A stretch of DNA of 64,000 bases from an uncultured Psychroserpens sp. (GTDB lineage Bacteria > Bacteroidota > Bacteroidia > Flavobacteriales > Flavobacteriaceae), in the NCBI RefSeq assembly GCF_947500255.1, contig NZ_CANMRL010000001.1, forward strand, positions 1,364,001-1,428,000, in the 5' to 3' direction. Both the position numbers and the translations under genes were made by a program. The notes under the pieces are model-generated. The model was not told where the DNA came from. It did no database searches and saw only the letters and a program-made list of their open reading frames with translations. Positions 1-64,000 of the stretch are shown here, piece after piece (the first letter of the stretch is position 1; the number at the start of each line of letters is the position of its first letter).

Positions 1-378
1 AAGAACAAGATGAATGGGATCAAACTTTACTTTTGAAAAGAATGGTTCTAAAATAGCGGTAATGATTGGGAATGTAAACAGAGATAACATCCCAATAGCG
101 ACATTAGATAATTTGAGCGCATAGAAATAAGTAATCCAATGGGCTCCTAAAAACAGGGCAGATACAAAAAATGTCAATCGGTCCTGACTAGAATGAATCT
201 TAAGGTTAATCTTTTTGTATTTGCAAAACAGGAATAAAAAACCTGCTGCTAAAGCAGATCGCCACCACACAATAACAGGAATAGGCATATCTATAAATTT
301 GCCTAAAGCACCAGACGTACTTATAAATACGGTAGCAACCGTTAGCCAAAGTACGTGCTTTACATGCGTGTCTTTCAT
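1..378 (-). CDS. EamA/DMT-family transporter, N-terminal part (runs off the window)
   Basis: The 126 codons present encode the start of a drug/metabolite transporter family (EamA) inner-membrane permease. Visible are an N-terminal hydrophobic helix with TVATVFISTSGALGK, a second helix after PIPVIVWWRSALAAG (the family's usual WRxxxA element), and further helices around FFVSALFLGAHWITYFYAL and GMLSLFTFPIITAILEP. The ATG shares a 4-bp ATGA overlap with the mfd stop, so the gene is probably translationally coupled to mfd and is the distal gene of that transcript. The substrate cannot be predicted. The C-terminal half lies outside the window. Confidence 0.85.
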   Translation of the reverse strand, partial: MKDTHVKHVLWLTVATVFISTSGALGKFIDMPIPVIVWWRSALAAGFLFLFCKYKKINLKIHSSQDRLTFFVSALFLGAHWITYFYALKLSNVAIGMLSLFTFPIITAILEPFFSKVKFDPIHLVL

Positions 379-3300
379 ATCTCTTGAAGTCTACTCAATG
401 CTTGTTTAACCGATTTAATATGCTCAAATGTGAGTAATAAACGTAAACCGTTTCTGGTTTGCTTCTCTTTCATTTTACAATCTTGTGGACGGCTTTGAAT
501 GTAACTCAACACTTTCGTAAAATTATCACTTTGATAGAACGGACTCTGTTGATCATTGATAAAATATCCCACAAAACGCCCTTGTTTCATAATGATTTTT
601 TCAAGTCCTATTTTGGTTGCAATCCATTTCACACGAACACTATTCAATAAATCGGTGACTTGAATAGGCAATTCTCCAAAACGGTCAATAATCTCCGTTT
701 CGAAAGTTTGTAATTCGTCTTCGGTTTTAAGTGTATTCAGTTTCGTATATAGATTTAGTCGCTCAGTGATATTGTTTACATAATCGTCAGGGAATAGGAG
801 TTCGAAATCAGAATCGATAGTAATATCCTTAACATAGTCTTTCTCTTTTCCATCGTCCTGATATAAATCTTTAAACTCATTTTCTTTGAGTTCATCAATA
901 GCTTCATTTAGAATTTTTTGATAGGTATCAAACCCGATATCATTGATAAAACCGCTTTGCTCACCACCTAATAAATCTCCAGCACCACGAATTTCGAGAT
1001 CTTTCATGGCAATATTGAAACCACTACCCAACTCGGTAAATTGTTCAAGTGCAGTAATACGTTTTCTGGCGTCATTGGTCATTGCCGAATACTCTGGAGT
1101 GATAAAATAACAAAAGGCCTTTTTATTGCTTCTTCCAACACGACCACGCATTTGGTGCAGATCACTTAGTCCAAAGTTATTGGCATTATTGATAAAAATG
1201 GTATTCGCATTAGGGACATCTAAACCACTTTCTACAATAGTTGTACTCACTAAAACATCAAACTCTCCATTCATAAAAGCAAGCATGAGTTGCTCAAGTT
1301 TCTTACCTTCCATTTGTCCGTGACCTATTCCAATTTTCGCATCAGGAACTAAACGTTGAATCATACCAGCCACTTCTTTTATATTCTCAATACGATTATG
1401 GATGAAGAATATTTGTCCGCCACGTTGGATTTCATAAGTTACCGCATCTCTAATGGTTTCTTCATTAAACCGAATCACATGACTTTCTATAGGATAACGG
1501 TTTGGAGGTGGTGTTGTAATAACCGACAAGTCCCGAGCAGCCATTAAGCTAAACTGTAAGGTTCTTGGAATTGGTGTTGCTGTGAGTGTCAATACATCAA
1601 CGTTATCTTTAAGTGTTTTTAGTTTTTCCTTTACGGCTACACCAAACTTTTGTTCCTCATCGACAATGAGTAAACCAAGGTCTTTAAACTTTACATTTTT
1701 ATTGACTAGCTGATGGGTACCAATAATAATATCGACATGACCTTTTTCTAGTTTTTCGAGTGTGATACGTTTTTCCTTAGCCGTTCTAAAACGGTTGAGG
1801 TAATCTACGGTCACTGGAAAATCTTTAAGGCGCTCTGTAAATGTTTTGTTATGTTGATAAGCCAAAATTGTTGTAGGTACTAAAACGGCCACTTGCTTTC
1901 CATTATCTACAGCTTTAAATGCAGCTCTAATCGCTACTTCAGTTTTCCCAAAACCTACGTCGCCACAAACGAGACGATCCATTGGCCTGTCACTTTCCAT
2001 ATCTGCTTTAATATCTGCTGTAGATGTGATTTGATCTGGTGTGTCTTCATAGATAAAGGAGGCTTCCAATTCATGCTGAAGGTAACTATCGGGTTTGTAT
2101 TGATAGCCTTTTTCTAGTTTACGTTTTGCATAGACCTTAATAAGGTTAAAAGCAATTTCCTTAACGCGTGATTTTGTTTTTTGCTTGAGTGTTTTCCAAG
2201 CTTTACTGCCTAATTTGTAAACTTTTGGAGGCTTCCCATCTTTACCATTAAATTTGGTGATCTTATGTAATGAGTGAATACTCAAATACAATACATCACG
2301 CTCACCATATACTAATTTTATGGCTTCTTGTTTTTTGCCTTCTACATCAATTTTTTGGAGTCCGCCAAATTTTCCAATACCATGATCGATATGTGTTACA
2401 TAATCTCCTACATCAAGATTGGTCAACTCCTTTAGCGTGATGGCCTGCTTTTTAGCGTAACCATTTTTGAGATGGAATTTATGATAACGTTCAAAGATTT
2501 GGTGATCTGTATAACAGGTGATTTTCTGGTCGTGATCTATAAACCCTTGGTATAAAGACAGTACGATGGTTTTATAATGCACCTCTTGGTCGACATCTTC
2601 AAAAATATCATGAAAACGCTTAGCTTGTTGCTCACTTGCACAAACAATATAATTGGTATAACCTTTATTATGATTGGTGTTGAGGTCATCAATCAATAAG
2701 TTGAATTGCTTATTAAAGGACGGTTGAGGCGTGGTATTAAATTCGATTTGTTCTGCTGAAAATAGGCTAGACGTTCCAAATTCGACCAAACTAAATTCGA
2801 GTAATTGACGTTTCAGTGTATCTGAATTGCAAAATAGCTCTTCAGGTTCAGAATGTTTTAATTCTGAAGACAAAGCTTTAAATGTTTCTTCGGCCTTTCC
2901 GAAGTTATCATCAATGCGAGAAAAAAGGAGGTCGGTATTTTTAGCAAAAACAACTGTTTTTTGAGCGATATATTTTAAGAAACTCTGTCTGCTTTCCTCT
3001 AAAAATTTATTGGCAACATTAGGGATAATCCCAATCTTTTTAATCTGCTCGGTAGAGAGTTGAGTTTCTACATCAAAGGTTCTAATACTATCCACTTCAT
3101 CACCAAAAAATTCAATACGATAAGGTTCGTCATGAGAAAATGAAAATACATCTACAATACCACCACGTACCGAAAACTCACCAGGTTCGGTTACAAAATC
3201 GACACGTTTAAATTGATATTCAAATAAGACTTCGTTTACCAAATCAATAGAGAGTTCGTCATTAACAGCAATCTTCAATGTGTTTTTTTCAAGTTCACGA

Positions 3301-3704
3301 CGCGTCACCACTTTTTCAAAAAGGGCATCAGGATAGGTGACAATAATAGCCGGTTTTTTTCGCGAGTTGATGCGATTAAGCACTTCGGCTCTTAGGAGTA
3401 CGTTGGCATTGTCGGTTTCTTCAATTTGATATGGTCTACGATAGCTTCCAGGATAAAAAAGTACATCTTTATCATTGCGTAAAACTTCAAGATCGTTGAG
3501 ATAAAACGCAGCTTCTTCTTTGTCGTTGAATATGAGTAAAAAAGGGCGTTCGGCAGCTTTAAATGCTTCACTAATAATGAGCGATAATGAAGATCCAACA
3601 AGACCTTTTAAATGAAGTTTACTTTGAGATTGGGCAATAGCAGTTTGCAGATTTTGCATTTGCAAAGCCTGAACATACGTTTGCGAGAGAATGGTTTTAC
3701 TCAA
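375..3704 (-). CDS. mfd: Transcription-repair coupling factor Mfd
   Basis: Mfd is a DNA translocase that removes RNA polymerase stalled at lesions and recruits UvrA for nucleotide excision repair. The 1109-residue length suits the family. In order there are a UvrB-like N-terminal region, the RNA-polymerase interaction domain near residues 430-446 (GDYVTHIDHGIGKFGG), a superfamily-2 helicase core with Walker A GDVGFGKTE near 578, the DEEQ box near 681, TLTATPIPRT near 704, and a C-terminal TRCF domain. All motifs look intact. A TATATTTG -7 box lies 17 bp upstream. The gene is divergent from the TerB-like gene and followed without a gap by the EamA permease. Confidence 0.97.
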   Translation of the reverse strand: MSKTILSQTYVQALQMQNLQTAIAQSQSKLHLKGLVGSSLSLIISEAFKAAERPFLLIFNDKEEAAFYLNDLEVLRNDKDVLFYPGSYRRPYQIEETDNANVLLRAEVLNRINSRKKPAIIVTYPDALFEKVVTRRELEKNTLKIAVNDELSIDLVNEVLFEYQFKRVDFVTEPGEFSVRGGIVDVFSFSHDEPYRIEFFGDEVDSIRTFDVETQLSTEQIKKIGIIPNVANKFLEESRQSFLKYIAQKTVVFAKNTDLLFSRIDDNFGKAEETFKALSSELKHSEPEELFCNSDTLKRQLLEFSLVEFGTSSLFSAEQIEFNTTPQPSFNKQFNLLIDDLNTNHNKGYTNYIVCASEQQAKRFHDIFEDVDQEVHYKTIVLSLYQGFIDHDQKITCYTDHQIFERYHKFHLKNGYAKKQAITLKELTNLDVGDYVTHIDHGIGKFGGLQKIDVEGKKQEAIKLVYGERDVLYLSIHSLHKITKFNGKDGKPPKVYKLGSKAWKTLKQKTKSRVKEIAFNLIKVYAKRKLEKGYQYKPDSYLQHELEASFIYEDTPDQITSTADIKADMESDRPMDRLVCGDVGFGKTEVAIRAAFKAVDNGKQVAVLVPTTILAYQHNKTFTERLKDFPVTVDYLNRFRTAKEKRITLEKLEKGHVDIIIGTHQLVNKNVKFKDLGLLIVDEEQKFGVAVKEKLKTLKDNVDVLTLTATPIPRTLQFSLMAARDLSVITTPPPNRYPIESHVIRFNEETIRDAVTYEIQRGGQIFFIHNRIENIKEVAGMIQRLVPDAKIGIGHGQMEGKKLEQLMLAFMNGEFDVLVSTTIVESGLDVPNANTIFINNANNFGLSDLHQMRGRVGRSNKKAFCYFITPEYSAMTNDARKRITALEQFTELGSGFNIAMKDLEIRGAGDLLGGEQSGFINDIGFDTYQKILNEAIDELKENEFKDLYQDDGKEKDYVKDITIDSDFELLFPDDYVNNITERLNLYTKLNTLKTEDELQTFETEIIDRFGELPIQVTDLLNSVRVKWIATKIGLEKIIMKQGRFVGYFINDQQSPFYQSDNFTKVLSYIQSRPQDCKMKEKQTRNGLRLLLTFEHIKSVKQALSRLQEI

Positions 3705-3720
3705 GGCATTTTATTTTGTG

Positions 3721-3728
3721 CAAATATA
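3721..3728 (-). promoter_or_regulatory. -7 promoter box for mfd
   Basis: On the minus strand this reads TATATTTG, an exact match to the Bacteroidota -7 consensus TAnnTTTG, 17 bp before the mfd ATG. No clear TTG sits at the normal -33 spacing, so the -33 part is weak. Confidence 0.5.
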
Positions 3729-3749
3729 ATTTTTTTGTCCAATTTCTTA

Positions 3750-3780
3750 TTGTTAAAATGTATTAATAAAACTATCTTTG
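3750..3780 (+). promoter_or_regulatory. Bacteroidota-type promoter for the TerB-like gene
   Basis: TTG at 3750-3752, a 20-bp spacer, then TATCTTTG at 3773-3780 match the TTG-N19-TAnnTTTG consensus of the major sigma factor in this phylum. The start codon follows 22 bp downstream, giving a short leader. Confidence 0.7.
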
Positions 3781-3802
3781 TGCCACTTAAATAACAAAAT
3801 AT

Positions 3803-4234
3803 ATGTCATTTTCAGAATTATTCGAAAGCGGATTTAAAAAGCGTAACGAAGACCACTTTGCAGCGATTGTTAGAGTTGCAATGAGTGATGGATTTATTAA
3901 TGAAGCAGAAAGAGCTTTTTTAGACCGTTTAGCGACGCGTTTAGATATTACAGAGGCTGATTATAAAACGATATTAAAAGATTATCAAAGTCATCCAATT
4001 AATCCACCTGTATCTTATGATAAACGTTTAGAGCGTTTATACGATTTAGCGCGTATGGTTTGGGCAGATCACATAGAAGGTGAAAGCCAAGTGCGTTTAT
4101 TAGAGAAACTATGTATAGGTTTAGGTTTTAATCCAGACAATGTAAAATACATTACAGATAAAGCCTTGAGTTTAGTACATTATGAAGTAGACTTAGACGA
4201 CTTTATTGATAAAATGAAAAATATGAATCAATAA
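3803..4234 (+). CDS. TerB-like (tellurite resistance protein B fold) protein
   Basis: A 143-residue soluble, mostly helical acidic protein. The N-terminal half (FAAIVRVAMSDGFINEAERAFLDRLA, shown to residue 45) has the TerB/DjlA-type pattern in which an acidic loop (DGxINExE) follows a hydrophobic helix. A second such unit follows (ARMVWADHIEGESQVRLLEKLC). TerB folds bind divalent metal through these acidic loops in characterised members; that function is inferred here. It stands alone without other ter genes, so calling it tellurite resistance would be over-reading. It has its own promoter and a strong terminator, so it is monocistronic. Confidence 0.75.
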   Translation: MSFSELFESGFKKRNEDHFAAIVRVAMSDGFINEAERAFLDRLATRLDITEADYKTILKDYQSHPINPPVSYDKRLERLYDLARMVWADHIEGESQVRLLEKLCIGLGFNPDNVKYITDKALSLVHYEVDLDDFIDKMKNMNQ

Positions 4235-4251
4235 ACGATTTACAAAAAAAT

Positions 4252-4283
4252 AAAAAAGCAACCATTATGGTTGCTTTTTTTTT
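4252..4283. terminator. Bidirectional intrinsic terminator between the TerB-like gene and fbp
   Basis: An 8-bp stem, AGCAACCA (4257-4264) with TGGTTGCT (4268-4275), is flanked by an A-run and followed by eight T residues. It sits between two convergent genes and can serve both strands. Confidence 0.85.
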
Positions 4284-4292
4284 AACGTGTAA

Positions 4293-5297
4293 TTATGCTT
4301 TTTTCATAAACTCTTCTGCTTTCTCAACCATGTTTTTACTTCCGCAGATAAATGGGACGCGTTGGTGAAGTTCGGTTGGCTCAATATCCATAATTCTATT
4401 AAACCCATCACTTGCTTTACCATTAGCCTGTTCGGCTAAAAATGCCATCGGATTGCACTCGTATAACAAACGTAATTTACCATTAGAGTTTTTAGAACTT
4501 TTAGGATACATATAGATACCACCTTTGATCATATTTCTATGGAAATCGGATACTAACGAACCAATATAACGACTTGTATAAGGTCGATCACCTTCTTCCA
4601 TCTGGCAATATTTAATGTAGTTTTTTATGCCTTGCGGGAAGTGGATATAATTTCCCTCATTTACTGAATAGATTTTACCGTCTTTAGGAAATTGCATATC
4701 AGGATGTGATAAGTAAAAGGTACCTATAGCAGGATTTAAAGTAAACCCGTTCACACCATCTCCAGTGGTATAAACAATCATAGTTGAGGTACCGTAGATA
4801 ATATATCCAGCTGCCACTTGCTGATTTCCTTTTTGAAGAAAATCATCAATAGTAACAGGTGTACCCACAGGAGTTACACGCCTATAAATAGAAAAAATGG
4901 TTCCTACCGAAACATTCACATCAATATTAGATGAACCATCCAAAGGATCGATAAGCACGACGTATTTGTTTTGATGATTTTCATCCTGACTATTAATAGA
5001 AATGAAATCGTCTTCCTCTTCACTGGCAATACCACAAACGATATTACGTTTGGTCATGGTTTGGATAAACTTTGTATTAGCGTAAACATCCAATTTTTGT
5101 TGGTCTTCACCTTGAACATTAGTATCGCCTGCTGCGCCAATAATATCTACTAAACCAGCTTTGTTGACTTCGTGATTAACGACTTTTGCGGCTAATCTAA
5201 TAGAATTGATAAGACGTGATAATTCTCCAGACGTGTATTTAAAAGAGGATTGATTTTCTATTATAAATTCACCTAGAGTTTGATTTTTTCGAGACAT
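4293..5297 (-). CDS. fbp: Class 1 fructose-1,6-bisphosphatase
   Basis: Hydrolyses fructose 1,6-bisphosphate to fructose 6-phosphate, the committed step of gluconeogenesis, in the cytosol. The 334-residue reading carries the metal-binding signature [17 protein letters not shown] near residue 116, the acidic SEEEDD loop before it, and the substrate loop [22 protein letters not shown]. An in-frame ATG lies 42 bp further upstream, but the ATG of [11 protein letters not shown] is preferred. A TTG-N19-GATATTTG promoter lies between the two start codons, and the residues before MSRKN do not look like family sequence. The gene is convergent with the TerB-like gene and divergent from the GNAT gene. 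Confidence 0.96.
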
Positions 5298-5315
5298 GTA
5301 GTGTGATTGTTTATG

Positions 5316-5345
5316 CAAATATCTCATTTTTTTAATCAACTACAA
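5316..5345 (-). promoter_or_regulatory. Promoter for fbp
   Basis: On the minus strand TTG (5345-5343), 19 bp, then GATATTTG (5323-5316), one mismatch from TAnnTTTG. It lies 19 bp before the ATG at 5297 and decides that start over the upstream in-frame ATG at 5339. Confidence 0.6.
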
Positions 5346-5390
5346 CGTTTTCGTATTATAATTACATGATTAAATTCTCAAGTTTTAAAC

Positions 5391-5398
5391 TATATTTG
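5391..5398 (+). promoter_or_regulatory. -7 box for the GNAT-aspartate kinase operon
   Basis: TATATTTG matches TAnnTTTG exactly and ends 13 bp before the GNAT start codon. A clear TTG at -33 was not found. Confidence 0.45.
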
Positions 5399-5411
5399 AG
5401 GTAAAGAAAAA

Positions 5412-5894
5412 ATGATGACATTTTCTATACGTAAAGCGACAAAAGAAGACATGCCTAGAGTTCTAGAACTCATTGTAGAGCTTGCTGTTTTTGAAAAGGA
5501 ACCAGATGCGGTGAAAGTCACTGTAGAAGATTTAGAACAAGGTGGATTTGAAGACCCAAAACAGTTTGTATGCTTTGTTGCTGAGTGTGAAGGAAAAATA
5601 GAAGGCATTGCTTTGGTTTACAATCGATTTTCAACATGGAAAGGTCAAGTACTACATTTAGAAGATCTGGTTGTAAGTGAGCGTAAACGAAGTACAGGGT
5701 TAGGAACAGCCCTATTGGATGAAGTTGTAAAATACGCGTATAGCTTAGGTGTAAAGCGTGTGAGTTGGGAAGTGATAGAATGGAATGAACCAGCGATTGC
5801 TTTTTACGAAAAAAAGGGAGCTCTAGTTAAGCGTGACTGGTTTGTGGTTCAGCTTAATGAAGCAGAAATAAAAAATTATATAGCAAATATTTAG
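5412..5894 (+). CDS. GNAT N-acetyltransferase, diamine/thialysine acetyltransferase-like
   Basis: A 160-residue single-domain GNAT enzyme that would transfer acetyl from acetyl-CoA to an amine. The order of motifs resembles spermidine/spermine and thialysine acetyltransferases: WKGQVLHLEDLVVSERKRSTGLGTALL (acetyl-CoA loop as RSTGLG, near residue 97), then RVSWEVIEWNEPAIAFYEKKGA. The WN..AI.FY..GA block is typical of that subgroup. The substrate is not determinable. A second ATG directly follows the first, so the start could be three bases later. The stop is one base before the aspartate kinase ATG, so the two are in one operon. Confidence 0.85.
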   Translation: MMTFSIRKATKEDMPRVLELIVELAVFEKEPDAVKVTVEDLEQGGFEDPKQFVCFVAECEGKIEGIALVYNRFSTWKGQVLHLEDLVVSERKRSTGLGTALLDEVVKYAYSLGVKRVSWEVIEWNEPAIAFYEKKGALVKRDWFVVQLNEAEIKNYIANI

Positions 5895-5895
5895 C

Positions 5896-7146
5896 ATGCA
5901 AGTATTCAAATTTGGAGGTGCCTCAGTAAAAAATGCTGAAGGTGTCAAAAACTTGGCGTCGGTATTACAACAGGTCGGTTATGAGAATACACTTGTGGTG
6001 GTATCGGCCATGGGGAAAATGACCAATGCACTCGAAGTGGTTATCAAAAACTATTTTGATCAGCCATCAGAATTAGCAGGTTCAATCGAAGAGGTGAAAA
6101 CCTTTCATCATAAGATTTTAGTAGATCTTTTTGAACATATACAACACCCTATATTTAAAAAAATAGCTTCCATTTTTGAGGAGTTAGATTACTTTTTAAG
6201 CCGTAATAAATCGCCCGATTATAACTTTGTATATGATCAAGTGATTGGTTTTGGTGAACTTGCCTCTACAACAATTATCAGTGCTTATCTAAATCAAATT
6301 GGCTTGACAAATAATTGGCTTGATGTACGTGAGTTGATTAAAACTGACGACTATTATCGTAGAGCAAATGTGGACTGGGAACATACACAATCGAAAATAA
6401 AAGCAAAGCTTGACACTAAGGTTCTTAATATTACTCAAGGGTTTCTAGCAAGTGATGCTAACAATTTTACAACGACCTTAGGTCGTGAAGGGAGTGATTA
6501 TACAGCAGCTATTTTTGCCTATTGTTTAAATGCGGAAAGCGTCACCATTTGGAAAGATGTACCAGGTGTTTTAAATGCCGATCCTCGTTATTTCGAAAAT
6601 GCGCAATTATTGAATAGTATATCCTATAGAGAAGCGATAGAGCTTGCATTTTATGGAGCTTCGGTCATTCATCCGAAAACATTACAGCCTTTACAGCAGA
6701 AGGAAATACCGTTGTTTGTGAAATCATTTTTAAATCCGAAAGAGGCAGGAACACGCGTTGGAAAAGGATTTGGAATTGAGCCTAACATACCGTGTTATAT
6801 TGTAAAGAAAAATCAGGTGTTAGTGTCTTTATCATCATTAGATTTTAGTTATATCGTTGAAGAGAATATTAGTGAGATTTTCAAATTGTTGCATTTGTAT
6901 AAGATGAAAGTTGATGTGATTCAAAATTCGGCCATTAGTTTTTCGGTGTGTTTTGATAATAATTATGACAACCTCGAACGCTTGCTTCAGCATTTAAAAG
7001 CAAAATTTAAAGTAACATCTCATAATAATGTGAGTCTATATACTGTAAGACATTATAATGAGCAGGCTATTTCCTCTATAGAAGAAGGTAAAGAATTGCT
7101 CCTAAAACAGTTAACACAAGAAACCATTCAAATCGTAACTAAATAA
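5896..7146 (+). CDS. Aspartate kinase
   Basis: Phosphorylates L-aspartate, the first step to lysine, threonine, methionine and diaminopimelate. The 416-residue protein starts with MQVFKFGGASVKNAEGV (the KFGGxSV kinase signature), carries TTLGREGSDYTAA near residue 194 and ASVIHPKTLQPL near 255, and ends in a regulatory ACT-like region (about 300-400). It is monofunctional; no homoserine dehydrogenase is fused. The ATG starts one base after the GNAT stop. Allosteric control by lysine or threonine cannot be read from the sequence. Confidence 0.92.
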   Translation: MQVFKFGGASVKNAEGVKNLASVLQQVGYENTLVVVSAMGKMTNALEVVIKNYFDQPSELAGSIEEVKTFHHKILVDLFEHIQHPIFKKIASIFEELDYFLSRNKSPDYNFVYDQVIGFGELASTTIISAYLNQIGLTNNWLDVRELIKTDDYYRRANVDWEHTQSKIKAKLDTKVLNITQGFLASDANNFTTTLGREGSDYTAAIFAYCLNAESVTIWKDVPGVLNADPRYFENAQLLNSISYREAIELAFYGASVIHPKTLQPLQQKEIPLFVKSFLNPKEAGTRVGKGFGIEPNIPCYIVKKNQVLVSLSSLDFSYIVEENISEIFKLLHLYKMKVDVIQNSAISFSVCFDNNYDNLERLLQHLKAKFKVTSHNNVSLYTVRHYNEQAISSIEEGKELLLKQLTQETIQIVTK

Positions 7147-7168
7147 ACAATTTAGTACATTTACACTC

Positions 7169-9001
7169 ATGAGTAAACAACAAGATATAGGATTGGTAAC
7201 CGCCAAAGAAGTTGCGAAAGCAATTAAAGTAGATAAGTACGGATTTGTAGGTACGTTCTTTGGATGGTTGTTGATGAAGGTCTTAAAAATATCGACGCTT
7301 AATAGAATTTACAAGAGAAATAAACACTTGAGTGATGGTGAATTTTTAGATGCTATTTTAGATGATTTTCAGATTAAATTTGAAATCCCAGAAGAAGATT
7401 TAAAACGACTTCCCAAAGATGGCGCTTATATCACTGTGTCTAATCATCCACTTGGAGGTATAGATGGCATTTTACTACTTAAACTCATGATAGAACAGCG
7501 TCAAGATTTTAAGATTATAGCCAATTTCTTATTGCATCGTATAGAACCCTTAAAACCTTATATTATGCCTGTAAATCCTTTTGAAGACCGAAAGGATGTG
7601 AAGTCAAGTATTGCTGGTTTTAAGAATGCGATTCTGCATTTAAGGGAAGGTCATCCCTTAGGTGTGTTTCCGGCGGGAGAAGTTTCGACCTATAAAGATG
7701 GAAAACTAGTTGTTGATAAACCTTGGGAAGAAGCCGCTATGAAACTCATAAAAAAGGCTGAAGTACCTGTAGTTCCAATTTATTTCCATGCCAAAAACAG
7801 TAAACTATTTTATAAGTTATCAAAGGTTAGTGATACGTTTAGAACGGCAAAATTACCTTCGGAATTATTAACACAGAAGAACAGAATTATAAAAGTTAGA
7901 ATAGGGAAACCTATTTCGGTTAAAGATCAAGAAGAACACGAGACACTCTCGGATTTTTCAGAATTTATAAGACGAAAGACATACATGTTATCAAATGCTT
8001 TTGATAAGAAACCAAAGATTTTAGATAATTTATCTAATACACTTAAACCACCTGCAAAGCCACCAAAACGAATCGTTGGATCTGTAAGTACAGAAAAAAT
8101 GGCGGCCGAAGTTGACGCTTTACGTGAAGAAGATTGTAGGTTGTTGGTGAGTAAAAATTACGAAGTATATCTAACAGATGCAGAACGAATTCCTAATATA
8201 CTTCACGAAATAGGTCGATTACGTGAGATTACCTTTAGAGCTATTGGAGAAGGAACTAACGAAGCAATTGATTTAGATAGTTTTGATACTTACTATCACC
8301 ATATGTTTTTATGGGATACAGAAGCCAAACAATTAGCAGGAGCATACAGGATGGGCTTAGGCTCTAAAATTTATGCACGTTATGGGATTGATGGGTTTTA
8401 TCTTCAAGACCTCTTTAGATTTGAGCCCGAATTGTATAAAATGATGAGCGAATCTATTGAAATGGGCAGAGCTTTCATTATAAAGCAATACCAACAAAAA
8501 CCAATGCCATTATTTTTACTATGGAAAGGGATTGTGCATACCACGTTAAGATACCCAGAACATAAGTACTTAATTGGAGGAGTAAGTATTAGTAATCAAT
8601 TCTCTAATTTCTCAAAATCACTGATGATAGAGTTTATGAAATCACATTACTACGATCCTTATGTAGCACAATATGTACACCCTAAGAAAGAGTTTAAAGT
8701 AAAACTTAAAGACGCAGATAAAGATTTTGTATTTGATGAGGCAGAAGCCGATTTAAATAAATTTGATAAAATAATTGATGAGGTTGAACCAGGTGCGTTA
8801 CGATTACCAGTCTTACTCAAAAAATATATTAAGCAAAATGCAAAACTTGTCGCTTTTAATGTGGACCCCTTGTTTAATAATTCGGTTGATGGTTTGATGT
8901 ACATAAAAATAGCCGATCTTCCCGAAAGTACTGTAAAGCCTGTTATGGAAGAGTTTCAAGCTGAATTGGAACGCAAATTCTCAAACAATAATGATGAGTA
9001 G
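7169..9001 (+). CDS. olsF: OlsF-like bifunctional ornithine lipid synthase (acyltransferase-GNAT fusion)
   Basis: A 610-residue two-domain protein. The N-terminal half (about 75-270) is a PlsC-type 1-acyl-glycerol-phosphate acyltransferase with SNHPLGGIDG near residue 92 and FPAGE near 167. The C-terminal half (about 315-520) resembles the OlsB/hemolysin GNAT-like acyltransferase (CRLLVSKNYEVYLTDAERI, LREITFRAIGEGTN, YHHMFLWD, AGAYRMG). The same order is known for OlsF of Serratia and Flavobacterium, which makes lyso-ornithine lipid with one half and ornithine lipid with the other. Here the acyltransferase motif has five residues between His and Asp rather than four. It lies 22 bp after the aspartate kinase gene and overlaps the next gene by 11 bp. 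Confidence 0.8.
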   Translation: MSKQQDIGLVTAKEVAKAIKVDKYGFVGTFFGWLLMKVLKISTLNRIYKRNKHLSDGEFLDAILDDFQIKFEIPEEDLKRLPKDGAYITVSNHPLGGIDGILLLKLMIEQRQDFKIIANFLLHRIEPLKPYIMPVNPFEDRKDVKSSIAGFKNAILHLREGHPLGVFPAGEVSTYKDGKLVVDKPWEEAAMKLIKKAEVPVVPIYFHAKNSKLFYKLSKVSDTFRTAKLPSELLTQKNRIIKVRIGKPISVKDQEEHETLSDFSEFIRRKTYMLSNAFDKKPKILDNLSNTLKPPAKPPKRIVGSVSTEKMAAEVDALREEDCRLLVSKNYEVYLTDAERIPNILHEIGRLREITFRAIGEGTNEAIDLDSFDTYYHHMFLWDTEAKQLAGAYRMGLGSKIYARYGIDGFYLQDLFRFEPELYKMMSESIEMGRAFIIKQYQQKPMPLFLLWKGIVHTTLRYPEHKYLIGGVSISNQFSNFSKSLMIEFMKSHYYDPYVAQYVHPKKEFKVKLKDADKDFVFDEAEADLNKFDKIIDEVEPGALRLPVLLKKYIKQNAKLVAFNVDPLFNNSVDGLMYIKIADLPESTVKPVMEEFQAELERKFSNNNDE

Positions 9002-10010
9002 AGCGCTAGGTTTTATTTGCTTTTTTATTGTTACCTCATTACTTCATTCTCAAACATTCTCTGGAAGGGTAGTTGATTTTAAAACCAAGGAACCGTTGAT
9101 GGCTGTTTCTATCTATTTTGATAATACAACCATAGGAACAACAACCGATGATCAAGGTGTTTTTTCAATCGACTTTTCTGATGCAATCCAATCCAATCTC
9201 ATTATTTCTTATTTGGGTTATGAGACTATTATTATTTCAGATTATAGAACAACATCTACTATTTTAGTTGAGTTGAAGGAAACGTTAAACCAATTAAACG
9301 AAGTGGTTGTTAATGCAGACGACGGTTTGACACGAAAACAAAAATTGAAACTATTTCGAAAAGAATTTCTGGGCTTTTCTGAGTTTTCGAAATCCTGTAA
9401 AATTCTCAATGAAGATGATTTAATATTAAGGTTTAATAAGACAGATAATATATTAACTGTTAGTGCTAAAAGGCCTGTTTTGGTGAAAAATAAAAGCTTA
9501 CAATATGAAATTGCTTATGATATTCAAGATTTTGAAATCGCGTTTCGTTATGTAGATCCTAAGCTTGATCAATATTCCACACATTCAGTATTGTACACAG
9601 GAACATCATTTTATAAAGATGTAAGCAATAGGAAAAAGCGAAAAACAAAAAAGAATAGGGAGAAAGCCTTTAAGGGGTCTGTCCAGCATTTTATGCGCTC
9701 ATTATATGACAAGAATTTAAGAAAAGAAGGCTTTGATATTTTCCATAAAAAATTTCAGGTAAATGAATGGGAATTTTTTAAAATAGAAGATGTAAAAGAT
9801 TCTTCATTCAAGAAGGTAACGCTCAATACCAAAGTCAATATTCTTTTTGACCTTAAAGATCAATCTGTTTTAGAACCTAGGGTCGCTTATTTCTATATTG
9901 ATGCCTATGGCAATTATTCACCTATTACAGAGCTCCTTTTTGGAGGTGTAATGGGAAGCTATCGAATAGGGGACTTATTGCCCACTAATTACAGATTAGA
10001 AAGCAACTAG
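8991..10010 (+). CDS. Exported protein with carboxypeptidase-regulatory-like domain
   Basis: A 339-residue protein with a signal peptide (RALGFICFFIVTSLLHSQ). Residues about 22-105 form a carboxypeptidase-D regulatory-like beta-sandwich (TFSGRVVDFKTKEPLMAVSIYF, TTTDDQGVFSID, ISYLGYETIII), as at the N-terminus of Bacteroidota TonB receptors. No plug or barrel follows. The remaining roughly 230 residues are of unknown function. It overlaps the 3' end of the olsF-like gene by 11 bp, suggesting coupling, and its last 4 bp overlap arsC on the other strand. Probably periplasmic or on the envelope surface. Confidence 0.75.
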   Translation: MMSRALGFICFFIVTSLLHSQTFSGRVVDFKTKEPLMAVSIYFDNTTIGTTTDDQGVFSIDFSDAIQSNLIISYLGYETIIISDYRTTSTILVELKETLNQLNEVVVNADDGLTRKQKLKLFRKEFLGFSEFSKSCKILNEDDLILRFNKTDNILTVSAKRPVLVKNKSLQYEIAYDIQDFEIAFRYVDPKLDQYSTHSVLYTGTSFYKDVSNRKKRKTKKNREKAFKGSVQHFMRSLYDKNLRKEGFDIFHKKFQVNEWEFFKIEDVKDSSFKKVTLNTKVNILFDLKDQSVLEPRVAYFYIDAYGNYSPITELLFGGVMGSYRIGDLLPTNYRLESN

Positions 10011-10423
10011 AGTTTCTCGTTGACAAAGGCTTGGAAATATGATCGAATTTCGTTCCTAGCTTTTAGAAACGCATTATGTTTTTCAGAATCACTTCCAACA
10101 ACTTTTGATGGATCAAAAAAGTTGTGATGTAATCTCACAGCATTTTTACTTGGAATATATGGACAGTTTTCATTAGCATGATCACAAACAGTGATGATAT
10201 AATCAAAATCAATATTTTCATATTCATCGACGTGATTAGACGTGTGATTTGAAATATCAATATGATCTTCTTTCATAATAGACACTGCTCCTGGATTTAA
10301 GCCATGAGTTTCTATTCCAGCACTATAGATTTTTGCTTTTCCTTGAGTAAATGTATTGAGATAACCATGAGCCATTTGGCTTCGACATGAATTACCTGTG
10401 CAGAGAACGAGTATATTTTTCAT
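10007..10423 (-). CDS. arsC: Arsenate reductase, thioredoxin-coupled low-molecular-weight-phosphatase type
   Basis: Reduces arsenate to arsenite. The 138-residue protein has the P-loop C8-T-G-N-S-C13-R14 and the resolving pair C80/C87 in VCDHANENCP. This is the Cys-triad layout of the thioredoxin-dependent (Staphylococcus pI258-type) enzymes, distinct from the glutaredoxin type. It is the last gene of the arsR-DUF6428-GNAT-arsC transcript; its ATG overlaps the GNAT stop by one base. It is convergent with, and overlaps by 4 bp, the exported-protein gene. Regulation by ArsR from the operator at 11831 is likely. Confidence 0.93.
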   Translation of the reverse strand: MKNILVLCTGNSCRSQMAHGYLNTFTQGKAKIYSAGIETHGLNPGAVSIMKEDHIDISNHTSNHVDEYENIDFDYIITVCDHANENCPYIPSKNAVRLHHNFFDPSKVVGSDSEKHNAFLKARNEIRSYFQAFVNEKL

Positions 10424-10917
10424 TAAATTCCTATGTGGTGACTTCGTCGTTCTAAAAGGACGTTGTCAAACCATTTATTATTAAGTTTTCCTATTTTCTC
10501 GCGTACGCCAATCACTCTGAATCCGCAAGATTTATGTAAATGTATGCTAATTTTATTGTCTTTAAAAATACTTGCTTGTAATGTCCAAAATCCTCTAGAT
10601 TCACTTTCTTTTATAAGTTGCAAAAGCAGTTGTTTTCCAATGCGCTTACCTTGCATTGGTTTGGCAACATATACGCTTACTTCTGCAACACCTTTATAGA
10701 CTTCTCTTTGAGAAACTTTAGACAACACTGCAAATCCGACGATGTCTTGATCAATGCTAGCTACAATTCTTGGATGATCAATATATTTTTTATTCCATAA
10801 TGACCAATCTGGTAATTTGGTTTCGAAAGTAGCAATTCCAGTGCGTATACCATCTCCATAGATATCCAAAACCTGTTGAAAATCATCTTTTCTAAATGCC
10901 CTTAGAACAATACACAT
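10423..10917 (-). CDS. GNAT acetyltransferase of the phosphinothricin/arsinothricin (ArsN1) type
   Basis: A 164-residue GNAT domain. IYGDGIRTGIATFETKLPDWSLW is the substrate-side signature of phosphinothricin acetyltransferases, followed by AEVSVYVAKPMQGKRIGKQLL (acetyl-CoA loop) and IHLHKSCGFRVIGVREKIGKLNNKW. Family members in ars operons are called ArsN1 and detoxify arsinothricin, an organoarsenical glutamate analogue; that function is an inference from location. The ATG at 10917 is chosen because it leaves an 8-bp gap after the upstream gene. A longer reading to 10956 would overlap that gene and add a non-family leader. Generic phosphinothricin or methionine-sulfoximine acetylation is the alternative. 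Confidence 0.8.
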   Translation of the reverse strand: MCIVLRAFRKDDFQQVLDIYGDGIRTGIATFETKLPDWSLWNKKYIDHPRIVASIDQDIVGFAVLSKVSQREVYKGVAEVSVYVAKPMQGKRIGKQLLLQLIKESESRGFWTLQASIFKDNKISIHLHKSCGFRVIGVREKIGKLNNKWFDNVLLERRSHHIGI

Positions 10918-10925
10918 AGTTGAGC

Positions 10926-11423
10926 TTAGCAGCAATTGCCACTTGGTGAGCAACAAGGTTCATCATTGGTTACTAATTCTTTCTTTTGATCAGGAACTCC
11001 ACAGGCTTCTTTAGCCTTACAATCTGTTTGTTCTACAGATAACTTGATGATGAGTTTATTATTTTCTATTGTAAAGTCACTAACAAATAATTGAGCCGTA
11101 TGAAATGTCTTATTACTGTATTCAAATTTGATTTCAGCATTTAAATCATAAGGTTTTATCTTTCCAACCTTATTAAGAATTCCTAAAGCTTTATAAACAG
11201 ACATGAAATTGGTTTTATCTATTTCACTTGGACTTTCCCATAGCTGAATAATTGTTTCGTTCCAGTTATCAGTTTGAGCACCACAATCTACAGAGTTGAT
11301 TGTGATATGCTTAACTTCAGTAATATGATAATTTGCACCAACAAAAGCATTAGGGATGTATTCAAAAAGTAATGACTTGTCTTGGTTTTGTTCCAGTATT
11401 GAGAATAATTCTTGTGTTTTCAT
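10926..11423 (-). CDS. DUF6428-like protein with a cysteine-rich tail, in the ars operon
   Basis: A 165-residue protein of unknown biochemical role, resembling the family I know as DUF6428, which recurs in Bacteroidota ars operons. Residues 1-130 look like a soluble alpha/beta domain (AFVGANYHITEVKHITINSVDCG near residue 30). The tail carries six cysteines, C135, C141, C157, C158, C164 and C165, the last four as two CC pairs in EPCCSPSGNCC. Vicinal cysteines could bind arsenite, which suggests a metallochaperone or sensor role; this is inference. It sits between arsR (54-bp gap containing a hairpin) and the acetyltransferase gene. Confidence 0.7.
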   Translation of the reverse strand: MKTQELFSILEQNQDKSLLFEYIPNAFVGANYHITEVKHITINSVDCGAQTDNWNETIIQLWESPSEIDKTNFMSVYKALGILNKVGKIKPYDLNAEIKFEYSNKTFHTAQLFVSDFTIENNKLIIKLSVEQTDCKAKEACGVPDQKKELVTNDEPCCSPSGNCC

Positions 11424-11464
11424 CTTAATTTAATATTTAGTTTTTTTATGAGCGCACTAATTAA

Positions 11465-11479
11465 AGTCGATTATCGACT
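11465..11479. other. Small inverted repeat at the end of arsR
   Basis: AGTCGA-TTA-TCGACT is a perfect 6-bp inverted repeat that overlaps the arsR stop codon. It may fold as an intercistronic hairpin or be a weak second ArsR site, since it shares CGATTATCG with the main operator's TTATCG core. No T-run follows, so it is not a normal terminator. Confidence 0.35.
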
Positions 11480-11801
11480 AGCAGCAGTTGGATGTTGTTT
11501 TGTTAAAAAATGAGTTTAATAGTATTTGAAATTCTTCAAATCGTTCTAAGTTAAGACAGTAGCATTTTTTCTTACCTTCAAATCGACCTTTTAATAAACC
11601 AGCATCACCAATAACAGATAGATGCTGAGAGATAGTGGCTTGAGATAAACCAATTTCATCGACCAAATCATTGCAAATACAACCCTCTTGCTCACTAATG
11701 TATTTTAATATAGAGACGCGAGCAGGATGTGCAAACACTTTTGCAATATTGGCAATTTCATTAATATTTTCGGTATAAATAAACCGTTTAGTAACACCCA
11801 T
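11478..11801 (-). CDS. arsR: ArsR/SmtB-family arsenic-responsive repressor
   Basis: A 107-residue winged-helix repressor. ANIAKVFAHPARVSILKYI leads into the DNA-binding helices, with LSQATISQHLSVIGDAGLLKGRFEGKKKCYCL. The C41-I-C43 pair stands in the position of the As(III)-binding CVC motif of classical ArsR. Extra cysteines occur at C80, C82, C106 and C107. As(III) binding would release the repressor from the palindrome just upstream. It is the first gene of the operon. Alternative metal specificity (antimony, cadmium) cannot be excluded. Confidence 0.92.
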   Translation of the reverse strand: MGVTKRFIYTENINEIANIAKVFAHPARVSILKYISEQEGCICNDLVDEIGLSQATISQHLSVIGDAGLLKGRFEGKKKCYCLNLERFEEFQILLNSFFNKTTSNCC

Positions 11802-11818
11802 AGTATTCTATTTAAGTA

Positions 11819-11848
11819 CAAAGATAGTAAATTATCGTAATATTGCAA
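11819..11848 (-). promoter_or_regulatory. ars operon promoter
   Basis: On the minus strand TTG (11848-11846), 19 bp, TATCTTTG (11826-11819): a perfect Bacteroidota-type promoter 18 bp before the arsR ATG. Its -33 box lies at the centre of the palindromic operator. Confidence 0.8.
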
Positions 11849-11860
11849 TATTACGATAAT
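11831..11860. promoter_or_regulatory. ArsR operator: perfect 30-bp palindrome
   Basis: ATTATCGTAATATT, GC, AATATTACGATAAT: two 14-bp arms around a self-complementary GC, with no mismatch. It covers the -33 box and most of the spacer of the ars promoter, so a bound ArsR dimer would block RNA polymerase. Assignment to ArsR is by position; no binding data. Confidence 0.8.
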
Positions 11861-11867
11861 AGAAATT

Positions 11868-11896
11868 AATAAAAAGCCAGAATAAATAATTCCGGC
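11868..11896 (-). terminator. Terminator after the DUF4870-like gene
   Basis: On the minus strand GCCGGAAT-TATTT-ATTCTGGC (8-bp stem with one G-U) is followed by TTTTTATT. It separates the upstream gene from the ars promoter. Confidence 0.75.
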
Positions 11897-11905
11897 CTCT
11901 ATATT

Positions 11906-12406
11906 TTATAATGTTTTAAACCAGTCTTGAAATTGTTCGCCTAATAAAAAAACAGGCTTTTTTTCTCCACTCAAAGCACCAATTATACTCATTACCCAGA
12001 GGATAATTGTAATTAATGATAGAAATCCTAAAAGAGGCATAACAAAACTCAATACCCAAATTCCTAGACTAAGAATACATATGCCTAGCATTTGTCTAAT
12101 ATAAAATGAACCATATTCGGTCCTATTGCTTCCATTCATAACTATTGCTATAATAAAACCTATGATTGTAATATGAGCTATTATAGCGACATTCTTTCCA
12201 TCGCTAAGAACCTCTTTAGCGTCACTAGCAAATTCTTTAGCAGATGCTTTAGCCTCTTCGGCGAACTCACTAGCTTTCTCTTTAGCTTCTTCGGCAAATT
12301 CGCTTGCTTTTTCACTTACTTTATCGGCTGCTTTTTTTGCACCTTCTTTAGCGTCGCCTAACATGTCATTAAGGTCGTCACTTAAGCTTTTATTATCGTC
12401 AGACAT
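11906..12406 (-). CDS. LEA-like repeat region fused to a DUF4870-like membrane domain
   Basis: A 166-residue protein. Residues 1-70 are alanine/lysine/glutamate-rich amphipathic helix with near-identical 11-residue units (KASEFAEEAKE twice, then SAKEFASDAKE), as in group-3 LEA and apolipoprotein-like proteins. Residues about 72-150 hold three to four hydrophobic helices (VAIIAHITIIGFIIAIVM, ICILSLGIWVLSFVMPLLGFLSLITIILWVMSIIGAL) resembling DUF4870. It lacks a signal peptide, so the repeat region probably lies at the cytoplasmic face of the membrane. It follows a second, soluble LEA-like gene by 55 bp. A stress-protective or membrane-shaping role is inference. Confidence 0.65.
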   Translation of the reverse strand: MSDDNKSLSDDLNDMLGDAKEGAKKAADKVSEKASEFAEEAKEKASEFAEEAKASAKEFASDAKEVLSDGKNVAIIAHITIIGFIIAIVMNGSNRTEYGSFYIRQMLGICILSLGIWVLSFVMPLLGFLSLITIILWVMSIIGALSGEKKPVFLLGEQFQDWFKTL

Positions 12407-12461
12407 AATATAATTGGTTTATGGTTATGATATAAAGTTAACAAAAAAGCACTAAATCGAT

Positions 12462-13007
12462 TTATTTTTTACCAAACAACCTTTGAAAAAAGCCTTTTGT
12501 TTTTTTCTTAGCTTCTGTATAGGTTTCTTTAGCATCTTCTGCCAAATCTTCTAATTTATCTTCGGCAACATCTGCAAATTCACCTAACTTTTCGCCAGCT
12601 TCATCAATAAATTCAGCTGCCTTTTCTTTTGCTTCTCCAGCAAATTCTTTAGCATCCTCGGCAAGGTGAGACGCTTTTTCTTTGGCAACATCTGCAAAAG
12701 CACTAAGTTTTTCACCAGTTTCGCTTGCTAATTCTGATGCTTTCTCTTTTGCATTATCGAACATTTCTTTGCCGTCTCCCTTAATAAACTCTGTAGCTTT
12801 ATCCTTTACATTTCCTAAAACTTCTTTAGCATCTTCTGCTAATTCTGATGCTTTTTCTTTAGCATTATTAAAAGCGTCAGTAGCATTATCTTTTAAATCA
12901 CTTGTTTTATCAGAAGCGGCATCTGTTATTTCGTTTACCGTATCTTCAGTAGATTCAATTTCATTATTTAAGTCGTCTTCTAGATTTTTGTTGTTGTCTT
13001 CGGTCAT
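12462..13007 (-). CDS. Group-3 LEA-like amphipathic repeat protein
   Basis: A 181-residue, highly charged, cysteine-free protein without a signal peptide. Residues about 45-165 are tandem 11-mers of the form AKEKASELAED (NAKEKASELAEDAKEVLG, VAKEKASHLAEDAKEFAG, EAKEKAAEFIDEAGEKLG). This is the hallmark of LEA_4/YtxH-like proteins that form amphipathic helices on drying or against membranes. The C-terminus (GFFQRLFGKK) is a short basic amphipathic segment that could touch lipid. Repeats are similar to those in the neighbouring membrane-anchored protein, suggesting duplication and a joint role. Confidence 0.65.
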   Translation of the reverse strand: MTEDNNKNLEDDLNNEIESTEDTVNEITDAASDKTSDLKDNATDAFNNAKEKASELAEDAKEVLGNVKDKATEFIKGDGKEMFDNAKEKASELASETGEKLSAFADVAKEKASHLAEDAKEFAGEAKEKAAEFIDEAGEKLGEFADVAEDKLEDLAEDAKETYTEAKKKTKGFFQRLFGKK

Positions 13008-13059
13008 TGTTGTTACTTGTTTATTTATGAGTAGTTTAAAATTACAATTTGTTACACCT

Positions 13060-13446
13060 CTACTTAAACGCTTGATCTACTGGTTCCCAAAGTTCAATTT
13101 TATTGCCCTCGTTATCTAATATCCAACCAAACTTTCCATAGTCATATTCTTCCATCTCTCCTACTATTGTGACCCCTTCTTCTTTTAAAGTCACTAAAAG
13201 TTCCTTTAAATTTTCAACACGATAATTAAACATAAACTCTTTTTTAGATGGTTCAAAGTATTTAGTATCGTCTTTAAAAGCACTCCATTGTGTGGAGCAA
13301 TCATTACCTTCTTTATCTTTCCACCAAAAGGTGCAGCCATAGTCATCGGTATTAAAACCCAAATGCTTTTTGTACCAATCTTTTGACGCTTTAGGGTCTT
13401 TCGACTTAAAAAATAAACCTCCTATTCCTGTTACTCTATTTTTCAT
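13060..13446 (-). CDS. VOC (glyoxalase/bleomycin-resistance fold) family protein
   Basis: A 128-residue single-domain VOC protein. GIGGLFFKSKDPKASKDWYKKHLGFN is the first beta-alpha-beta unit and GKFGWILDNEGNKIELWEP the last, with E in the usual metal-ligand position of IELWEP. The WWKDKEGND segment and overall shape resemble uncharacterised glyoxalase-like proteins; the substrate is unknown. It starts one base after the DUF1801 stop, so it is in that operon. Confidence 0.8.
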   Translation of the reverse strand: MKNRVTGIGGLFFKSKDPKASKDWYKKHLGFNTDDYGCTFWWKDKEGNDCSTQWSAFKDDTKYFEPSKKEFMFNYRVENLKELLVTLKEEGVTIVGEMEEYDYGKFGWILDNEGNKIELWEPVDQAFK

Positions 13447-13905
13447 CTATTTTTTGTTTAGTGCTGTTTCATAAATATCTATCCACTCTTCAACAGTCAT
13501 TTTTCCTAAAAGCTCTTCAATGAGATCATATGGAATATCATCTATCTTTTTAAAACGAATACAACTTTTTCCCATATCCAATTTATATTTTGAATGTTTT
13601 GGATATTCTGATACAAACCAGTCGTACAATTCTTTCTTTGCATACATCCCAGAATGGTACAATGCGATAAAGTTTTTTTGTGACGCCAAATTAATAAATG
13701 GTAATGGTGGGAATGGTTTACAATGATAACCCGCTGGATAAATGGATTTTGGAACGTAATATGCTAACATACCATATCCCATTCCGGCTTCAAGTCCTTT
13801 GGGCATGTGTTTTTTTATAAGATTGTTTAATTTCGTAATAGGGGCTTTTCTTTCTTCCGGTAGCTGACTAATATAGTCTTCAGGTGATGTTGCTTTGTAT
13901 TGCAT
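13447..13905 (-). CDS. DUF1801 family protein
   Basis: A 152-residue soluble protein of the DUF1801/YdhG-like fold: ATSPEDYISQLPEERKAPITKLNNLIKKHMP at the N-terminus, then GMGYGMLAYYVP, and FIALYHSGMYAKKELYDWF, with KLDMGKSCIRFKKIDDIPYDLIEELL near the end. Members are related to the iron-sulfur assembly protein frataxin in fold, but the function is unknown. It lies between DUF4199 (10-bp gap) and VOC (no gap), apparently one transcript. Confidence 0.8.
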   Translation of the reverse strand: MQYKATSPEDYISQLPEERKAPITKLNNLIKKHMPKGLEAGMGYGMLAYYVPKSIYPAGYHCKPFPPLPFINLASQKNFIALYHSGMYAKKELYDWFVSEYPKHSKYKLDMGKSCIRFKKIDDIPYDLIEELLGKMTVEEWIDIYETALNKK

Positions 13906-13915
13906 AATATTAATT

Positions 13916-14422
13916 TTATTTACGTTGAAGGATTAATGCAGAAATTAAAGATATGATAAATCCTATAATTACGACACTAGCGAACATGATAAATGCTAGA
14001 AACCCAGAACCTCCATAATCATTCATTTGCTGAGTAAGTTCATTTTTTTTGGCTTCTAATTCTGCTCCAGAATATGTTTCCTCTAAACCTTTAATCGAAG
14101 TGTCTAAAAACTCTTGAGCAAAATCTGGATTTATAACTGTAGTGTATAGGTAATCAGCAATTCCGATACCAATACCAACCATTGCAGAAATAAGAACACC
14201 AATTAATAAGGCTTTACCAAAACTTACCATACCATCATTAACATGATCGCGATAATGTTTTATTCCAAAGAAAACGAAAGAAAGTGAAGCCACCATTGTT
14301 GTGTAACCTATAATTTCCTGAGTGGAATAACTTAAACCTTTCCCAAATACTAATGCCAATAAGAATAAAATAACGGCAACCGCAAGACCATAAAGTCCAA
14401 ATCTAATAACTGTGTTTTTCAT
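13916..14422 (-). CDS. DUF4199 membrane protein
   Basis: A 168-residue inner-membrane protein with four hydrophobic helices: YGLAVAVILFLLALVFG, IIGYTTMVASLSFVFFGIKHYRD, FGKALLIGVLISAMVGIGIGIADYLY, and FLAFIMFASVVIIGFIISLISALIL. This arrangement, with the FFGIKHYRD loop, is typical of DUF4199. The ATG at 14422 (MKNTVIRFGLY) is chosen over one 48 bp upstream because the extra residues are not family-like. Function unknown; it heads the DUF4199-DUF1801-VOC set, downstream of the LuxR-type regulator. Confidence 0.8.
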   Translation of the reverse strand: MKNTVIRFGLYGLAVAVILFLLALVFGKGLSYSTQEIIGYTTMVASLSFVFFGIKHYRDHVNDGMVSFGKALLIGVLISAMVGIGIGIADYLYTTVINPDFAQEFLDTSIKGLEETYSGAELEAKKNELTQQMNDYGGSGFLAFIMFASVVIIGFIISLISALILQRK

Positions 14423-14527
14423 AATGTGTTGATTTATATTAATAGCCCAAAAGTAGATTAATGATGCCATTAAAGGCTCATACTAAAGTACCAAAGCGGT
14501 CATACTTAAGTATAAAATACTACATTT

Positions 14528-14938
14528 TTATATAATGTTGATGTCTTTTGCTATTTGAAGCGCTTGTGTGCGACGTTTAGCATTTAACTTAGATAGCAGA
14601 TTCGAAACATGTGTCTTTACAGTGCTTTCTGAAACAAAGAGTTTATCTCCAATTTCTTTATTAGATAACCCTTCGGAAATACCAATGAGCACTTCATACT
14701 CACGTTTACTTATATCCAAAGCTTCGATTTTTTTATGATCAATTTCTTTTAAGACCTTAGTAGATTTGTGGAGGCTTTTTTTGTTGAGGTATACGCCAAC
14801 AAAAAAGAAGACCACAGCAATCAAAGCAATAGTGAATTCTGATTTTAAATCACCAGAAATAATAGCATATTTACTAAACTGAAACAGCAGTAACAATCCA
14901 AGAATGAGCAATCCAAATACAAGAATGGTTCGTTTCAC
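14528..14938 (-). CDS. Membrane-anchored LuxR-type transcriptional regulator
   Basis: A 136-residue protein with two N-terminal transmembrane helices (ILVFGLLILGLLLLFQF and FTIALIAVVFFFVGVYL) and a C-terminal LuxR/GerE helix-turn-helix at about 75-136 (LDISKREYEVLIGISEGLSNKEIGDKLFVSESTVKTHVSNLLSKL). No receiver or ligand domain is present, so activity may be set by membrane location or by dimerisation. The DUF4199-DUF1801-VOC genes 105 bp downstream are the natural candidate targets; that is inference. Confidence 0.85.
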   Translation of the reverse strand: MKRTILVFGLLILGLLLLFQFSKYAIISGDLKSEFTIALIAVVFFFVGVYLNKKSLHKSTKVLKEIDHKKIEALDISKREYEVLIGISEGLSNKEIGDKLFVSESTVKTHVSNLLSKLNAKRRTQALQIAKDINII

Positions 14939-14984
14939 ACGTTTGAATTTTGGTAATTATTAGTGTTGGTTTTATGTTTTAAAT

Positions 14985-15920
14985 TTAGCAAAATTCTGCT
15001 TTTATCTTGTCAACAATCGTTTGGGCTAACTTTTCTTTACTTTCAAAAGTCCATCCAGCAACATGTGGTGTGAGAATAACATTTTCTGCAGCAATAAGAT
15101 ACTTGAAAGGTTTAGGCATATCAGACGTAAATAAATTTTCAAAAGAGGACTTCTCATATTCTAATACATCCAAACCAGCGCCTAAAATTTTACCCAATTT
15201 TAAGGCAGCTACCAAATCTTTGGTGACAACGCTTTTCCCACGTGCTGTATTTATGAGCCAGAAAGGTTTTTTAAACGCATCGATGAATTTAGAATTCACC
15301 ATATTGATGGTTTGAGGTGTTTCTGGTGTATGAAGGCTTAATACATCTGCATGTTTCTGCAATTCTTTTAGAGAGACTTGAGTAGCGTTATCATCGCCAA
15401 CATTGTGTTTAATGTCATAACAAAGTACTTTAACCTCAAAACCTCTAAGCTTTTTGGCAAAGGCTTTACCCATATTACCATAGCCAATAAGGCCAACTGT
15501 TTTACCATCGAGCTCTAAGCCGCGATTGTCTTCTCGCCTCCATTTACCATCACGAACTTCTTTATCTGCAGTATTTAGTTTATTAAAAAGGGATAATAGC
15601 ATGGCCAGGCTATGCTCACCAACAGCATTACGATTACCTTCGGGAGCAGCAATAAGTTTGATCCCTTTTTGTTGTGCATAATCCGTATCAATATTTTCTA
15701 GTCCTGCACCAACACGACCAATAAATTTTAAGTTTTTTGCTGCGTCTAAAAATTGAGCATCAATTTTAAAACGACTACGAATAATTAAACCGTCATAGTG
15801 ATGGATGAATTGCTCGACAGTATTTTTTGAATCTGTATAATTTTCATCGTTAGTAAAACCTAAAGCATTAAGTTGCTCTAAAAGTAATAGATGATTGGTG
15901 TCTAAGTGAAGTACTTTCAT
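14985..15920 (-). CDS. D-2-hydroxyacid dehydrogenase (phosphoglycerate dehydrogenase-like)
   Basis: A 311-residue NAD-dependent dehydrogenase. The N-terminal catalytic part has FIGRVGAGLENIDTDYAQQKGI, the Rossmann motif GLIGYGNMGKAF near residue 144, the catalytic Arg in NTARGKSVV, the Glu region GAGLDVLEYE, and the His in LTPHVAGWT. No ACT domain follows, so it is the short form. It may serve serine synthesis or reduce another 2-oxoacid; no serC lies nearby. Six bases separate it from the cupin gene. Confidence 0.85.
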   Translation of the reverse strand: MKVLHLDTNHLLLLEQLNALGFTNDENYTDSKNTVEQFIHHYDGLIIRSRFKIDAQFLDAAKNLKFIGRVGAGLENIDTDYAQQKGIKLIAAPEGNRNAVGEHSLAMLLSLFNKLNTADKEVRDGKWRREDNRGLELDGKTVGLIGYGNMGKAFAKKLRGFEVKVLCYDIKHNVGDDNATQVSLKELQKHADVLSLHTPETPQTINMVNSKFIDAFKKPFWLINTARGKSVVTKDLVAALKLGKILGAGLDVLEYEKSSFENLFTSDMPKPFKYLIAAENVILTPHVAGWTFESKEKLAQTIVDKIKAEFC

Positions 15921-15926
15921 GTATAA

Positions 15927-16292
15927 TTATATCCAAGGATACTCTGTTTGTGTTTTTTCATCTTGAACATTTCCTGTATGCGCAGTGTCTAGTTTTTCGA
16001 ACAAGAGTAAATGTACTTCTTCACCATCTTTAGTAGATGGATTATGCTCTACACCTTTAGGGACAACAATCATTTCTCCTTCTTTCACGACTTCTGTTCG
16101 ATCTCTAAATTGCATATATAGCGTGCCTTTAATAACTTGAAATAATTCATCTTCATTGTCGTGACTATGCCACACAAACTCGCCTTTTATTTTGGCTAGT
16201 ATGACTTGCATATTGTCTACAGTCGCAATACGATGTGGATGCCATTGTTTTGAGAAAAGTGTATGTTTTTCTTTGATGTTTATGGGTTTCAT
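15927..16292 (-). CDS. Cupin-domain protein
   Basis: A 121-residue single cupin. Metal-ligand residues are visible as H42-S-H44-D-N-E-D-E49 (HxHxxxxE pattern), with a later His in VPKGVEHNP. Such small cupins bind a metal and serve as isomerases, dioxygenases or sugar-binding modules; no substrate can be named. It is the gene immediately upstream of the hydroxyacid dehydrogenase on the same strand. Confidence 0.8.
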   Translation of the reverse strand: MKPINIKEKHTLFSKQWHPHRIATVDNMQVILAKIKGEFVWHSHDNEDELFQVIKGTLYMQFRDRTEVVKEGEMIVVPKGVEHNPSTKDGEEVHLLLFEKLDTAHTGNVQDEKTQTEYPWI

Positions 16293-16331
16293 TAGGTATA
16301 GATGTTTTATGCTTTAAAGTTACAAAGTTTT

Positions 16332-16407
16332 GCGTTAGTGATGGAGCAATTGTTGGAGCTCCTCAATGAGAGCGACTTGTGAGAGCACGACCTGAAAGGT
16401 AACGCCC
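16332..16407. repeat. Flavobacterial GCGTTA-ended intergenic repeat element
   Basis: A locally GC-rich segment begins GCGTTAGTGAT and ends CGACC-TGAAA-GGTAACGCCC, with inverted GCGTTA/TAACGC ends. This start and end resemble a dispersed element I recall in many Flavobacteriaceae intergenic regions. It fills the mgtE-cupin gap and touches the mgtE stop codon. I saw no second copy in this window. Confidence 0.4.
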
Positions 16408-17777
16408 TAGATGTTAAGGATTAATTTAGCAATCCAAAAATAGATAAGTATACCAAAAATATCATTGCTTGTAGTAATAAATGGACCTGTTGCAATAGCT
16501 GGATCAATACCTCTTTTGTCTAAAAACAAAGGGACAAACGTACCAATTAAACCTGCAACGATAATAACAGCAATTAAAGATACTGAAATAGCAAGAGCCG
16601 TATAGAATTCGCCTTTGGTAGCCCAAACAAATAAAAACAAGAAGAGTGCTAAAATAGTTCCGTTGAGTGCAGCGAGTAACATTTCTTTTATTAGACGACT
16701 ATTGATACTGCCTTTAACATCGTCATTAGCAAGACCTTGTACGATAATTGCACTAGACTGTACACCAACATTTCCAGCCATTGCCGCAATTAATGGTGTA
16801 AAAAAGAATAATACAGCATATTTTTCAAATGTATTTTGAAAGCCTTCCATAATCAAAAAAGCACCAACACCACCAACTAAACCTAAGAATAACCAAGGTA
16901 AACGGGCTCGTGTAAGTTCTATAATACTATCATCGGCTTCAACGTCTTGAGTAATACCTGCCGCCAATTGATAATCTTTATCGGCTTCCTCTTTTAAGAC
17001 ATCGACAATATCATCAATGGTAATTCTACCAAGTAAAGTTTGCAGATTATCTACTACAGGTATGGCTTCTAAATCATATTTAGCCATCACTTTTGCAACA
17101 TCCTCTACATCATCTGCAACATTGACAAAATCTACATTCTCTTTTGCTATGTCAGCTATTTTTTGTTCACTTTTTGCAACGATTAGATCTTTTAATGATA
17201 AGCGTCCAATGAGCTTTTCTTCTTTATCAACGACATAAATAGAGTGTACTCTAGTCACTTCTTTAGCTTGTCCTCTAATACGACGTAAGCATCCTGCAAC
17301 TGTCCAAGTTTCGTAAACCTTAACAAGCTCTTTTGCCATTAAACTACCTGCAGTGTCGTCATCATAGGTAAGTAGTTCTGTAATTTCATCCCTATGTTCA
17401 TCATCTTCAATTCTTGAAATAACCTCGGCTTGACGTTCTTCGGGTAATTCGGCAATAATATCTGCAGCATCATCGGTATCTAATTCTTCTACTTCTTCAG
17501 CAATTTCTTTGGCCGATAAGTTTTCGAGGACCTTTTCTCTGGTATCATCATCAAGTTCTGTAAGAATATCTGAAGTGGTTTCAGAATCTAATAATTTAAT
17601 GACATAGATAGAATCCTCGAGATCTAGTTCATCTAGAATTTCGGCAACATCAGCATAATGAAAATCATTCAATAGCAGTTTTAATGCTTTATCATCGCTA
17701 TTAGCGACAAGCATTTCTACCTGCTCAATGAGTTCATGAGTAAGCTCAAATTGGATATTTTCTTTCTCTTCGATCAA
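16407..17777 (-). CDS. mgtE: Magnesium transporter MgtE
   Basis: A 456-residue Mg2+ channel of the inner membrane. Domain order is the MgtE N-domain (about 15-125, with repeated LDELDxEDS / AEEVEELDTDDAADIIAELPEER units), a tandem CBS pair (about 130-255) that senses cytosolic Mg2+, a connecting helix, and a five-helix pore domain (about 285-456) with PLIAAMAGNVGVQSSAIIVQGL and the C-terminal GPFITTSNDIFGILIYF, whose Asp is the selectivity residue in characterised MgtE. Length and motifs are normal. It lies 14 bp after rsmA. Confidence 0.96.
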   Translation of the reverse strand: MIEEKENIQFELTHELIEQVEMLVANSDDKALKLLLNDFHYADVAEILDELDLEDSIYVIKLLDSETTSDILTELDDDTREKVLENLSAKEIAEEVEELDTDDAADIIAELPEERQAEVISRIEDDEHRDEITELLTYDDDTAGSLMAKELVKVYETWTVAGCLRRIRGQAKEVTRVHSIYVVDKEEKLIGRLSLKDLIVAKSEQKIADIAKENVDFVNVADDVEDVAKVMAKYDLEAIPVVDNLQTLLGRITIDDIVDVLKEEADKDYQLAAGITQDVEADDSIIELTRARLPWLFLGLVGGVGAFLIMEGFQNTFEKYAVLFFFTPLIAAMAGNVGVQSSAIIVQGLANDDVKGSINSRLIKEMLLAALNGTILALFLFLFVWATKGEFYTALAISVSLIAVIIVAGLIGTFVPLFLDKRGIDPAIATGPFITTSNDIFGILIYFWIAKLILNI

Positions 17778-17791
17778 ACGAGATGGTTTTG

Positions 17792-18583
17792 CTAATTTGT
17801 ACTATCGTTTTCAATGAGTTGCGTGAGTTCTAAAAAAGAATCTACACTCAACTGCTCTGGGCGTTTGCCAAATATAACATTTGCTTTTAAATTATCGGAA
17901 AGATTGAATGTTTTTAAACTGTTACGTAATGTTTTTCTACGTTGCTGAAACGCTGTTTTTACCACTCTAAAGAATAGCTTTTCATCGACTGGCAAGGTGA
18001 AGTTTTCTTTTCGTTTAAGTCGTAATACACCAGAGTCAACTTTTGGCGGTGGATTAAAAACAGTAGGTGGCACTGTAAATAGATATTCGGTATCGTAGAA
18101 TGCTTGTGTGAGTACTGAGAGGATTCCGTAGACTTTGGAACCTTCTTTAGAGCAAATACGCTGAGCAACTTCTTTTTGAAACATCCCAGAAAACTCGGGG
18201 ATTTGGTTGCGCATTTCTAAAGTTTTAAAAACAATTTGTGTTGAAATGTTATAAGGAAAGTTTCCTATGATGGCAAATGGTTCATCACCGAAAATTTCTG
18301 TAAGATCATACTTTAAAAAATCCTGCTCATATACGCGATTGGCTAAATTGAGGTAATTGGCTTTTAAATAATCTACTGATTCGGTATCGATTTCAATAAC
18401 ATGTGTTTTGATGGGTTTGTCCAGTAGGTACTTAGTGAGAACACCCATTCCTGGTCCAATTTCAAGCACATGCTTATAACCTTCTAAAGTTAAGGTGTTG
18501 GCGATATCTTGAGCTACAGATTCGTCAGTCAAGAAGTGTTGACCTAAGTGTTTTTTTGCTTTGACCTGATGGTTATTTGCCAC
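17792..18583 (-). CDS. rsmA: 16S rRNA (adenine1518/1519-N6) dimethyltransferase RsmA (KsgA)
   Basis: Dimethylates two adjacent adenines in helix 45 of 16S rRNA late in 30S assembly. The 263-residue protein has [13 protein letters not shown] at the start, the SAM motif [15 protein letters not shown] near residue 41, and the catalytic [10 protein letters not shown] near 108, where Phe replaces the common Leu of NLPY. The C-terminus has [13 protein letters not shown]. It begins one base after the DUF4286 stop and precedes mgtE by 14 bp, so the three genes are probably one operon. Confidence 0.96.
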
Positions 18584-18584
18584 G

Positions 18585-18908
18585 TTATTTAAAATTTACG
18601 GTGTATTCATCTACTATTTGAAGTTCTGTTCTAAAGGCCAGCATTTTATCGGCGAACTTTTTTAATCCGTCGGTTCTAAGTCTTTCGGCATCTTCTCTAT
18701 AGTATGCGTCTAGTGCTTCACGAGAGTAAGAACGATATTGTACAGAATAGGTTTGTCCGCCCATTTCTTCTTCTACCAAAACTTTGGTCAAAGTGGCTTT
18801 ATCAAATTTTCCAGTTCCTAATACTTGAGGAATGTGTTCTTTTATCCAAAGTAGCCATTCATCATGAACACTATCGTCTATATTGATTGTGACGTTGTAT
18901 ATAATCAT
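18585..18908 (-). CDS. DUF4286 family protein
   Basis: A 107-residue soluble protein ([30 protein letters not shown] at the N-terminus, then [32 protein letters not shown]). It has the ferredoxin-like dimeric alpha/beta pattern of DUF4286, a family of unknown function common in Bacteroidota and often beside rsmA. The ATG at 18908 is preferred to one two codons upstream because it gives the conserved MIxYNVT start. Confidence 0.8.
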
Positions 18909-18952
18909 TTGCATGTATTTATGTGTTCTGCATCACAAGCAGATCATGAGTT

Positions 18953-19465
18953 TTATAAATCTTTTACAAATAACAGAAGTTCTTCGTCGTTGTCAAAGGG
19001 TTTTACTCTTTTTTGGTAAGATAAGCCTAATTTTTCCAAAAGATGTATGGATGGTTGATTTTCTGGAAGCGTAATGGCGCTTATTGTTTTTATATTGAAA
19101 GTGTTTTTAGCGAGCCTCATTACTGCGTTGGCACCTTCGAAACCATAGCCTAGGCCTTCATAATCTGGAAGTAACGAAAAGCCAATGTCAACATGATCCA
19201 AAGTATCACGTTTTAATAAACCAAACGAGCCTATAGGTGTCATGTTTTTAGATTTAGTTCTGGCAATATAGTATCCAAATTCAAAATCTTCATAGCACTT
19301 AAGTTGGTTATTTTGAATATATGTTGCAGCTTGTTCTACAGTTTTTACATTGCGATCACCAATGTATTTGATCCAACCAGGTGTGTTCATTAATTCTAAA
19401 ATAAATGGCGCATCATCTGTTGTGATTTTTGTGAGGATAAGGCGATTGGTTTCGGCTATTTGCAT
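18953..19465 (-). CDS. GNAT acetyltransferase, RimJ/RimL-like
   Basis: A 170-residue GNAT of the RimJ/RimL subgroup. AETNRLILTKITTDDAPFILELMNTPGWIKYIGDRN is the usual N-terminus; DHVDIGFSLLPDYEGLGYGFEGANAVMRLA holds the acetyl-CoA loop, and LPENQPSIHLLEKLGLSYQKRV the last motif. These act on protein N-termini, antibiotics or small molecules; no substrate can be named. It lies 7 bp after the TPR gene on the same strand. Confidence 0.85.
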   Translation of the reverse strand: MQIAETNRLILTKITTDDAPFILELMNTPGWIKYIGDRNVKTVEQAATYIQNNQLKCYEDFEFGYYIARTKSKNMTPIGSFGLLKRDTLDHVDIGFSLLPDYEGLGYGFEGANAVMRLAKNTFNIKTISAITLPENQPSIHLLEKLGLSYQKRVKPFDNDEELLLFVKDL

Positions 19466-19472
19466 TGGTTAT

Positions 19473-21248
19473 CTAATTTATAGCATCACCACGTAATCGT
19501 CTAAAACGTTTTCTGGCTTCAATAAAGTAGATGCTGTCTTCATGATCAAAAATAATTTTTTCATAAAGCTCTTTGGCTTTTTCGGGCTGATCCAATTTGG
19601 TCTGGTAAAGCTCGGCTAAGTAGTAATGCGCATCGTCTGCTAGAATTTCATCCCTGTAATTGGTAATAATGTATTCATAATTATCAACTGCCTTACTAAT
19701 TTGATTGGTTTTTTCAAATAACTTGGCTTGCATAAACAGAGCTTGATCTTCTATAGTTTCGCCTTTATGCTCGGTTAGTATTTTATCTAAAAGAGCAATG
19801 GCTTCTTCATTTTTATTTTGAAAGGACATTAAGTCTGCTTTCGAGTAGAGTTTTAATGACGTTTGTAATGAGTCTTCATCTTTATTGTCTGAAATCAATA
19901 ACTTAAGATCTAAAGCGTCATTAGCGATTAACTGAGATGTAGATGCCTTTAATATTTTTAATTGTGATTCTGCCCATTGAAAATCTCCTTTGTAATAACT
20001 GGTTTTTGCCACTTTAAATCTGGCCTCTTGGGAAATGGTGCTATTTTTTAGGTTGGCTTGAATTTGCGTATAGTAAATTAAGGCTTCATTAAACCGTTCT
20101 TGAAATACAAGAATATCACCTAATTTCAGTTTAACTTTTGCTTCTTGAAATACAGATAGTTGCAACTCTAAACTTTTTTTCAAGAAATCACTAGCATCCT
20201 TTGGTTGATGTTTATGGAAGGCGATAAAATTTCCGTAGGCAATCTGTAAGGCGATGGTTTGTTCGTATTTACCATATTGATCAAACAGTTGGTTAAACTT
20301 GTCATCGATTGCATCGAGTTGCTCTTTATTGGCATTTTCAATTTCTATATCCAACATATATTGGTGAGCTGTAAGTCTAGTCTCTATATCTTGAGAATTA
20401 TCTAGTATAAACTGAAATATAGAATTGGCGACTTCATTTTCTTTTTCCTTGACTGTTGCTAAAGCCAGATCGAGAATACGACTTAGGCTTTCTTGGCTAC
20501 GACGGTAAAGCGCTTTTTCTTGCGTAAAGGCTTTATTGTATTCCTTTTGTTGAATATATAACCAGCTTAGCATGTCATACCAGTATGGTTCTGGATTGGA
20601 CTGTAATTTTTTGAGTAGTAATTTTCTTAAAATGAGATTATTCTCATTGTCTTTGTTCTCTGAAACAAAATCACTAAACGCACGTTTAGCATTACTTAAG
20701 AAGTTAGGTTTAACTTCGATATAGTCGATATAATTTGAAAAGAGCAATTCAATATTACCTTGCTCTCCATAGATACGAGCCATTTGCATATTAAAGTTAA
20801 AGTCTGGATTGGTTTCCATCCCTTTTTTATAGGCTTGAAGCGCTTGTTCTAACAGCGAATGGTCTTCAAATTTTTTGGCAATTCCATAGGTGTAACTTGG
20901 CTTCTCTTCGACCTTAAGAATGGCTTCTTTGTAATATTTGTCGGCAAGACCTGTACTATCCATGAGTTGATAATTATAACCCAGTTCTACAAGAAGTGCA
21001 GGATAATTAATCTCTTTCATGCGTTGTAAGATCATGTCTCTTGCTTCTTCATAACGTTCGAGCTGTTGAAGTGTAGCCACAATTTTGTAAATGTACTTAG
21101 AGCTCTTCTTCTTGGCGTTTAGCTTTTCGTAGGATAAGAGCGCTTTTTCAAACTCACCACGTTTAAAATAGTCGTCGGCTAATTGCTCGCTTTGAGCGAA
21201 TAGGAGTCCGCAACTACAAAGAGTTAGAATGATTAAGAAACGACGCAT
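19473..21248 (-). CDS. Exported tetratricopeptide-repeat protein
   Basis: A 591-residue protein with a signal peptide (MRRFLIILTLCSCGLLFAQ) followed by tandem TPR units from about 22 to 585 (e.g. ADDYFKRGEFEKALLSYEKL, AEALIYYTQIQANL-like and AHYYLAELYQTKLDQPEKAKELYEKI units). It is probably a periplasmic or envelope scaffold; the partner is unknown. The ATG at 21248 is chosen because it starts the signal peptide; an in-frame ATG 33 bp upstream would bury it. A terminator upstream at 21327 isolates it from serS. Confidence 0.85.
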   Translation of the reverse strand: MRRFLIILTLCSCGLLFAQSEQLADDYFKRGEFEKALLSYEKLNAKKKSSKYIYKIVATLQQLERYEEARDMILQRMKEINYPALLVELGYNYQLMDSTGLADKYYKEAILKVEEKPSYTYGIAKKFEDHSLLEQALQAYKKGMETNPDFNFNMQMARIYGEQGNIELLFSNYIDYIEVKPNFLSNAKRAFSDFVSENKDNENNLILRKLLLKKLQSNPEPYWYDMLSWLYIQQKEYNKAFTQEKALYRRSQESLSRILDLALATVKEKENEVANSIFQFILDNSQDIETRLTAHQYMLDIEIENANKEQLDAIDDKFNQLFDQYGKYEQTIALQIAYGNFIAFHKHQPKDASDFLKKSLELQLSVFQEAKVKLKLGDILVFQERFNEALIYYTQIQANLKNSTISQEARFKVAKTSYYKGDFQWAESQLKILKASTSQLIANDALDLKLLISDNKDEDSLQTSLKLYSKADLMSFQNKNEEAIALLDKILTEHKGETIEDQALFMQAKLFEKTNQISKAVDNYEYIITNYRDEILADDAHYYLAELYQTKLDQPEKAKELYEKIIFDHEDSIYFIEARKRFRRLRGDAIN

Positions 21249-21326
21249 ATGTATTAATTTATGTAAATATAACAAATGCAATTACGAGATATTGTGAATG
21301 TTTTTATAATTAATTCGTTAAAGTGC

Positions 21327-21358
21327 AAAAAAAATGCCCAAACGCAAGTTCAGGCATT
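21327..21358 (-). terminator. Terminator after serS and the 22-residue ORF
   Basis: On the minus strand an 11-bp stem, AATGCCTGAAC / GTTTGGGCATT (two G-U pairs) with a TTGC loop, is followed by a run of T. It ends the serS transcript before the TPR gene. Confidence 0.8.
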
Positions 21359-21451
21359 CACAACAAAATAAATGTGCTATTAATCTATTCTTTACAAAAT
21401 GATTCAGATATTCTGCTATGGCTTTTGTAGGTCAAGTTGGTGGTCTTTATT

Positions 21452-21520
21452 TTAGAAAAAGACTTTGCTAGCCATGACTATAAGTGTCACTAGCAGTACG
21501 ATGCGTTTAATGTTTTTCAT
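21452..21520 (-). CDS. Putative 22-residue hydrophobic peptide
   Basis: A short ORF reading MKNIKRIVLLVTLIVMASKV plus FF. It has a basic N-terminus and a single hydrophobic stretch, like a small membrane peptide. It lies between serS and the terminator at 21327 in an otherwise gene-free 408-bp stretch. The Lys/Arg-then-hydrophobic pattern and position are suggestive, but coding is not proven. Confidence 0.35.
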   Translation of the reverse strand: MKNIKRIVLLVTLIVMASKVFF

Positions 21521-21656
21521 AATAAGTAGGTTAGTTCTTATTTGGATTACTAACATCATAATTATTAATTGAAAAACAAAGAAAAATGTCAAAAAATCGT
21601 TGAACAACGTCTTTTTTTAGCATTTAAACGATAAATAACAGTAAAATTCCTACAAA

Positions 21657-22925
21657 TTAGATTTTATCGAATCCTGTATAAGGGATTAGAACTTCAGGAA
21701 TTTTGATACCGTCTTTGGTTTGATAGTTTTCTAAAATACCAGCTAAAACTCTTGGTAAAGCTAAAGAGCTTCCATTTAGTGTATGGCATAATTGCGTTTT
21801 TCCGTCTTTATTTTTAAAACGTAATTTTAAACGATTGGCTTGAAATGTTTCAAAATTTGAGACACTAGAAATTTCTAGCCATCGGTCTTGTGCTGTAGAA
21901 AAGACCTCAAAATCGTAAGTTAGAGCAGAAGCGAATGTTACGTCTCCACCACAAAGTCTTAAAATTCGGTAAGGTAATTTTAGTTCTTTTAAAATATTTT
22001 TGACGTGATCTATCATTCCTTCAAAGGCCTTATATGAATTGTCTGGATGTTCGACACGTATAATTTCAACTTTATCAAATTGATGCAACCTATTGAGCCC
22101 TCTTACATGAGCACCATAGCTTCCTGCTTCCCTGCGGAAGCAAGGTGTATAGCCCGTAATTCCAATAGGTAGATCATTTTCAGAAAGAAGTTCATCTCTA
22201 AAAATATTAGTTCCAGGTACTTCAGCAGTTGGGATTAAGTACAGATTGTCTTCGCCAACATGATACATTTGACCTTCCTTATCTGGTAATTGTCCTGTCC
22301 CAAAACCTGAAGCTTCGTTTACCAAATGAGGTAATTGATATTCGGTGTAACCAGCGGCTGTATTTTTATCTAAAAAATAAGCGATTAAAGCACGTTGTAA
22401 TCTAGCACCTTTTCCTTTGTAAACAGGGAAACCTGCACCAGTGATCTTATTCCCTAATTCAAAGTCGATAATATCATACTTTTTTGCAAGTTCCCAATGC
22501 GGTAGAGCACCATCATGAAGTTTAGGAATATCTCCTTCAATAAATATCTCTTCGTTGTCTTCATCAGAATTTCCATTAGGAACGCTCTCATGAGGTACAT
22601 TAGGAATTTTATAAAGTAAATTATTTAAAGCTTCAGCTTTTGCGTTAAGTTGTTCTCCTAAAGCTTTAGAATCTTCTTTAAGTTGCGTAGTTTTTTCTTT
22701 TAGCACATTAGCCTCGGCAGCTTTACCAGATTTAAAGAGGTTACCTATTTCTTTTGAAATACTATTAGATTCTGCAAGTGTATTATCTAGTTTAGTTTGT
22801 AATTCTCTACGTTCTTCGTCTAATGTAATTACATCATCAATCATTTGAGACGCATCTAAGTTTCGTTTTTCCAAACGTTTGATGACATCGGCTCTGTTTT
22901 CTCTAATAAATGCTACTTGCAACAT
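21657..22925 (-). CDS. serS: Serine--tRNA ligase
   Basis: Charges tRNA-Ser (and tRNA-Sec where present) with serine. The 422-residue protein has the N-terminal coiled-coil arm (about 1-110), then class II core motifs: GQLPDKEGQMYHVGEDNLYLIPTAEVP (motif 1/2 region), TPCFRREAGSYGAHVRGLNRLHQFDKVE (motif 2) and LNGSSLALPRVLAGILENYQ (motif 3). Length and motifs are normal. Likely monocistronic or followed only by the small ORF at 21452. Confidence 0.97.
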   Translation of the reverse strand: MLQVAFIRENRADVIKRLEKRNLDASQMIDDVITLDEERRELQTKLDNTLAESNSISKEIGNLFKSGKAAEANVLKEKTTQLKEDSKALGEQLNAKAEALNNLLYKIPNVPHESVPNGNSDEDNEEIFIEGDIPKLHDGALPHWELAKKYDIIDFELGNKITGAGFPVYKGKGARLQRALIAYFLDKNTAAGYTEYQLPHLVNEASGFGTGQLPDKEGQMYHVGEDNLYLIPTAEVPGTNIFRDELLSENDLPIGITGYTPCFRREAGSYGAHVRGLNRLHQFDKVEIIRVEHPDNSYKAFEGMIDHVKNILKELKLPYRILRLCGGDVTFASALTYDFEVFSTAQDRWLEISSVSNFETFQANRLKLRFKNKDGKTQLCHTLNGSSLALPRVLAGILENYQTKDGIKIPEVLIPYTGFDKI

Positions 22926-22966
22926 GGTATTATTCTGTTTTTTGAAACGCCAAATTTAATGAATTG

Positions 22967-24289
22967 TCAGTTATTCTCGTCTTGATTTGATGGTAAAATC
23001 CAATCGTGGTGCTTAAAATGATTCCATTTCACGTTTGCTAAGTCAATTTCTGGATCAATAAGTTGCTTTGTAGGTTTCCCATTAACACTAACAAATGCTC
23101 TTACGTAGACTTCTATATCGATACCCTTTTCGGCATAAAGACGTTTTAAACGTTGTGCAAATTGCCACATGACATCTGGCTTTGAACTTACCGATCTAAT
23201 CTGTTTTAGAGAAAGATAATCTTTGAGTTTAATTGGAATAACAGCATTTGTAGCTTTATCAACCACTCTAAAGCTCGTGTTTGCTCTTTTTGATCTTAAC
23301 ATCATTCGCCATGATAATCTATGACCTTCCTCTGTCCAAAGCACATCGTCCTTTATAAAATGATGTCTTAGAGGCAATGCGATTTGAACAATAAAATAGA
23401 GCACAAAAATAGTTTTAAAGAGAAGTGCGTAGTTTGGAACGTCTATTTTTTTACCCTTAAAAATAGCTTTACGCTTTAAAAATAACTTTTGAATGCGCTC
23501 TGGTTCGAAAAAGAATACCGCAAAAGCCAAAGATAAGTACGGGAAAATACCAACTTGGAAAATAAATGAATTGAATAGGTGAAAAAAGATTGAAGCAAAG
23601 AATGCTATTTTACGTGTTCGTTTCCACAAGAGTAAAGGAATGATGAGTCCGTCAAATAAAATACCGCCATATGCAATACCATAGTGTACAAATTTATATT
23701 GCAGAAGCTCACCTACAAGTACATAATGTTTTTTGCTTTCCATTAATAATTTTGGAACACTTAAATCAAGCCAATCGGGATACATCTTTGCTATTGAAGC
23801 ATAAGTGTATAAAATAAATAGCTGAATGATAAAAATCCATCGACACCAATTAGGCATCGAAATACTTTTGATACTAGGATTTTGTTTTGCATCGATTGAT
23901 GCATACTTATGTGCAGGTAAAAATACCATGATAGCACTCAAAAGCATTAAGAAATAATAGTGATTATTATAGGATGATTTTTGCATTAAATAGGTTCCAG
24001 TCCAAAGTGCTGCAAACCCTAACATACTTATCCTGTATTTGTATCCTATCATTACACCTATGCCACAGAGTCCCATGATAATATAGTAGACATACATCCA
24101 TTGTCCAGGAAGTGGTTGTAACCAATCAAAACCTATAAAATTAAATGTAAAATCTGGTTCAATGAGTGTTCTTTTAAGCCAACCTGTGAAGATAGCACCA
24201 ATACTTTCAAGAAAAATCAAAACACCAAACATCATCCTAAAGACAATAAGTGAAGTGTTGTCTATATGTTTAAACAGAAACTTATTCAT
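22967..24289 (-). CDS. HTTM-domain protein, vitamin K-dependent gamma-carboxylase homologue
   Basis: A 440-residue polytopic membrane protein (about eight helices from 15 to 300) ending in a soluble part with DVLWTEEGHRLSWRMMLRSKRANTSFRV. The HTTM fold is shared with animal gamma-glutamyl carboxylase. In the segment YTYASIAKMYPDWLDL, K168 lies where I recall the catalytic base Lys of the human enzyme (in a ...KKLDADW context). Bacterial members are mostly uncharacterised; Glu carboxylation is unproven here. It overlaps the ribF 3' end by 8 bp, so they form one transcript with ribF first. Confidence 0.75.
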   Translation of the reverse strand: MNKFLFKHIDNTSLIVFRMMFGVLIFLESIGAIFTGWLKRTLIEPDFTFNFIGFDWLQPLPGQWMYVYYIIMGLCGIGVMIGYKYRISMLGFAALWTGTYLMQKSSYNNHYYFLMLLSAIMVFLPAHKYASIDAKQNPSIKSISMPNWCRWIFIIQLFILYTYASIAKMYPDWLDLSVPKLLMESKKHYVLVGELLQYKFVHYGIAYGGILFDGLIIPLLLWKRTRKIAFFASIFFHLFNSFIFQVGIFPYLSLAFAVFFFEPERIQKLFLKRKAIFKGKKIDVPNYALLFKTIFVLYFIVQIALPLRHHFIKDDVLWTEEGHRLSWRMMLRSKRANTSFRVVDKATNAVIPIKLKDYLSLKQIRSVSSKPDVMWQFAQRLKRLYAEKGIDIEVYVRAFVSVNGKPTKQLIDPEIDLANVKWNHFKHHDWILPSNQDENN

Positions 24290-25238
24290 GTATTTGGATA
24301 AATTCTTGAGCGTGTTTTTTATCTAAGTTAAGTTGATTAGTAAGCTCTTTTACAGATTCAAACTTTTGCTCATTTCTAAGACGATGTAAAATGTTTATTT
24401 TCAAAGAGGTATTGTAAAGGTCTTCTTCAATATTAAAAAAGTGAACCTCTATAGATTGTTTCTTTTCATTAAATGTAGGGTTTGTTCCAATATTCATCAT
24501 TCCATAAACAGTTTGTTTTCCAATTCGAGAACTTACAACATAGACGCCGTTTTTAGGAATGAGTTTGTAGTCTTTCTCAACATCAATGTTTGCAGTAGGA
24601 AATTTTAAGGTTTTGCCAATTCCTTTTCCTTTAATGACATTTCCAGTTATAAAGTATGGATATCCTAAATAGGCATTTGCAGTCTTAATATCACCTTCTA
24701 CTAAAGCCTGTCTTATTTTAGTTGAGCTTACGGCAACGTCTTTTATATCTTGAGCCGAAATTTCTTCTACAATAAAATCAAATTCTTTACCAAAAGCTTT
24801 AAGGTCATTAATATTAGCCGTTCTGTTTTTTCCAAAATGATGGTCATATCCAATAATAATATGTTTAGCGTTTAGCTCATCTACGAGGATTTTTTTTACG
24901 TAATCACGGGCAGAAAGATTAGCGAAATCATGAGTAAACTCTTTAATAATCAAATGGTCTAACCCTAAATCTTTAAGTGTCTTTTGCCGTTCATCAATAG
25001 TGTGTAATAGTTGAATTTTAAAATCAGGTTGTAATACCATACGAGGATGAGGAAAAAAAGTAAGCACAACAGATTTTAAATGTTTATCGTGTCCAGTTTT
25101 TACTAATCGTTCGATTATTTTTTGATGACCAACGTGGACGCCGTCAAAAGTGCCGATTGTTATGACAGAAGGAGTATTAGTTTTCAGACTATTTTTATCT
25201 AGAGATTTCAATATCAATTTTTTGATAAAAATAACCAT
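24282..25238 (-). CDS. ribF: Bifunctional riboflavin kinase / FAD synthetase
   Basis: Converts riboflavin to FMN and FMN to FAD. The 318-residue protein has the nucleotidyltransferase domain (about 20-185) with VITIGTFDGVHVGHQKIIERL, the ISSTKIRQALVEGD-type block as VAVSSTKIRQALVEGD, and IIGYDHHFGKNR. The C-terminal riboflavin kinase domain (about 190-318) has GKGIGKTLKFPTANI and NGVYVV. No FMN riboswitch is visible upstream. It is the first gene of the pair with the HTTM protein. Confidence 0.95.
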   Translation of the reverse strand: MVIFIKKLILKSLDKNSLKTNTPSVITIGTFDGVHVGHQKIIERLVKTGHDKHLKSVVLTFFPHPRMVLQPDFKIQLLHTIDERQKTLKDLGLDHLIIKEFTHDFANLSARDYVKKILVDELNAKHIIIGYDHHFGKNRTANINDLKAFGKEFDFIVEEISAQDIKDVAVSSTKIRQALVEGDIKTANAYLGYPYFITGNVIKGKGIGKTLKFPTANIDVEKDYKLIPKNGVYVVSSRIGKQTVYGMMNIGTNPTFNEKKQSIEVHFFNIEEDLYNTSLKINILHRLRNEQKFESVKELTNQLNLDKKHAQEFIQIHE

Positions 25239-25384
25239 AAACCTAAAATGAATAAAAAAAGAAGGAATAAGATATTCATTTTTTTTATATGATTTTTCTG
25301 AATATTTATTAAATAGCCCTACTTTTTTTGTTAAAATCCTAAAATTTTGTTAAGAAACAGAGTAGTTTTATGGTTGATTTTCAC

Positions 25385-25392
25385 TAGATTTG
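25385..25392 (+). promoter_or_regulatory. -7 box for the M43-like protease gene
   Basis: TAGATTTG matches TAnnTTTG and lies 45 bp before the ATG. No TTG stands at the -33 position, so it is only half a promoter. Confidence 0.4.
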
Positions 25393-25437
25393 GTGTCATT
25401 ATTCAAAAATTTACTTTTAACTAAAAAAATCATCTAA

Positions 25438-27480
25438 ATGAAAAAGAATTTTACTTTAAAATCAATTTTTGCAATACTCATGCTTTTATGTACTATTAGT
25501 AGTTATGCCCAAGAACGTACTTGTGGTATGGTTGAGTACATGGAAGAGCAAATGAAGGATCCCAAGTTTGTCAAGGAGTATGAAAAGAACCAAGCCATAT
25601 TTAAAGCTAGATTAGCAGAGGTTATGGCACAAGGAGAGTTTAGTCAACGTGGAGCCAGTGTTGTTATTCCAGTTGCCGTTCACTTTCCTAACGGTAATGA
25701 AGCAGACAGAGCTTGTTTAGAAGCACTGGCACAAAATCAAATAGATATATTAAATGCCGACTACGCTGGTACTAATGCAGATATTTCAAATTGGACTGCA
25801 GCCAGTGCATTTTATCCAGGTATAAGTACAGGTAATGCTAATATTTCTTTTTGTATTGCGGTATCCAATCATCCTATTGGTTTAGACCCAGAATTACTTG
25901 AAGGAAATCCAGCTGTAACTATTGGTTACAATTTTGGAGGAGGAAATAATGCCGATACTAACTGGGCAGGATATATGAATTTTGTAGTTCGACCAATTGG
26001 AGGAGGAACTTTAGGGTTTTCTCCATATCCAGGAAGTATTGCAGCTGGTCAAGCCGTAACTATGAATACATTTGCTTTTGGATCTGGAGCGGGTTGCCCT
26101 GGTTCTGGAGTTGTTCCTGATACCACTTTTGGTCTTGGGAGAACTGTAACGCATGAATTAGGTCACTTTTATAATTTAGATCACACTTGGGGAGGTGCTG
26201 GTGGTTGTGCTAATGATGATGGTATAGCAGATACACCAAATATAACAGGTCCAACTTATGGTTGTCCGGCTAACGGAAGTGAAGCTGGTTGTACGGCAAC
26301 GCCATCACTTACTATGAATTATATGGATTATGTAGATGATGCTTGTATGTATATGTTTAGTGCTGGTCAAACAACTACAGTAAGTACATATGTAAATAGT
26401 GTCTTATTAAGTCAACTTAAACCAGGTGTTTGTACACCTGCAGCACCTGGATTTAGTATAGTGGGAGCTAATAGTCCTATAAGTGATTGTTCTGGTGAAG
26501 ATGTTGTATTTATGATGAACTATAGTACGGTTCAAGATTTCTCTGAAACTGCAACTTTTTCAGTTTCTGGAAACCCAGCAGGTTCTAACGTAGTATTCAA
26601 TCCGACTTCTATGTCTACAGATGGAGTTTTTACAATGACTGTTGAGAATTTAGGTGGAGCTGCTTTAGGTGATTATACAATGACTGTTACTGGAACATCA
26701 GCAACTCAGACAAAAACTGCAGATGTTACATTATCTATTATTGACGATTTATGTCCTTCTTCAGGAAATACAACATATAACACAAGTAATGAAGGTGTTG
26801 TTTTTGGAACGATTAGTAATTTAAATACAGGAAAAAATACTGGTTATGACGACTATACAGCTACTTATGCTACTGATGTTAATAAAGAAGAATCATATGA
26901 CCTTACCGTTAATGTAAATACAGATGGAAACTTCCCTGTAGAGACTAGAGTATGGATTGACTGGAATCAAAACTGTAGTTTTGATGATCCAGGAGAAGAA
27001 TATGATTTAGGTTTTACAGCTAATGTAGCAAATGGACCATCTGGAGGATCTCCGTTATCTATTACAATTCCTAATACTGCTGCGACTGGATCTACAACAA
27101 TGCGTGTTGCAACTAAGTATGTGAATACAGATGATCCAGGGCTTCCAGAATCTTGTTTAACAAATTATGATGGAGAAACTGAAGATTATACACTTAATGT
27201 AATGGCTTCGTTATCTGTAGGAGAAAATGAATTCGAAAATTTTGCAATTTTCCCTAACCCTAATAAAGGAGAATTTACGATTAAGTTAAGTTCTTACTCT
27301 GGAAATGATATATCAGTTGATATATTTGATATTAGAGGACGCAGAATTTTTGATAATACGTACTCAAGTAATTCGAACTTTAATCAAGTTGTTAAACTAA
27401 ATGATGTACACTCTGGAGTTTATCTAGTGTCTATAAGTGATGGTGATAAGAAAACAACTAAAAAAATAATTGTGGAATAA
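25438..27480 (+). CDS. Secreted pappalysin-like (M43) zinc metalloprotease with GEVED and T9SS sorting domains
   Basis: A 680-residue exported protease with a signal peptide (SIFAILMLLCTISSYAQ). The zinc site is H239-E-L-G-H-F-Y-N-L-D-H249, followed by DTPN and by a Met-turn region LTMNYMDYVDDACMYMFSAGQ. Residues about 450-590 carry a GEVED-type domain (TRVWIDWNQNC, GEEYDLGF, GETEDYTLNV). The final 80 residues are a type A T9SS C-terminal signal (FAIFPNPNKGEFTIKLSS, GVYLVSISDGDKKTTKKIIVE). It would be secreted across the outer membrane by the type IX system and attached or released. A terminator follows at once. Confidence 0.9.
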   Translation: MKKNFTLKSIFAILMLLCTISSYAQERTCGMVEYMEEQMKDPKFVKEYEKNQAIFKARLAEVMAQGEFSQRGASVVIPVAVHFPNGNEADRACLEALAQNQIDILNADYAGTNADISNWTAASAFYPGISTGNANISFCIAVSNHPIGLDPELLEGNPAVTIGYNFGGGNNADTNWAGYMNFVVRPIGGGTLGFSPYPGSIAAGQAVTMNTFAFGSGAGCPGSGVVPDTTFGLGRTVTHELGHFYNLDHTWGGAGGCANDDGIADTPNITGPTYGCPANGSEAGCTATPSLTMNYMDYVDDACMYMFSAGQTTTVSTYVNSVLLSQLKPGVCTPAAPGFSIVGANSPISDCSGEDVVFMMNYSTVQDFSETATFSVSGNPAGSNVVFNPTSMSTDGVFTMTVENLGGAALGDYTMTVTGTSATQTKTADVTLSIIDDLCPSSGNTTYNTSNEGVVFGTISNLNTGKNTGYDDYTATYATDVNKEESYDLTVNVNTDGNFPVETRVWIDWNQNCSFDDPGEEYDLGFTANVANGPSGGSPLSITIPNTAATGSTTMRVATKYVNTDDPGLPESCLTNYDGETEDYTLNVMASLSVGENEFENFAIFPNPNKGEFTIKLSSYSGNDISVDIFDIRGRRIFDNTYSSNSNFNQVVKLNDVHSGVYLVSISDGDKKTTKKIIVE

Positions 27481-27501
27481 TACATATAGCCACATTAATT
27501 T

Positions 27502-27535
27502 AAAAAAAGAGAGACCTTATTGTCTCTCTTTTTTT
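27502..27535. terminator. Terminator after the M43-like protease gene
   Basis: A 14-bp stem, AAAAAAAGAGAGAC / GTCTCTCTTTTTTT, with a CTTATT loop, 22 bp after the stop codon. Confidence 0.9.
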
Positions 27536-27753
27536 ATTCTAATTATGTAATAGCTATTGTTAAGATTTAAACAACAAACGTATTTATTTTAATAAAAAAC
27601 CATCAAAATTTGATATAGTTGACATTTTCATTAATAATATGTTTAAATGACAAGGTTTTTTTTTAGGGTAAATTCAATATCAAATGTTTATAATAGTATA
27701 GACATATTAATCGTCATTTAATTAAAGTAGAATCAACCTTAAACCACTTTACC

Positions 27754-30543
27754 ATGAAAAAGACTACAACCCAAATTTTTATGTTTTTCTTCTTATTAAT
27801 TGTTACCTCCTCATTTGGACAAACTAGAGATTGGCAATCCATATCATCTGATAGGGCAATTAATAAAAGCGAACTGGAAACCTTAGATGAAGCACACTAT
27901 AACCTATTTCAATTAGATATTGAATCCTTTAAATCAAAATTGATTAATGCACCTTTAAGGCAAGTTTCAAACGGACAGTCAAATGCCTTTGTTCAATTTC
28001 CTGATGTTAAAGGAGAATTACAAAACTATCGCGTTGTTGAAACTCAAATATTCTCTTCGCAAGACAATGCAGACCAACATCCAAATATTAAAACTTACTT
28101 AGGTTCGAGAGTTGATGACCCATCTACAAGAGTGAGATTTAGTGTTACCCAATTAGGACTAAATGCTATGATTTCTCAGCCAGGTGAAGACACGTTTTTT
28201 ATTCAACCTGCGACAAAAGTGTCAAACGGACAATACCTTTTATATAGTAAAAACGCCAGAATTAATTCTTCTGAAACCTTTGAATGTTTAACAGTAGAAA
28301 TGGAGGCTTCAAATAGATCGGAAAATAATACGATTAACAGAGATGCTAACGATCAACTATTGAGAACATTTAGAATAGCGATTTCAGTTACTCAAGAGTA
28401 TACCAATTTTTGGGATGATGGAAATAATGCTAACGGAAATAATAGAGCAGATGCTCTAGCACAAGTAGTATCTACACTTAACAGAACAAATGAAGTTTTT
28501 GAAGTAGATATGGCCATTACTTTTGTGCTTGTCGATACTGCTGATGATCCAGCGATTGATCTCATCTACGCTCCAACATTTCCTGATCCTTATGGAGGAG
28601 ACTTAAATGGGGATTTACAAACTAATTTAACAGCAGTTGTAGGACCAGCAGATTATGATATTGGACACCTATTTGCTTTTGGAGGAAACAATGGTAACGC
28701 AGGATGTATAGGCTGTGTTTGTGATAATACGGTAAACCCTCCAGTAAGCGAAGGAAAGGGAAGTGGTTTTTCTTCTCATAGCTTTTTAGATAATGACGGC
28801 GGACCGTATATGGCCGATTTCTTTGACATAGATTATGTGCCTCATGAAATTGGACACCAAATGGGTGCACTTCATACACATTCTCAGGCAGATAATAATT
28901 CTGTGAATTTTGAACCGGGAAGTGGAACAACCATTATGGGTTATGCTGGAATTACTGGAGACAATAATGTACAAAATCATAGTGACCCGTATTTCCATTA
29001 TGGAAGTATCAATCAAATTTTAAATAATGTGGCTACAGCTCCTAATAATTGTGCTGTTACAACAGGTATTACTAATAATCCACCAGTTGCAGACGCTGGA
29101 CCAAATTATACAATTCCTAATGGTACGGCATTTATTTTAAAAGGTGCTGCGACCGATCCAGATGGAACAGATGCATTAACTTACACTTGGGAACAAATAA
29201 ATGATGGGTATACAACCAGAAACGATTTTGCGCCAACGCTAACAACTGGACCACTATGGAGATCTAGACCACCTAGTACATCTCCAGATAGATACATGCC
29301 TGTATTTGAACGTGTTTTAAACGGACAATTAACTGAATCAAATCCTTTATTATCTTCAAATAATACGACTTGGGAAACAGTCTCGACTGTTGGAAGAGGT
29401 TTAACTTTTGCTTTAACGGTAAGAGATCGCTCCGAAGCTGGAGGTGTAAATCAAATGCCACAAAGTGACTTTGATACGATGAATGTAACTGTTAGTGGTA
29501 CTGCAGGACCATTTGCTGTAACATCTCAAGATAGTGGAGCGCTTTGGACTAGTGGTACGGCTGAAATGATTACTTGGAATGTAGCTGGGACAACTGCTAA
29601 CGGAATTAATACGTCAAATGTAAATATTCTATTATCGACAGATGGGGGACAAAATTTTGATACTGTTCTAGCATCTAATACACCTAATGATGGATCTGAA
29701 ATGATTACAGTGCCTAATGTGCCAGCACCTTATTGTAGAATTATGATTGAAGCGGTAGGAAATATTTATTATGCCGTTAATAGTGCTGAGTTCCCATTAG
29801 ATTATCAGGTGACTACAACCTGTACACAATACGCGTCGGGTAATATTGCTTTAGCAATTCCTGATGGTACAGGAGCTAACCAACCTGGAGCTGCAATAAC
29901 TAATACTATAAATATTCCTGATGCAGGTTCTATTGGAGAAGTTAGAGTAAATGTAGACGCTTCTCATACTTGGATTGGTGATTTAGTTGTTGATGTCATC
30001 CATCCTAATGGAACTGCTGTAAATACGGTTTGGAACAGAACATGTAATGGGTCAAGGCAAACAGATTTTGATGTGATTTTTGAAGATGGAGCACCAGCCG
30101 TAGCTTGTGCATCACCAACGACAGGAACGTATAGTCCTTCATCACCATTAAGTGTTTTCTCTGGATTGGATAGTGCAGGTGATTGGACTATTGAAATTCA
30201 AGACTTTTTCAATGCTGATACAGGTACACTAAATGATTGGTATATTGAAATTTGCTCTACTACAGAGACTCCTTTAAGTGTTGACGAGTTTGGTGTTAAT
30301 GACTTTGTCATCTATCCTAATCCGAATAATGGAGAGTTTACGATCAAATTAAATTCGTCATCTAATAAAGATATCAATGTGAATATAGTAGATATTAGAG
30401 GAAGACAAATTTTTAACAATGCATATGAAAACAACTCAGACTTTAATCAAGTGGTAACACTTAATAACATACAGTCTGGAATCTATCTTGTTACTGTAAA
30501 TGATGGCGATAGAAAAGCAACAAAAAAGATAGTTATTGAATAA
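27754..30543 (+). CDS. Secreted reprolysin-like zinc metalloprotease with P-domain and T9SS sorting domain
   Basis: A 929-residue exported protease. There is a signal peptide (IFMFFFLLIVTSSFGQ), a propeptide-like region (about 20-190), and a reprolysin-type catalytic domain with H364-E-I-G-H-Q-M-G-A-L-H374 and IMGYAG as Met-turn. Next come a P/Homo B domain (about 690-845: NIPDAGSIGEVRVNVDASHTWIGDLVVDVIHPNG, WTIEIQDFFNADTGTLNDW) and a type A T9SS tail (VIYPNPNNGEFTIKLNS, KKIVIE). It is probably made as a zymogen. The tail is a close paralogue of that on the preceding protease. Confidence 0.9.
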   Translation: MKKTTTQIFMFFFLLIVTSSFGQTRDWQSISSDRAINKSELETLDEAHYNLFQLDIESFKSKLINAPLRQVSNGQSNAFVQFPDVKGELQNYRVVETQIFSSQDNADQHPNIKTYLGSRVDDPSTRVRFSVTQLGLNAMISQPGEDTFFIQPATKVSNGQYLLYSKNARINSSETFECLTVEMEASNRSENNTINRDANDQLLRTFRIAISVTQEYTNFWDDGNNANGNNRADALAQVVSTLNRTNEVFEVDMAITFVLVDTADDPAIDLIYAPTFPDPYGGDLNGDLQTNLTAVVGPADYDIGHLFAFGGNNGNAGCIGCVCDNTVNPPVSEGKGSGFSSHSFLDNDGGPYMADFFDIDYVPHEIGHQMGALHTHSQADNNSVNFEPGSGTTIMGYAGITGDNNVQNHSDPYFHYGSINQILNNVATAPNNCAVTTGITNNPPVADAGPNYTIPNGTAFILKGAATDPDGTDALTYTWEQINDGYTTRNDFAPTLTTGPLWRSRPPSTSPDRYMPVFERVLNGQLTESNPLLSSNNTTWETVSTVGRGLTFALTVRDRSEAGGVNQMPQSDFDTMNVTVSGTAGPFAVTSQDSGALWTSGTAEMITWNVAGTTANGINTSNVNILLSTDGGQNFDTVLASNTPNDGSEMITVPNVPAPYCRIMIEAVGNIYYAVNSAEFPLDYQVTTTCTQYASGNIALAIPDGTGANQPGAAITNTINIPDAGSIGEVRVNVDASHTWIGDLVVDVIHPNGTAVNTVWNRTCNGSRQTDFDVIFEDGAPAVACASPTTGTYSPSSPLSVFSGLDSAGDWTIEIQDFFNADTGTLNDWYIEICSTTETPLSVDEFGVNDFVIYPNPNNGEFTIKLNSSSNKDINVNIVDIRGRQIFNNAYENNSDFNQVVTLNNIQSGIYLVTVNDGDRKATKKIVIE

Positions 30544-30561
30544 TAAACAAAGACTATAAAT

Positions 30562-30593
30562 AAAAAAAGCGAGGTATTCACCTCGCTTTTTTT
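30562..30593. terminator. Bidirectional terminator between the reprolysin-like gene and pth
   Basis: GCGAGGT-ATTC-ACCTCGC (7-bp GC-rich stem) is flanked by seven A and seven T residues. It overlaps the pth stop codon and serves both convergent genes. Confidence 0.9.
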
Positions 30594-31158
30594 ATTTACC
30601 ATTAAAGGTGTTCATCGTATTACTAACACCTGCAGTACCAAATGACTTTATAAGTTCAATTGACTTTTCAAGACGTTCAGGAAGTTTTTCAGATTCTTCA
30701 TCAGTCCATTCGCCTAAAACATAATCGACTTGCCTGCCTTTACTAAATTCGTCACTAATACCAAATCTGAATCTATTATACTTACTGGTTTGTAACACAT
30801 TTTGTATATCTTTTAAGCCATTATGACCACCATCACTTCCTTTTGTTTTTAACCTCAGATTTCCGAAGGGAAGATTAAGATCATCGGTTACAACTAATAA
30901 GTTTTCTAATGGTACTTTTTCTTTGGTCAACCAGTACTTAACAGCTTTGCCACTTAGATTCATATAAGTACTAGGTTTAAGCAAAATGAAGGTTCTACCT
31001 TTAAACTTATAGGTAGTTAAATCTCCTAATTTTTGGGTTTCAAACTTAAGTCCTTCTTTTTCAGCAAGAGCATCTAAAATTTTAAAACCTATATTATGTC
31101 GAGTGTTGGCATATTTATCTCCAATATTGCCTAGTCCAGCGATGAGAAATTTTTTCAT
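30592..31158 (-). CDS. pth: Peptidyl-tRNA hydrolase
   Basis: Frees tRNA from prematurely released peptidyl-tRNA. The 188-residue protein has FLIAGLGNIGDKYANTRHNIGF (catalytic His in TRHNIG), LLKPSTYMNLSGKAV, TDDLNLPFGNLRLKTKGSDGGHNGLKDIQ and FRFGISDEFSKGRQVDYVLGEW. All conserved blocks are present. It lies after the rplY terminator, so it may have its own promoter, which I could not identify clearly. Confidence 0.96.
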   Translation of the reverse strand: MKKFLIAGLGNIGDKYANTRHNIGFKILDALAEKEGLKFETQKLGDLTTYKFKGRTFILLKPSTYMNLSGKAVKYWLTKEKVPLENLLVVTDDLNLPFGNLRLKTKGSDGGHNGLKDIQNVLQTSKYNRFRFGISDEFSKGRQVDYVLGEWTDEESEKLPERLEKSIELIKSFGTAGVSNTMNTFNGK

Positions 31159-31254
31159 AGGATCTGTGTCTTCAACATCTTTGGTTGTCGAATTCCATTT
31201 AAATAAATTACGTATAAACTTCCAGATAATTGACGTGTGTTTTTTTGTAAAAAT

Positions 31255-31285
31255 AAAAAAGCATTCTAAATAAATAGAATGCTTT
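31255..31285 (-). terminator. Terminator after rplY
   Basis: AAGCATTCTA-(6 nt)-TAGAATGCTT is a 10-bp perfect stem; on the minus strand it is followed by TTTTTTATTTTT. Confidence 0.85.
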
Positions 31286-31310
31286 ATATAATTATAGAAA
31301 AATAGATGTT

Positions 31311-31970
31311 CTATTCTTGAGCTGGTGCTTCAACTGCTGGAGCGTCTCCTCCTTCAGTTGCTGCTGCAGTTCCTTCTGCTCCTTCTTCTAATTCTTCATC
31401 TTCATCTTCATCTTCAACAATAGCAGTTCTAGCTGTCTTAATTTGAACAACAACTGTATTGTCAGAGTGTAATAAAGAATAACCTTCACCTGCTAATGCT
31501 GTAACATATAGCTTGTTACCAATTTTAAGTGGTGTGATATCTGCTTCTAAGAAATCAGGTAAATTTTTAGGTAGAGCTTTCACTCTTAATTTACGTCTGT
31601 TTCTACGAAGAACACCTCCATTTAAAACACCTTTAGATGTTCCGATAACGTGTACTGGAATATCCATAGCAATTTCTTTGTCTTCGAATAAACGATAGAA
31701 ATCTACGTGTAAGATTCTATCTGTTACTGGGTGAAACTGGATGTCCTGTAAAACAGCATCATAAGTTTCGCCATTGTCTAAGGCAATCACAACTGTATGC
31801 GCATTTGGCGTGTATACAAGTTTAGAGAAAGCCAGTTCTGGTGCAGAGAAATGCACGTTTTGGTCTCCTCCGTATAATACGCAAGGAACCTGACCAGCAT
31901 TACGTAGGGCTTTCGTTGCCTTCTTGCCCACGCTTTCTCTTTGAGATCCATTGATTGTAATTGATTTCAT
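31311..31970 (-). CDS. rplY: 50S ribosomal protein L25, long (Ctc/TL5) form
   Basis: Binds 5S rRNA. The 219-residue protein has the L25 domain (about 1-92: [33 protein letters not shown]) and the C-terminal TL5 beta domain (about 95-185). It ends in an acidic and alanine-rich tail ([16 protein letters not shown]). The long form is normal for Bacteroidota. It lies 25 bp after prs, a widely conserved neighbour, so the two form one operon. Confidence 0.95.
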
Positions 31971-31995
31971 TTTCTGTGTTTATATTAATATTAAA

Positions 31996-32937
31996 TTACA
32001 TTAAAAATTTAGAGCTAATCGATTTGTTGTAATGTACATTTTGCATTACTTCAGCAAATAAATCAGCACAGCTTAATACTCTAATTTTGTCACTTGTTTG
32101 CTTCAGAGGAATTGAATCTGTGATAATCAATTCCTGTAATTTAGAGTTTTCAATTCTGTTATAAGCATCTCCAGATAAAATAGGATGTGTACAAATAGCT
32201 CTTACACTAAGTGCTCCTTTTTCCATCATTAAATCTGCAGCTTTCGTTAATGTTCCAGCGGTATCTACCATATCATCTACCAAGACTACATTTTTACCTG
32301 TAACATCACCAATGAGTTCCATATGCGAAATCACATTTGCTTTTGCACGTTGTTTGTAACAAATAACCACATCGCTTTCTAAAGCCTTAGAATATGCATA
32401 AGCTCTTTTAGATCCTCCCATATCAGGAGAGGCAATAGTTAAATTGTCTAAAGCCAATGATTTTAAGTAAGGTAAAAATATGGTTGAGGCAAATAAATGG
32501 TCAACTGGTTTTTCAAAGAACCCTTGAATTTGATCGGCATGCAAATCCATAGTAATGATACGTGTTGCACCTGCAGCCTCTAACATTTTTGCTACTAACT
32601 TAGCAGCAATAGGAACTCTAGGTTTGTCTTTACGATCTTGTCTTGCCCATCCAAAATAAGGAAGTACTGCTGTAATATGTCTGGCCGATGCGCGCTTTGC
32701 AGCATCGATCATTAATAGCATTTCCATTAAATTTTCTGGACCAGGATGCGTAGAGCCAATAATAAAAATTCGTGTTCCTCTGATAGATTCTTCGTATGAT
32801 GGTTGAAATTCACCATCACTATACGTTGACGTAATTACATTACCCAAAGGCACACCAAAAGTCACCGCGATCTTCTCTGCGAGTTCTCTACTTTGTCCAC
32901 ATGCAAAAATTTTTGCTTCTGTTGTTACGTTTGGCAT
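31996..32937 (-). CDS. prs: Ribose-phosphate pyrophosphokinase
   Basis: Makes PRPP from ribose 5-phosphate and ATP for nucleotide, histidine and tryptophan synthesis. The 313-residue protein shows FACGQSRELAEKIA, YSDGEFQPSYEESIRGTRIFIIGSTHPGPENLMEMLLMIDA, YFGWARQDRKDKPR, MDLHADQIQGFF, and the PRPP loop VVLVDDMVDTAGTLTKAA. A TAAATTTG -7 box lies 50 bp upstream on its strand. Confidence 0.96.
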   Translation of the reverse strand: MPNVTTEAKIFACGQSRELAEKIAVTFGVPLGNVITSTYSDGEFQPSYEESIRGTRIFIIGSTHPGPENLMEMLLMIDAAKRASARHITAVLPYFGWARQDRKDKPRVPIAAKLVAKMLEAAGATRIITMDLHADQIQGFFEKPVDHLFASTIFLPYLKSLALDNLTIASPDMGGSKRAYAYSKALESDVVICYKQRAKANVISHMELIGDVTGKNVVLVDDMVDTAGTLTKAADLMMEKGALSVRAICTHPILSGDAYNRIENSKLQELIITDSIPLKQTSDKIRVLSCADLFAEVMQNVHYNKSISSKFLM

Positions 32938-32986
32938 TGGTAATGAATTATTTGTATTACTTACTACGCTTTATTTTAACGAGGTG

Positions 32987-32994
32987 CAAATTTA
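32987..32994 (-). promoter_or_regulatory. -7 box for prs-rplY
   Basis: On the minus strand TAAATTTG, an exact TAnnTTTG match, 50 bp before the prs ATG. No good -33 TTG was seen. Confidence 0.45.
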
Positions 32995-33038
32995 GGAATT
33001 TATTTGGACTGAAAAAGCATAAAACCTACTATTTTTAA

Positions 33039-33068
33039 TTGATTGTAATAAAATATTTTATAGTTTTG
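33039..33068 (+). promoter_or_regulatory. Promoter of tRNA-Leu
   Basis: TTG (33039-33041), 19 bp, TAGTTTTG (33061-33068): perfect consensus spacing, ending 12 bp before the tRNA 5' end. Confidence 0.75.
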
Positions 33069-33080
33069 CAGTCCAAAATT

Positions 33081-33162
33081 GCTCAAGTGGCGGAATTGGT
33101 AGACGCGCTGGATTCAAAATCCAGTGACTTCGGTCGTGTGGGTTCGATTCCCACCTTGAGTA
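33081..33162 (+). tRNA. tRNA-Leu (anticodon CAA)
   Basis: An 82-nt cloverleaf without encoded CCA. The acceptor stem is GCTCAAG/CTTGAGT (one G-U). The anticodon arm is CTGGA-TTCAAAA-TCCAG with anticodon CAA, reading UUG. A long variable arm (GTGACTTCGGTC) fits class II tRNA-Leu, and the T-arm is GTGGG-TTCGATT-CCCAC. It has its own promoter and terminator. Confidence 0.97.
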
Positions 33163-33163
33163 C

Positions 33164-33197
33164 AAAAGGCTTTAGCAGTAATGTTGAAGCCTTTTTT
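33164..33197 (+). terminator. Terminator of tRNA-Leu, shared with the caspase gene end
   Basis: AAAAGGCTT and AAGCCTTTT form a 9-bp stem around a 14-nt loop, followed by TT. It overlaps the stop of the convergent caspase-like gene. Confidence 0.7.
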
Positions 33198-35067
33198 AAT
33201 TCAACGAACCTTCATTCAATATAAGAAGAAGGAAATTGCGCTGAGGTTTTAAAGACTTTGTGTTTTTAGAGAATACCACATTCTCTGGAATATCATCTTT
33301 TAGCTTAAAAAAATCATAATTGAATACCGATTTATCTAAATTTAAATTCGGAAATACGGCACCACTTGATACATCTTTAGATTGTTTTTCTAAAACAATT
33401 AGTTTCTGTAAATTATTACCAAACGCAATATTTAAACTTGGTTTTTGTTTAGGTCTATTGCTCACGAAAAGCTCATCATTACGATAGACAGCATTTGGAT
33501 AGTCAACCGAAAAACTTGGAAACATATCTGCCACATTATAGAAATAGGAACTACTATTGCTAAATATGATTAGAGTGTTAGGGTTACTAGTATCAAAACC
33601 AAAATCTTTACTTAGTGCTTTATTCTTTAAATCTACAGTTCGAGTTTCCTTATCCATGAGATATAGATATTGTATATAGGAAGCATATATCAATCCGTAT
33701 TCTAAATCTTCTAAAGCCCTATTTTCTATAACCATACGATCTAATAGTTGAATGCTAAACAGCCCATTTTTTACAGTCAATTTAAAATCTGATGCTGGGT
33801 CTTTAAGCTCTTCAATAGACTTTATTTTTAACAAACTTTGTATGTGATTCTCATCTTTTTTTTGAATTGAAATTTTAAAGTTGTCAGTGAGATAGTTGAG
33901 TTGAATTGGAATAAAAATGGCATTATTCAACTCAGGTTTAGTCAGGTCATTAGAACAAACCGAATAGCTTTTTACTTCATTAGCATTCGTCACTTTTCCA
34001 TAGGCTAACACCTCGTCGTTTGCTCTATTTATGATTTTAAATAGCATCCCAGGAGCATAGCCATGAATTCTTCCGAAGGGAAGTGTGAGTAATTGTTTTG
34101 ATGTGGTTTTATAGCGTTTGTTAAAAAAAGACGTCAGAAAATAGGGATGACTAATACTTGAACTTGTAAAGATACTATGCTCGGTATGTCCAGTCATAAC
34201 AGGTTTTTGACTGAGATTTTTCTCTTGTACTGTCTTGTATTCCTCTTTAATATATTTAAAGAAATACTCATAAGACCAATTGTCTTCAGGGCGAACTTTT
34301 TTATAGGCAGCAGTCAATGCATAAGTAAGTGAACCCATGCTATCGCTATACTGCATATTGACTTGATTGGCTTGAGATCCAGATATAATAACAAAAGGCG
34401 CCAAATCTGTATCAGAGCTTAGGAGTTCTTTTAGTTCTTCGGTATCGTCTTTAGGGCTTTTCGTCGCTTCTTTAAAAATAAAATTCTCATGTGTGCCTCT
34501 CACTGGTGTGACATCATCTCCTTTGTCTGATGTTGCCGAGAAACAGGCATCGACACCCATAAATACATGACCAGTTTTAGATATGTTTTGTCTTATTTTT
34601 AAAATAATGGGTTGTAATTCGTCATCAATTAAATGAAGCTGGCCTTTATAATTATTTGGAGCATACTCTTGTGTTTTAGGCGTGTTATACAATACAAGCG
34701 CTTCGTCTAAGGCATCTAACGTTTCATCATTATTAGAATCACTAATCTGTTGTCCATGCGTTGCGAAATATAGAAATACAAATTCGGTGCTGTCATCTAG
34801 GGATTCTGAGAAACTATTTAATTGATTAAGGACATCGGCTTTTTTAGCTTCTTCATTGATAAGCGAGTGAATGTCTGAACTTTTAAATTGTAATGTATTG
34901 ATTAAAAAGGATTCTATATAATGTGCATCCTCTTCGCCCGAAATATTATCCCATCCCAAATTAGCGTCTTCATAATTACTCACACCAACAATGAACGCTT
35001 TTTTAGATTGCGAATGTATGGCATTGCAAATCAAGCAAATCGAAAAGATGAGCAATAACTTTTTCAT
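33196..35067 (-). CDS. Exported caspase-like (C14, metacaspase-type) cysteine protease
   Basis: A 623-residue protein with a signal peptide (KKLLLIFSICLICNAIHSQ). Residues 22-300 are a caspase-like domain: SKKAFIVGVSNYEDANLGWDNISGEEDA, catalytic H104 in FLYFATHGQQ, and catalytic C175 in VFMGVDACFSATS, so the dyad is intact. Residues about 310-623 form a beta-rich region of unknown type. Most bacterial caspase homologues are cytosolic; the export signal is notable. The gene is divergent from the broken gene at 35119, with a 51-bp shared promoter region. The target is unknown. Confidence 0.85.
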   Translation of the reverse strand: MKKLLLIFSICLICNAIHSQSKKAFIVGVSNYEDANLGWDNISGEEDAHYIESFLINTLQFKSSDIHSLINEEAKKADVLNQLNSFSESLDDSTEFVFLYFATHGQQISDSNNDETLDALDEALVLYNTPKTQEYAPNNYKGQLHLIDDELQPIILKIRQNISKTGHVFMGVDACFSATSDKGDDVTPVRGTHENFIFKEATKSPKDDTEELKELLSSDTDLAPFVIISGSQANQVNMQYSDSMGSLTYALTAAYKKVRPEDNWSYEYFFKYIKEEYKTVQEKNLSQKPVMTGHTEHSIFTSSSISHPYFLTSFFNKRYKTTSKQLLTLPFGRIHGYAPGMLFKIINRANDEVLAYGKVTNANEVKSYSVCSNDLTKPELNNAIFIPIQLNYLTDNFKISIQKKDENHIQSLLKIKSIEELKDPASDFKLTVKNGLFSIQLLDRMVIENRALEDLEYGLIYASYIQYLYLMDKETRTVDLKNKALSKDFGFDTSNPNTLIIFSNSSSYFYNVADMFPSFSVDYPNAVYRNDELFVSNRPKQKPSLNIAFGNNLQKLIVLEKQSKDVSSGAVFPNLNLDKSVFNYDFFKLKDDIPENVVFSKNTKSLKPQRNFLLLILNEGSLN

Positions 35068-35118
35068 TTAGGTTAATATTTATAACTTTAAAAATAACAA
35101 TAAAATTCTTACAAGATA

Positions 35119-35526
35119 ATGTCGGTTGTGCTAAGCTTTAAAATCAGGAAATATTATGCCTTGGTAGTAGTTGCGTTATTATGTTTAAATACTGCGTTTG
35201 CTCAAGATGATTTTGAGAATAATGATGAAAGTTTACGATTGTATTATGATGAGTTAGGTGATGCAGATTATTATACCTCTATTAATTATATAGAACATTG
35301 TCGAAAATCAAATTAATGATTCTAAGGTGGAACGTCCTTCCATAGAATTGAATAAAGATATCGACTTTCAGTTGGGATTAGTCACTAAAGAGATATAAGA
35401 ACAAACAACTCTAAGTCTCCAGCATACTGCATAGAATTACCTAGCAAAGATTATAACGAAAAATTGCGTAAATTCGTACAAGAGCTTATTAATCAATTAA
35501 ATACTAAACAAAAGAATGAGAACTAA
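35119..35526 (+). pseudogene. Small exported-protein gene disrupted by two apparent frameshifts
   Basis: The first frame (35119-35316) encodes a signal peptide (YYALVVVALLCLNTAFA) and an acidic segment, then stops after YIEHCRKSN. Reading continues sensibly in a second frame, about 35293-35398 (NIVENQINDSKVERPSIELN). It goes on in a third frame, about 35399-35526 (SPAYCIELPSKDYNEKLRKF), ending 11 bp inside the next gene. The three pieces together look like one exported protein of roughly 130 residues. Two indels, or base-calling errors, are the simplest explanation. I do not recognise the family. Confidence 0.6.
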
Positions 35527-36961
35527 ATTTTTACTGTTAGGCTTATTACTTATGGTCTCGCCAAACCTATTTGCTCAAGAGCGTTATAAAGTCGTTTATG
35601 ATTTTGAAAAGGATACCATTAGTTATTTGCAATTAAAGGAAGAGACAAAAACTTATGAAGCTATAAATAAGCCAAAGTTTAAAAGAAATAGTTTGGTTGA
35701 GATCAAATTAATGAATGTCAATCCATTCGCATTAAAAGTTAATCCCAACATCACTCAAACCGATGCATTTAGAGAAGGAAATAACTTTAATATTGGTAAT
35801 TTGTTTACCAGTATTAACAGTATTGCAACAAGACCTTCAGATTTGAATCTAAATATTAATCCACCAGCCCTTGGCACTGTTGCGACAGATGCAACCACAC
35901 AAAACAAAATTCGTGGAGATGCAGATATTATGAGTAACAATATTGTGGTTACCAATACGCTCGCAACTGATATTAATATGACCAAAAAATTTATAGTGAG
36001 TACTTTGGTTAACCCTAAATTAAAAAAGGATGAAATCCAAGAAAAAATAACGAACTTCTTAGCAGATGTGTTGCAGGTCGATGCTAATATAGATGAGTCT
36101 CCCGAAGATAACGTAATACCATTTTTAATTGCGGTTAGACAAAAAGTATCAGCTGCAAATAAGGCAGTAGTAGATCAAGCAACTAGTTTGAAACGAAGCT
36201 ATGAAGATGAAGCAGAGAAAGATGAAGTCATAGCAAAAAGGGAAAATGTGAGTTCTATAAGCAATTCAATTGTAGCCTTAGACCGCTTAATTGCTGAAGC
36301 CAATGCAACGAAGGTATTATCCTTAGAAACCTTAAATGTGATACAAGACCTGTATTCGGCTTTAGAATCGGCTAGCTTTGAACGCACTATTGATAAAGAA
36401 GTACAGCGCGATCGAATGAATATTAATCTTCAGTTTATGGAGAGCGATTTTTATGATTCAGTAGGTTTAGAACGTTCTAACGAAACCTTGAGAGAGCGTG
36501 ACATTAAAGTATATGCTAAAGGAGGATTAAAAATAAACACCAGTATTGCTTTAACGCTTAATAACTTTGGAAGTAATTCTAAGGAGTATTTTTTAAATTC
36601 TGAAACAAACGCTATTGGTGCAGATGATAATGATTACTTCGTGCCTAGTATTGCTACTATGGTTAATTTTTATCCGTTTATGGGAGAAAAATTTAATGTA
36701 GGAGGTAGTTTTGGGCTATCTATACCAATTACAAGTGATGTTACAGGTGTGAATTTCCTTTTAGGACCAACGTTCTTTTTTGGATCAGAAAATAGATTGG
36801 CCTTTTCTGGAGGAATAGCCTATGGTCCGACAGAGGAATTGAGAAATGGAGCACAAGTGGGTGATACCTTTGACGGTGACTCTAATCAACTTACTCGAGA
36901 TATTTATGATTTTGGGTATTACTTTGGGATTTCTTTTAGCTTATTCGATGTGAAGAACTAA
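35516..36961 (+). CDS. Exported protein of unknown function with a probable outer-membrane beta-barrel C-terminus
   Basis: A 481-residue protein with a signal peptide (RTKFLLLGLLLMVSPNLFAQ). Residues about 20-110 are beta-rich with FALKVNPNITQTD. Residues about 140-330 are mainly charged helix (VRQKVSAANKAVVDQATSLKRSYEDEAEKDE, IVALDRLIAEANATKVLSLETL) and may form a coiled coil. The end (about 335-481) alternates glycine/aromatic strands, with FGLSIPITSDVTGVNFLLGPTFFFG and a final YFGISFSLFDVKN like a barrel C-terminus. It overlaps the broken gene by 11 bp. Function unknown; its place opposite the caspase suggests a common locus. Confidence 0.6.
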   Translation: MRTKFLLLGLLLMVSPNLFAQERYKVVYDFEKDTISYLQLKEETKTYEAINKPKFKRNSLVEIKLMNVNPFALKVNPNITQTDAFREGNNFNIGNLFTSINSIATRPSDLNLNINPPALGTVATDATTQNKIRGDADIMSNNIVVTNTLATDINMTKKFIVSTLVNPKLKKDEIQEKITNFLADVLQVDANIDESPEDNVIPFLIAVRQKVSAANKAVVDQATSLKRSYEDEAEKDEVIAKRENVSSISNSIVALDRLIAEANATKVLSLETLNVIQDLYSALESASFERTIDKEVQRDRMNINLQFMESDFYDSVGLERSNETLRERDIKVYAKGGLKINTSIALTLNNFGSNSKEYFLNSETNAIGADDNDYFVPSIATMVNFYPFMGEKFNVGGSFGLSIPITSDVTGVNFLLGPTFFFGSENRLAFSGGIAYGPTEELRNGAQVGDTFDGDSNQLTRDIYDFGYYFGISFSLFDVKN

Positions 36962-36981
36962 TAGTATTAACATATTTAAAA

Positions 36982-37016
36982 TTAAAAGGCTTTGACGATA
37001 TCGTTAAAGCCTTTTT
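36982..37016 (+). terminator. Terminator after the 481-residue exported-protein gene
   Basis: AAAAGGCTTTGACG and CGTTAAAGCCTTTT form a long stem (one G-U) around ATAT, followed by a T. Confidence 0.85.
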
Positions 37017-37035
37017 CAATATCAATTATAAACCG

Positions 37036-37043
37036 TAAATTTG
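37036..37043 (+). promoter_or_regulatory. -7 box for the HupE/UreJ-like gene
   Basis: TAAATTTG, an exact TAnnTTTG match, 24 bp before the ATG; no clear -33 TTG. Confidence 0.45.
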
Positions 37044-37067
37044 GTTCAACCCAAATAAAAATACATT

Positions 37068-37658
37068 ATGATTGACAATTTTGTGTCAAATTTTCAAGAT
37101 GGTGTTTTTCACGTACTCCATTTAAAAGCCTACGACCACATTTTATTTTTGATCGTGCTCGCAGTTCCATATCTATTTAAAGATTGGAAGCGTGTACTAC
37201 TATTAATTACCATGTTTACACTTGGACATTGTGTGTCCTTGGCCTTAACGACCTACGATATTATAACAGTCAACGTGAAGTTAGTTGAGTTTTTAATCCC
37301 CATTACAATTTTGATTGTAGCCCTTTTCAATGTATTTACTTCAGGAAAGAAATCTCATGGTAAGACCATAGGTTTACTGTTTTTTGCAACGTTGTTTCTT
37401 GGATTAATTCACGGTTTAGGATTTGTAGGCACTTTTGAACGTCTTATTTCAAGTTCTGAAAGCAAATTACTTGCCCTCTTAGAAATAGGTTTAGGGATTG
37501 AAGTTGGTCAACTTATCGTTGCATTTATTGTCGTCTTTTTGAGTTTTTTATGCCAAACAATCTTTAGATTTTCAAAACGAGATTGGGTGATGGTTATCTC
37601 AGCAATAGTGGTTGGATTTGTCTTACCAATGATTATTTCAAGTGAAATGTTGTCCTAA
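37068..37658 (+). CDS. HupE/UreJ family membrane protein
   Basis: A 196-residue inner-membrane protein with about six helices. The conserved residues are visible: GVFHVLHLKAYDHILFLI (family pattern GxxHxxxGxDHxLF), MFTLGHCVSLAL, and FFATLFLGLIHGLGFVGTFE. HupE/UreJ proteins are proposed nickel or cobalt permeases for hydrogenase and urease, but this single-gene type in Bacteroidota has no hydrogenase or urease nearby. The metal assignment is therefore inference. Confidence 0.8.
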   Translation: MIDNFVSNFQDGVFHVLHLKAYDHILFLIVLAVPYLFKDWKRVLLLITMFTLGHCVSLALTTYDIITVNVKLVEFLIPITILIVALFNVFTSGKKSHGKTIGLLFFATLFLGLIHGLGFVGTFERLISSSESKLLALLEIGLGIEVGQLIVAFIVVFLSFLCQTIFRFSKRDWVMVISAIVVGFVLPMIISSEMLS

Positions 37659-37746
37659 AAATTATTGTTGATAACGGTTTTGATAAAACTTTAACGAAAA
37701 GTAAACAGTTTATGCAATTCTATCCTTTTATATTCGTTAAACATAA

Positions 37747-38595
37747 ATGAAATTTTTTTTATTGCATAAATTCAATAATCCGAGGAGATTATTCTTATTA
37801 TTACCTCTTTTTTTAGTGTCCTGTTTTCAGGAAAATGAATACAAAATGGTGCTTGAAGAGTATGTAGATGAAGATATTAGACACAATAAAAATAGAAAGG
37901 AATATGAAGTGTCATCTCTGGAAAGTTTGGCAGAAGAAAGACCAGAAGAGTTTGAATTAATGTATGAAGAAGCTAAGAACATTAATGTTCTTGTTTCTGA
38001 ATTTGAAAGTTTTATTCTGAAATCAGAAACGGTTGATGCTATTAATGTAAAATTAAAATTCTTCAAAGAAAATATATCTACACTCAATTTGAAAGAATTC
38101 AGCATGTTAAATGAAGAGTTAGATTTACAACCATTAACCAGACTGTCAGAAAAATACAAACTTTTAAGAAAGCTAAAAAATATAAACTTTGAAAGATATA
38201 ACTTGTTGTCGTCAATAGGATGTGATTTGTCAGGAATATCCAGTTATAGAGCTAAAATGTTAGCATCTAGATTAAATGATAGTGTAGTTGTATTAAATAT
38301 TTTTAGTAGATTATTAAAACAGTACAATACTAATTTTGATGATTTGTCTATAAATGTTAGTATAAAAAATAATAAAACAAATGCTTTTGTTGGTGTAAAC
38401 GTAAAACCAAGTATTAGCTATATGGCTTATCTTGTAAAATCAAGATCTGACACACTTTTTATAGATGCAATTTTAAAAACAAATGAAAGAGCTAAGCTTT
38501 TAGTTGCAAAAAATTCATCCTATATTTATGTTGGAGAACTAAAAGAGTTCGACGAAAATTACGTAGAGGACTATTTTAAAGAAATCTATAATTAA
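37747..38595 (+). CDS. Predicted lipoprotein of unknown function
   Basis: A 282-residue protein with a lipobox ending at C26 (LFLLLPLFLVSCFQEN). Residues 30-170 are charged and largely helical (EYVDEDIRHNKNRKEYEVSSLESLAEERPEEFELMYEEA); residues 200-282 appear beta-rich. I recognise no family. It heads a probable operon with the dCMP deaminase gene (18-bp gap) and the S41 protease gene (no gap). Confidence 0.7.
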   Translation: MKFFLLHKFNNPRRLFLLLPLFLVSCFQENEYKMVLEEYVDEDIRHNKNRKEYEVSSLESLAEERPEEFELMYEEAKNINVLVSEFESFILKSETVDAINVKLKFFKENISTLNLKEFSMLNEELDLQPLTRLSEKYKLLRKLKNINFERYNLLSSIGCDLSGISSYRAKMLASRLNDSVVVLNIFSRLLKQYNTNFDDLSINVSIKNNKTNAFVGVNVKPSISYMAYLVKSRSDTLFIDAILKTNERAKLLVAKNSSYIYVGELKEFDENYVEDYFKEIYN

Positions 38596-38613
38596 TAAAA
38601 GCATTCAAAATAA

Positions 38614-39045
38614 ATGCCGAAAGAGAAACAATTACGTTACGATAAAGCTTACCTTAGAATTGCCAAAGAATGGGGGAAATTATCGCATTGTAACCGAAAG
38701 CAAGTAGGTGCACTGATCGTTAAAGATAGAATGATAATATCTGATGGATATAATGGGACTCCTACAGGTTTTGAAAATTATTGCGAAGATGATGAGGGTT
38801 ACACAAAATGGTATGTATTGCATGCCGAAGCTAATGCCATTTTAAAAGTGGCAGCGTCCACGCAGTCTTGTAAAGGTGCTACGCTATATATTACGTTGTC
38901 ACCTTGTAAAGAATGTAGCAAACTTATACATCAGGCAGGAATTGTAAGAGTTGTATATCATGAAGCCTATAAAGATTGCTCTGGAATAGCATTTTTAGAA
39001 AAGGCAGGAATAGAATTAAAATTAATAGAAGACGTCAAAGTATAA
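38614..39045 (+). CDS. dCMP deaminase (ComEB-like)
   Basis: A 143-residue zinc deaminase. The zinc site is H70-A-E72 with C98-K-E-C101 (LSPCKECSKLI), and GYNGTPTGFENYCEDDEG is the nucleotide-binding region of deoxycytidylate deaminases. It would convert dCMP to dUMP for thymidylate synthesis. It is directly followed, without any base between, by the S41 protease gene. Confidence 0.92.
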   Translation: MPKEKQLRYDKAYLRIAKEWGKLSHCNRKQVGALIVKDRMIISDGYNGTPTGFENYCEDDEGYTKWYVLHAEANAILKVAASTQSCKGATLYITLSPCKECSKLIHQAGIVRVVYHEAYKDCSGIAFLEKAGIELKLIEDVKV

Positions 39046-40656
39046 ATGGCATTCGATAAAAAATACATACCGTTTGTTGTAGGAGTTGCAATTGCAGCTG
39101 GTGTATTTATTGGTGGGAAATTAAATTTCACCGATACATCCGATCGTTTATTCACATCAAACAGTAAAAAAGACAAACTGAACCGACTCATAGATTACAT
39201 CGACTACGAATATGTTGATGATATCAATACAGACAGCATTGTTGATGTCACTGTGAATGGTATTTTAGATAACCTAGATCCACATTCTACCTACATTCCA
39301 AAAAGCGAATTAGAACGTGTCACTAATAATATGAAAGGTGATTTTGTTGGTTTAGGTGTTAATTTTTACACTTATAATGATACCATTACCGTAATTAGAA
39401 CTGTAGATGGAGGGCCAAGTGAGAAAGCTGGTATTAAAGCTGGTGACCGAATTTTAATGGCTGATGGTGATTCTATCTTTGGAAAAGAATGGAGTAATGC
39501 TGATATCATTCAAAAGTTAAAAGGCGAAAAAGGGTCTAAAGTGAAACTTTCGATCTATAGAAAAGGTGAAGACAAGCTACTAGAGTTTAAAGTAAAACGA
39601 GATGTAGTACCTATCAAAAGTGTTGATGCAGCTTATATGCTAACGGATAAATTGGGCTATATAAAAATTAACCGTTTTGCCGAATCTACATATAAAGAAT
39701 TTAAAAGAGCTCTTGATAAATTACAGGATCAAGGCGCTACTCAGCTGGCTTTAGATTTAAGGGATAATCCAGGAGGTTTTTTGGCTATAGCAGAACAAAT
39801 TGTTGACGAATTTTTGGAAGACGATAAGCTTATTCTATTTACGAAAAACAAAAAAGGAAAAAAGGAATATAGCTATGCTACTCGTCGTGGTGATTTTGAA
39901 GAAGGTGAAATTTTTATTCTAATCAACGAAAGCTCGGCTTCTGCAAGTGAGATTGTGGCTGGTGCTTTACAAGATAATGATAAAGGTACTATTGTAGGTC
40001 GTCGAAGCTATGGAAAAGGACTGGTGCAACGCGAAATGTCACTAGGTGATGGTAGTGCTGTGCGATTAACAGTATCACGATATTATACGCCAACAGGACG
40101 CTCAATTCAGCGCCCTTATGATAACGGAAAGAACAGTGATTACTATAATGATTATTACAAACGACTAAGTAGCGGTGAATTTGAAGATGCCGAAAGTATT
40201 AAAATTGCAGACTCCCTAAAGTTCAAGACACCAGAGGGCAAAATCGTTTATGGTGGTGGCGGAATTATTCCAGATATTTTCGTACCGCTTAATACGACCG
40301 TTCAAAATGAAACATTAAACTATTTAAAGCGTCGCGAATACATAAGCAATTTTGTGTTTACCGAATTGGACAAAGACCGAAGTGTTTATGAAGGTGTTGA
40401 AGCTAATGATTTCATAAATAACTTTGAAGTTAGTGATGATATAGTAGTTAAATTTCAGGATTTTGTTAATCTGAAAGAACGCACCAATATTACATTTGTG
40501 GCTTATCATGATCAAATGCGACGACTTATAAAATCTGAATTGGCCGATCAGTTATTTGGAAGTAATGTTGCCGAAAAAATCTTGAATGAAAATGATGATG
40601 TGATCGAAGAGGTGATCTTGCTAAGTCAAAGAGATGAAGCTTTAGAAGATCACTAA
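39046..40656 (+). CDS. S41-family C-terminal processing protease
   Basis: A 536-residue periplasmic protease with an N-terminal membrane anchor (YIPFVVGVAIAAGVFIGG). Domain order: N-terminal helical part, PDZ (about 85-180: GGPSEKAGIKAGDRILMADGDSI), and the protease core with LALDLRDNPGGFLAIAEQIV, INESSASASEIVAGALQDN (nucleophile Ser in the SASASE block, about residues 297-302) and GRRSYGKGLVQ (catalytic Lys). A roughly 150-residue C-terminal extension follows, as usual in Bacteroidota. It degrades or trims envelope proteins. Confidence 0.93.
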   Translation: MAFDKKYIPFVVGVAIAAGVFIGGKLNFTDTSDRLFTSNSKKDKLNRLIDYIDYEYVDDINTDSIVDVTVNGILDNLDPHSTYIPKSELERVTNNMKGDFVGLGVNFYTYNDTITVIRTVDGGPSEKAGIKAGDRILMADGDSIFGKEWSNADIIQKLKGEKGSKVKLSIYRKGEDKLLEFKVKRDVVPIKSVDAAYMLTDKLGYIKINRFAESTYKEFKRALDKLQDQGATQLALDLRDNPGGFLAIAEQIVDEFLEDDKLILFTKNKKGKKEYSYATRRGDFEEGEIFILINESSASASEIVAGALQDNDKGTIVGRRSYGKGLVQREMSLGDGSAVRLTVSRYYTPTGRSIQRPYDNGKNSDYYNDYYKRLSSGEFEDAESIKIADSLKFKTPEGKIVYGGGGIIPDIFVPLNTTVQNETLNYLKRREYISNFVFTELDKDRSVYEGVEANDFINNFEVSDDIVVKFQDFVNLKERTNITFVAYHDQMRRLIKSELADQLFGSNVAEKILNENDDVIEEVILLSQRDEALEDH

Positions 40657-40670
40657 GATCAATCAATTGG

Positions 40671-41153
40671 CTATAGTTTTGTGTAAATGTATACAAGGTA
40701 GCCCATACCCGCTAAAAAAAAGCATCCCATAATTAAACCAATAAAATCATTAGATTCAACTTCTTCTTTTAGCTTATTGGAGTCGATATAATTAGTATCT
40801 GCTTTTGTAATTTGATATATGGCTTTACTATCATTTATAGCCAGCGTAATACGGTCACCTTTGCTAACTTCAGATAAGAATTTCTGTTTATTTAAAGCAC
40901 TACTATAAATTCTTGGAATCGTATACTTATTATCATCCAAATAAACAGCGTAATACGTCCTTCTGGTTTTATTGACTCTCCGTTTTTTTTCCTCGTATTT
41001 AATAAAAGTACCGCTTACGTTCGCTGTTTCTTCGAGATCTTCAGAAAAATAAGAATATAGACCTGCCGAAGACAATAATGCACTTAATACGATTAGGATA
41101 AGTATTTCTTTCTTACCTGTTTTTTTCTTTTTCTTCTTCTTTTTGTTCCCCAT
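40671..41153 (-). CDS. Small membrane protein, unknown function
   Basis: A 160-residue protein with a very lysine-rich N-terminus (eight Lys in the first dozen residues), a helix (ILILIVLSALLSSAGLYSYF), a beta-rich middle that reads like a small soluble domain (VSGTFIKYEEKKRRVNKTRRTYYAVYLDDNKYTIPR), and a second helix (FIGLIMGCFFLAGMGYLVYIYT). The middle domain would lie outside the cytoplasm between the two helices. It overlaps the FAD-protein gene by one base and is the last gene of the marC operon. Confidence 0.65.
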   Translation of the reverse strand: MGNKKKKKKKKTGKKEILILIVLSALLSSAGLYSYFSEDLEETANVSGTFIKYEEKKRRVNKTRRTYYAVYLDDNKYTIPRIYSSALNKQKFLSEVSKGDRITLAINDSKAIYQITKADTNYIDSNKLKEEVESNDFIGLIMGCFFLAGMGYLVYIYTKL

Positions 41154-41755
41154 TATACTTTATCATGTATTTTAGTATGTTTCCCATGATTCCAAAGCGT
41201 TAAAATGTCTGTGGCTACTTGAGCACCACTTCCTGAGGCAATAGCAAACTGACTTCTCCAGCCTGCCAAAGTTCCGGCTACATACAAACCGTCGTCAATC
41301 AAATGATTGTCATTCTTTAACCAAATACGACTTTTTTCCAAATTGGCTTTTGGATGAGGTTCTATATAATCTTCCAAGCCTTTAATAGTAATGAGATTGG
41401 TATAACCTACTGCAATCACAACAGTTTTGGAGGTGTAGGTGTTTTTATTGGTCGCAATTATAAATCCTTCTGAAGACTTTGCGACCGATTTTACTTTTTC
41501 TGTATCTATCTGTTCAACATGAGGATATAGGTTTTGCAATTGTGCTTTTCCATGTTGTAAAATATCGGCTCCTAAAGTTCCAGGAGTTAATCCTAAAACG
41601 TTATTAAACAGCGCATTTTGAAGATGTGATGTGCGTTGATGCATGACAATACCAATACGTTTATGTTCAGCAAAAGGTTTGAGTTTGGCAGAACCTAAAA
41701 CCAAAGCGCAAGACATACCTGCTGCTCCACCACCAATTATAAAAGCATCAAACAT
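41153..41755 (-). CDS. Short thioredoxin-reductase-like FAD protein lacking the NADPH domain
   Basis: A 200-residue flavoprotein. It has the dinucleotide-binding motif IIGGGAAGMSCALVLGSA at residues about 6-22, the second FAD block YTSKTVVIAVGYTNL, and the C-terminal DDGLYVAGTLAGWRSQFAIASGSGAQVATDIL typical of thioredoxin reductases. It lacks the CxxC redox pair and the central NADPH domain, so it is about 110 residues shorter than a normal enzyme. Without these it cannot work as an ordinary TrxR; partner or role unknown. One-base overlaps with both neighbours point to tight coupling. Confidence 0.8.
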   Translation of the reverse strand: MFDAFIIGGGAAGMSCALVLGSAKLKPFAEHKRIGIVMHQRTSHLQNALFNNVLGLTPGTLGADILQHGKAQLQNLYPHVEQIDTEKVKSVAKSSEGFIIATNKNTYTSKTVVIAVGYTNLITIKGLEDYIEPHPKANLEKSRIWLKNDNHLIDDGLYVAGTLAGWRSQFAIASGSGAQVATDILTLWNHGKHTKIHDKV

Positions 41756-41958
41756 TAGTTGCGTCCTTTTAATTTTTGATCTACACGTTTAGATAATCGC
41801 AAGATTTGTAAGAGTGCAACAGCACAAAGTGAGGCAAGAATTGTTATGAGAGCTACAATACTTTGCCCTTCAAATAAATTATCAAAGTCAAGTCTTGTTG
41901 CGTTGTAAATAATAAGACCAAAGGCAATTATGGTCGCTAAAATGGTAAAATATTTCAT
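41755..41958 (-). CDS. 67-residue two-helix membrane protein
   Basis: Two hydrophobic helices (MKYFTILATIIAFGLIIYNAT and IVALITILASLCAVALLQIL) joined by an acidic loop, then a basic tail (RLSKRVDQKLKGRN). It is a real gene judging by the TAATG overlap with the FAD-protein gene and its 16-bp distance from marC. Family not recognised. Confidence 0.65.
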   Translation of the reverse strand: MKYFTILATIIAFGLIIYNATRLDFDNLFEGQSIVALITILASLCAVALLQILRLSKRVDQKLKGRN

Positions 41959-41974
41959 CTGTTAAAACTATAAA

Positions 41975-42568
41975 TTATGCTAGTTCAAAAAGCGCTTTAA
42001 TGTTGTGAGCAAATAACTTTACTGCGATAGCTAAAAGAATAACACCAAAAATTTTGCGGATAATGTTAATTCCGTTTTGTCCAATTAAACGCTCAATTCT
42101 AGCAGAGGTTTTTAGTACGATAAAGATAATGATAACATTTAGTATTACGGCAATAATGATATTTTCAATTCTGTATTCAGCTCTTAATGATAATAATGTT
42201 GTTAAGCTTCCTGGTCCAGCAATTAATGGAAATGCCAACGGAAAGACAGAGGCTGTCATTTCGGTGCCTTCTTCTTGTTTATATAAGGTAATACCCAAAA
42301 TCATTTCTAAAGCGATAAAAAATAGAATGAAAGCGCCAGCAACCGCAAAAGAGTTGACACCAACACCTAAAAATGAAAGAATTGTTTTTCCTAGAAACAA
42401 AAAGAACACCATAATGATACCAGCAATGATTGATGCTTTTTCACTTTCAATATGCCCAGCTTTTTTTCTTAAATCTATAATGATTGGAATATTTCCAATA
42501 ATGTCAATTACAGCAAATAAAATCATAAATGCTGTAAAGATCTCCTTGAAACTTAATTGAATATCCAT
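41975..42568 (-). CDS. MarC family integral membrane protein
   Basis: A 197-residue protein with six helices. FKEIFTAFMILFAVIDIIGNIPI is the MarC family start and FPLAFPLIAGPGSLTTLLSL the conserved centre; the C-terminus has IIRKIFGVILLAIAVKLF. MarC proteins were once linked to multiple antibiotic resistance but that has been withdrawn; their substrate is unknown. It is the first gene of the four-gene minus-strand operon. Confidence 0.88.
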   Translation of the reverse strand: MDIQLSFKEIFTAFMILFAVIDIIGNIPIIIDLRKKAGHIESEKASIIAGIIMVFFLFLGKTILSFLGVGVNSFAVAGAFILFFIALEMILGITLYKQEEGTEMTASVFPLAFPLIAGPGSLTTLLSLRAEYRIENIIIAVILNVIIIFIVLKTSARIERLIGQNGINIIRKIFGVILLAIAVKLFAHNIKALFELA

Positions 42569-42639
42569 GATTCGTATATTTTCCGCAAAAGTAGTTCTTT
42601 AACAGAGATATATAACATTAAATAATCGTAAAGTTTGAC

Positions 42640-42647
42640 TATTTTTG
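42640..42647 (+). promoter_or_regulatory. -7 box for the DUF3109 gene
   Basis: TATTTTTG, an exact TAnnTTTG match, 25 bp before the start codon; -33 weak. Confidence 0.4.
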
Positions 42648-42672
42648 TCAGCAGTATTTTTATTATAACAGC

Positions 42673-43239
42673 ATGTTTCAGTTAGGAAAAACAATAGTTT
42701 CAGAAGACATTATCGAAAAAGATTTTGTGTGTAATTTATCTGCTTGTAAAGGCGCTTGCTGTATTGATGGTGATGCTGGCGCGCCTTTAGATGAAGAAGA
42801 ATCAAAAATTTTGAAAGACATTTACCCTAAAGTGAAGCCTTTTTTACGCAAGGAAGGTATTGAAGTCATTGAGAAGCAAGGTGAATATATCACAACCGAT
42901 TTTGGTGATTTGGAAACACCATTAATAAATGGAGCCGATTGTGCGTATGTTATTTTTGATGATAAAAAGACAGCACTTTGCGGTATTGAAGAAGCTTACA
43001 ATCAAGGGGTCATCTCATGGAAAAAACCAGTGTCTTGTCATTTATACCCTATTCGCGTTAAAGCATATTCTGAATTTTCCGCAGTAAACTATGATAAATG
43101 GGAAATTTGTGATGATGCCTGTACTTTAGGAAAAGAATTACAAGTTCCAATCTATAAATTTGTGAAAGAAGCATTAATTAGAAAATTTGGAGAAGATTGG
43201 TATTCAGAATTGGAGAAGGTCGCAGAGAATTATCGTTAA
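42673..43239 (+). CDS. DUF3109 cysteine-cluster protein
   Basis: A 188-residue soluble protein of the DUF3109/YkgJ-like type. Cysteines are clustered: FVCNLSACKGACCIDGDAGAPL (C-x5-C-x3-CC near residues 20-31), NGADCAY, TALCGIE, PVSCHLYPIRV and WEICDDACTLG. YkgJ-like proteins are thought to bind zinc or an iron-sulfur cluster; the role is unknown. Its last 4 bp overlap the convergent histidine kinase gene. Confidence 0.88.
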   Translation: MFQLGKTIVSEDIIEKDFVCNLSACKGACCIDGDAGAPLDEEESKILKDIYPKVKPFLRKEGIEVIEKQGEYITTDFGDLETPLINGADCAYVIFDDKKTALCGIEEAYNQGVISWKKPVSCHLYPIRVKAYSEFSAVNYDKWEICDDACTLGKELQVPIYKFVKEALIRKFGEDWYSELEKVAENYR

Positions 43240-45218
43240 GCAGTACGTAAAACGCTAGAGCGTGTTGGAATATCTACAATAACTTTTGTCCCGATTGGGT
43301 TTCGATTTGAATCGTATAAATCTTCTATCGCAATTCTATAATCGTTAGTATAGCCTTTAGAGAAATTAGCAAGACGCGCTTTTGTGATTGCGATACCAAC
43401 AGATTTTCGTTTGAGAAGCTTGTCTCGATTAATTTTTTCGGCTTCTATTCTACCAATACCGTTATCGGTTATAGAAATACTTACATAATCTTCTTCGATG
43501 CGATAGACATGTAAAGTTATCTTTTTGTCATCGGCTTTTGATGATAGACCATGCCACAGAGCATTCTCTAAAAACGGTTGTAGTACAAGTGATGGCACTT
43601 TTACATTGGCCGTATTAATATTATCATCAATCTTAATTTGAAAATCGATCTCGTTAGAAAATCTAATATTTTCAATATTCATATAGAGCTGCATCGTGTC
43701 TAATTCGTCTTCTAAGGAAATCTCTTTTTCCGAAGAGGCGACGAGAATTTTTCTAATGAGCTTAGAGAATTTATTTAAATAATAGACAGCATTCTCTTTT
43801 TCATTATTGATAATGTAAAGCTTAATCGAATTAAGAGAGTTAAAAATAAAATGTGGATTCATCTGACTACGAAGCATGTCTTGCTCAAGCGTTAAGATTT
43901 GCTTTTCTTGCTGTAACTGTCGGTGTCTGTAAAGTGAAACTAAAAGCCCAACGATTACTGCTAATGCGAGCATAGAATACCAAAAAATCTTTTTATTGCG
44001 TTCTAACTTAGATCTTACAATTAGATTCTCATCTGCGAGCGCTTTTATCTCTTTGTTTTTTGCTTCGTTCTCATATTGAATAATGACATCATTAACATAA
44101 CGTAAGTTACGATCGTTATTTATGGTTTTCTCGACTTCAACAGATTCCTTATAATGATCTAAAGCTAATTGGTACTCTTTCGTCATATTATATAATTCTG
44201 AAAGATGTTTATCTGCTTCAACAATGGAGAGGTTAAGATTGTATGTTTTGGCAACTTGGAGTCCTTCTTTGAGATTGCCTTCCGAAGCAGAAAGATCACC
44301 CAATTCTTTTTGAACCCATCCCAAATTAATATAAGATGCTGCAATATAGAATTGATCATTAATAGTTATTGCTTTTTCAAGTGCTCTTTCAATAATCACT
44401 TTAGCATCTAAATATTTACGTTGTTTTATATAGACTTGTCCAATGCTATTATAACAAATAACACGTCCTAAATTAGAATTGATCTGTTCATTGAACTCTA
44501 AAGACAATTTATAATTACGAAGCGCATTTTCAAGTTCACCTTCGGCTTCATAGGCATATCCAATATTTTGATAGTTGATTGCTAGCCCTAATCGATTGCC
44601 TGCCTTTTTTTCTATTTCTAGAGACTTTTCAAACTGCTTAAGAGCCAAATCATACTGTTCTAGAATTAGATAGATATTACCTATACTATTTTGTGATACC
44701 GCAATATTGTAAGACAATGTTGGAGAAGGGTTTTCTATTGATCTTGAAATATCTAAGGCTTTAGTGTGAAAGTCTAAAGCAGGTTTTACCAAATCCATTC
44801 TTCGATAAGCCACACCTATATTGTTAAGGCTTATAACTTTTAATTCTGTATTTTTAGCTGCATCTGCTAACGTTTTTGCTTTTTTATGCGCTTCTATAGA
44901 TTGTTCATAATACGAGACATTTCTATAAATAACACCTAAAGCATTTAAGGCGTAACTCTCTGCTTCTGGATAATTGATGCTATTGGCCTTTTCAATAAGA
45001 ATTTTTGTTTTTATACTGTCATTGGAATACCTCTTGAATATAGAATCAATACTAGTGTAACGCGTGGTTTTTGAAGCCAATAGGTTGATAATGTCCTGAT
45101 CGAATTTTGATTGCTGGTCTTGGCCAAAAGATACACTAGAATTAAAATAAAAGCATAGTACCATAGGCAACAGTAAATGGAATAGTCTATGTCTTTTATT
45201 TGATTTTAGGGATTTCAT
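43236..45218 (-). CDS. LytS-type sensor histidine kinase with periplasmic TPR domain
   Basis: A 660-residue kinase. It has a signal peptide (LFHLLLPMVLCFYFNSSVSFGQ), a TPR solenoid of about eight units from 60 to 380, a transmembrane helix (IFWYSMLALAVIVGLLVSLYRHR), and the His_kinase dimerisation block LRSQMNPHFIFNSLNSIKLYI (phosphoacceptor His near 450). It ends in an ATPase domain with LVLQPFLENALWHGL and ITDNGIGR. The TPRs would sense an envelope peptide or protein. The partner is the LytTR regulator 14 bp upstream on the same strand. Confidence 0.93.
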   Translation of the reverse strand: MKSLKSNKRHRLFHLLLPMVLCFYFNSSVSFGQDQQSKFDQDIINLLASKTTRYTSIDSIFKRYSNDSIKTKILIEKANSINYPEAESYALNALGVIYRNVSYYEQSIEAHKKAKTLADAAKNTELKVISLNNIGVAYRRMDLVKPALDFHTKALDISRSIENPSPTLSYNIAVSQNSIGNIYLILEQYDLALKQFEKSLEIEKKAGNRLGLAINYQNIGYAYEAEGELENALRNYKLSLEFNEQINSNLGRVICYNSIGQVYIKQRKYLDAKVIIERALEKAITINDQFYIAASYINLGWVQKELGDLSASEGNLKEGLQVAKTYNLNLSIVEADKHLSELYNMTKEYQLALDHYKESVEVEKTINNDRNLRYVNDVIIQYENEAKNKEIKALADENLIVRSKLERNKKIFWYSMLALAVIVGLLVSLYRHRQLQQEKQILTLEQDMLRSQMNPHFIFNSLNSIKLYIINNEKENAVYYLNKFSKLIRKILVASSEKEISLEDELDTMQLYMNIENIRFSNEIDFQIKIDDNINTANVKVPSLVLQPFLENALWHGLSSKADDKKITLHVYRIEEDYVSISITDNGIGRIEAEKINRDKLLKRKSVGIAITKARLANFSKGYTNDYRIAIEDLYDSNRNPIGTKVIVDIPTRSSVLRTA

Positions 45219-45232
45219 TTAGGGATTATAAA

Positions 45233-45967
45233 TTATAGTTTTTCTAAAAAGTCTGATTTACGCTGCCTTGCGACCGGGATTTTATGGTTAGACTCCATAA
45301 CAACATAACCTTCGTTTTTGATGAACTCTTTAATTTTATTCAAGTTAATAATAAAAGAGTTATGAATTCTGAAGAAGTAATGCTCTGGTAAAATAGCATT
45401 CACTTCTTTTAACTTTTTTGTAATGACAATATTTTGCTGTTTTGTTGTGACGATGGTGCTGTAATTTCCATCAGACTCTACAAATAAAATGTCGTCTATA
45501 TCTAAAAATATTAACTTTCCGTCAGTATTGATAGTGATTTTCTTCTTGTCAAACCGTTCATTAAAACTCACTAAGACCTCTTCAATTTTTGAAGAGTTCA
45601 CTAATCTAGAGTTAAATTTCTTTATTTTTTGAATGGTATCCTGTAAGTCGTCAGAATCTATGGGTTTTAATAAATAGTCAATGGCTTCATGCTTCAAGGC
45701 TTTAATAGCATACTCATCGTAAGCCGTTGTAATAACGACTGCAAAGTCCTTGTTGGATAGCTTTTCAAGAAATTGAAAACCATCCATTGTTGGCATTTGG
45801 ATATCTAAAAACAAACAATCGGGAGTATTGTTATTTAGATATCGTATCGCTTCATCAGGGTTAGAAAACGTTTCTATAATCTCTATGTCGTCGCTAAAAT
45901 TTGTGAGTTCCCATGACAATCCTTGAATTGCTTTTGGTTCGTCGTCGACGATAACTGCTTTAATCAT
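45233..45967 (-). CDS. LytTR-family response regulator
   Basis: A 244-residue regulator: receiver domain (1-120) with acidic D8, D9, phosphoacceptor D55 in DCLFLDIQMPTMDG and K in YLLKPIDSDDL. A C-terminal LytTR DNA-binding domain (about 140-244) has FVESDGNYSTIVT and FFRIHNSFIINLNKI. It is transcribed first, then the cognate kinase. A TATCTTTG -7 box ends only 5 bp before the ATG, so the message may be leaderless or nearly so. Confidence 0.94.
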   Translation of the reverse strand: MIKAVIVDDEPKAIQGLSWELTNFSDDIEIIETFSNPDEAIRYLNNNTPDCLFLDIQMPTMDGFQFLEKLSNKDFAVVITTAYDEYAIKALKHEAIDYLLKPIDSDDLQDTIQKIKKFNSRLVNSSKIEEVLVSFNERFDKKKITINTDGKLIFLDIDDILFVESDGNYSTIVTTKQQNIVITKKLKEVNAILPEHYFFRIHNSFIINLNKIKEFIKNEGYVVMESNHKIPVARQRKSDFLEKL

Positions 45968-45972
45968 AGTAT

Positions 45973-45980
45973 CAAAGATA
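45973..45980 (-). promoter_or_regulatory. -7 box very close to the LytTR regulator ATG
   Basis: On the minus strand TATCTTTG, exact TAnnTTTG, ends 5 bp before the start codon. Normal spacing would place the transcription start at about the ATG. No -33 TTG at 17-20 bp, so this is uncertain. Confidence 0.35.
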
Positions 45981-46113
45981 AACTATAATCCAATACTATG
46001 TTCGTATTATGTATAGTTAGCACTATTTCCTGTGTAATGTGTTTTAAAGATTGTGTTTGCCACATGCGTTACCAATTATACACTTTTTGTAACCAACCAT
46101 ACATATGGGAACT

Positions 46114-46141
46114 TTGGGTCTAAAAATATTTATCATATTTG
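46114..46141 (+). promoter_or_regulatory. Candidate promoter for a small RNA
   Basis: TTG (46114-46116), 17 bp, CATATTTG (46134-46141), one mismatch from consensus. It points at a terminator 90 bp away with no gene between. Confidence 0.4.
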
Positions 46142-46146
46142 AAGTG

Positions 46147-46260
46147 AAATTAAGATGGTCAATCAACTTAATCGAAAAATATAGAGTGATCGTGGGGATT
46201 CACTTTTTGATTAAATGCTATTAATCATTAAAAAAGTCAGGCTCACACCTGACTTTTTTT
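46147..46260 (+). ncRNA. Candidate small RNA ending in an intrinsic terminator
   Basis: Between a promoter-like site and a strong terminator (AAAAAAGTCAGG-CTCACA-CCTGACTTTTTT, 46230-46259) lie two more hairpins: AGTGA/TCACT (46185-46204) and GATTAA-ATGCTA-TTAATC (46209-46226). The only ORF is nine codons (MVNQLNRKI). A stable, roughly 110-nt untranslated RNA is plausible. Start inferred from the -7 box. Confidence 0.45.
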
Positions 46261-46331
46261 AATCTTAATTTCAATTAACACGACTTCATATTAGTAAATA
46301 GTTTTAGTTAGTTTAGTTAATTATTAGGGAT

Positions 46332-46362
46332 AAAAGAGAGCAGTTCGTTGCTCTCTTTTTTT
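46332..46362. terminator. Second orphan terminator hairpin
   Basis: AGAGAGCA-GTTCGT-TGCTCTCT (8-bp stem) is preceded by A and followed by seven T. No gene ends here on either strand, so it may end a second short RNA or read-through from the first. Confidence 0.7.
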
Positions 46363-46666
46363 GTTCACTTTTTATTCGGTTTTGCAGAATAGAAATTTGC
46401 AGTAAACATCACTTGCGACTGATAATTTAATAGGATAATACTTACGTTTTTTGGTTCAACAAAATTTTCATAAAATATTGATTATTAAATAGTTAAAAAT
46501 ATTTTTAACAATTCTTTGATTTTTTTGCTAATTCTCTAATTGTTAAAAACTTGTTGAAAAGGTTTCTGAAAAAACCCTAAAATATCTCATACATTTTTGA
46601 ATCTTTGTTAGTCCCAAATCACACTAAAATTTTCAGCATTTTTTTTAATTTAAAAAACCAATTAGT
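46363..46666 (+). promoter_or_regulatory. Long AT-rich upstream region of nrdB with a perfect palindrome
   Basis: No gene. GTTAAAAAT|ATTTTTAAC is an 18-bp perfect palindrome (46492-46509), with a half-copy GTTAAAAAC at 46542. TTG (46478-46480), 19 bp, TATTTTTA (46500-46507) could be the nrd promoter with the palindrome over its -7 box, giving a leader of roughly 150 nt. I did not find NrdR boxes. Confidence 0.35.
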
Positions 46667-47656
46667 ATGTCTCAAGTTGTAGAACCAATTTTACAAGAAA
46701 ATAAAGATCGATTCGTGATTTTTCCAATTCAGCACCATGATTTGTGGGAATGGTATAAAAAATCTGAAGCAAGTATGTGGACCGCTGAAGAAATCGATTT
46801 ACACCAAGACATTACAGATTGGACAGATAAATTAACAGACGATGAGCGTTACTTTATTAAGCATGTATTAGCATTTTTTGCTGCAAGCGATGGTATCGTT
46901 AACGAAAATTTAGCTGAAAATTTCGTGAATGAAGTTCAATATAGTGAAGCCAAATTTTTCTATGGGTTTCAAATTATGATGGAAAACATTCACAGTGAAA
47001 CCTACTCATTGTTAATTGATACCTATGTAAAAGACGAAAAAGAAAAAGCAATGCTTTTTAATGCTATTGAAACATTTCCTGCAATCAAAAAGAAAGCAGA
47101 TTGGGCATTAAAGTGGATTGAATCGCCAAGTTTTGCAGAGCGATTAATCGCATTTGCTGCTGTAGAAGGTATTTTCTTTTCTGGATCGTTTTGCTCAATT
47201 TTTTGGTTGAAAAAACGTGGTTTAATGCCAGGTTTAACGTTTTCAAATGAGTTGATTTCTCGTGATGAAGGTATGCACTGCGACTTTGCAGTTCACTTAC
47301 ACGAACATCACCTTGTAAATAAAGTACCAAAAGAGCGTATCAAAGACATTATTGTTGATGCTTTAAATATTGAAAGAGAGTTTATCACAGAGTCTCTTCC
47401 AGTAAGTTTAATAGGAATGAACGCTAAACTTATGTCACAATACCTAGAGTTTGTAACCGATGGTTTACTTGCCGATTTAGGTTGTGAAAAAGTGTACAAT
47501 ACAGCAAATCCTTTCGATTTCATGGATATGATTTCGTTACAAGGAAAAACTAACTTCTTCGAAAAACGTGTATCCGAATACCAAAAAGCTGGTGTTTTGA
47601 ATAAAGAAGAAGAAGAGAATAAATATGACTTTGGTTCAGATAATTTCGATTTCTAG
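46667..47656 (+). CDS. nrdB: Class I ribonucleotide reductase, small (beta) subunit
   Basis: Houses the radical cofactor for dNTP synthesis. The 329-residue ferritin-like protein has metal ligands D75 (ASDGIV), E106 and H109 (MENIHSE) and the second-half Glu/His set in ISRDEGMH. The radical tyrosine is Y113 (ENIHSETY), which indicates a tyrosyl-radical class Ia-like enzyme. The tail [13 protein letters not shown] should dock on NrdA. nrdA follows after 215 bp. Confidence 0.96.
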
Positions 47657-47824
47657 AACTAAAAGTTAATCAAAGACAGAATTGTTTTAATTGGCATATC
47701 GCTTCCGAAGCTAATCAACTTCAGAACACATGGTTACTGCCAGTTTTAAATTTCAATATAAAAACCTAATTAATTAACATGCTATAAATCAACTCCCTGT
47801 CGATTTGTAGTTCCAACTAACCCT

Positions 47825-47849
47825 TTTTCTGAATCGTAGCTTCAGAAAA
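47825..47849 (+). other. Hairpin in the nrdB-nrdA gap
   Basis: TTTTCTGAA-TCGTAGC-TTCAGAAAA is a perfect 9-bp stem ending 22 bp before the nrdA ATG. No T-run follows. It could set mRNA processing or nrdA translation. Confidence 0.5.
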
Positions 47850-47871
47850 GAACTAAAAAAACGTGTAAAGT

Positions 47872-50349
47872 ATGTATGTAGTAAAAAGAGACGGAAGAAA
47901 AGAGCCAATCATGTTCGACAAAATTACGGCAAGAGTTCGTAAATTATGTTACGGACTTAACGAACTTGTTGATCCTATTAAAGTGGCCATGCGTGTCATT
48001 GATGGATTATATGACGGTGTAACCACAAGTGAACTGGATAATTTAGCAGCTGAGCAAGCCGCAACAATGACAACAGCTCATCCAGATTATGCACGATTAG
48101 CTGCACGTATTTCTGTGTCTAACTTACATAAAAACACAAAAAAGACCTTTAGCGAGGTGATGACAGATTTATACACGTATGTCAACCCACGAACTGGTAA
48201 AAAAGCACCTTTGTTAAGTGATGAGGTGTATAAAGTTATCACGGATAATAAAGATAAATTAGACTCCTCTATTATCTATAACCGTGATTTTGGTTATGAT
48301 TATTTTGGGTTTAAAACACTCGAGCGTTCTTACCTTTTAAAATTAAATGGTAAAATTGCTGAACGTCCACAACACATGTTAATGCGTGTGTCTATTGGAA
48401 TTCATTTGGATGATCTAGATGCAGCAATTGAGACCTATGAGTTAATGTCTAAAAAATACTTTACACACGCTACACCTACATTATTTAACTCTGGAACACC
48501 AAAACCGCAAATGTCATCTTGTTTCTTATTAACGATGAAAGATGATAGTATTGATGGTATTTACGATACACTAAAACAAACAGCTAAAATCTCACAGTCT
48601 GCCGGAGGAATAGGTTTGTCTATTCACAATATTCGCGCAACTGGAAGTTACATTGCTGGAACCAACGGAACAAGTAATGGTATTGTACCAATGCTAAAAG
48701 TATTTAATGATACAGCACGTTATGTTGATCAAGGAGGAGGAAAGCGTAAAGGAAGTTTTGCGATGTACATCGAGCCATGGCATGCCGATATCATGAGTTT
48801 CTTAGATTTAAAGAAAAATCATGGTGCTGAAGAATTACGTGCACGTGATTTATTCTATGCGATGTGGATGCCAGACCTATTTATGAAACGTGTTCAAGAA
48901 GATGGTGAATGGACACTAATGTGCCCTAACGAATGCCCAGGATTATGTGATGTTCATAGTGAAGAGTTTGAAACGCTCTACACAAAATATGAAGCTGAAG
49001 GTAAAGGACGTAAAGCTATAAAAGCACGTGAACTTTGGGAGAAAATATTAGAATCTCAAATTGAAACAGGTACACCTTACATGTTGTACAAAGATGCAGC
49101 AAACCGTAAGTCTAATCAGAAAAACTTAGGTACGATTCGTTCATCAAACTTATGTACAGAAATCATGGAGTACACGTCTAAAGATGAAGTTGCTGTATGT
49201 AATTTAGCATCGATCGCTTTACCTATGTTTGTGAAAAACGGAGCGTTTGATCATAAAGAGTTATTTAGAATCACTAAACGTGTGACTAAAAACTTGAATA
49301 GAGTTATAGATAGAAATTACTATCCTGTAAAAGAAGCTGAAAATTCAAACTTCCGTCATAGACCAGTTGGTTTAGGCGTTCAAGGATTGGCAGATACATT
49401 CATTAAATTGAGATTACCTTTTACAAGTGATGAAGCTAAAAAATTAAACCAAGATATTTTCGAAACACTATACTTTGCAGCAGTTACAGCAAGTATGGAA
49501 GAAGCAAAAGCCGATGGTCCTTATGAAAGTTATGAAGGGTCTCCAATTAGTAAAGGAGAATTCCAATATAACCTTTGGGGAATTAAAGATGAAGAATTAA
49601 GCGGACTTTGGGATTGGGCGAAATTGCGTAAGCAAGTACTCAAAAACGGCGTTCGTAATTCATTATTAGTAGCGCCAATGCCAACAGCGTCTACATCTCA
49701 AATTCTTGGTAATAATGAGTGTTTTGAACCATATACATCTAATATTTATACACGTCGTGTATTGTCTGGAGAGTTTATTGTAGTGAATAAACATTTATTA
49801 GAAGATCTAGTAGAATTAGGGCTTTGGGATGAAGGATTAAAAAATGAAATCATGAGAGCGAATGGATCTATACAAGGCGTAGATAATATTCCTCAAGATA
49901 TAAAAGAGCTTTACAAAACAGTTTGGGAATTGAGTATGAAAGATATCATAGATATGTCTCGTCATAGAGGTTATTTTATCGATCAGTCTCAGTCACTTAA
50001 TCTGTTTATGGAAGGCGCTACAATGGCAAAATTAACATCGATGCATTTCTATGCTTGGAAGAGCGGCTTGAAAACAGGAATGTACTACCTACGTACGAAG
50101 AGTGCAGTAGATGCAAAGAAAGTGACCATTGCCAGAACAGAAAAAGCGCAACCTGTTGCTCAACCGCAACAAGTAGCCGTTGATAATGTTGCCCAAAAGC
50201 AACAAAAAGCTGCTGAAACTGCTGCTAAATTTGCGAAGCAAACAGCAGAGAAAGTAGAGGTAGAACCTATGAGTGCAGAAGAAATGAAAGCGTTAATTGC
50301 TCAAGCTAAAGAAGGCGAAGGCGATGACTGCTTAATGTGTGGTTCTTAG
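47872..50349 (+). CDS. nrdA: Class I ribonucleoside-diphosphate reductase, large (alpha) subunit
   Basis: Reduces ribonucleoside diphosphates. The 825-residue protein begins with an ATP-cone (about 1-90: [22 protein letters not shown]), the dATP overall-activity switch. The ten-stranded barrel has [18 protein letters not shown] (active-site Cys), [10 protein letters not shown] and [13 protein letters not shown]. The C-terminus ends DDCLMCGS with C820/C823 as the swinging redox pair. A linker of Ala/Gln/Lys-rich sequence (about 760-805) precedes it. Confidence 0.97.
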
Positions 50350-50365
50350 TAATTAAGTGTTAACT

Positions 50366-50396
50366 AAAAAAGCATCTCGAAAGAGGTGCTTTTTTT
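50366..50396 (+). terminator. Terminator after nrdA
   Basis: AGCATCTC-GAAA-GAGGTGCT (8-bp stem with one G-U and a GNRA tetraloop) is followed by seven T. Confidence 0.9.
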
Positions 50397-50418
50397 ATAT
50401 TTAAACCTATTCTGAAGC

Positions 50419-51564
50419 ATGGAAGCAAATAAGAGAAGTAAACTCAAAGAAGTGGCGAGCGTCTTTTTTAAATTAGGCTGTTTTGCTTTTGGTGGCCCAG
50501 CGGCACATATCGCCATGATGGAAGATGAGGTTGTCACCAAGCGGCAATGGATGACGAGAGACTATTTTCTAGATTTAATAGGAACGACAAACTTAATTCC
50601 AGGTCCTAATTCTACTGAAATGACTATGCATTGTGGTTATGAAAGAGCTGGAAAAATGGGACTATTCGTGGCAGGTATATCATTTATATTTCCAGCGACT
50701 GTAATTACGGCTCTGTTGGCTTACTTATATGTCTCTTATGGAACACTGCCAGAAGTTGAACCGTTTATTTTTGGGATTAAACCTGTAGTTTTAGCAATCA
50801 TTGCTTCTGCAGTAATCAAACTAGGAAAGAAAGCTGTTAAAGGTTTTGAACTTGCTGTTTTAGGAGGTTTGGTATTGATAGTCAGCTTATTAGGAGTTAA
50901 TGAAATTATAGCATTATTATCTGCTGGTGTTTTTGGCATGTTGTATTTCTCAGTGAAAGATAAGACCATTAAAAGTGCTAATAGTGTTTCACCTTTATTT
51001 CTATTATCCGGATTGGGAACCTCGGTATTAAAAGTATCTACACTTAATGTCTTTTGGGTCTTTTTAAAAGTAGGTGCTATTCTCTATGGAAGTGGCTACG
51101 TTCTTTTTGCATATTTAGATGCCGAACTAGTAACTAGAGGTTGGTTAACTAGAGCAGAATTAATCGATGCTATTGCAGTTGGTCAATTCACACCTGGACC
51201 AATACTATCAACATCAACTTTCATTGGGTATCAATTATCTGGATTTTATGGAGCATTGGCAGCAACGGCAGGTATTTTTCTGCCTTCCTTTTTATTCGTT
51301 TTGATATTGAACCCTTTTATTCCTAAAATGCAAAAGTCTAAACTATTAAGACATTTTTTAAATGCTGTTAATGTTGCTGCAGTAGCCGTAATGTTAGCAG
51401 TTTTAGTAATTATGACCAAAGAAACCTTAATAGATTGGAAAGCGATAGTCATCGCTTTGATTGCAGTAGTTTTAACGTTTAAAGCTAAAAAGGTTAGCCC
51501 TATTTGGGTTATCGTTATTGGAGCAATCTTAGGATATATTTTGGTGACTTTACTTCCTAATTAG
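50419..51564 (+). CDS. chrA: Chromate transporter family protein, two-domain form
   Basis: A 381-residue inner-membrane protein with duplicated CHR domains: the first at about 10-180 (KLGCFAFGGPAAHIAMMEDEVV, LIGTTNLIPGPNSTEMTMHCGYERAG), the second at about 205-375 (KVGAILYGSGYVLFAYLDAELV, DAIAVGQFTPGPILSTSTFIGYQLSG). The PGP motifs of both halves are present. Family members export chromate; in marine bacteria a physiological sulfate or other oxyanion role is possible. It overlaps the 3' end of the DUF6503 gene by 8 bp. Confidence 0.9.
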   Translation: MEANKRSKLKEVASVFFKLGCFAFGGPAAHIAMMEDEVVTKRQWMTRDYFLDLIGTTNLIPGPNSTEMTMHCGYERAGKMGLFVAGISFIFPATVITALLAYLYVSYGTLPEVEPFIFGIKPVVLAIIASAVIKLGKKAVKGFELAVLGGLVLIVSLLGVNEIIALLSAGVFGMLYFSVKDKTIKSANSVSPLFLLSGLGTSVLKVSTLNVFWVFLKVGAILYGSGYVLFAYLDAELVTRGWLTRAELIDAIAVGQFTPGPILSTSTFIGYQLSGFYGALAATAGIFLPSFLFVLILNPFIPKMQKSKLLRHFLNAVNVAAVAVMLAVLVIMTKETLIDWKAIVIALIAVVLTFKAKKVSPIWVIVIGAILGYILVTLLPN

Positions 51565-52279
51565 ATAGTTTATCTGTGCCTAAATAGTTGTCGTCCTTGT
51601 TATAATACCAAGCTCTATTTTTTGGCATTTTAATACCATTAATAATTGCTGTGTCAGTCAATACAATATATTCGCCGCTATCGGGTTTTAGTTTTCCGTT
51701 ATCATCAGTTTTATAAAACTGGTAAATTTCCATCGCATAGGTTTTTGGATCAAAATAAAAATACCAAACGTCGCTACCTACACTTTTATCATAAGAGGCT
51801 TTTAAAACAAGATAGTCTTTTCCTTTGAAGGTTTTACGCTCCACTTTGTCATGGATAATCGTTCCTTTATCTTTTAACTTCATTGGTAAACCGTAGAGAT
51901 AGGTATAATAATTTTTATAAAGGTTTGCCCTATCACAAGAGAGGTTGTTTTCTTTTTTTTGTGCTTCGGAAAGATTACTTTCTCCATTTAATGTAATGGA
52001 ACAGGTATCCTTTTTAACAGTGTATTCTGTAGTTATGGAATCGCGTGTTGCGCTTACATAAAAATAAGTTTTAGGTAAGTTGATGACAATTTTACTATCA
52101 CGATTTGAATTATTAGGCGTTTCCATGGAGATGTGAAGTTCACCATTAAAGGTATTCCAATTTTGATTTGGATCATGATATCTGATTGCTTTTTCGAGTA
52201 GTTCTTTTCCCGAAAGGTCTTGTGCAATTATCGATTGGAAACTCAACAAATAGATGACTAGTAAAGAAAGATATTTCAT
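51557..52279 (-). CDS. DUF6503-like exported protein
   Basis: A 240-residue protein with a signal peptide (MKYLSLLVIYLLSFQSIIAQ). The body is a beta-rich LolA-like half-barrel type (WNTFNGELHISMETP, VWYFYFDPKTYAMEIYQFYK, GEYIVLTDTAIINGIKMPKNRAWYYN). This pattern fits DUF6503, a Bacteroidota family of unknown role. No lipobox. Probably periplasmic. Confidence 0.75.
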   Translation of the reverse strand: MKYLSLLVIYLLSFQSIIAQDLSGKELLEKAIRYHDPNQNWNTFNGELHISMETPNNSNRDSKIVINLPKTYFYVSATRDSITTEYTVKKDTCSITLNGESNLSEAQKKENNLSCDRANLYKNYYTYLYGLPMKLKDKGTIIHDKVERKTFKGKDYLVLKASYDKSVGSDVWYFYFDPKTYAMEIYQFYKTDDNGKLKPDSGEYIVLTDTAIINGIKMPKNRAWYYNKDDNYLGTDKLSN

Positions 52280-52312
52280 AATCTAAAATTTTGAGATACT
52301 AAATTAAGCTAT

Positions 52313-52341
52313 TTGATTTTAATTATAGTATGCTATATTTG
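52313..52341 (+). promoter_or_regulatory. Promoter of the RDD gene
   Basis: TTG (52313-52315), 18 bp, TATATTTG (52334-52341). It lies between two in-frame ATGs and therefore favours the start at 52366. Confidence 0.7.
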
Positions 52342-52365
52342 AAATGCACTAATCAACTTTTAATT

Positions 52366-52875
52366 ATGAACCATATTAAATATGCTGTTACTAAAGATGT
52401 TCTAGCAAGTAAGGAAATACGTTTTGCAAATTATATTATAGATTTTATTGTAAAATATGCATTGAGCTTTGGTGTAGGTATTTTAATAGGTTTGTTTTCT
52501 GAATTAACAGGCAACTATACATTTTTGGATATACTGTTAGATGAAGATACAGGCTGGATATTTGAATATGTTCTTGGGTTTCTTATTGTTATAGTTTATT
52601 ATACAACTTTTGAAACATTAACAGGACGTTCTTTGGCAAAGTATATCACTAAAACTAAAGTTGTGCTTTATGATGGTTCTAAGCCAACCATTAATGAAAT
52701 CTTGATACGCTCATTATCTCGAATTATTCCATTTGAAGCACTTTCATTTTTAGGTGAAAATGGAAAGGGATGGCATGATTCTATTTCAAAAACATATGTA
52801 GTTAGTGTAGATAAGTTTCAAGCTAAAAAAGAGACTATTGACGGTTTAGAGGAAATAGGAAGAATAGGTGAATAA
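52366..52875 (+). CDS. RDD family membrane protein
   Basis: A 169-residue protein with an RDD-type fold (here EIRFANYIIDFIVKYALSFGVGILIG with R, N/D and D in the helix 1 positions), a second helix pair, and GRSLAKYITKTKVVLYDGSKPT with ILIRSLSRIIPFEALSFL. The role of RDD proteins is unclear; some are Na+/H+ antiporters. The ATG at 52330 would lie upstream of the -7 box, so the shorter start is used. Confidence 0.88.
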   Translation: MNHIKYAVTKDVLASKEIRFANYIIDFIVKYALSFGVGILIGLFSELTGNYTFLDILLDEDTGWIFEYVLGFLIVIVYYTTFETLTGRSLAKYITKTKVVLYDGSKPTINEILIRSLSRIIPFEALSFLGENGKGWHDSISKTYVVSVDKFQAKKETIDGLEEIGRIGE

Positions 52876-52909
52876 ATAAAAAACCGTCTCAGAAAGAAAC
52901 GGTTTTTTA
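52876..52909. terminator. Bidirectional terminator between RDD and PiT genes
   Basis: AAAAAACCGT and ACGGTTTTTT (10-bp stem, 52878-52887 with 52899-52908) around an 11-nt loop. Confidence 0.85.
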
Positions 52910-52930
52910 ATACTATATATGATAAGAAAC

Positions 52931-55225
52931 TTATTCTTCAGAATCATTAGGAGTAGTCTCAACAGAAATTGTTTTTGGTTCTATAGAGCTATCGTGAGAG
53001 TTGTAATACTCTTCTAAAAGATTCATTGTTGCTGTAAGTAAATCTTTAGTTTCTAATAATAATCCAAAGTATAAGGTTGTGTTCTTCGGACTAGATTCTT
53101 CCGTTCTAGTTCTTGCGACTTGTTTTACAATTTTATCAGTAACTAAGTCAAACAACTCTTTTTTACGGTTTATTATTGATCCAATCTTTTCAAATGAACG
53201 CGAATCAAAAGCTTCTTTCGTTTCATTAAACAGTACTTCTAAAGTATCATCGACCTCTTTAAGCTCTCTAATCTGACTAAACTTAAGTTTCTTATGATTG
53301 TTGTTAATATGCTTATGACTAACTTTAGAAATGTATTCTAAAGATTGAGTCATATCTTGTAAGTACCCAAGAATATTGATATAAAAACTACTAGCTCTTA
53401 AACTTGTTTCTTCTAAGTTTTTAATGAAATAGAAAATATTATCACGTAAACTGTCAACTTCAGTAGAAAGCTTATCAATTTGTTTCTGATTCTTTTTTAG
53501 TAATGCTAAATCTTGTTTAGCTAAACCTTTTACAGCATTGGTGTAAATTCTATTTCCACGTTTTATAACATTAGAAATATTAGAAGCACTCTCATGAATA
53601 ACACCTTGAACAGAACGACTTCCTGTTTCAGTAAGTGAATCTTCATCTAAAGTTTTATTAGATTTCTTTTGATGAGACTTGTAATTTCTGTACAATAAAA
53701 ACGCAGTAATCAGTAATAAAATAGGCGTCATTACACTTGGGTTCCAGTTAATTAGGAATACGATAATACCTGCAGCTGTAAAGGCTCCAAAAGCAGTACC
53801 AAACCATCCTCCAATAACATTTAAAACACCCGCTACTCTATAAACAGCACTTTCTGCTCCCCAAGCACGATCGGCTAAAGATGTACCCATAGCAACCATG
53901 AACGTAACGTAGGTAGTAGATAATGGTAATTTCATAGATGTAGCAATAGCAATTAACACACCAGCTACCATAAGGTTAACAGAAGCTCTAATCATATCGA
54001 ATGCAGGAGCCTCAACACTTTGTGCCTTAGTTAGATTTTCATCTGGCTTATGGAAACTATGCGCTATACGTTCTTGAGTTGCTTTTGGTACTATAGAACC
54101 TAAAGCGTTAGATAACCAAGTTGTTCCTTTTACTACAGCTCTAGATATTGCGTTTGGTTCAAATTTCTCATGAGTTTCACCTTGACGTGATAAACTAATT
54201 TCGGTTTCGGCAACCGTTTTAGCTTTTTTAGAAAACCACAATGTTACCACCATTATACCACCAGCAATAAATAATAAGAAAGGCTCGGCTGGCATTTTCT
54301 TGTCTAAGACATCCATCATAAATCCTGAGGCAGCACCACCATCTAAAGTCCATGCTTCGTACGAGTGATAGGCAGCCATCGGCACACCAATAAAGTTAAC
54401 TAAATCATTTCCAGAAAAGGCTAATGCTAATCCAAATGTACCTACGGCAATAACGACTAGAAGAATACTCTTTTTTGTGATTTGCTGAAAAGCATATGAG
54501 AATAATGTAAATAAAGCAAAGCCGATAGCGATGATATAAATCTCATTTCCTTCAACATATCCTTTTAGATCTTTATAGTAAGGTGTTCCTTTTAATCCTT
54601 TCATGAAAATAAAATAAAGGATGGCTGTTAAGGCTAACCCACCAAATAAAGCACCAAAGCTCTTCATTTTCTTTTCGTATTGGAATGTGAAAATAAGTCG
54701 AGATATCCATTGTACGAACGCACCAACACTAAAGGCTATGACGACAGACAATAAAATACCACTTATAATTTCCATGGCTTTTTTAGTATTGATATAACTA
54801 CCAAGATCAGCAAAAGTTTGCGTATCTGAATTGCCAATTTTAATTAAAGCCATTACAACGGCTGCACCTAATAAATTAAATACAATAGAAACGGTTGTTG
54901 ATGTTGGTAAACCAAGTGTATTAAAGAAATCTAATAAAAGAATGTCGGTTATCATTACCGTCATGAATATGAGCATGATCTCATGAAAACTAAACATACC
55001 TGGAACAAAAATTCCTTTACGAGCTACTTCCATTAGTCCACTAGAATATACGGCTCCAATGAATATACCTAAACTAGCTACAATCATAATAGTTCTCATT
55101 GAAATTGCTTTAGAACCAATAGCAGAGTTTAAGAAATTAATCGCATCATTACTAACTCCAACTATAATATCAGCAACAGCTAATACCGTAATTGCAATTA
55201 ACATAAATAAATAAATATTATCCAT
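52931..55225 (-). CDS. PiT-family inorganic phosphate transporter fused to a PhoU-like region
   Basis: A 764-residue protein. The N-terminal 510 residues or so are a PiT symporter with two signature repeats: AVADIIVGVSNDAINFLNSAIGSKAIS at the start and LALAFSGNDLVNFIGVPMAAYHSY in the middle (family GANDxxN pattern as SNDAINF and GNDLVNF). LGLPTSTTVSIVF and MKLPLSTTYVTFMVAMGTSLADRAWG are the matching PxSTT elements. The last 200 residues (about 545-745) are soluble helices like PhoU/DUF47. Such a fusion suggests built-in regulation. The porin gene lies 81 bp upstream on the same strand. Confidence 0.9.
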   Translation of the reverse strand: MDNIYLFMLIAITVLAVADIIVGVSNDAINFLNSAIGSKAISMRTIMIVASLGIFIGAVYSSGLMEVARKGIFVPGMFSFHEIMLIFMTVMITDILLLDFFNTLGLPTSTTVSIVFNLLGAAVVMALIKIGNSDTQTFADLGSYINTKKAMEIISGILLSVVIAFSVGAFVQWISRLIFTFQYEKKMKSFGALFGGLALTAILYFIFMKGLKGTPYYKDLKGYVEGNEIYIIAIGFALFTLFSYAFQQITKKSILLVVIAVGTFGLALAFSGNDLVNFIGVPMAAYHSYEAWTLDGGAASGFMMDVLDKKMPAEPFLLFIAGGIMVVTLWFSKKAKTVAETEISLSRQGETHEKFEPNAISRAVVKGTTWLSNALGSIVPKATQERIAHSFHKPDENLTKAQSVEAPAFDMIRASVNLMVAGVLIAIATSMKLPLSTTYVTFMVAMGTSLADRAWGAESAVYRVAGVLNVIGGWFGTAFGAFTAAGIIVFLINWNPSVMTPILLLITAFLLYRNYKSHQKKSNKTLDEDSLTETGSRSVQGVIHESASNISNVIKRGNRIYTNAVKGLAKQDLALLKKNQKQIDKLSTEVDSLRDNIFYFIKNLEETSLRASSFYINILGYLQDMTQSLEYISKVSHKHINNNHKKLKFSQIRELKEVDDTLEVLFNETKEAFDSRSFEKIGSIINRKKELFDLVTDKIVKQVARTRTEESSPKNTTLYFGLLLETKDLLTATMNLLEEYYNSHDSSIEPKTISVETTPNDSEE

Positions 55226-55306
55226 AATCTTTATAGTTTAAAAAGGTGTGCAAATATCTTTAGAGTATCTCTTTAGAATGTTACCTTATTGTTATGTTTT
55301 TATTGT

Positions 55307-56512
55307 TTAAAAGTGAAGGTCGAAACCTATTCTAAATGTAATATTGTCATCATTCCCATCTAGAGTCGTATAGCTAACATCAGATTGCACCTTTAATTTG
55401 TGACCTAAAACATATTTAGATGCTCCTAACGTATACTGTTCTCTAGGTAGTGTTCCAGTCACAGATTCAAAGTCAACAGTAGTAAAACGACCAACAACTT
55501 CGTAATTGCTTTTAAATAAGTAACCCGCTTGAAGGTTTAAAGCGTTCCCAGTTAATACGACATCACCAGTAGGTGTCGTTCCGTCAATATCAACTGCTAC
55601 CGGATCATCTGCAGTTCTTTTTGCATATTCTCCCATAAATGAGATGCCTTTGTATTTAAACATTGCATCTGCAAAAATAGTAGTTTGATCTGTTTCGTAT
55701 AAAGAACCATCAGATTTAAACATGTAATCTCCAGCAAAACCTCGTTCTCTTACAGCATTTTGGTTAAGGTTATAAGTGAAACCAACCATTAATTTAGGCT
55801 CTTCCTCACGCTTAAGGTCTGCTTGACTATAATCTCCTTTAGATTTAAATTTCCCAAAAGGTAAAAATTCAACACGTGCTGTGTATTGTAAACCACCCTC
55901 ATTGCCTTCGGTAACGTTACGTCCTTCACCTTGAGAGATTGAGAGTTTTTCGCGCATTAAAAAATCACCACCTAAGTTACTTTTATGTCGTATTTGAATT
56001 CCTAAGTCACGGTCAATGTTAAAACGACTGTTAAGTAATGATCGATCAATTAATTGCAAGTTACCCGAAGATACAACACGCTCAACGTTACCAGGAAGTT
56101 TTGTCTGTCCTGCCCATAGTTCCCAATTAGCTGCAAAATTCCACATAATAACAGCATCTAGTATGTAGCGTGGCGTATTTCTGTTAAATTGGTTTGCTCC
56201 TGAAATATCTCTGTTAGATAAACCTAACTCTATTTTATATCTAAGTTTAGGGCTGTATGCATATCCGTCAAACTTTAGACGTGCACGTCTAACTATGAAA
56301 TTATGATCCGGACTTCCATATTGATCACCATCGTGATCCCACGATGAGACAGAACGTACCTGAAAACGAGGTGCAAATTTTATGCTAAATGAGCTGTCTT
56401 TTGCGGTAAAGTTTATTAATCCTTTACCAAATGAGGTATCACTAATTTCTTGAGCGTTTACATAGGATACAATACACAATAGTAGTGCTAGGGTTGTAAG
56501 TTTAGATTTCAT
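55307..56512 (-). CDS. OprP/OprO-like phosphate-selective porin
   Basis: A 401-residue outer-membrane 16-strand-type porin: signal peptide (LTTLALLLCIVSYVNAQ), then FAPRFQVRSVSSWDHDGDQYGS, FIVRRARLKFDGYAYSPKLRYKIELGLSNRDI, AVIMWNFAANWELWAGQTKLPGN, and a C-terminal strand ending ITFRIGFDLHF with terminal Phe. The RRARLKFDG and WAGQxKxPxN blocks are typical of porin O/P. Pairing with the PiT gene supports phosphate as substrate. The ATG at 56512 starts the signal peptide; an ATG 27 bp upstream in frame is less likely. Confidence 0.88.
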   Translation of the reverse strand: MKSKLTTLALLLCIVSYVNAQEISDTSFGKGLINFTAKDSSFSIKFAPRFQVRSVSSWDHDGDQYGSPDHNFIVRRARLKFDGYAYSPKLRYKIELGLSNRDISGANQFNRNTPRYILDAVIMWNFAANWELWAGQTKLPGNVERVVSSGNLQLIDRSLLNSRFNIDRDLGIQIRHKSNLGGDFLMREKLSISQGEGRNVTEGNEGGLQYTARVEFLPFGKFKSKGDYSQADLKREEEPKLMVGFTYNLNQNAVRERGFAGDYMFKSDGSLYETDQTTIFADAMFKYKGISFMGEYAKRTADDPVAVDIDGTTPTGDVVLTGNALNLQAGYLFKSNYEVVGRFTTVDFESVTGTLPREQYTLGASKYVLGHKLKVQSDVSYTTLDGNDDNITFRIGFDLHF

Positions 56513-56518
56513 TATAAG

Positions 56519-56533
56519 TATTAGTTTTTGTCG
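56519..56533 (-). repeat. Copy 1 of a 15-bp inverted repeat, at the porin translation start
   Basis: On the minus strand CGACAAAAACTAATA, positions -21 to -7 before the porin ATG. It is exactly complementary to the copy at 56658-56672 inside the upstream structured RNA. Confidence 0.9.
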
Positions 56534-56596
56534 CTGCAAATAACCAACTCTAATGTTAACTGAATGTTTCCTAATGATTAATTTTAATGTGTATTA

Positions 56597-56632
56597 TTAA
56601 AATAAAAAAGGCTGCTTTTTTAAAAAGCAGCC
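56597..56632 (-). terminator. Intrinsic terminator upstream of the porin gene
   Basis: On the minus strand AGGCTGCTTTTT and AAAAAGCAGCCT pair and are followed by TTTTTATTTT. No minus-strand coding gene lies to its right before the plus-strand MORN-like gene, so it must end an untranslated RNA. Confidence 0.85.
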
Positions 56633-56657
56633 TCATTAGTAATCATAATTACTTAGC

Positions 56658-56672
56658 CGACAAAAACTAATA
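56658..56672 (-). repeat. Copy 2 of the 15-bp inverted repeat, inside the candidate RNA
   Basis: On the minus strand TATTAGTTTTTGTCG, exact reverse complement of the porin start-region copy at 56519-56533. Confidence 0.9.
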
Positions 56673-56712
56673 AATTTATATGAAATACTAATTGTGCATT
56701 TAAACACAATTA

Positions 56713-56720
56713 CAAATATG
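56713..56720 (-). promoter_or_regulatory. -7 box of the porin-upstream RNA
   Basis: On the minus strand CATATTTG, one mismatch from TAnnTTTG. No TTG at the -33 position. Confidence 0.35.
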
Positions 56721-56843
56721 GTCACGGAACGTAATATAATTGTAATGCTAATATTATCTAATTATTAATATTTAGATTAAATTTTAAATATCTGATTATC
56801 AATTAATTAAAATTTCAATGTTAATTTAATGTTATGTAAACGT

Positions 56844-56873
56844 TTGAATATTGTAAATTTTTAGTTAAATTTG
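56844..56873 (+). promoter_or_regulatory. Promoter of the MORN-like gene
   Basis: TTG (56844-56846), 19 bp, TAAATTTG (56866-56873): perfect consensus, 33 bp before the ATG. Confidence 0.8.
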
Positions 56874-56906
56874 ATTAGCTATGTTTAATTAAAACCCAAA
56901 TTCAAA

Positions 56907-57263
56907 ATGAAGAAAATATTAGCCATAATATTAATGCTAAGTGTAACATTTACATTTGCTCAAGAAAAACAAAAAGTTGATCTCAAAAAGGATGGTGATG
57001 TAACTAATGCTACCTATTTTTATGAAAATGGAGCCATTGAACAGGTTGGGACTTTTAATAAAGAAGGAGAACTTCATGGTATTTGGACAAGCTATGACCT
57101 AAACGGTAACAAAGTTACTGTAGCTAGTTATGAAAATGGAAAGAAAGTTGGAAAATGGTTATTTTGGTCTGGTAATAAACTTAGAGAAGTTAATTATGAA
57201 GACTCTAAAATTACTAGTGTAAGTGAATGGACAGACAAAGTTGAACTAGCCCTTAGAAACTGA
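56907..57263 (+). CDS. Exported MORN/YwqK-like repeat protein
   Basis: A 118-residue protein with a signal peptide (KKILAIILMLSVTFTFAQ) and about three MORN-type repeats (YFYENGAIEQVGTFNKEGELHGIWTSYDLNGN, VASYENGKKVGKWLFWSGNKLREVNY). Repeats of the form G-x2-G-x-W-x2-Y/W also occur in YwqK-type proteins. Role unknown; likely periplasmic or surface. It is monocistronic with a strong promoter and terminator. Confidence 0.8.
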   Translation: MKKILAIILMLSVTFTFAQEKQKVDLKKDGDVTNATYFYENGAIEQVGTFNKEGELHGIWTSYDLNGNKVTVASYENGKKVGKWLFWSGNKLREVNYEDSKITSVSEWTDKVELALRN

Positions 57264-57284
57264 TACTATTTATAGATATATTAT

Positions 57285-57319
57285 AAAAAAGTTCCCAACA
57301 TAATTGTTGGGAACTTTTT
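57285..57319. terminator. Bidirectional terminator between the MORN-like and TonB receptor genes
   Basis: AAAAAGTTCCCAACA-TAAT-TGTTGGGAACTTTTT is a 15-bp perfect stem. Confidence 0.95.
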
Positions 57320-57348
57320 GTTTGAAGACCAATTCAAAAAATTAAGTT

Positions 57349-60177
57349 TTAAAACTTATAGCTGTATCCGAGAGAAATTTCTGTGCCTGGCTCTCTAACT
57401 GAGAATAACTGATCTCTGGTTCCAAAAGACACATAGTCACTTTGTCTTTTGCTATTTAAAATGTTGGAAACTTTAAAATCTATAGATGACCTTCTGTCTT
57501 CTCCAAAAGCTTTGTTTAATGTGAAGTTTAAACTGTTAAAAGGTTTAGTGTATACATCAGGAACTAATCCAATACCAACAACCTCAAGTGTTTCTCCTTG
57601 TACATTATAGAATAATCCAGTTTGAAAACCAGAATCTTGGTCGTTATAGTCTAAACCGAAATTAATAAGAAATGGTGCTTGACCTTGTAAGTCTCTTTCT
57701 CTATCAACACTTTCACCATCTCTTGCCGCTAATTGTCTGCTTTGAAATTCTGCATCGGACATGGTTAGTTCAGATTTAATAAAAGACACATTTGCATTAA
57801 ACTTTAATTTATTTAAACCATCAGTGATAAATCCTAGACGTTGTCTCACTTCAAATTCAACACCATAAACTTTAGCATTACCTAAGTTGGCTACTGTTAA
57901 TTGAGTTGGTGCTTGTAAAAAGAATGACTGCTCAATAGGATCTTTAAAATCTTTGTAAAAACCACTTACGGCAAACATTTGACCATTATCTCCGAAACGC
58001 TCATATCTTAAGTCGAAATTATTCACATACGTTGGTACTAAGTTAATATTACCAATAAATAAACGGTTTGTAATAGGGTCAAAGATTCTAGCAACCGACG
58101 ATTCTTTAAAAGAAGGACGCGCAGTTGTGCGAGAATATGATGTTCTCACATTAGAATTATCATTAACCGAATAGATTAAGTTAGCCGAAGGAAAAAAATC
58201 AAACTCATCTAATATTGATGCTCTATTAAATTGTGTTTCATTGTTTTGTCCAGTGTAAAACGATTTAAAAAGTTCGGTTCTAATACCTACAACTGTTTTA
58301 AGTTTTTCAGTAACATTAAACTCGGCAGAAATGTATGTCGCACCAATATTCTGTTCGCCTTCATAAGCATCGATTGGGTTAAATTGATCACCAAAAACTA
58401 AGAATGTTCCCGAATCTGTAGTTGGATTCCATACGTTTTCTGATGCCAATAAGTTGTCGGCATTTCCATCTGCAACAAAGGAGTCGTCACCTTGTATATT
58501 GAATGTGTAATCGTCAATGCTGAAATCTCTAAACTTATAAGTGTAAGCGCCTCCAAATTTTAGTTTTCCAGGTCTACCAAAGATGTCAATCGTTTTGTCT
58601 AAATCAACTTTACCAGCCCAGTTCTCTTCAATAAGATTTCTCCACAATTGAATTGGAAATGTAGAAGCCGACGGACTAACAAAGAATTGACCTTCTCCAG
58701 ACTGTTGGAATGGTGTAATTCTGTGAGCTTTGTCCATAACTTTTGAAAATGTTGGCGATAGTTTCCATTCTAAATTAAACGCATTCTCATCATCACTTAA
58801 TCTGTGCTTTCCGTTAAGTAATAAGTTTGTGATCGAACGCTCCGTATAGGTTAATGAGTTTTTCACTAAAGGCTCAATTCCGCCTCCAACACCATCTTGT
58901 GATATATCTTGTTCAAAAAAACCAGCCGTTGATTCTCCATTTTGAATATGTAAGAAATTGGCTTTGTATTTCGATTTATCGGTTTTATAAGTTAAGCCAA
59001 GCATTCCATTAAGGATGACATTATTGATTCCTTCTGATCCTCTTGAATCTAAAACAGAACTTAAGTCGTTAACTGAAGAATCATTAAAGTTCTTGACAAA
59101 GGCACCATCATTTCTGTTTTCATAAAACGTGGTTTCATTCTTGTATGAGAATGAAGCTTGATACCCTATTTTGTCATCTCCAACATCATATTGGTTCCCT
59201 AAGGTGAAACCAATATCAAAGTTCATTCCGCTAGTTTCTTGTTTTGCTTGTAATTCCTTTTGAAATCTATTAGTTAAAGATGTTAACAATAATCTGTTTT
59301 CAAATGTACCAGGAATAGGTTGGTATCTATGTATTGGAAGATCTCTAGTGCCATCATCAAAACCAAAAAAATCAGTATCACTTCCAGTATAAGTAAGATA
59401 CTTATCATTAAAGTGCATATCAGGATTATAAGAAGTACCAACTGAAAGTGTATACTCAGGTTTTGTAGGGAAATCTTTAGTGACAATGTCTACAATACCA
59501 CCAGTAAAATCTGCTGGATATTCTGCAGATGCCGATTTCAGTACAATAACATTATCTAATATATTCGTTGGGAATAAATCCATTTGAATCGTATTTCTAT
59601 CTGGATCCAAACCTGGGATATCAATACCGTTTAATATAGATTTTGTGTAGCGGTCACCCAAACCACGAACATAAACGTATTTTCCACCTTCAATTGAAAC
59701 ACCAGGAACGCTTTTTACGGCACTTGCAAGGTTGCCTGCGCCAGAACTTTTTATAGACTGTGCTGATAATCCATCTAAAACCACAACAGATTTCTTTTGT
59801 AAATTTAAAACTGAGTTTTCAGTATTACGCTTTACAGAGGTTTGAATAATTACCGTATCTAATGAATTTGTTTCCAAAGTCACATCAAGATTAGTAACTT
59901 CTCCAGCCTTAATGACAACGTCTGTTATTTCTTGAGTGTTATATCCAACAAATGAAAAGACTAAAGTATAAGTTCCTGGATCTAATTCTAATTCGTATTT
60001 TCCATCAAAATCAGAAGTGGTTCCAGTAGTAGTTCCTTTTACTAAGATATTAGCAAAGGCCATTGGCTCTACAAACTCACCATCAATTACGTTTCCAGCG
60101 ACTGTTCCTTTTTGAGCATTTACAAGACTAACACTAATAAATAAAAAGAAAAGAAGGGAGTAAATGTTTTTATGCAT
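57349..60177 (-). CDS. TonB-dependent outer-membrane receptor with carboxypeptidase-regulatory-like N-domain
   Basis: A 942-residue receptor. It has a signal peptide (IYSLLFFLFISVSLVNAQ), a carboxypeptidase-regulatory-like domain (about 20-110: GTVAGNVIDGEFVEPMAFANILVKGTTTGTTSDFDGKYEL), and a plug (about 120-225: LDGLSAQSIKSSGAGNLASAVKSVPGVSIEGGKYVYVRGLGDRYTKSILNG). The barrel ends in EISLGYSYKF. There is no SusD partner; instead a beta-helix lipoprotein gene precedes it. The ATG at 60177 starts the signal peptide. Ligand unknown. Confidence 0.93.
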   Translation of the reverse strand: MHKNIYSLLFFLFISVSLVNAQKGTVAGNVIDGEFVEPMAFANILVKGTTTGTTSDFDGKYELELDPGTYTLVFSFVGYNTQEITDVVIKAGEVTNLDVTLETNSLDTVIIQTSVKRNTENSVLNLQKKSVVVLDGLSAQSIKSSGAGNLASAVKSVPGVSIEGGKYVYVRGLGDRYTKSILNGIDIPGLDPDRNTIQMDLFPTNILDNVIVLKSASAEYPADFTGGIVDIVTKDFPTKPEYTLSVGTSYNPDMHFNDKYLTYTGSDTDFFGFDDGTRDLPIHRYQPIPGTFENRLLLTSLTNRFQKELQAKQETSGMNFDIGFTLGNQYDVGDDKIGYQASFSYKNETTFYENRNDGAFVKNFNDSSVNDLSSVLDSRGSEGINNVILNGMLGLTYKTDKSKYKANFLHIQNGESTAGFFEQDISQDGVGGGIEPLVKNSLTYTERSITNLLLNGKHRLSDDENAFNLEWKLSPTFSKVMDKAHRITPFQQSGEGQFFVSPSASTFPIQLWRNLIEENWAGKVDLDKTIDIFGRPGKLKFGGAYTYKFRDFSIDDYTFNIQGDDSFVADGNADNLLASENVWNPTTDSGTFLVFGDQFNPIDAYEGEQNIGATYISAEFNVTEKLKTVVGIRTELFKSFYTGQNNETQFNRASILDEFDFFPSANLIYSVNDNSNVRTSYSRTTARPSFKESSVARIFDPITNRLFIGNINLVPTYVNNFDLRYERFGDNGQMFAVSGFYKDFKDPIEQSFFLQAPTQLTVANLGNAKVYGVEFEVRQRLGFITDGLNKLKFNANVSFIKSELTMSDAEFQSRQLAARDGESVDRERDLQGQAPFLINFGLDYNDQDSGFQTGLFYNVQGETLEVVGIGLVPDVYTKPFNSLNFTLNKAFGEDRRSSIDFKVSNILNSKRQSDYVSFGTRDQLFSVREPGTEISLGYSYKF

Positions 60178-60196
60178 GATTGTTTTATTATTGAAA

Positions 60197-60227
60197 CTAT
60201 TGCTCACCAATTTAAGGTGAGCAATAG
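60197..60227 (-). other. Strong intercistronic hairpin between the lipoprotein and TonB receptor genes
   Basis: CTATTGCTCACC-AATTTAA-GGTGAGCAATAG is a perfect 12-bp stem ending 19 bp before the receptor ATG. No T-run follows, so it is more likely an mRNA-stability or processing element than a terminator. Confidence 0.7.
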
Positions 60228-60263
60228 CTTTGTTTTCAAACTATGTTGTTTGATTATTTTTTT

Positions 60264-61532
60264 TTAGAATCCTAAGTTTCCTGCATCGTTAGCATATGTC
60301 CAGCTTAAGCTAGATGTCGTAGCGCCAACAGTATTAGCACCTTCAGTTACAGCTGTAGCGGTAGAACCAAATCCAGTAACCATAACTGTTTCAGCTTTAT
60401 TTACGAAAATGCTAGTCACATCTGTAACACCTGTAGGTAATACAATTTCCCAAGCTCCAAAGGTTAGGTCTCCTGTATTGTAGTTTGTCGCAACACCATC
60501 ATTATCTAACTCAACATCTGAAGAAGCTTTAAATCCGAAAGCATATACATTATTTGTGAATCCTGTAGCACCAGATCTGTAATCGGCATATTCACCATTT
60601 TCAGTAACAGTATTACCAATAATAGTTGCATTTTGTAATGTAAATGATCCTGTTGCCGAACCTTCAGGTCCATCGATTTCGAAAGCATGATCAGAGAAAT
60701 CTCCTAAAACAACAACCGCATTATCGATTGTACCAGAATACGCTTGATCAATATCTAAAGCATCATCACCTTGAGCCCATACTAATAAGTTAGAAGCGTT
60801 TACTGTTCCTCCAAAAAATTCAATACCATCATCAACATTAGCAACGACTTCAATATTATTAATTATTGTTCCATTACCAACACCACCTAAAGTCAACCCG
60901 TTAATTTCGTTTCCTTCACCAATTAAAGCACCACCATGACGAATAGAAATATAAGAAATAACACCTGAGTTATCGGCAGCATCAGTACCTCCATAAAGTC
61001 CGAAAGTGTCGTCAGCAGGAATTCCTTCTATTTGAGCTTCAGAAATATCTCCTGAGAAAGAACAAGGCGCATTACCTAATATGATTAAACCTCCCCAAAG
61101 ACCTCTATCGTTTTCATCTAAGTTTGTACCAGCAGTTTCACCACAAGTAATGTTATCACTTGTAGATGTGAATATAATTGGTTCTGATGCTGTACCTACA
61201 GCATTTATTTGTGAGCCTCTAGCAACAATTAATGCAGAAGCTAAAGACCCTGTTCCAGCTGTTCCTTTTATAATGGTTCCGGCTTCTATAGTTAAGATAG
61301 CACCATTGTCAACCACCACTTTTTGGTTTAATTGATAGATGTTATCGTTTGTCCATGTTGTATTTTGCGTAATAGCTCCAGTTACTGATACTACTGGACA
61401 ATCATCACCATTTCCATTTCCATTTTGAATAATAGTGATTTCTTCAATGATAATAGGAGTGTCGTCATCTTTAAAACATCCCGTAAATACAAGAGAAGAA
61501 GCGATTAATGCAGATAATACTAATTTTTTCAT
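60264..61532 (-). CDS. Lipoprotein with right-handed beta-helix-type repeats
   Basis: A 422-residue protein with a lipobox (LVLSALIASSLVFTGCF, Cys 19) followed by an acidic linker. The body is Gly/Asn/Ile-rich with repeating short strands typical of a beta-helix (LTIEAGTIIKGTAGTGS, GLWGGLIILGNAPC, GVISYISIRHGGALIG, GTIINNIEVVANVDDGIEFFGGTV, WAQGDDALDIDQAYSG). Such lipoproteins are commonly found beside a TonB receptor in marine Bacteroidota and have been misnamed multidrug transporters. It is transcribed ahead of the receptor and probably works with it at the cell surface. Confidence 0.75.
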   Translation of the reverse strand: MKKLVLSALIASSLVFTGCFKDDDTPIIIEEITIIQNGNGNGDDCPVVSVTGAITQNTTWTNDNIYQLNQKVVVDNGAILTIEAGTIIKGTAGTGSLASALIVARGSQINAVGTASEPIIFTSTSDNITCGETAGTNLDENDRGLWGGLIILGNAPCSFSGDISEAQIEGIPADDTFGLYGGTDAADNSGVISYISIRHGGALIGEGNEINGLTLGGVGNGTIINNIEVVANVDDGIEFFGGTVNASNLLVWAQGDDALDIDQAYSGTIDNAVVVLGDFSDHAFEIDGPEGSATGSFTLQNATIIGNTVTENGEYADYRSGATGFTNNVYAFGFKASSDVELDNDGVATNYNTGDLTFGAWEIVLPTGVTDVTSIFVNKAETVMVTGFGSTATAVTEGANTVGATTSSLSWTYANDAGNLGF

Positions 61533-61575
61533 GATTATTTTTTTAAATAGTTTTTATGTTCTTTTAGTAATGGTG

Positions 61576-61603
61576 CAAAGATGATTGCATAATGTAAAGT
61601 CAA
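61576..61603 (-). promoter_or_regulatory. Promoter of the lipoprotein-TonB receptor operon
   Basis: On the minus strand TTG (61603-61601), 17 bp, CATCTTTG (61583-61576), one mismatch in the -7 box. It lies 43 bp before the lipoprotein ATG. Confidence 0.55.
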
Positions 61604-61733
61604 GGTTAAGTTGATATTAAACCTAAATCATAAAACCGTTAATTAAGTGTTATGAGAAATTGCTATTTTTTGTTAATTCGAAACATTAATTTAACATTGA
61701 AATAGTTTATCTTGCTGCTGCTAAAACGATACT

Positions 61734-63077
61734 ATGAATTGGGAACAATTACTCTCCTTAAAACGATTTGGAGATACTCATAAACGCTTACGAAAAGAAC
61801 AAGATGAAACACGATTAGGCTTTGAGGTTGATTATGATCGTATTATATTTTCTTCAGAATTCAGAAGCTTACAAGATAAGACACAAGTAGTACCTTTATC
61901 TAAAACCGATTTTGTTCATACGCGATTAACCCATAGTTTGGAAGTGAGTGTTGTTGGACGATCCTTAGGTCGTAAAGTAGGACAGAAATTATTAGAAAAA
62001 CATCCGCATTTAAGAGACGTTCATGGCTATCAGATCAATGATTTTGGAGCTATAGTTGCGGCGGCTGCATTGGCACACGATATTGGAAATCCGCCTTTTG
62101 GGCATTCAGGCGAAAAAGCTATCGGAGAATTCTTTAAAACGGGAGAAGGTCGTTATTTTGAAGATCAATTAACGGCAAAACAATATGAAGACCTATGTAG
62201 TTTTGAAGGCAATGCTAACGGATTCAAAATTTTAACCGAAAGTAGAAAAGGACGTGTAGGTGGTTTGCGTTTAAGTTATGCAACACTTGGTGCTTTTACG
62301 AAATACCCTAAAGAATCGCTTCCCAAAAAACCAACAAAACATATAGCCGATAAGAAGTATGGCTTTTTTCAAAATGAAAAAGATCTCTTTCAAGATATTG
62401 CTGAAGAATTAGGTTTAGTAAAAAGAGGAAATGACAATGATGTGAGTTATTGTAGACACCCATTGGTATATTTGGTTGAAGCAGCCGATGATATTTGTTA
62501 TACAATCATAGATTTTGAGGATGGGATCAATTTAGGGCTTATTCAAGAAGAGTACGCTCTAGAATATTTAATCAATTTGGTTCGTGACTCTATTCAAACT
62601 AAAACCTATAATGCACTGCAAAGTACACAAGACAGATTAAGTTATTTACGATCATTGGCTATTAATACGCTTATAAGTGAAGCTGTTGATATTTTTATGG
62701 AGCATGAAGAAACAATTCTATCAGGAGAGTTTTCTAAAGCACTCATAGATTATAGTGATTATGAGGCCCAAATAAAAGATATTATCACATTAAGTATTAG
62801 TAATGTGTATCAAGCTACCGAGGTGGTTGATAAAGAAATCGTAGGATATAAAGTCATAAATGAACTTCTGGCTGTTTTCAGTAAAGCGGTAGTTAATAAT
62901 CTACAAAATAATGTATCTAACTTTGATAAATTGATATTAAAGTCAATAAAAGATTATGTCGATCTCGAAAAGGACAATCTTTACGATTGTTTATTATCAG
63001 TTTGCTTTTATGTTTCAAAAATGTCAGACTCTAACGCAATTTTAACATATCAAAAATTAAAAGGTAATCATTTGTAA
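61734..63077 (+). CDS. dgt: Deoxyguanosinetriphosphate triphosphohydrolase-like protein
   Basis: Hydrolyses dGTP (or other dNTPs) to the nucleoside and triphosphate. The 447-residue HD-domain protein has RDxxR-type start RIIFSSEFRSLQDKTQVVPL, H in TRLTHSLEVSVVGRSLG, the HD pair in AALAHDIGNPPFGHSGEKAI, and YLVEAADDICYTIIDFEDGI. Motifs are intact and the length is usual. The dNTP specificity cannot be told from sequence. No gene shares its transcript. Confidence 0.92.
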   Translation: MNWEQLLSLKRFGDTHKRLRKEQDETRLGFEVDYDRIIFSSEFRSLQDKTQVVPLSKTDFVHTRLTHSLEVSVVGRSLGRKVGQKLLEKHPHLRDVHGYQINDFGAIVAAAALAHDIGNPPFGHSGEKAIGEFFKTGEGRYFEDQLTAKQYEDLCSFEGNANGFKILTESRKGRVGGLRLSYATLGAFTKYPKESLPKKPTKHIADKKYGFFQNEKDLFQDIAEELGLVKRGNDNDVSYCRHPLVYLVEAADDICYTIIDFEDGINLGLIQEEYALEYLINLVRDSIQTKTYNALQSTQDRLSYLRSLAINTLISEAVDIFMEHEETILSGEFSKALIDYSDYEAQIKDIITLSISNVYQATEVVDKEIVGYKVINELLAVFSKAVVNNLQNNVSNFDKLILKSIKDYVDLEKDNLYDCLLSVCFYVSKMSDSNAILTYQKLKGNHL

Positions 63078-63236
63078 TTCAAAGTGTTGTTTTAATTTTT
63101 GTGATGGTGTTGATAGAAGTGTTGATAATTATTCTTTAGCGTAAATAAATACTGACATTTATATGTGATATTTGGCTTCTTAAAGAAGGGAAGCTCAAGA
63201 ACTCCTTTTTTATTTTATGCATTTCATCGATTAAAT

Positions 63237-63266
63237 TTGTATTTTAACGATAATTAGCTATATTTG
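63237..63266 (+). promoter_or_regulatory. Promoter of the 58-residue membrane protein gene
   Basis: TTG (63237-63239), 19 bp, TATATTTG (63259-63266): perfect consensus, 28 bp before the ATG. Confidence 0.8.
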
Positions 63267-63294
63267 TTTAACCTAATCTTTTAAACCTACACAG

Positions 63295-63471
63295 ATGAAA
63301 AAGAATATTCTTGGAGCTGCAGTGATTTTTTTCGTAACACTAGCGTTCTTGTTAATGATTGATGATATTACTAGTAACGGTAATCATCAGCCACAGCAAC
63401 AGACCAATGTTCAGGTTTACGATGTAAATGAGCAGCCAGATATTGCTACTACTGACGAAGAGGAGCAATAG
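63295..63471 (+). CDS. 58-residue single-helix membrane protein
   Basis: A short gene: MKKN, a hydrophobic helix (ILGAAVIFFVTLAFLLMI), then a Gln/Asn-rich, acidic tail (HQPQQQTNVQVYDVNEQPDI, DEEEQ). The perfect promoter supports real expression. The tail would lie outside the cytoplasm if the basic N-terminus stays inside. Its 3' end overlaps the dxs 3' end by 23 bp on the opposite strand. Family not recognised. Confidence 0.6.
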   Translation: MKKNILGAAVIFFVTLAFLLMIDDITSNGNHQPQQQTNVQVYDVNEQPDIATTDEEEQ

Positions 63472-64000
63472 ATTTAAACAAAAGACTTAAACTTTCGACA
63501 TCAATCTCTACAGATTGATGTTGTTGTTTTATAGAGGCATGTTCAATGAAACGATCTGGGATGCCTAATGTTCTTACAGGTATATTATAGTTGTTTTTAG
63601 AGGCAAATTCTAAAATAGCACTTCCAAATCCGCCCACAACAGTACCATCCTCGACAGTTATGATTTCTTGATACGTATTGAAAATCTCATGTAACAGTGT
63701 TTCATCAAGCGGCTTTACAAATCGCATATCATAATGAGAAATATAGTCATTGCTTTCACAATTAATAATAGCGTTTTCAACATTGGATGAAATAGACCCA
63801 ATGGTTAAAACAGCTAAATGATGTCCTTTTTTAAGTTGAACGCCTTCTCCAATGTTTAGTTCTGAAAATGGCTGTTTCCAATCCATGATATGTCCACGTC
63901 CTCTTGGATATCTTATTGCGATAGGATGATCCAATCCTAACTGAACTGTGTACATAATATTGCGCAATTCGATTTCATTTCGAGGTGCAAAAATGATCAT
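63449..64000 (-). CDS. dxs: 1-deoxy-D-xylulose-5-phosphate synthase, C-terminal part (runs off the window)
   Basis: The 183 residues present are the C-terminal end of Dxs, which condenses pyruvate and glyceraldehyde 3-phosphate to start the MEP isoprenoid pathway. Visible are the end of the pyrimidine-binding domain (IIFAPRNEIELRNIMYTVQL, PIAIRYPRGRG) and the C-terminal transketolase domain (EIITVEDGTVVGGFGSAILEF, LGIPDRFIEHA). The first in-frame ATG at 64000 is internal, not the start; the thiamin-diphosphate domain lies outside. Confidence 0.93.
   Translation of the reverse strand: MIIFAPRNEIELRNIMYTVQLGLDHPIAIRYPRGRGHIMDWKQPFSELNIGEGVQLKKGHHLAVLTIGSISSNVENAIINCESNDYISHYDMRFVKPLDETLLHEIFNTYQEIITVEDGTVVGGFGSAILEFASKNNYNIPVRTLGIPDRFIEHASIKQQHQSVEIDVESLSLLFKSIAPLRQ

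Follow-up and report, generated by a model that had tools for sequence, protein, structure and literature searches.

The window, by which we mean the whole 64 000-nt stretch of DNA analysed, carries a minus-strand element sitting between a MORN-like gene (56907–57263, plus strand) and a porin gene (55307–56512, minus strand). Read along the minus strand, a repeat box is followed by a TTTG box, a 5′ hairpin, a long irregular hairpin that holds an antisense arm, and a terminator; ∼30–40 nt past the terminator come an apparent porin promoter, the target and then the porin ATG, whose first base is 56512 (a correction to an earlier note). The features are as follows.

56907–57263, plus: small MORN_2-like protein, divergent from the RNA and syntenic with it (PF07661, 26.9 bits, below the cut-off of 29.6)
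56728–56746, minus: 11-bp-spaced repeat ATTACAAT N3 ATTACGTT, a possible regulator site, read from the sequence
56713–56720, minus: putative small RNA −7 box, CATATTTG, matching a TAnnTTTG-type promoter
56603–56712 (model span), minus: predicted small RNA gene, matched over its full length by models R1 (built partly from the window's own sequence) and R2; fold z −5.95
56693–56708, minus: 5′ hairpin, from predicted folds and two-sided pair changes among relatives
56635–56692, minus: long irregular middle hairpin with the arm in its apical part; a like fold in eight relatives and the window
56680–56685, minus: UUUCAU, which in the predicted duplex forms a second helix with AUGAAA at the start codon of the porin
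56658–56672, minus: antisense arm TATTAGTTTTTGTCG, a perfect 15-nt complement of the porin leader
56608–56634, minus: intrinsic terminator hairpin with a 12-pair stem, and a T-rich tail to ∼56599
56552–56570, minus: direct repeat GAAACATT N3 TTAACATT in the promoter region of the porin; 140 loci give the consensus GaAACATTaAgTTAACATT
56537–56544, minus: putative porin −7 box, GTTATTTG; TTTG in 14/14 same-genus loci
56519–56533, minus: target site CGACAAAAACTAATA in the porin leader, the exact complement of the arm TATTAGTTTTTGTCG
55307–56512, minus: porin, the target gene, 401 aa (PF07396 Porin_O_P, 37.3 bits, cut-off 20.9)
52931–55225, minus: PiT-type phosphate transporter, the next gene 3′ of the porin (PF01384 PHO4, 101.7 bits)

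The original prediction for this locus had paired the porin with a PiT transporter, and the Pfam matches agree, a PF07396 porin being followed by a PF01384 PHO4/PiT gene. It had also described a terminator that has no coding gene upstream. The nearest gene on that side (56907–57263, plus) is divergent, so that the terminator indeed closes no coding gene. A TonB-dependent receptor gene (57349–60210) adjoins the porin–PiT region and lies beside a gene for a 422-aa protein (60264–61532), for which we obtained zero Pfam matches.

Fold and promoter-like boxes of the predicted RNA

The predicted fold of the RNA has a free energy of −34.0 kcal/mol, compared with a mean of −16.98 kcal/mol for shuffled sequences (z −5.95), and none of the 200 shuffles did as well. 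The likely transcript covers ∼56600–56708, or ∼107 nt, and would be arranged as three hairpins. A structured minus-strand stretch closed by a strong terminator had been proposed, and this is what we find: the 12-pair stem at 56608–56634 is followed by T-rich sequence, and 56597–56632 has a predicted folding energy of −14.4 kcal/mol. The element thus has both the intrinsic terminator and the stable fold of trans-encoded base-pairing small RNAs.

The fold is shared by relatives. In a structure alignment of 82 diverse sequences, 92.8% of the cells are paired and 24 of the 28 pairs show two-sided changes, while slid controls give 22–49% pairing over 1480–1731 cells, as against 2169; these pair counts are flattered, because the alignment was fitted to the covariance model. 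An unfitted alignment of 14 sequences gives 93.6% of cells paired, with two-sided changes in 4/28 pairs, a number equalled by 39 of 500 shuffles. When eight relatives were folded singly, their hairpins resembled those of the window RNA.

Upstream of both the RNA and the porin there are sequences resembling promoters. One study gives TAnnTTTG as the promoter consensus (PMC9723704). A TTTG is found near the −7 position of the small RNA in 119 of the 140 loci compared below; in the leaders of the other 21, either it is missing from the stretch scanned or there is too little sequence. The repeat ATTACAAT N3 ATTACGTT lies 11 nt ahead of the TTTG of the small RNA, and its columns are partly conserved among the loci. 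In front of the porin, a promoter-like unit of the form GAAACATT N3 TTAACATT N11 TTTG spans 56537–56570. The TTTG is present in 140/140 loci, a figure reached partly by construction since the script demanded TTTG or TTAG near the target, and a gap of 3 nt separates it from the target site. Given this spacing and the TAnnTTTG rule, transcription of the porin probably starts at the target or close to it, which would place the site at or near the 5′ end of the message.

Complementarity and co-variation of arm and target

As had been noted, a 15-nt complement of the arm precedes the porin ATG; CGACAAAAACTAATA spans −21 to −7 relative to it. The arm and target 15-mers each occur once in the 64-kb window. 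We generated 5000 dinucleotide-preserving shuffles of 56513–56720 and recorded inverted repeats with copies at least 60 nt apart. The longest was 14 nt, 12 nt was reached in 47 shuffles, and 15 nt was reached in none. The suspicion that so long a match is unlikely to arise by chance is borne out, and chance is excluded as its source. The arm had been placed between the hairpins; an arm is present, but it falls within the loop and upper stem of the middle hairpin.

A second helix may extend the pairing to the start codon, where UUUCAU faces AUGAAA. The motif TTC[AG]T is found 5′ of the core in 108 of the 140 RNAs, and in 101 of these 108 it faces an ATGAA start, although an internal stem includes it as well, which gives its conservation a second possible cause. 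For the window, the duplex is predicted by cofolding to reach −56.9 kcal/mol, compared with −34.0 and −3.4 kcal/mol for the separate folds, a gain of ∼19.5 kcal/mol.

Natural variation in arm and target was collected by a pair search that allowed one mismatch in the arm and two (or one inserted A) in the target, limits that make the high pairing percentages partly a matter of construction. The 162 loci scanned yielded 144 arm/target pairs, from which two on the wrong strand (L164 and L255), a duplicate of one place (L264) and a recombined locus (L251) were dropped, leaving 140. The recombined locus (G143:C107:7000-8296) has, as read by eye, a 34-nt perfect inverted repeat joining the arm region to the porin promoter and target, with a contig end nearby; it reflects either recombination or an assembly fault. 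From the 18 loci giving no pair we read L091, L145, L167, L172, L243, L245, L252, L256, L259, L263 and L274. The RNA and porin are both present at L167, where no target was found on reading; at L172 the target is degraded, and at L274 it precedes a likely GTG start.

The core comprises 12 pairs in each of 140 loci, or 1680 cells. Two-sided changes that retain Watson–Crick pairing occupy nine cells. Changes in the target alone keep a G-U pair in 42 cells and do not in 25, 18 of the latter coming from six loci with one inserted A, which have no in-register pairing in the core; changes in the small RNA alone give three G-U pairs and eight mismatches. On the original prediction one arm should not change without the other. 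G-U pairing is kept in 45 of the 78 one-sided core cells, but not in the other 33 (18 from the inserted-A loci, seven on the target side in six other loci, L095, L162, L165, L168, L175 and L260, and eight on the small RNA side, spread over seven loci).

Arms pair better with their own targets than with those of other loci. Over all 140 pairs the mean energy was −20.49 kcal/mol for true pairs and −19.16 kcal/mol (SD 0.13) for permuted ones; with one locus per distinct arm (49), the values were −21.01 and −18.16 kcal/mol (SD 0.30). In each case 0/5000 permutations did as well, in a test that ignores relatedness. Eight of the 49 arms (L006, L010, L011, L082, L101, L133, L140 and L249) score better with the median foreign target than with their own. 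A sign test on independent pairs from the porin tree, covering 130 loci (L081, L082, L089, L144 and the six inserted-A loci being left out), had too few pairs and was underpowered: positions 0, −1, −2 and −3 lean towards joint change, none of them significantly, and positions 1 and 11 show no such lean.

Several loci have changed on both sides. A T-A pair has become C-G at L146, and A-T, with new flanks, at L276 and L278–L281, which perhaps represent few independent events. TTTTAG/CTAAAA is seen at L250 and L246 and, by eye, TGG/CCA at L274 (G268) and TGG/TCA at L421 (G224). The core of L419 (G674, from another family of the order) appears by eye to be flipped, reading UUUUAGUC/GACUAAAA, and its likely start-codon helix is AAUCAU/AUGAUU in place of UUUCAU/AUGAAA. 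The proposed covariation of both arms in relatives is therefore upheld by the permutations and by these two-sided loci, and the RNA has the co-varying complementarity to an mRNA start region that is typical of its class, with the tree-aware test underpowered on this point.

Distribution and loci where RNA and porin lie apart

Of 23 same-genus genomes, our own included, 17 have a DNA match and 14 carry the element; the three other matches (L017–L019) are short, due to chance and without either neighbour, and were left out of the counts. The MORN-like gene and the porin flank the element in 14/14. Among the nine genomes without it, eight have no tblastn match to the porin and one has a distant porin with 41% identity. 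The RNA and the porin thus tend to occur, or to be missing, together.

The covariance model R1, derived from the 14-sequence same-genus alignment (A1), found matches at E ≤ 0.1 in 225/397 Flavobacteriaceae genomes and 157/237 genera, where the E-values are rough and the weakest matches are probably chance. In the best 30 loci, which include our own genome and one other member of the model, the MORN-like neighbour was detected by tblastn in 29. A Porin_O_P-type gene, identified by tblastn in 22 cases and by Pfam in seven more, follows the RNA by 73–92 nt in 29, and before its start codon the target site is present, intact or altered. At the thirtieth locus (L091 of G142), a PiT gene follows the RNA instead. 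A pattern scan of named genomes returned at least 117 stretches; the 80 listed among these belong to genera that we take to be Flavobacteriaceae, or to unplaced Flavobacteriaceae, Flavobacteriales, Flavobacteria or Bacteroidia records.

An order-wide search with R2 at E ≤ 0.001 gave matches in 17/296 genomes, 11 in the same family and six outside it. Two of those six were inspected, of which G674 is convincing and G649 is not; inside the family, the core was absent from the match in G663 on reading. In 36 chosen genomes, R2 gave some match at E ≤ 0.1 in 35, the weak ones being mostly at chance level by score, and the new loci L407, L408, L409 and L411 were read from this search. One genome (G162:C1) has two copies of the RNA–porin pair (L144 and L150), and one of the two porin frames stops after 32 codons.

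Two genomes from different genera hold RNA and porin apart. In G122 (L408) the RNA occupies C1:1766827-1766924, ∼3.1 kb from its target at C1:1770035. Judged by reading the proteins, the neighbours of this RNA are first a carbonic-anhydrase-like and next a SulP-like gene, each on the strand opposite to it. G099 (L407) has the same layout, also with ∼3.1 kb between the two parts; the intervening stretch was read in part. The same carbonic-anhydrase-like and SulP-like pair, by eye, stands between RNA and porin in both genera. The two-part complementarity is kept despite the separation, at −23.2 kcal/mol in G122 and −22.1 kcal/mol in G099. Foreign targets that suit the arm better than its own number 4/140 for G122 and 29/140 for G099, and foreign arms that suit the target better number 13/140 and 15/140, respectively. 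That the match persists across ∼3 kb and beside opposite-strand neighbours favours action in trans. With the promoter-like region between RNA and porin at the usual loci, it would also favour a separate transcript for the RNA.

Elsewhere the RNA is kept with no adjoining porin in the stretch read (G142, G128 and G036). The next gene downstream of it is PiT in G142 and G128. G142 has a 40% identical porin elsewhere in its genome, with no core site in front of it. It is therefore not certain that the porin is the single dedicated target. In G068 (L255, C29) the RNA, the porin promoter and the target are all kept, and only a 33-codon frame directly follows; another reading frame comes after that one.

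We also looked for further targets in our own genome. Sites with at most one mismatch to GACAAAAACTAAT number 26, compared with 49 for the reversed control, and this relative rarity means that no multi-target regulon is seen there. Two of the 26 lie within 32 nt before an ATG that opens at least 60 codons. One is the porin site; the other, which by our reading would be a Met within the coding sequence of a channel gene, was rejected as a target. A looser scan of 149 genomes of the family served to find more porin sites.

Probable mode of action, a possible phosphate signal and known systems

We consider it quite likely that the element encodes a trans-acting base-pairing small RNA of ∼107 nt, with its own promoter and an intrinsic terminator, that blocks translation of the porin. 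The original prediction had offered a stable small RNA acting in trans as one of two readings, and conservation across the family, co-variation and the two separated genomes speak for it. The RNA would be made from its own promoter and ended at the terminator. The loop of the middle hairpin, with its UUUUUGUC core, would then pair with its partner CGACAAAAACUAAUA in the porin mRNA, at the 5′ end or close to it. Contact at UUUUUGUC may nucleate a duplex that spreads along the leader as far as the start codon, where UUUCAU would pair with AUGAAA. Such a duplex would cover the 5′ UTR and the AUG and so block initiation, perhaps also leading to decay of the message. An Hfq-type RNA chaperone is probably not needed. 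Hfq (PF17209) was found in none of 19 genomes (our own and 18 relatives), so that the host gene expected for an Hfq-dependent small RNA is absent from this set, whereas a control search recovered PF17209 in 5 of 14 known genomes.

The other reading originally offered was an attenuator, in which the terminator as a rule stops transcription arriving from upstream; should the polymerase continue past it, the arm would fold onto the porin start region within that one mRNA. The common strand, the 73–92 nt that separate RNA and porin at 29 of the best 30 loci and the perfect complementarity of the arms in the window would all fit. Yet a conserved promoter-like GaAACATTaAgTTAACATT..TTTG stands between terminator and target (n = 140), which should make the target the start of the porin mRNA; the match outlasts, in both G122 and G099, a separation of ∼3.1 kb with an opposite-strand gene beside the RNA, and in G142 and G128 the RNA precedes PiT and not the porin. 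A cis-acting leader calls for one transcript with no promoter in between, and the arrangement, as far as sequence can tell, is otherwise. We therefore regard an attenuator as quite unlikely, and folding of the leader on read-through as disfavoured by the loci at hand.

Pairing with the porin mRNA might instead activate it, the RNA capping and stabilising the 5′ end. The predicted site lies at or near that end, where pairing could block decay, but the predicted duplex also includes the start codon and should block initiation; repression is what we infer, and activation seems unlikely. It is very improbable that the arms are simply half-sites of an operator, placed in opposite orientation near two promoters and bound by a protein. 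Both do lie near promoter-like boxes and are strongly conserved. Against this, the arm belongs to an RNA fold that itself co-varies, and several loci show joint changes of arm and target. That 42 of the 67 target-only cells keep a G-U pair points the same way, but counts for little alone, since at a site of this base composition most transitions keep such a pair.

The neighbouring genes make it a reasonable guess that phosphate status, perhaps through PhoB, sets the level of this RNA. In our own genome, the repeat TTAACATT N3 TTAACATT is not enriched (23 matches, compared with 27 for the control); with the TTTG spacing added, there are five sites and two controls, and the porin and the 60264–61532 protein are among the five. 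The leader of the latter, the 422-aa protein, has an 11-bp repeat before TTTG at 61576–61609 (minus), a layout that by eye it shares with the leaders of the porin and the small RNA. A near-copy of the porin promoter repeat, GAAACATTAATTTAACATT, occurs at 61680–61698, 35 nt ahead of a gene (61734–63077) for a protein that is dGTPase-like by eye.

A matrix of the porin promoter was applied to 34 leaders of matches to the 60264–61532 protein in relatives. None scored above the 99th percentile of random windows; the five from proteins with at least 55% identity look similarly arranged to the eye and exceed the 95th. With the same matrix, 2/139 leaders of the small RNA exceed the 99th percentile, their median is −6.2 compared with a 95th percentile of −9.4 for random windows, which were longer, and the window's own repeat ATTACAAT N3 ATTACGTT scores weakly. 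These scores lend weak support to the idea of a Pho box.

Phosphate responses have been described for related genes. In a study of Flavobacterium johnsoniae, the porin of the PhoBR operon was unchanged with phosphate (fold change −1.3, not significant), and a strong increase on phosphate depletion was reported for the adjoining TonB receptor and lipoprotein (PMC8115612). By reading, the TonB receptor and 422-aa protein of the window recall Fjoh_0545/0546, which that study gives as strongly induced by phosphate depletion (PMC8115612). For Bacteroides fragilis in low phosphate, one polyphosphate-selective porin O is reported to go up and another to go down (PMC3547664). A wider proposal, tentative and in our view rather doubtful as a whole, is that a family-wide, Hfq-independent small RNA serves as a switch in the phosphate programme: the regulator bound at the 11-bp repeat would be shared with the neighbouring TonB receptor/lipoprotein pair, translation of the porin–PiT unit would be shut when the high-affinity route is on, and RNA and target would be a dedicated pair whose co-evolution, the flip of the core included, extends over the family and past its limits.

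A base-pairing small RNA acting on a porin mRNA is of a kind already known. The RNA family itself, its usual place beside its target and its co-varying loop appear new within the literature searched, which took in few subscription papers and gave no recognisable description of this RNA. Searches of Rfam 15 matched only a tRNA in the 64-kb window, and for 56480–56910 gave 14 matches at E ≤ 10, none of which comes near its gathering score. The system links an RNA regulator with genes for an outer-membrane porin and a phosphate transporter in a large, mostly marine group. Its target is plausibly a dedicated one and its pairing site is clear; with 140 natural arm/target pairs and two relocated copies to compare, translation control in these bacteria could be put to a direct test.

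MicF and MicC of enterobacteria are trans-acting RNAs that pair with the leader and start region of porin mRNAs, using Hfq. The RNA described here resembles them in its predicted pairing with a porin mRNA leader and start region. It differs in that no Hfq gene was found in the 19 genomes, that its gene usually lies right beside its target and that it reads from a hairpin loop; no sequence relation is claimed. To our knowledge, few base-pairing small RNAs are known in Bacteroidota. GibS, RteR and DonS are base-pairing RNAs of Bacteroides thetaiotaomicron, from the same phylum, and differ from the window RNA in targets and lineage. Rfp18 and the window RNA are both structured small RNAs of one bacterial family, and by lineage Rfp18 is the nearest described small RNA in the literature found. 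Rfp18 of Flavobacterium psychrophilum is reported to be conserved beyond the species and to affect metalloprotease mRNAs, with predicted pairing by its third stem-loop (PMC9723704). The word porin is absent from the main text on Rfp18 (PMC9723704).
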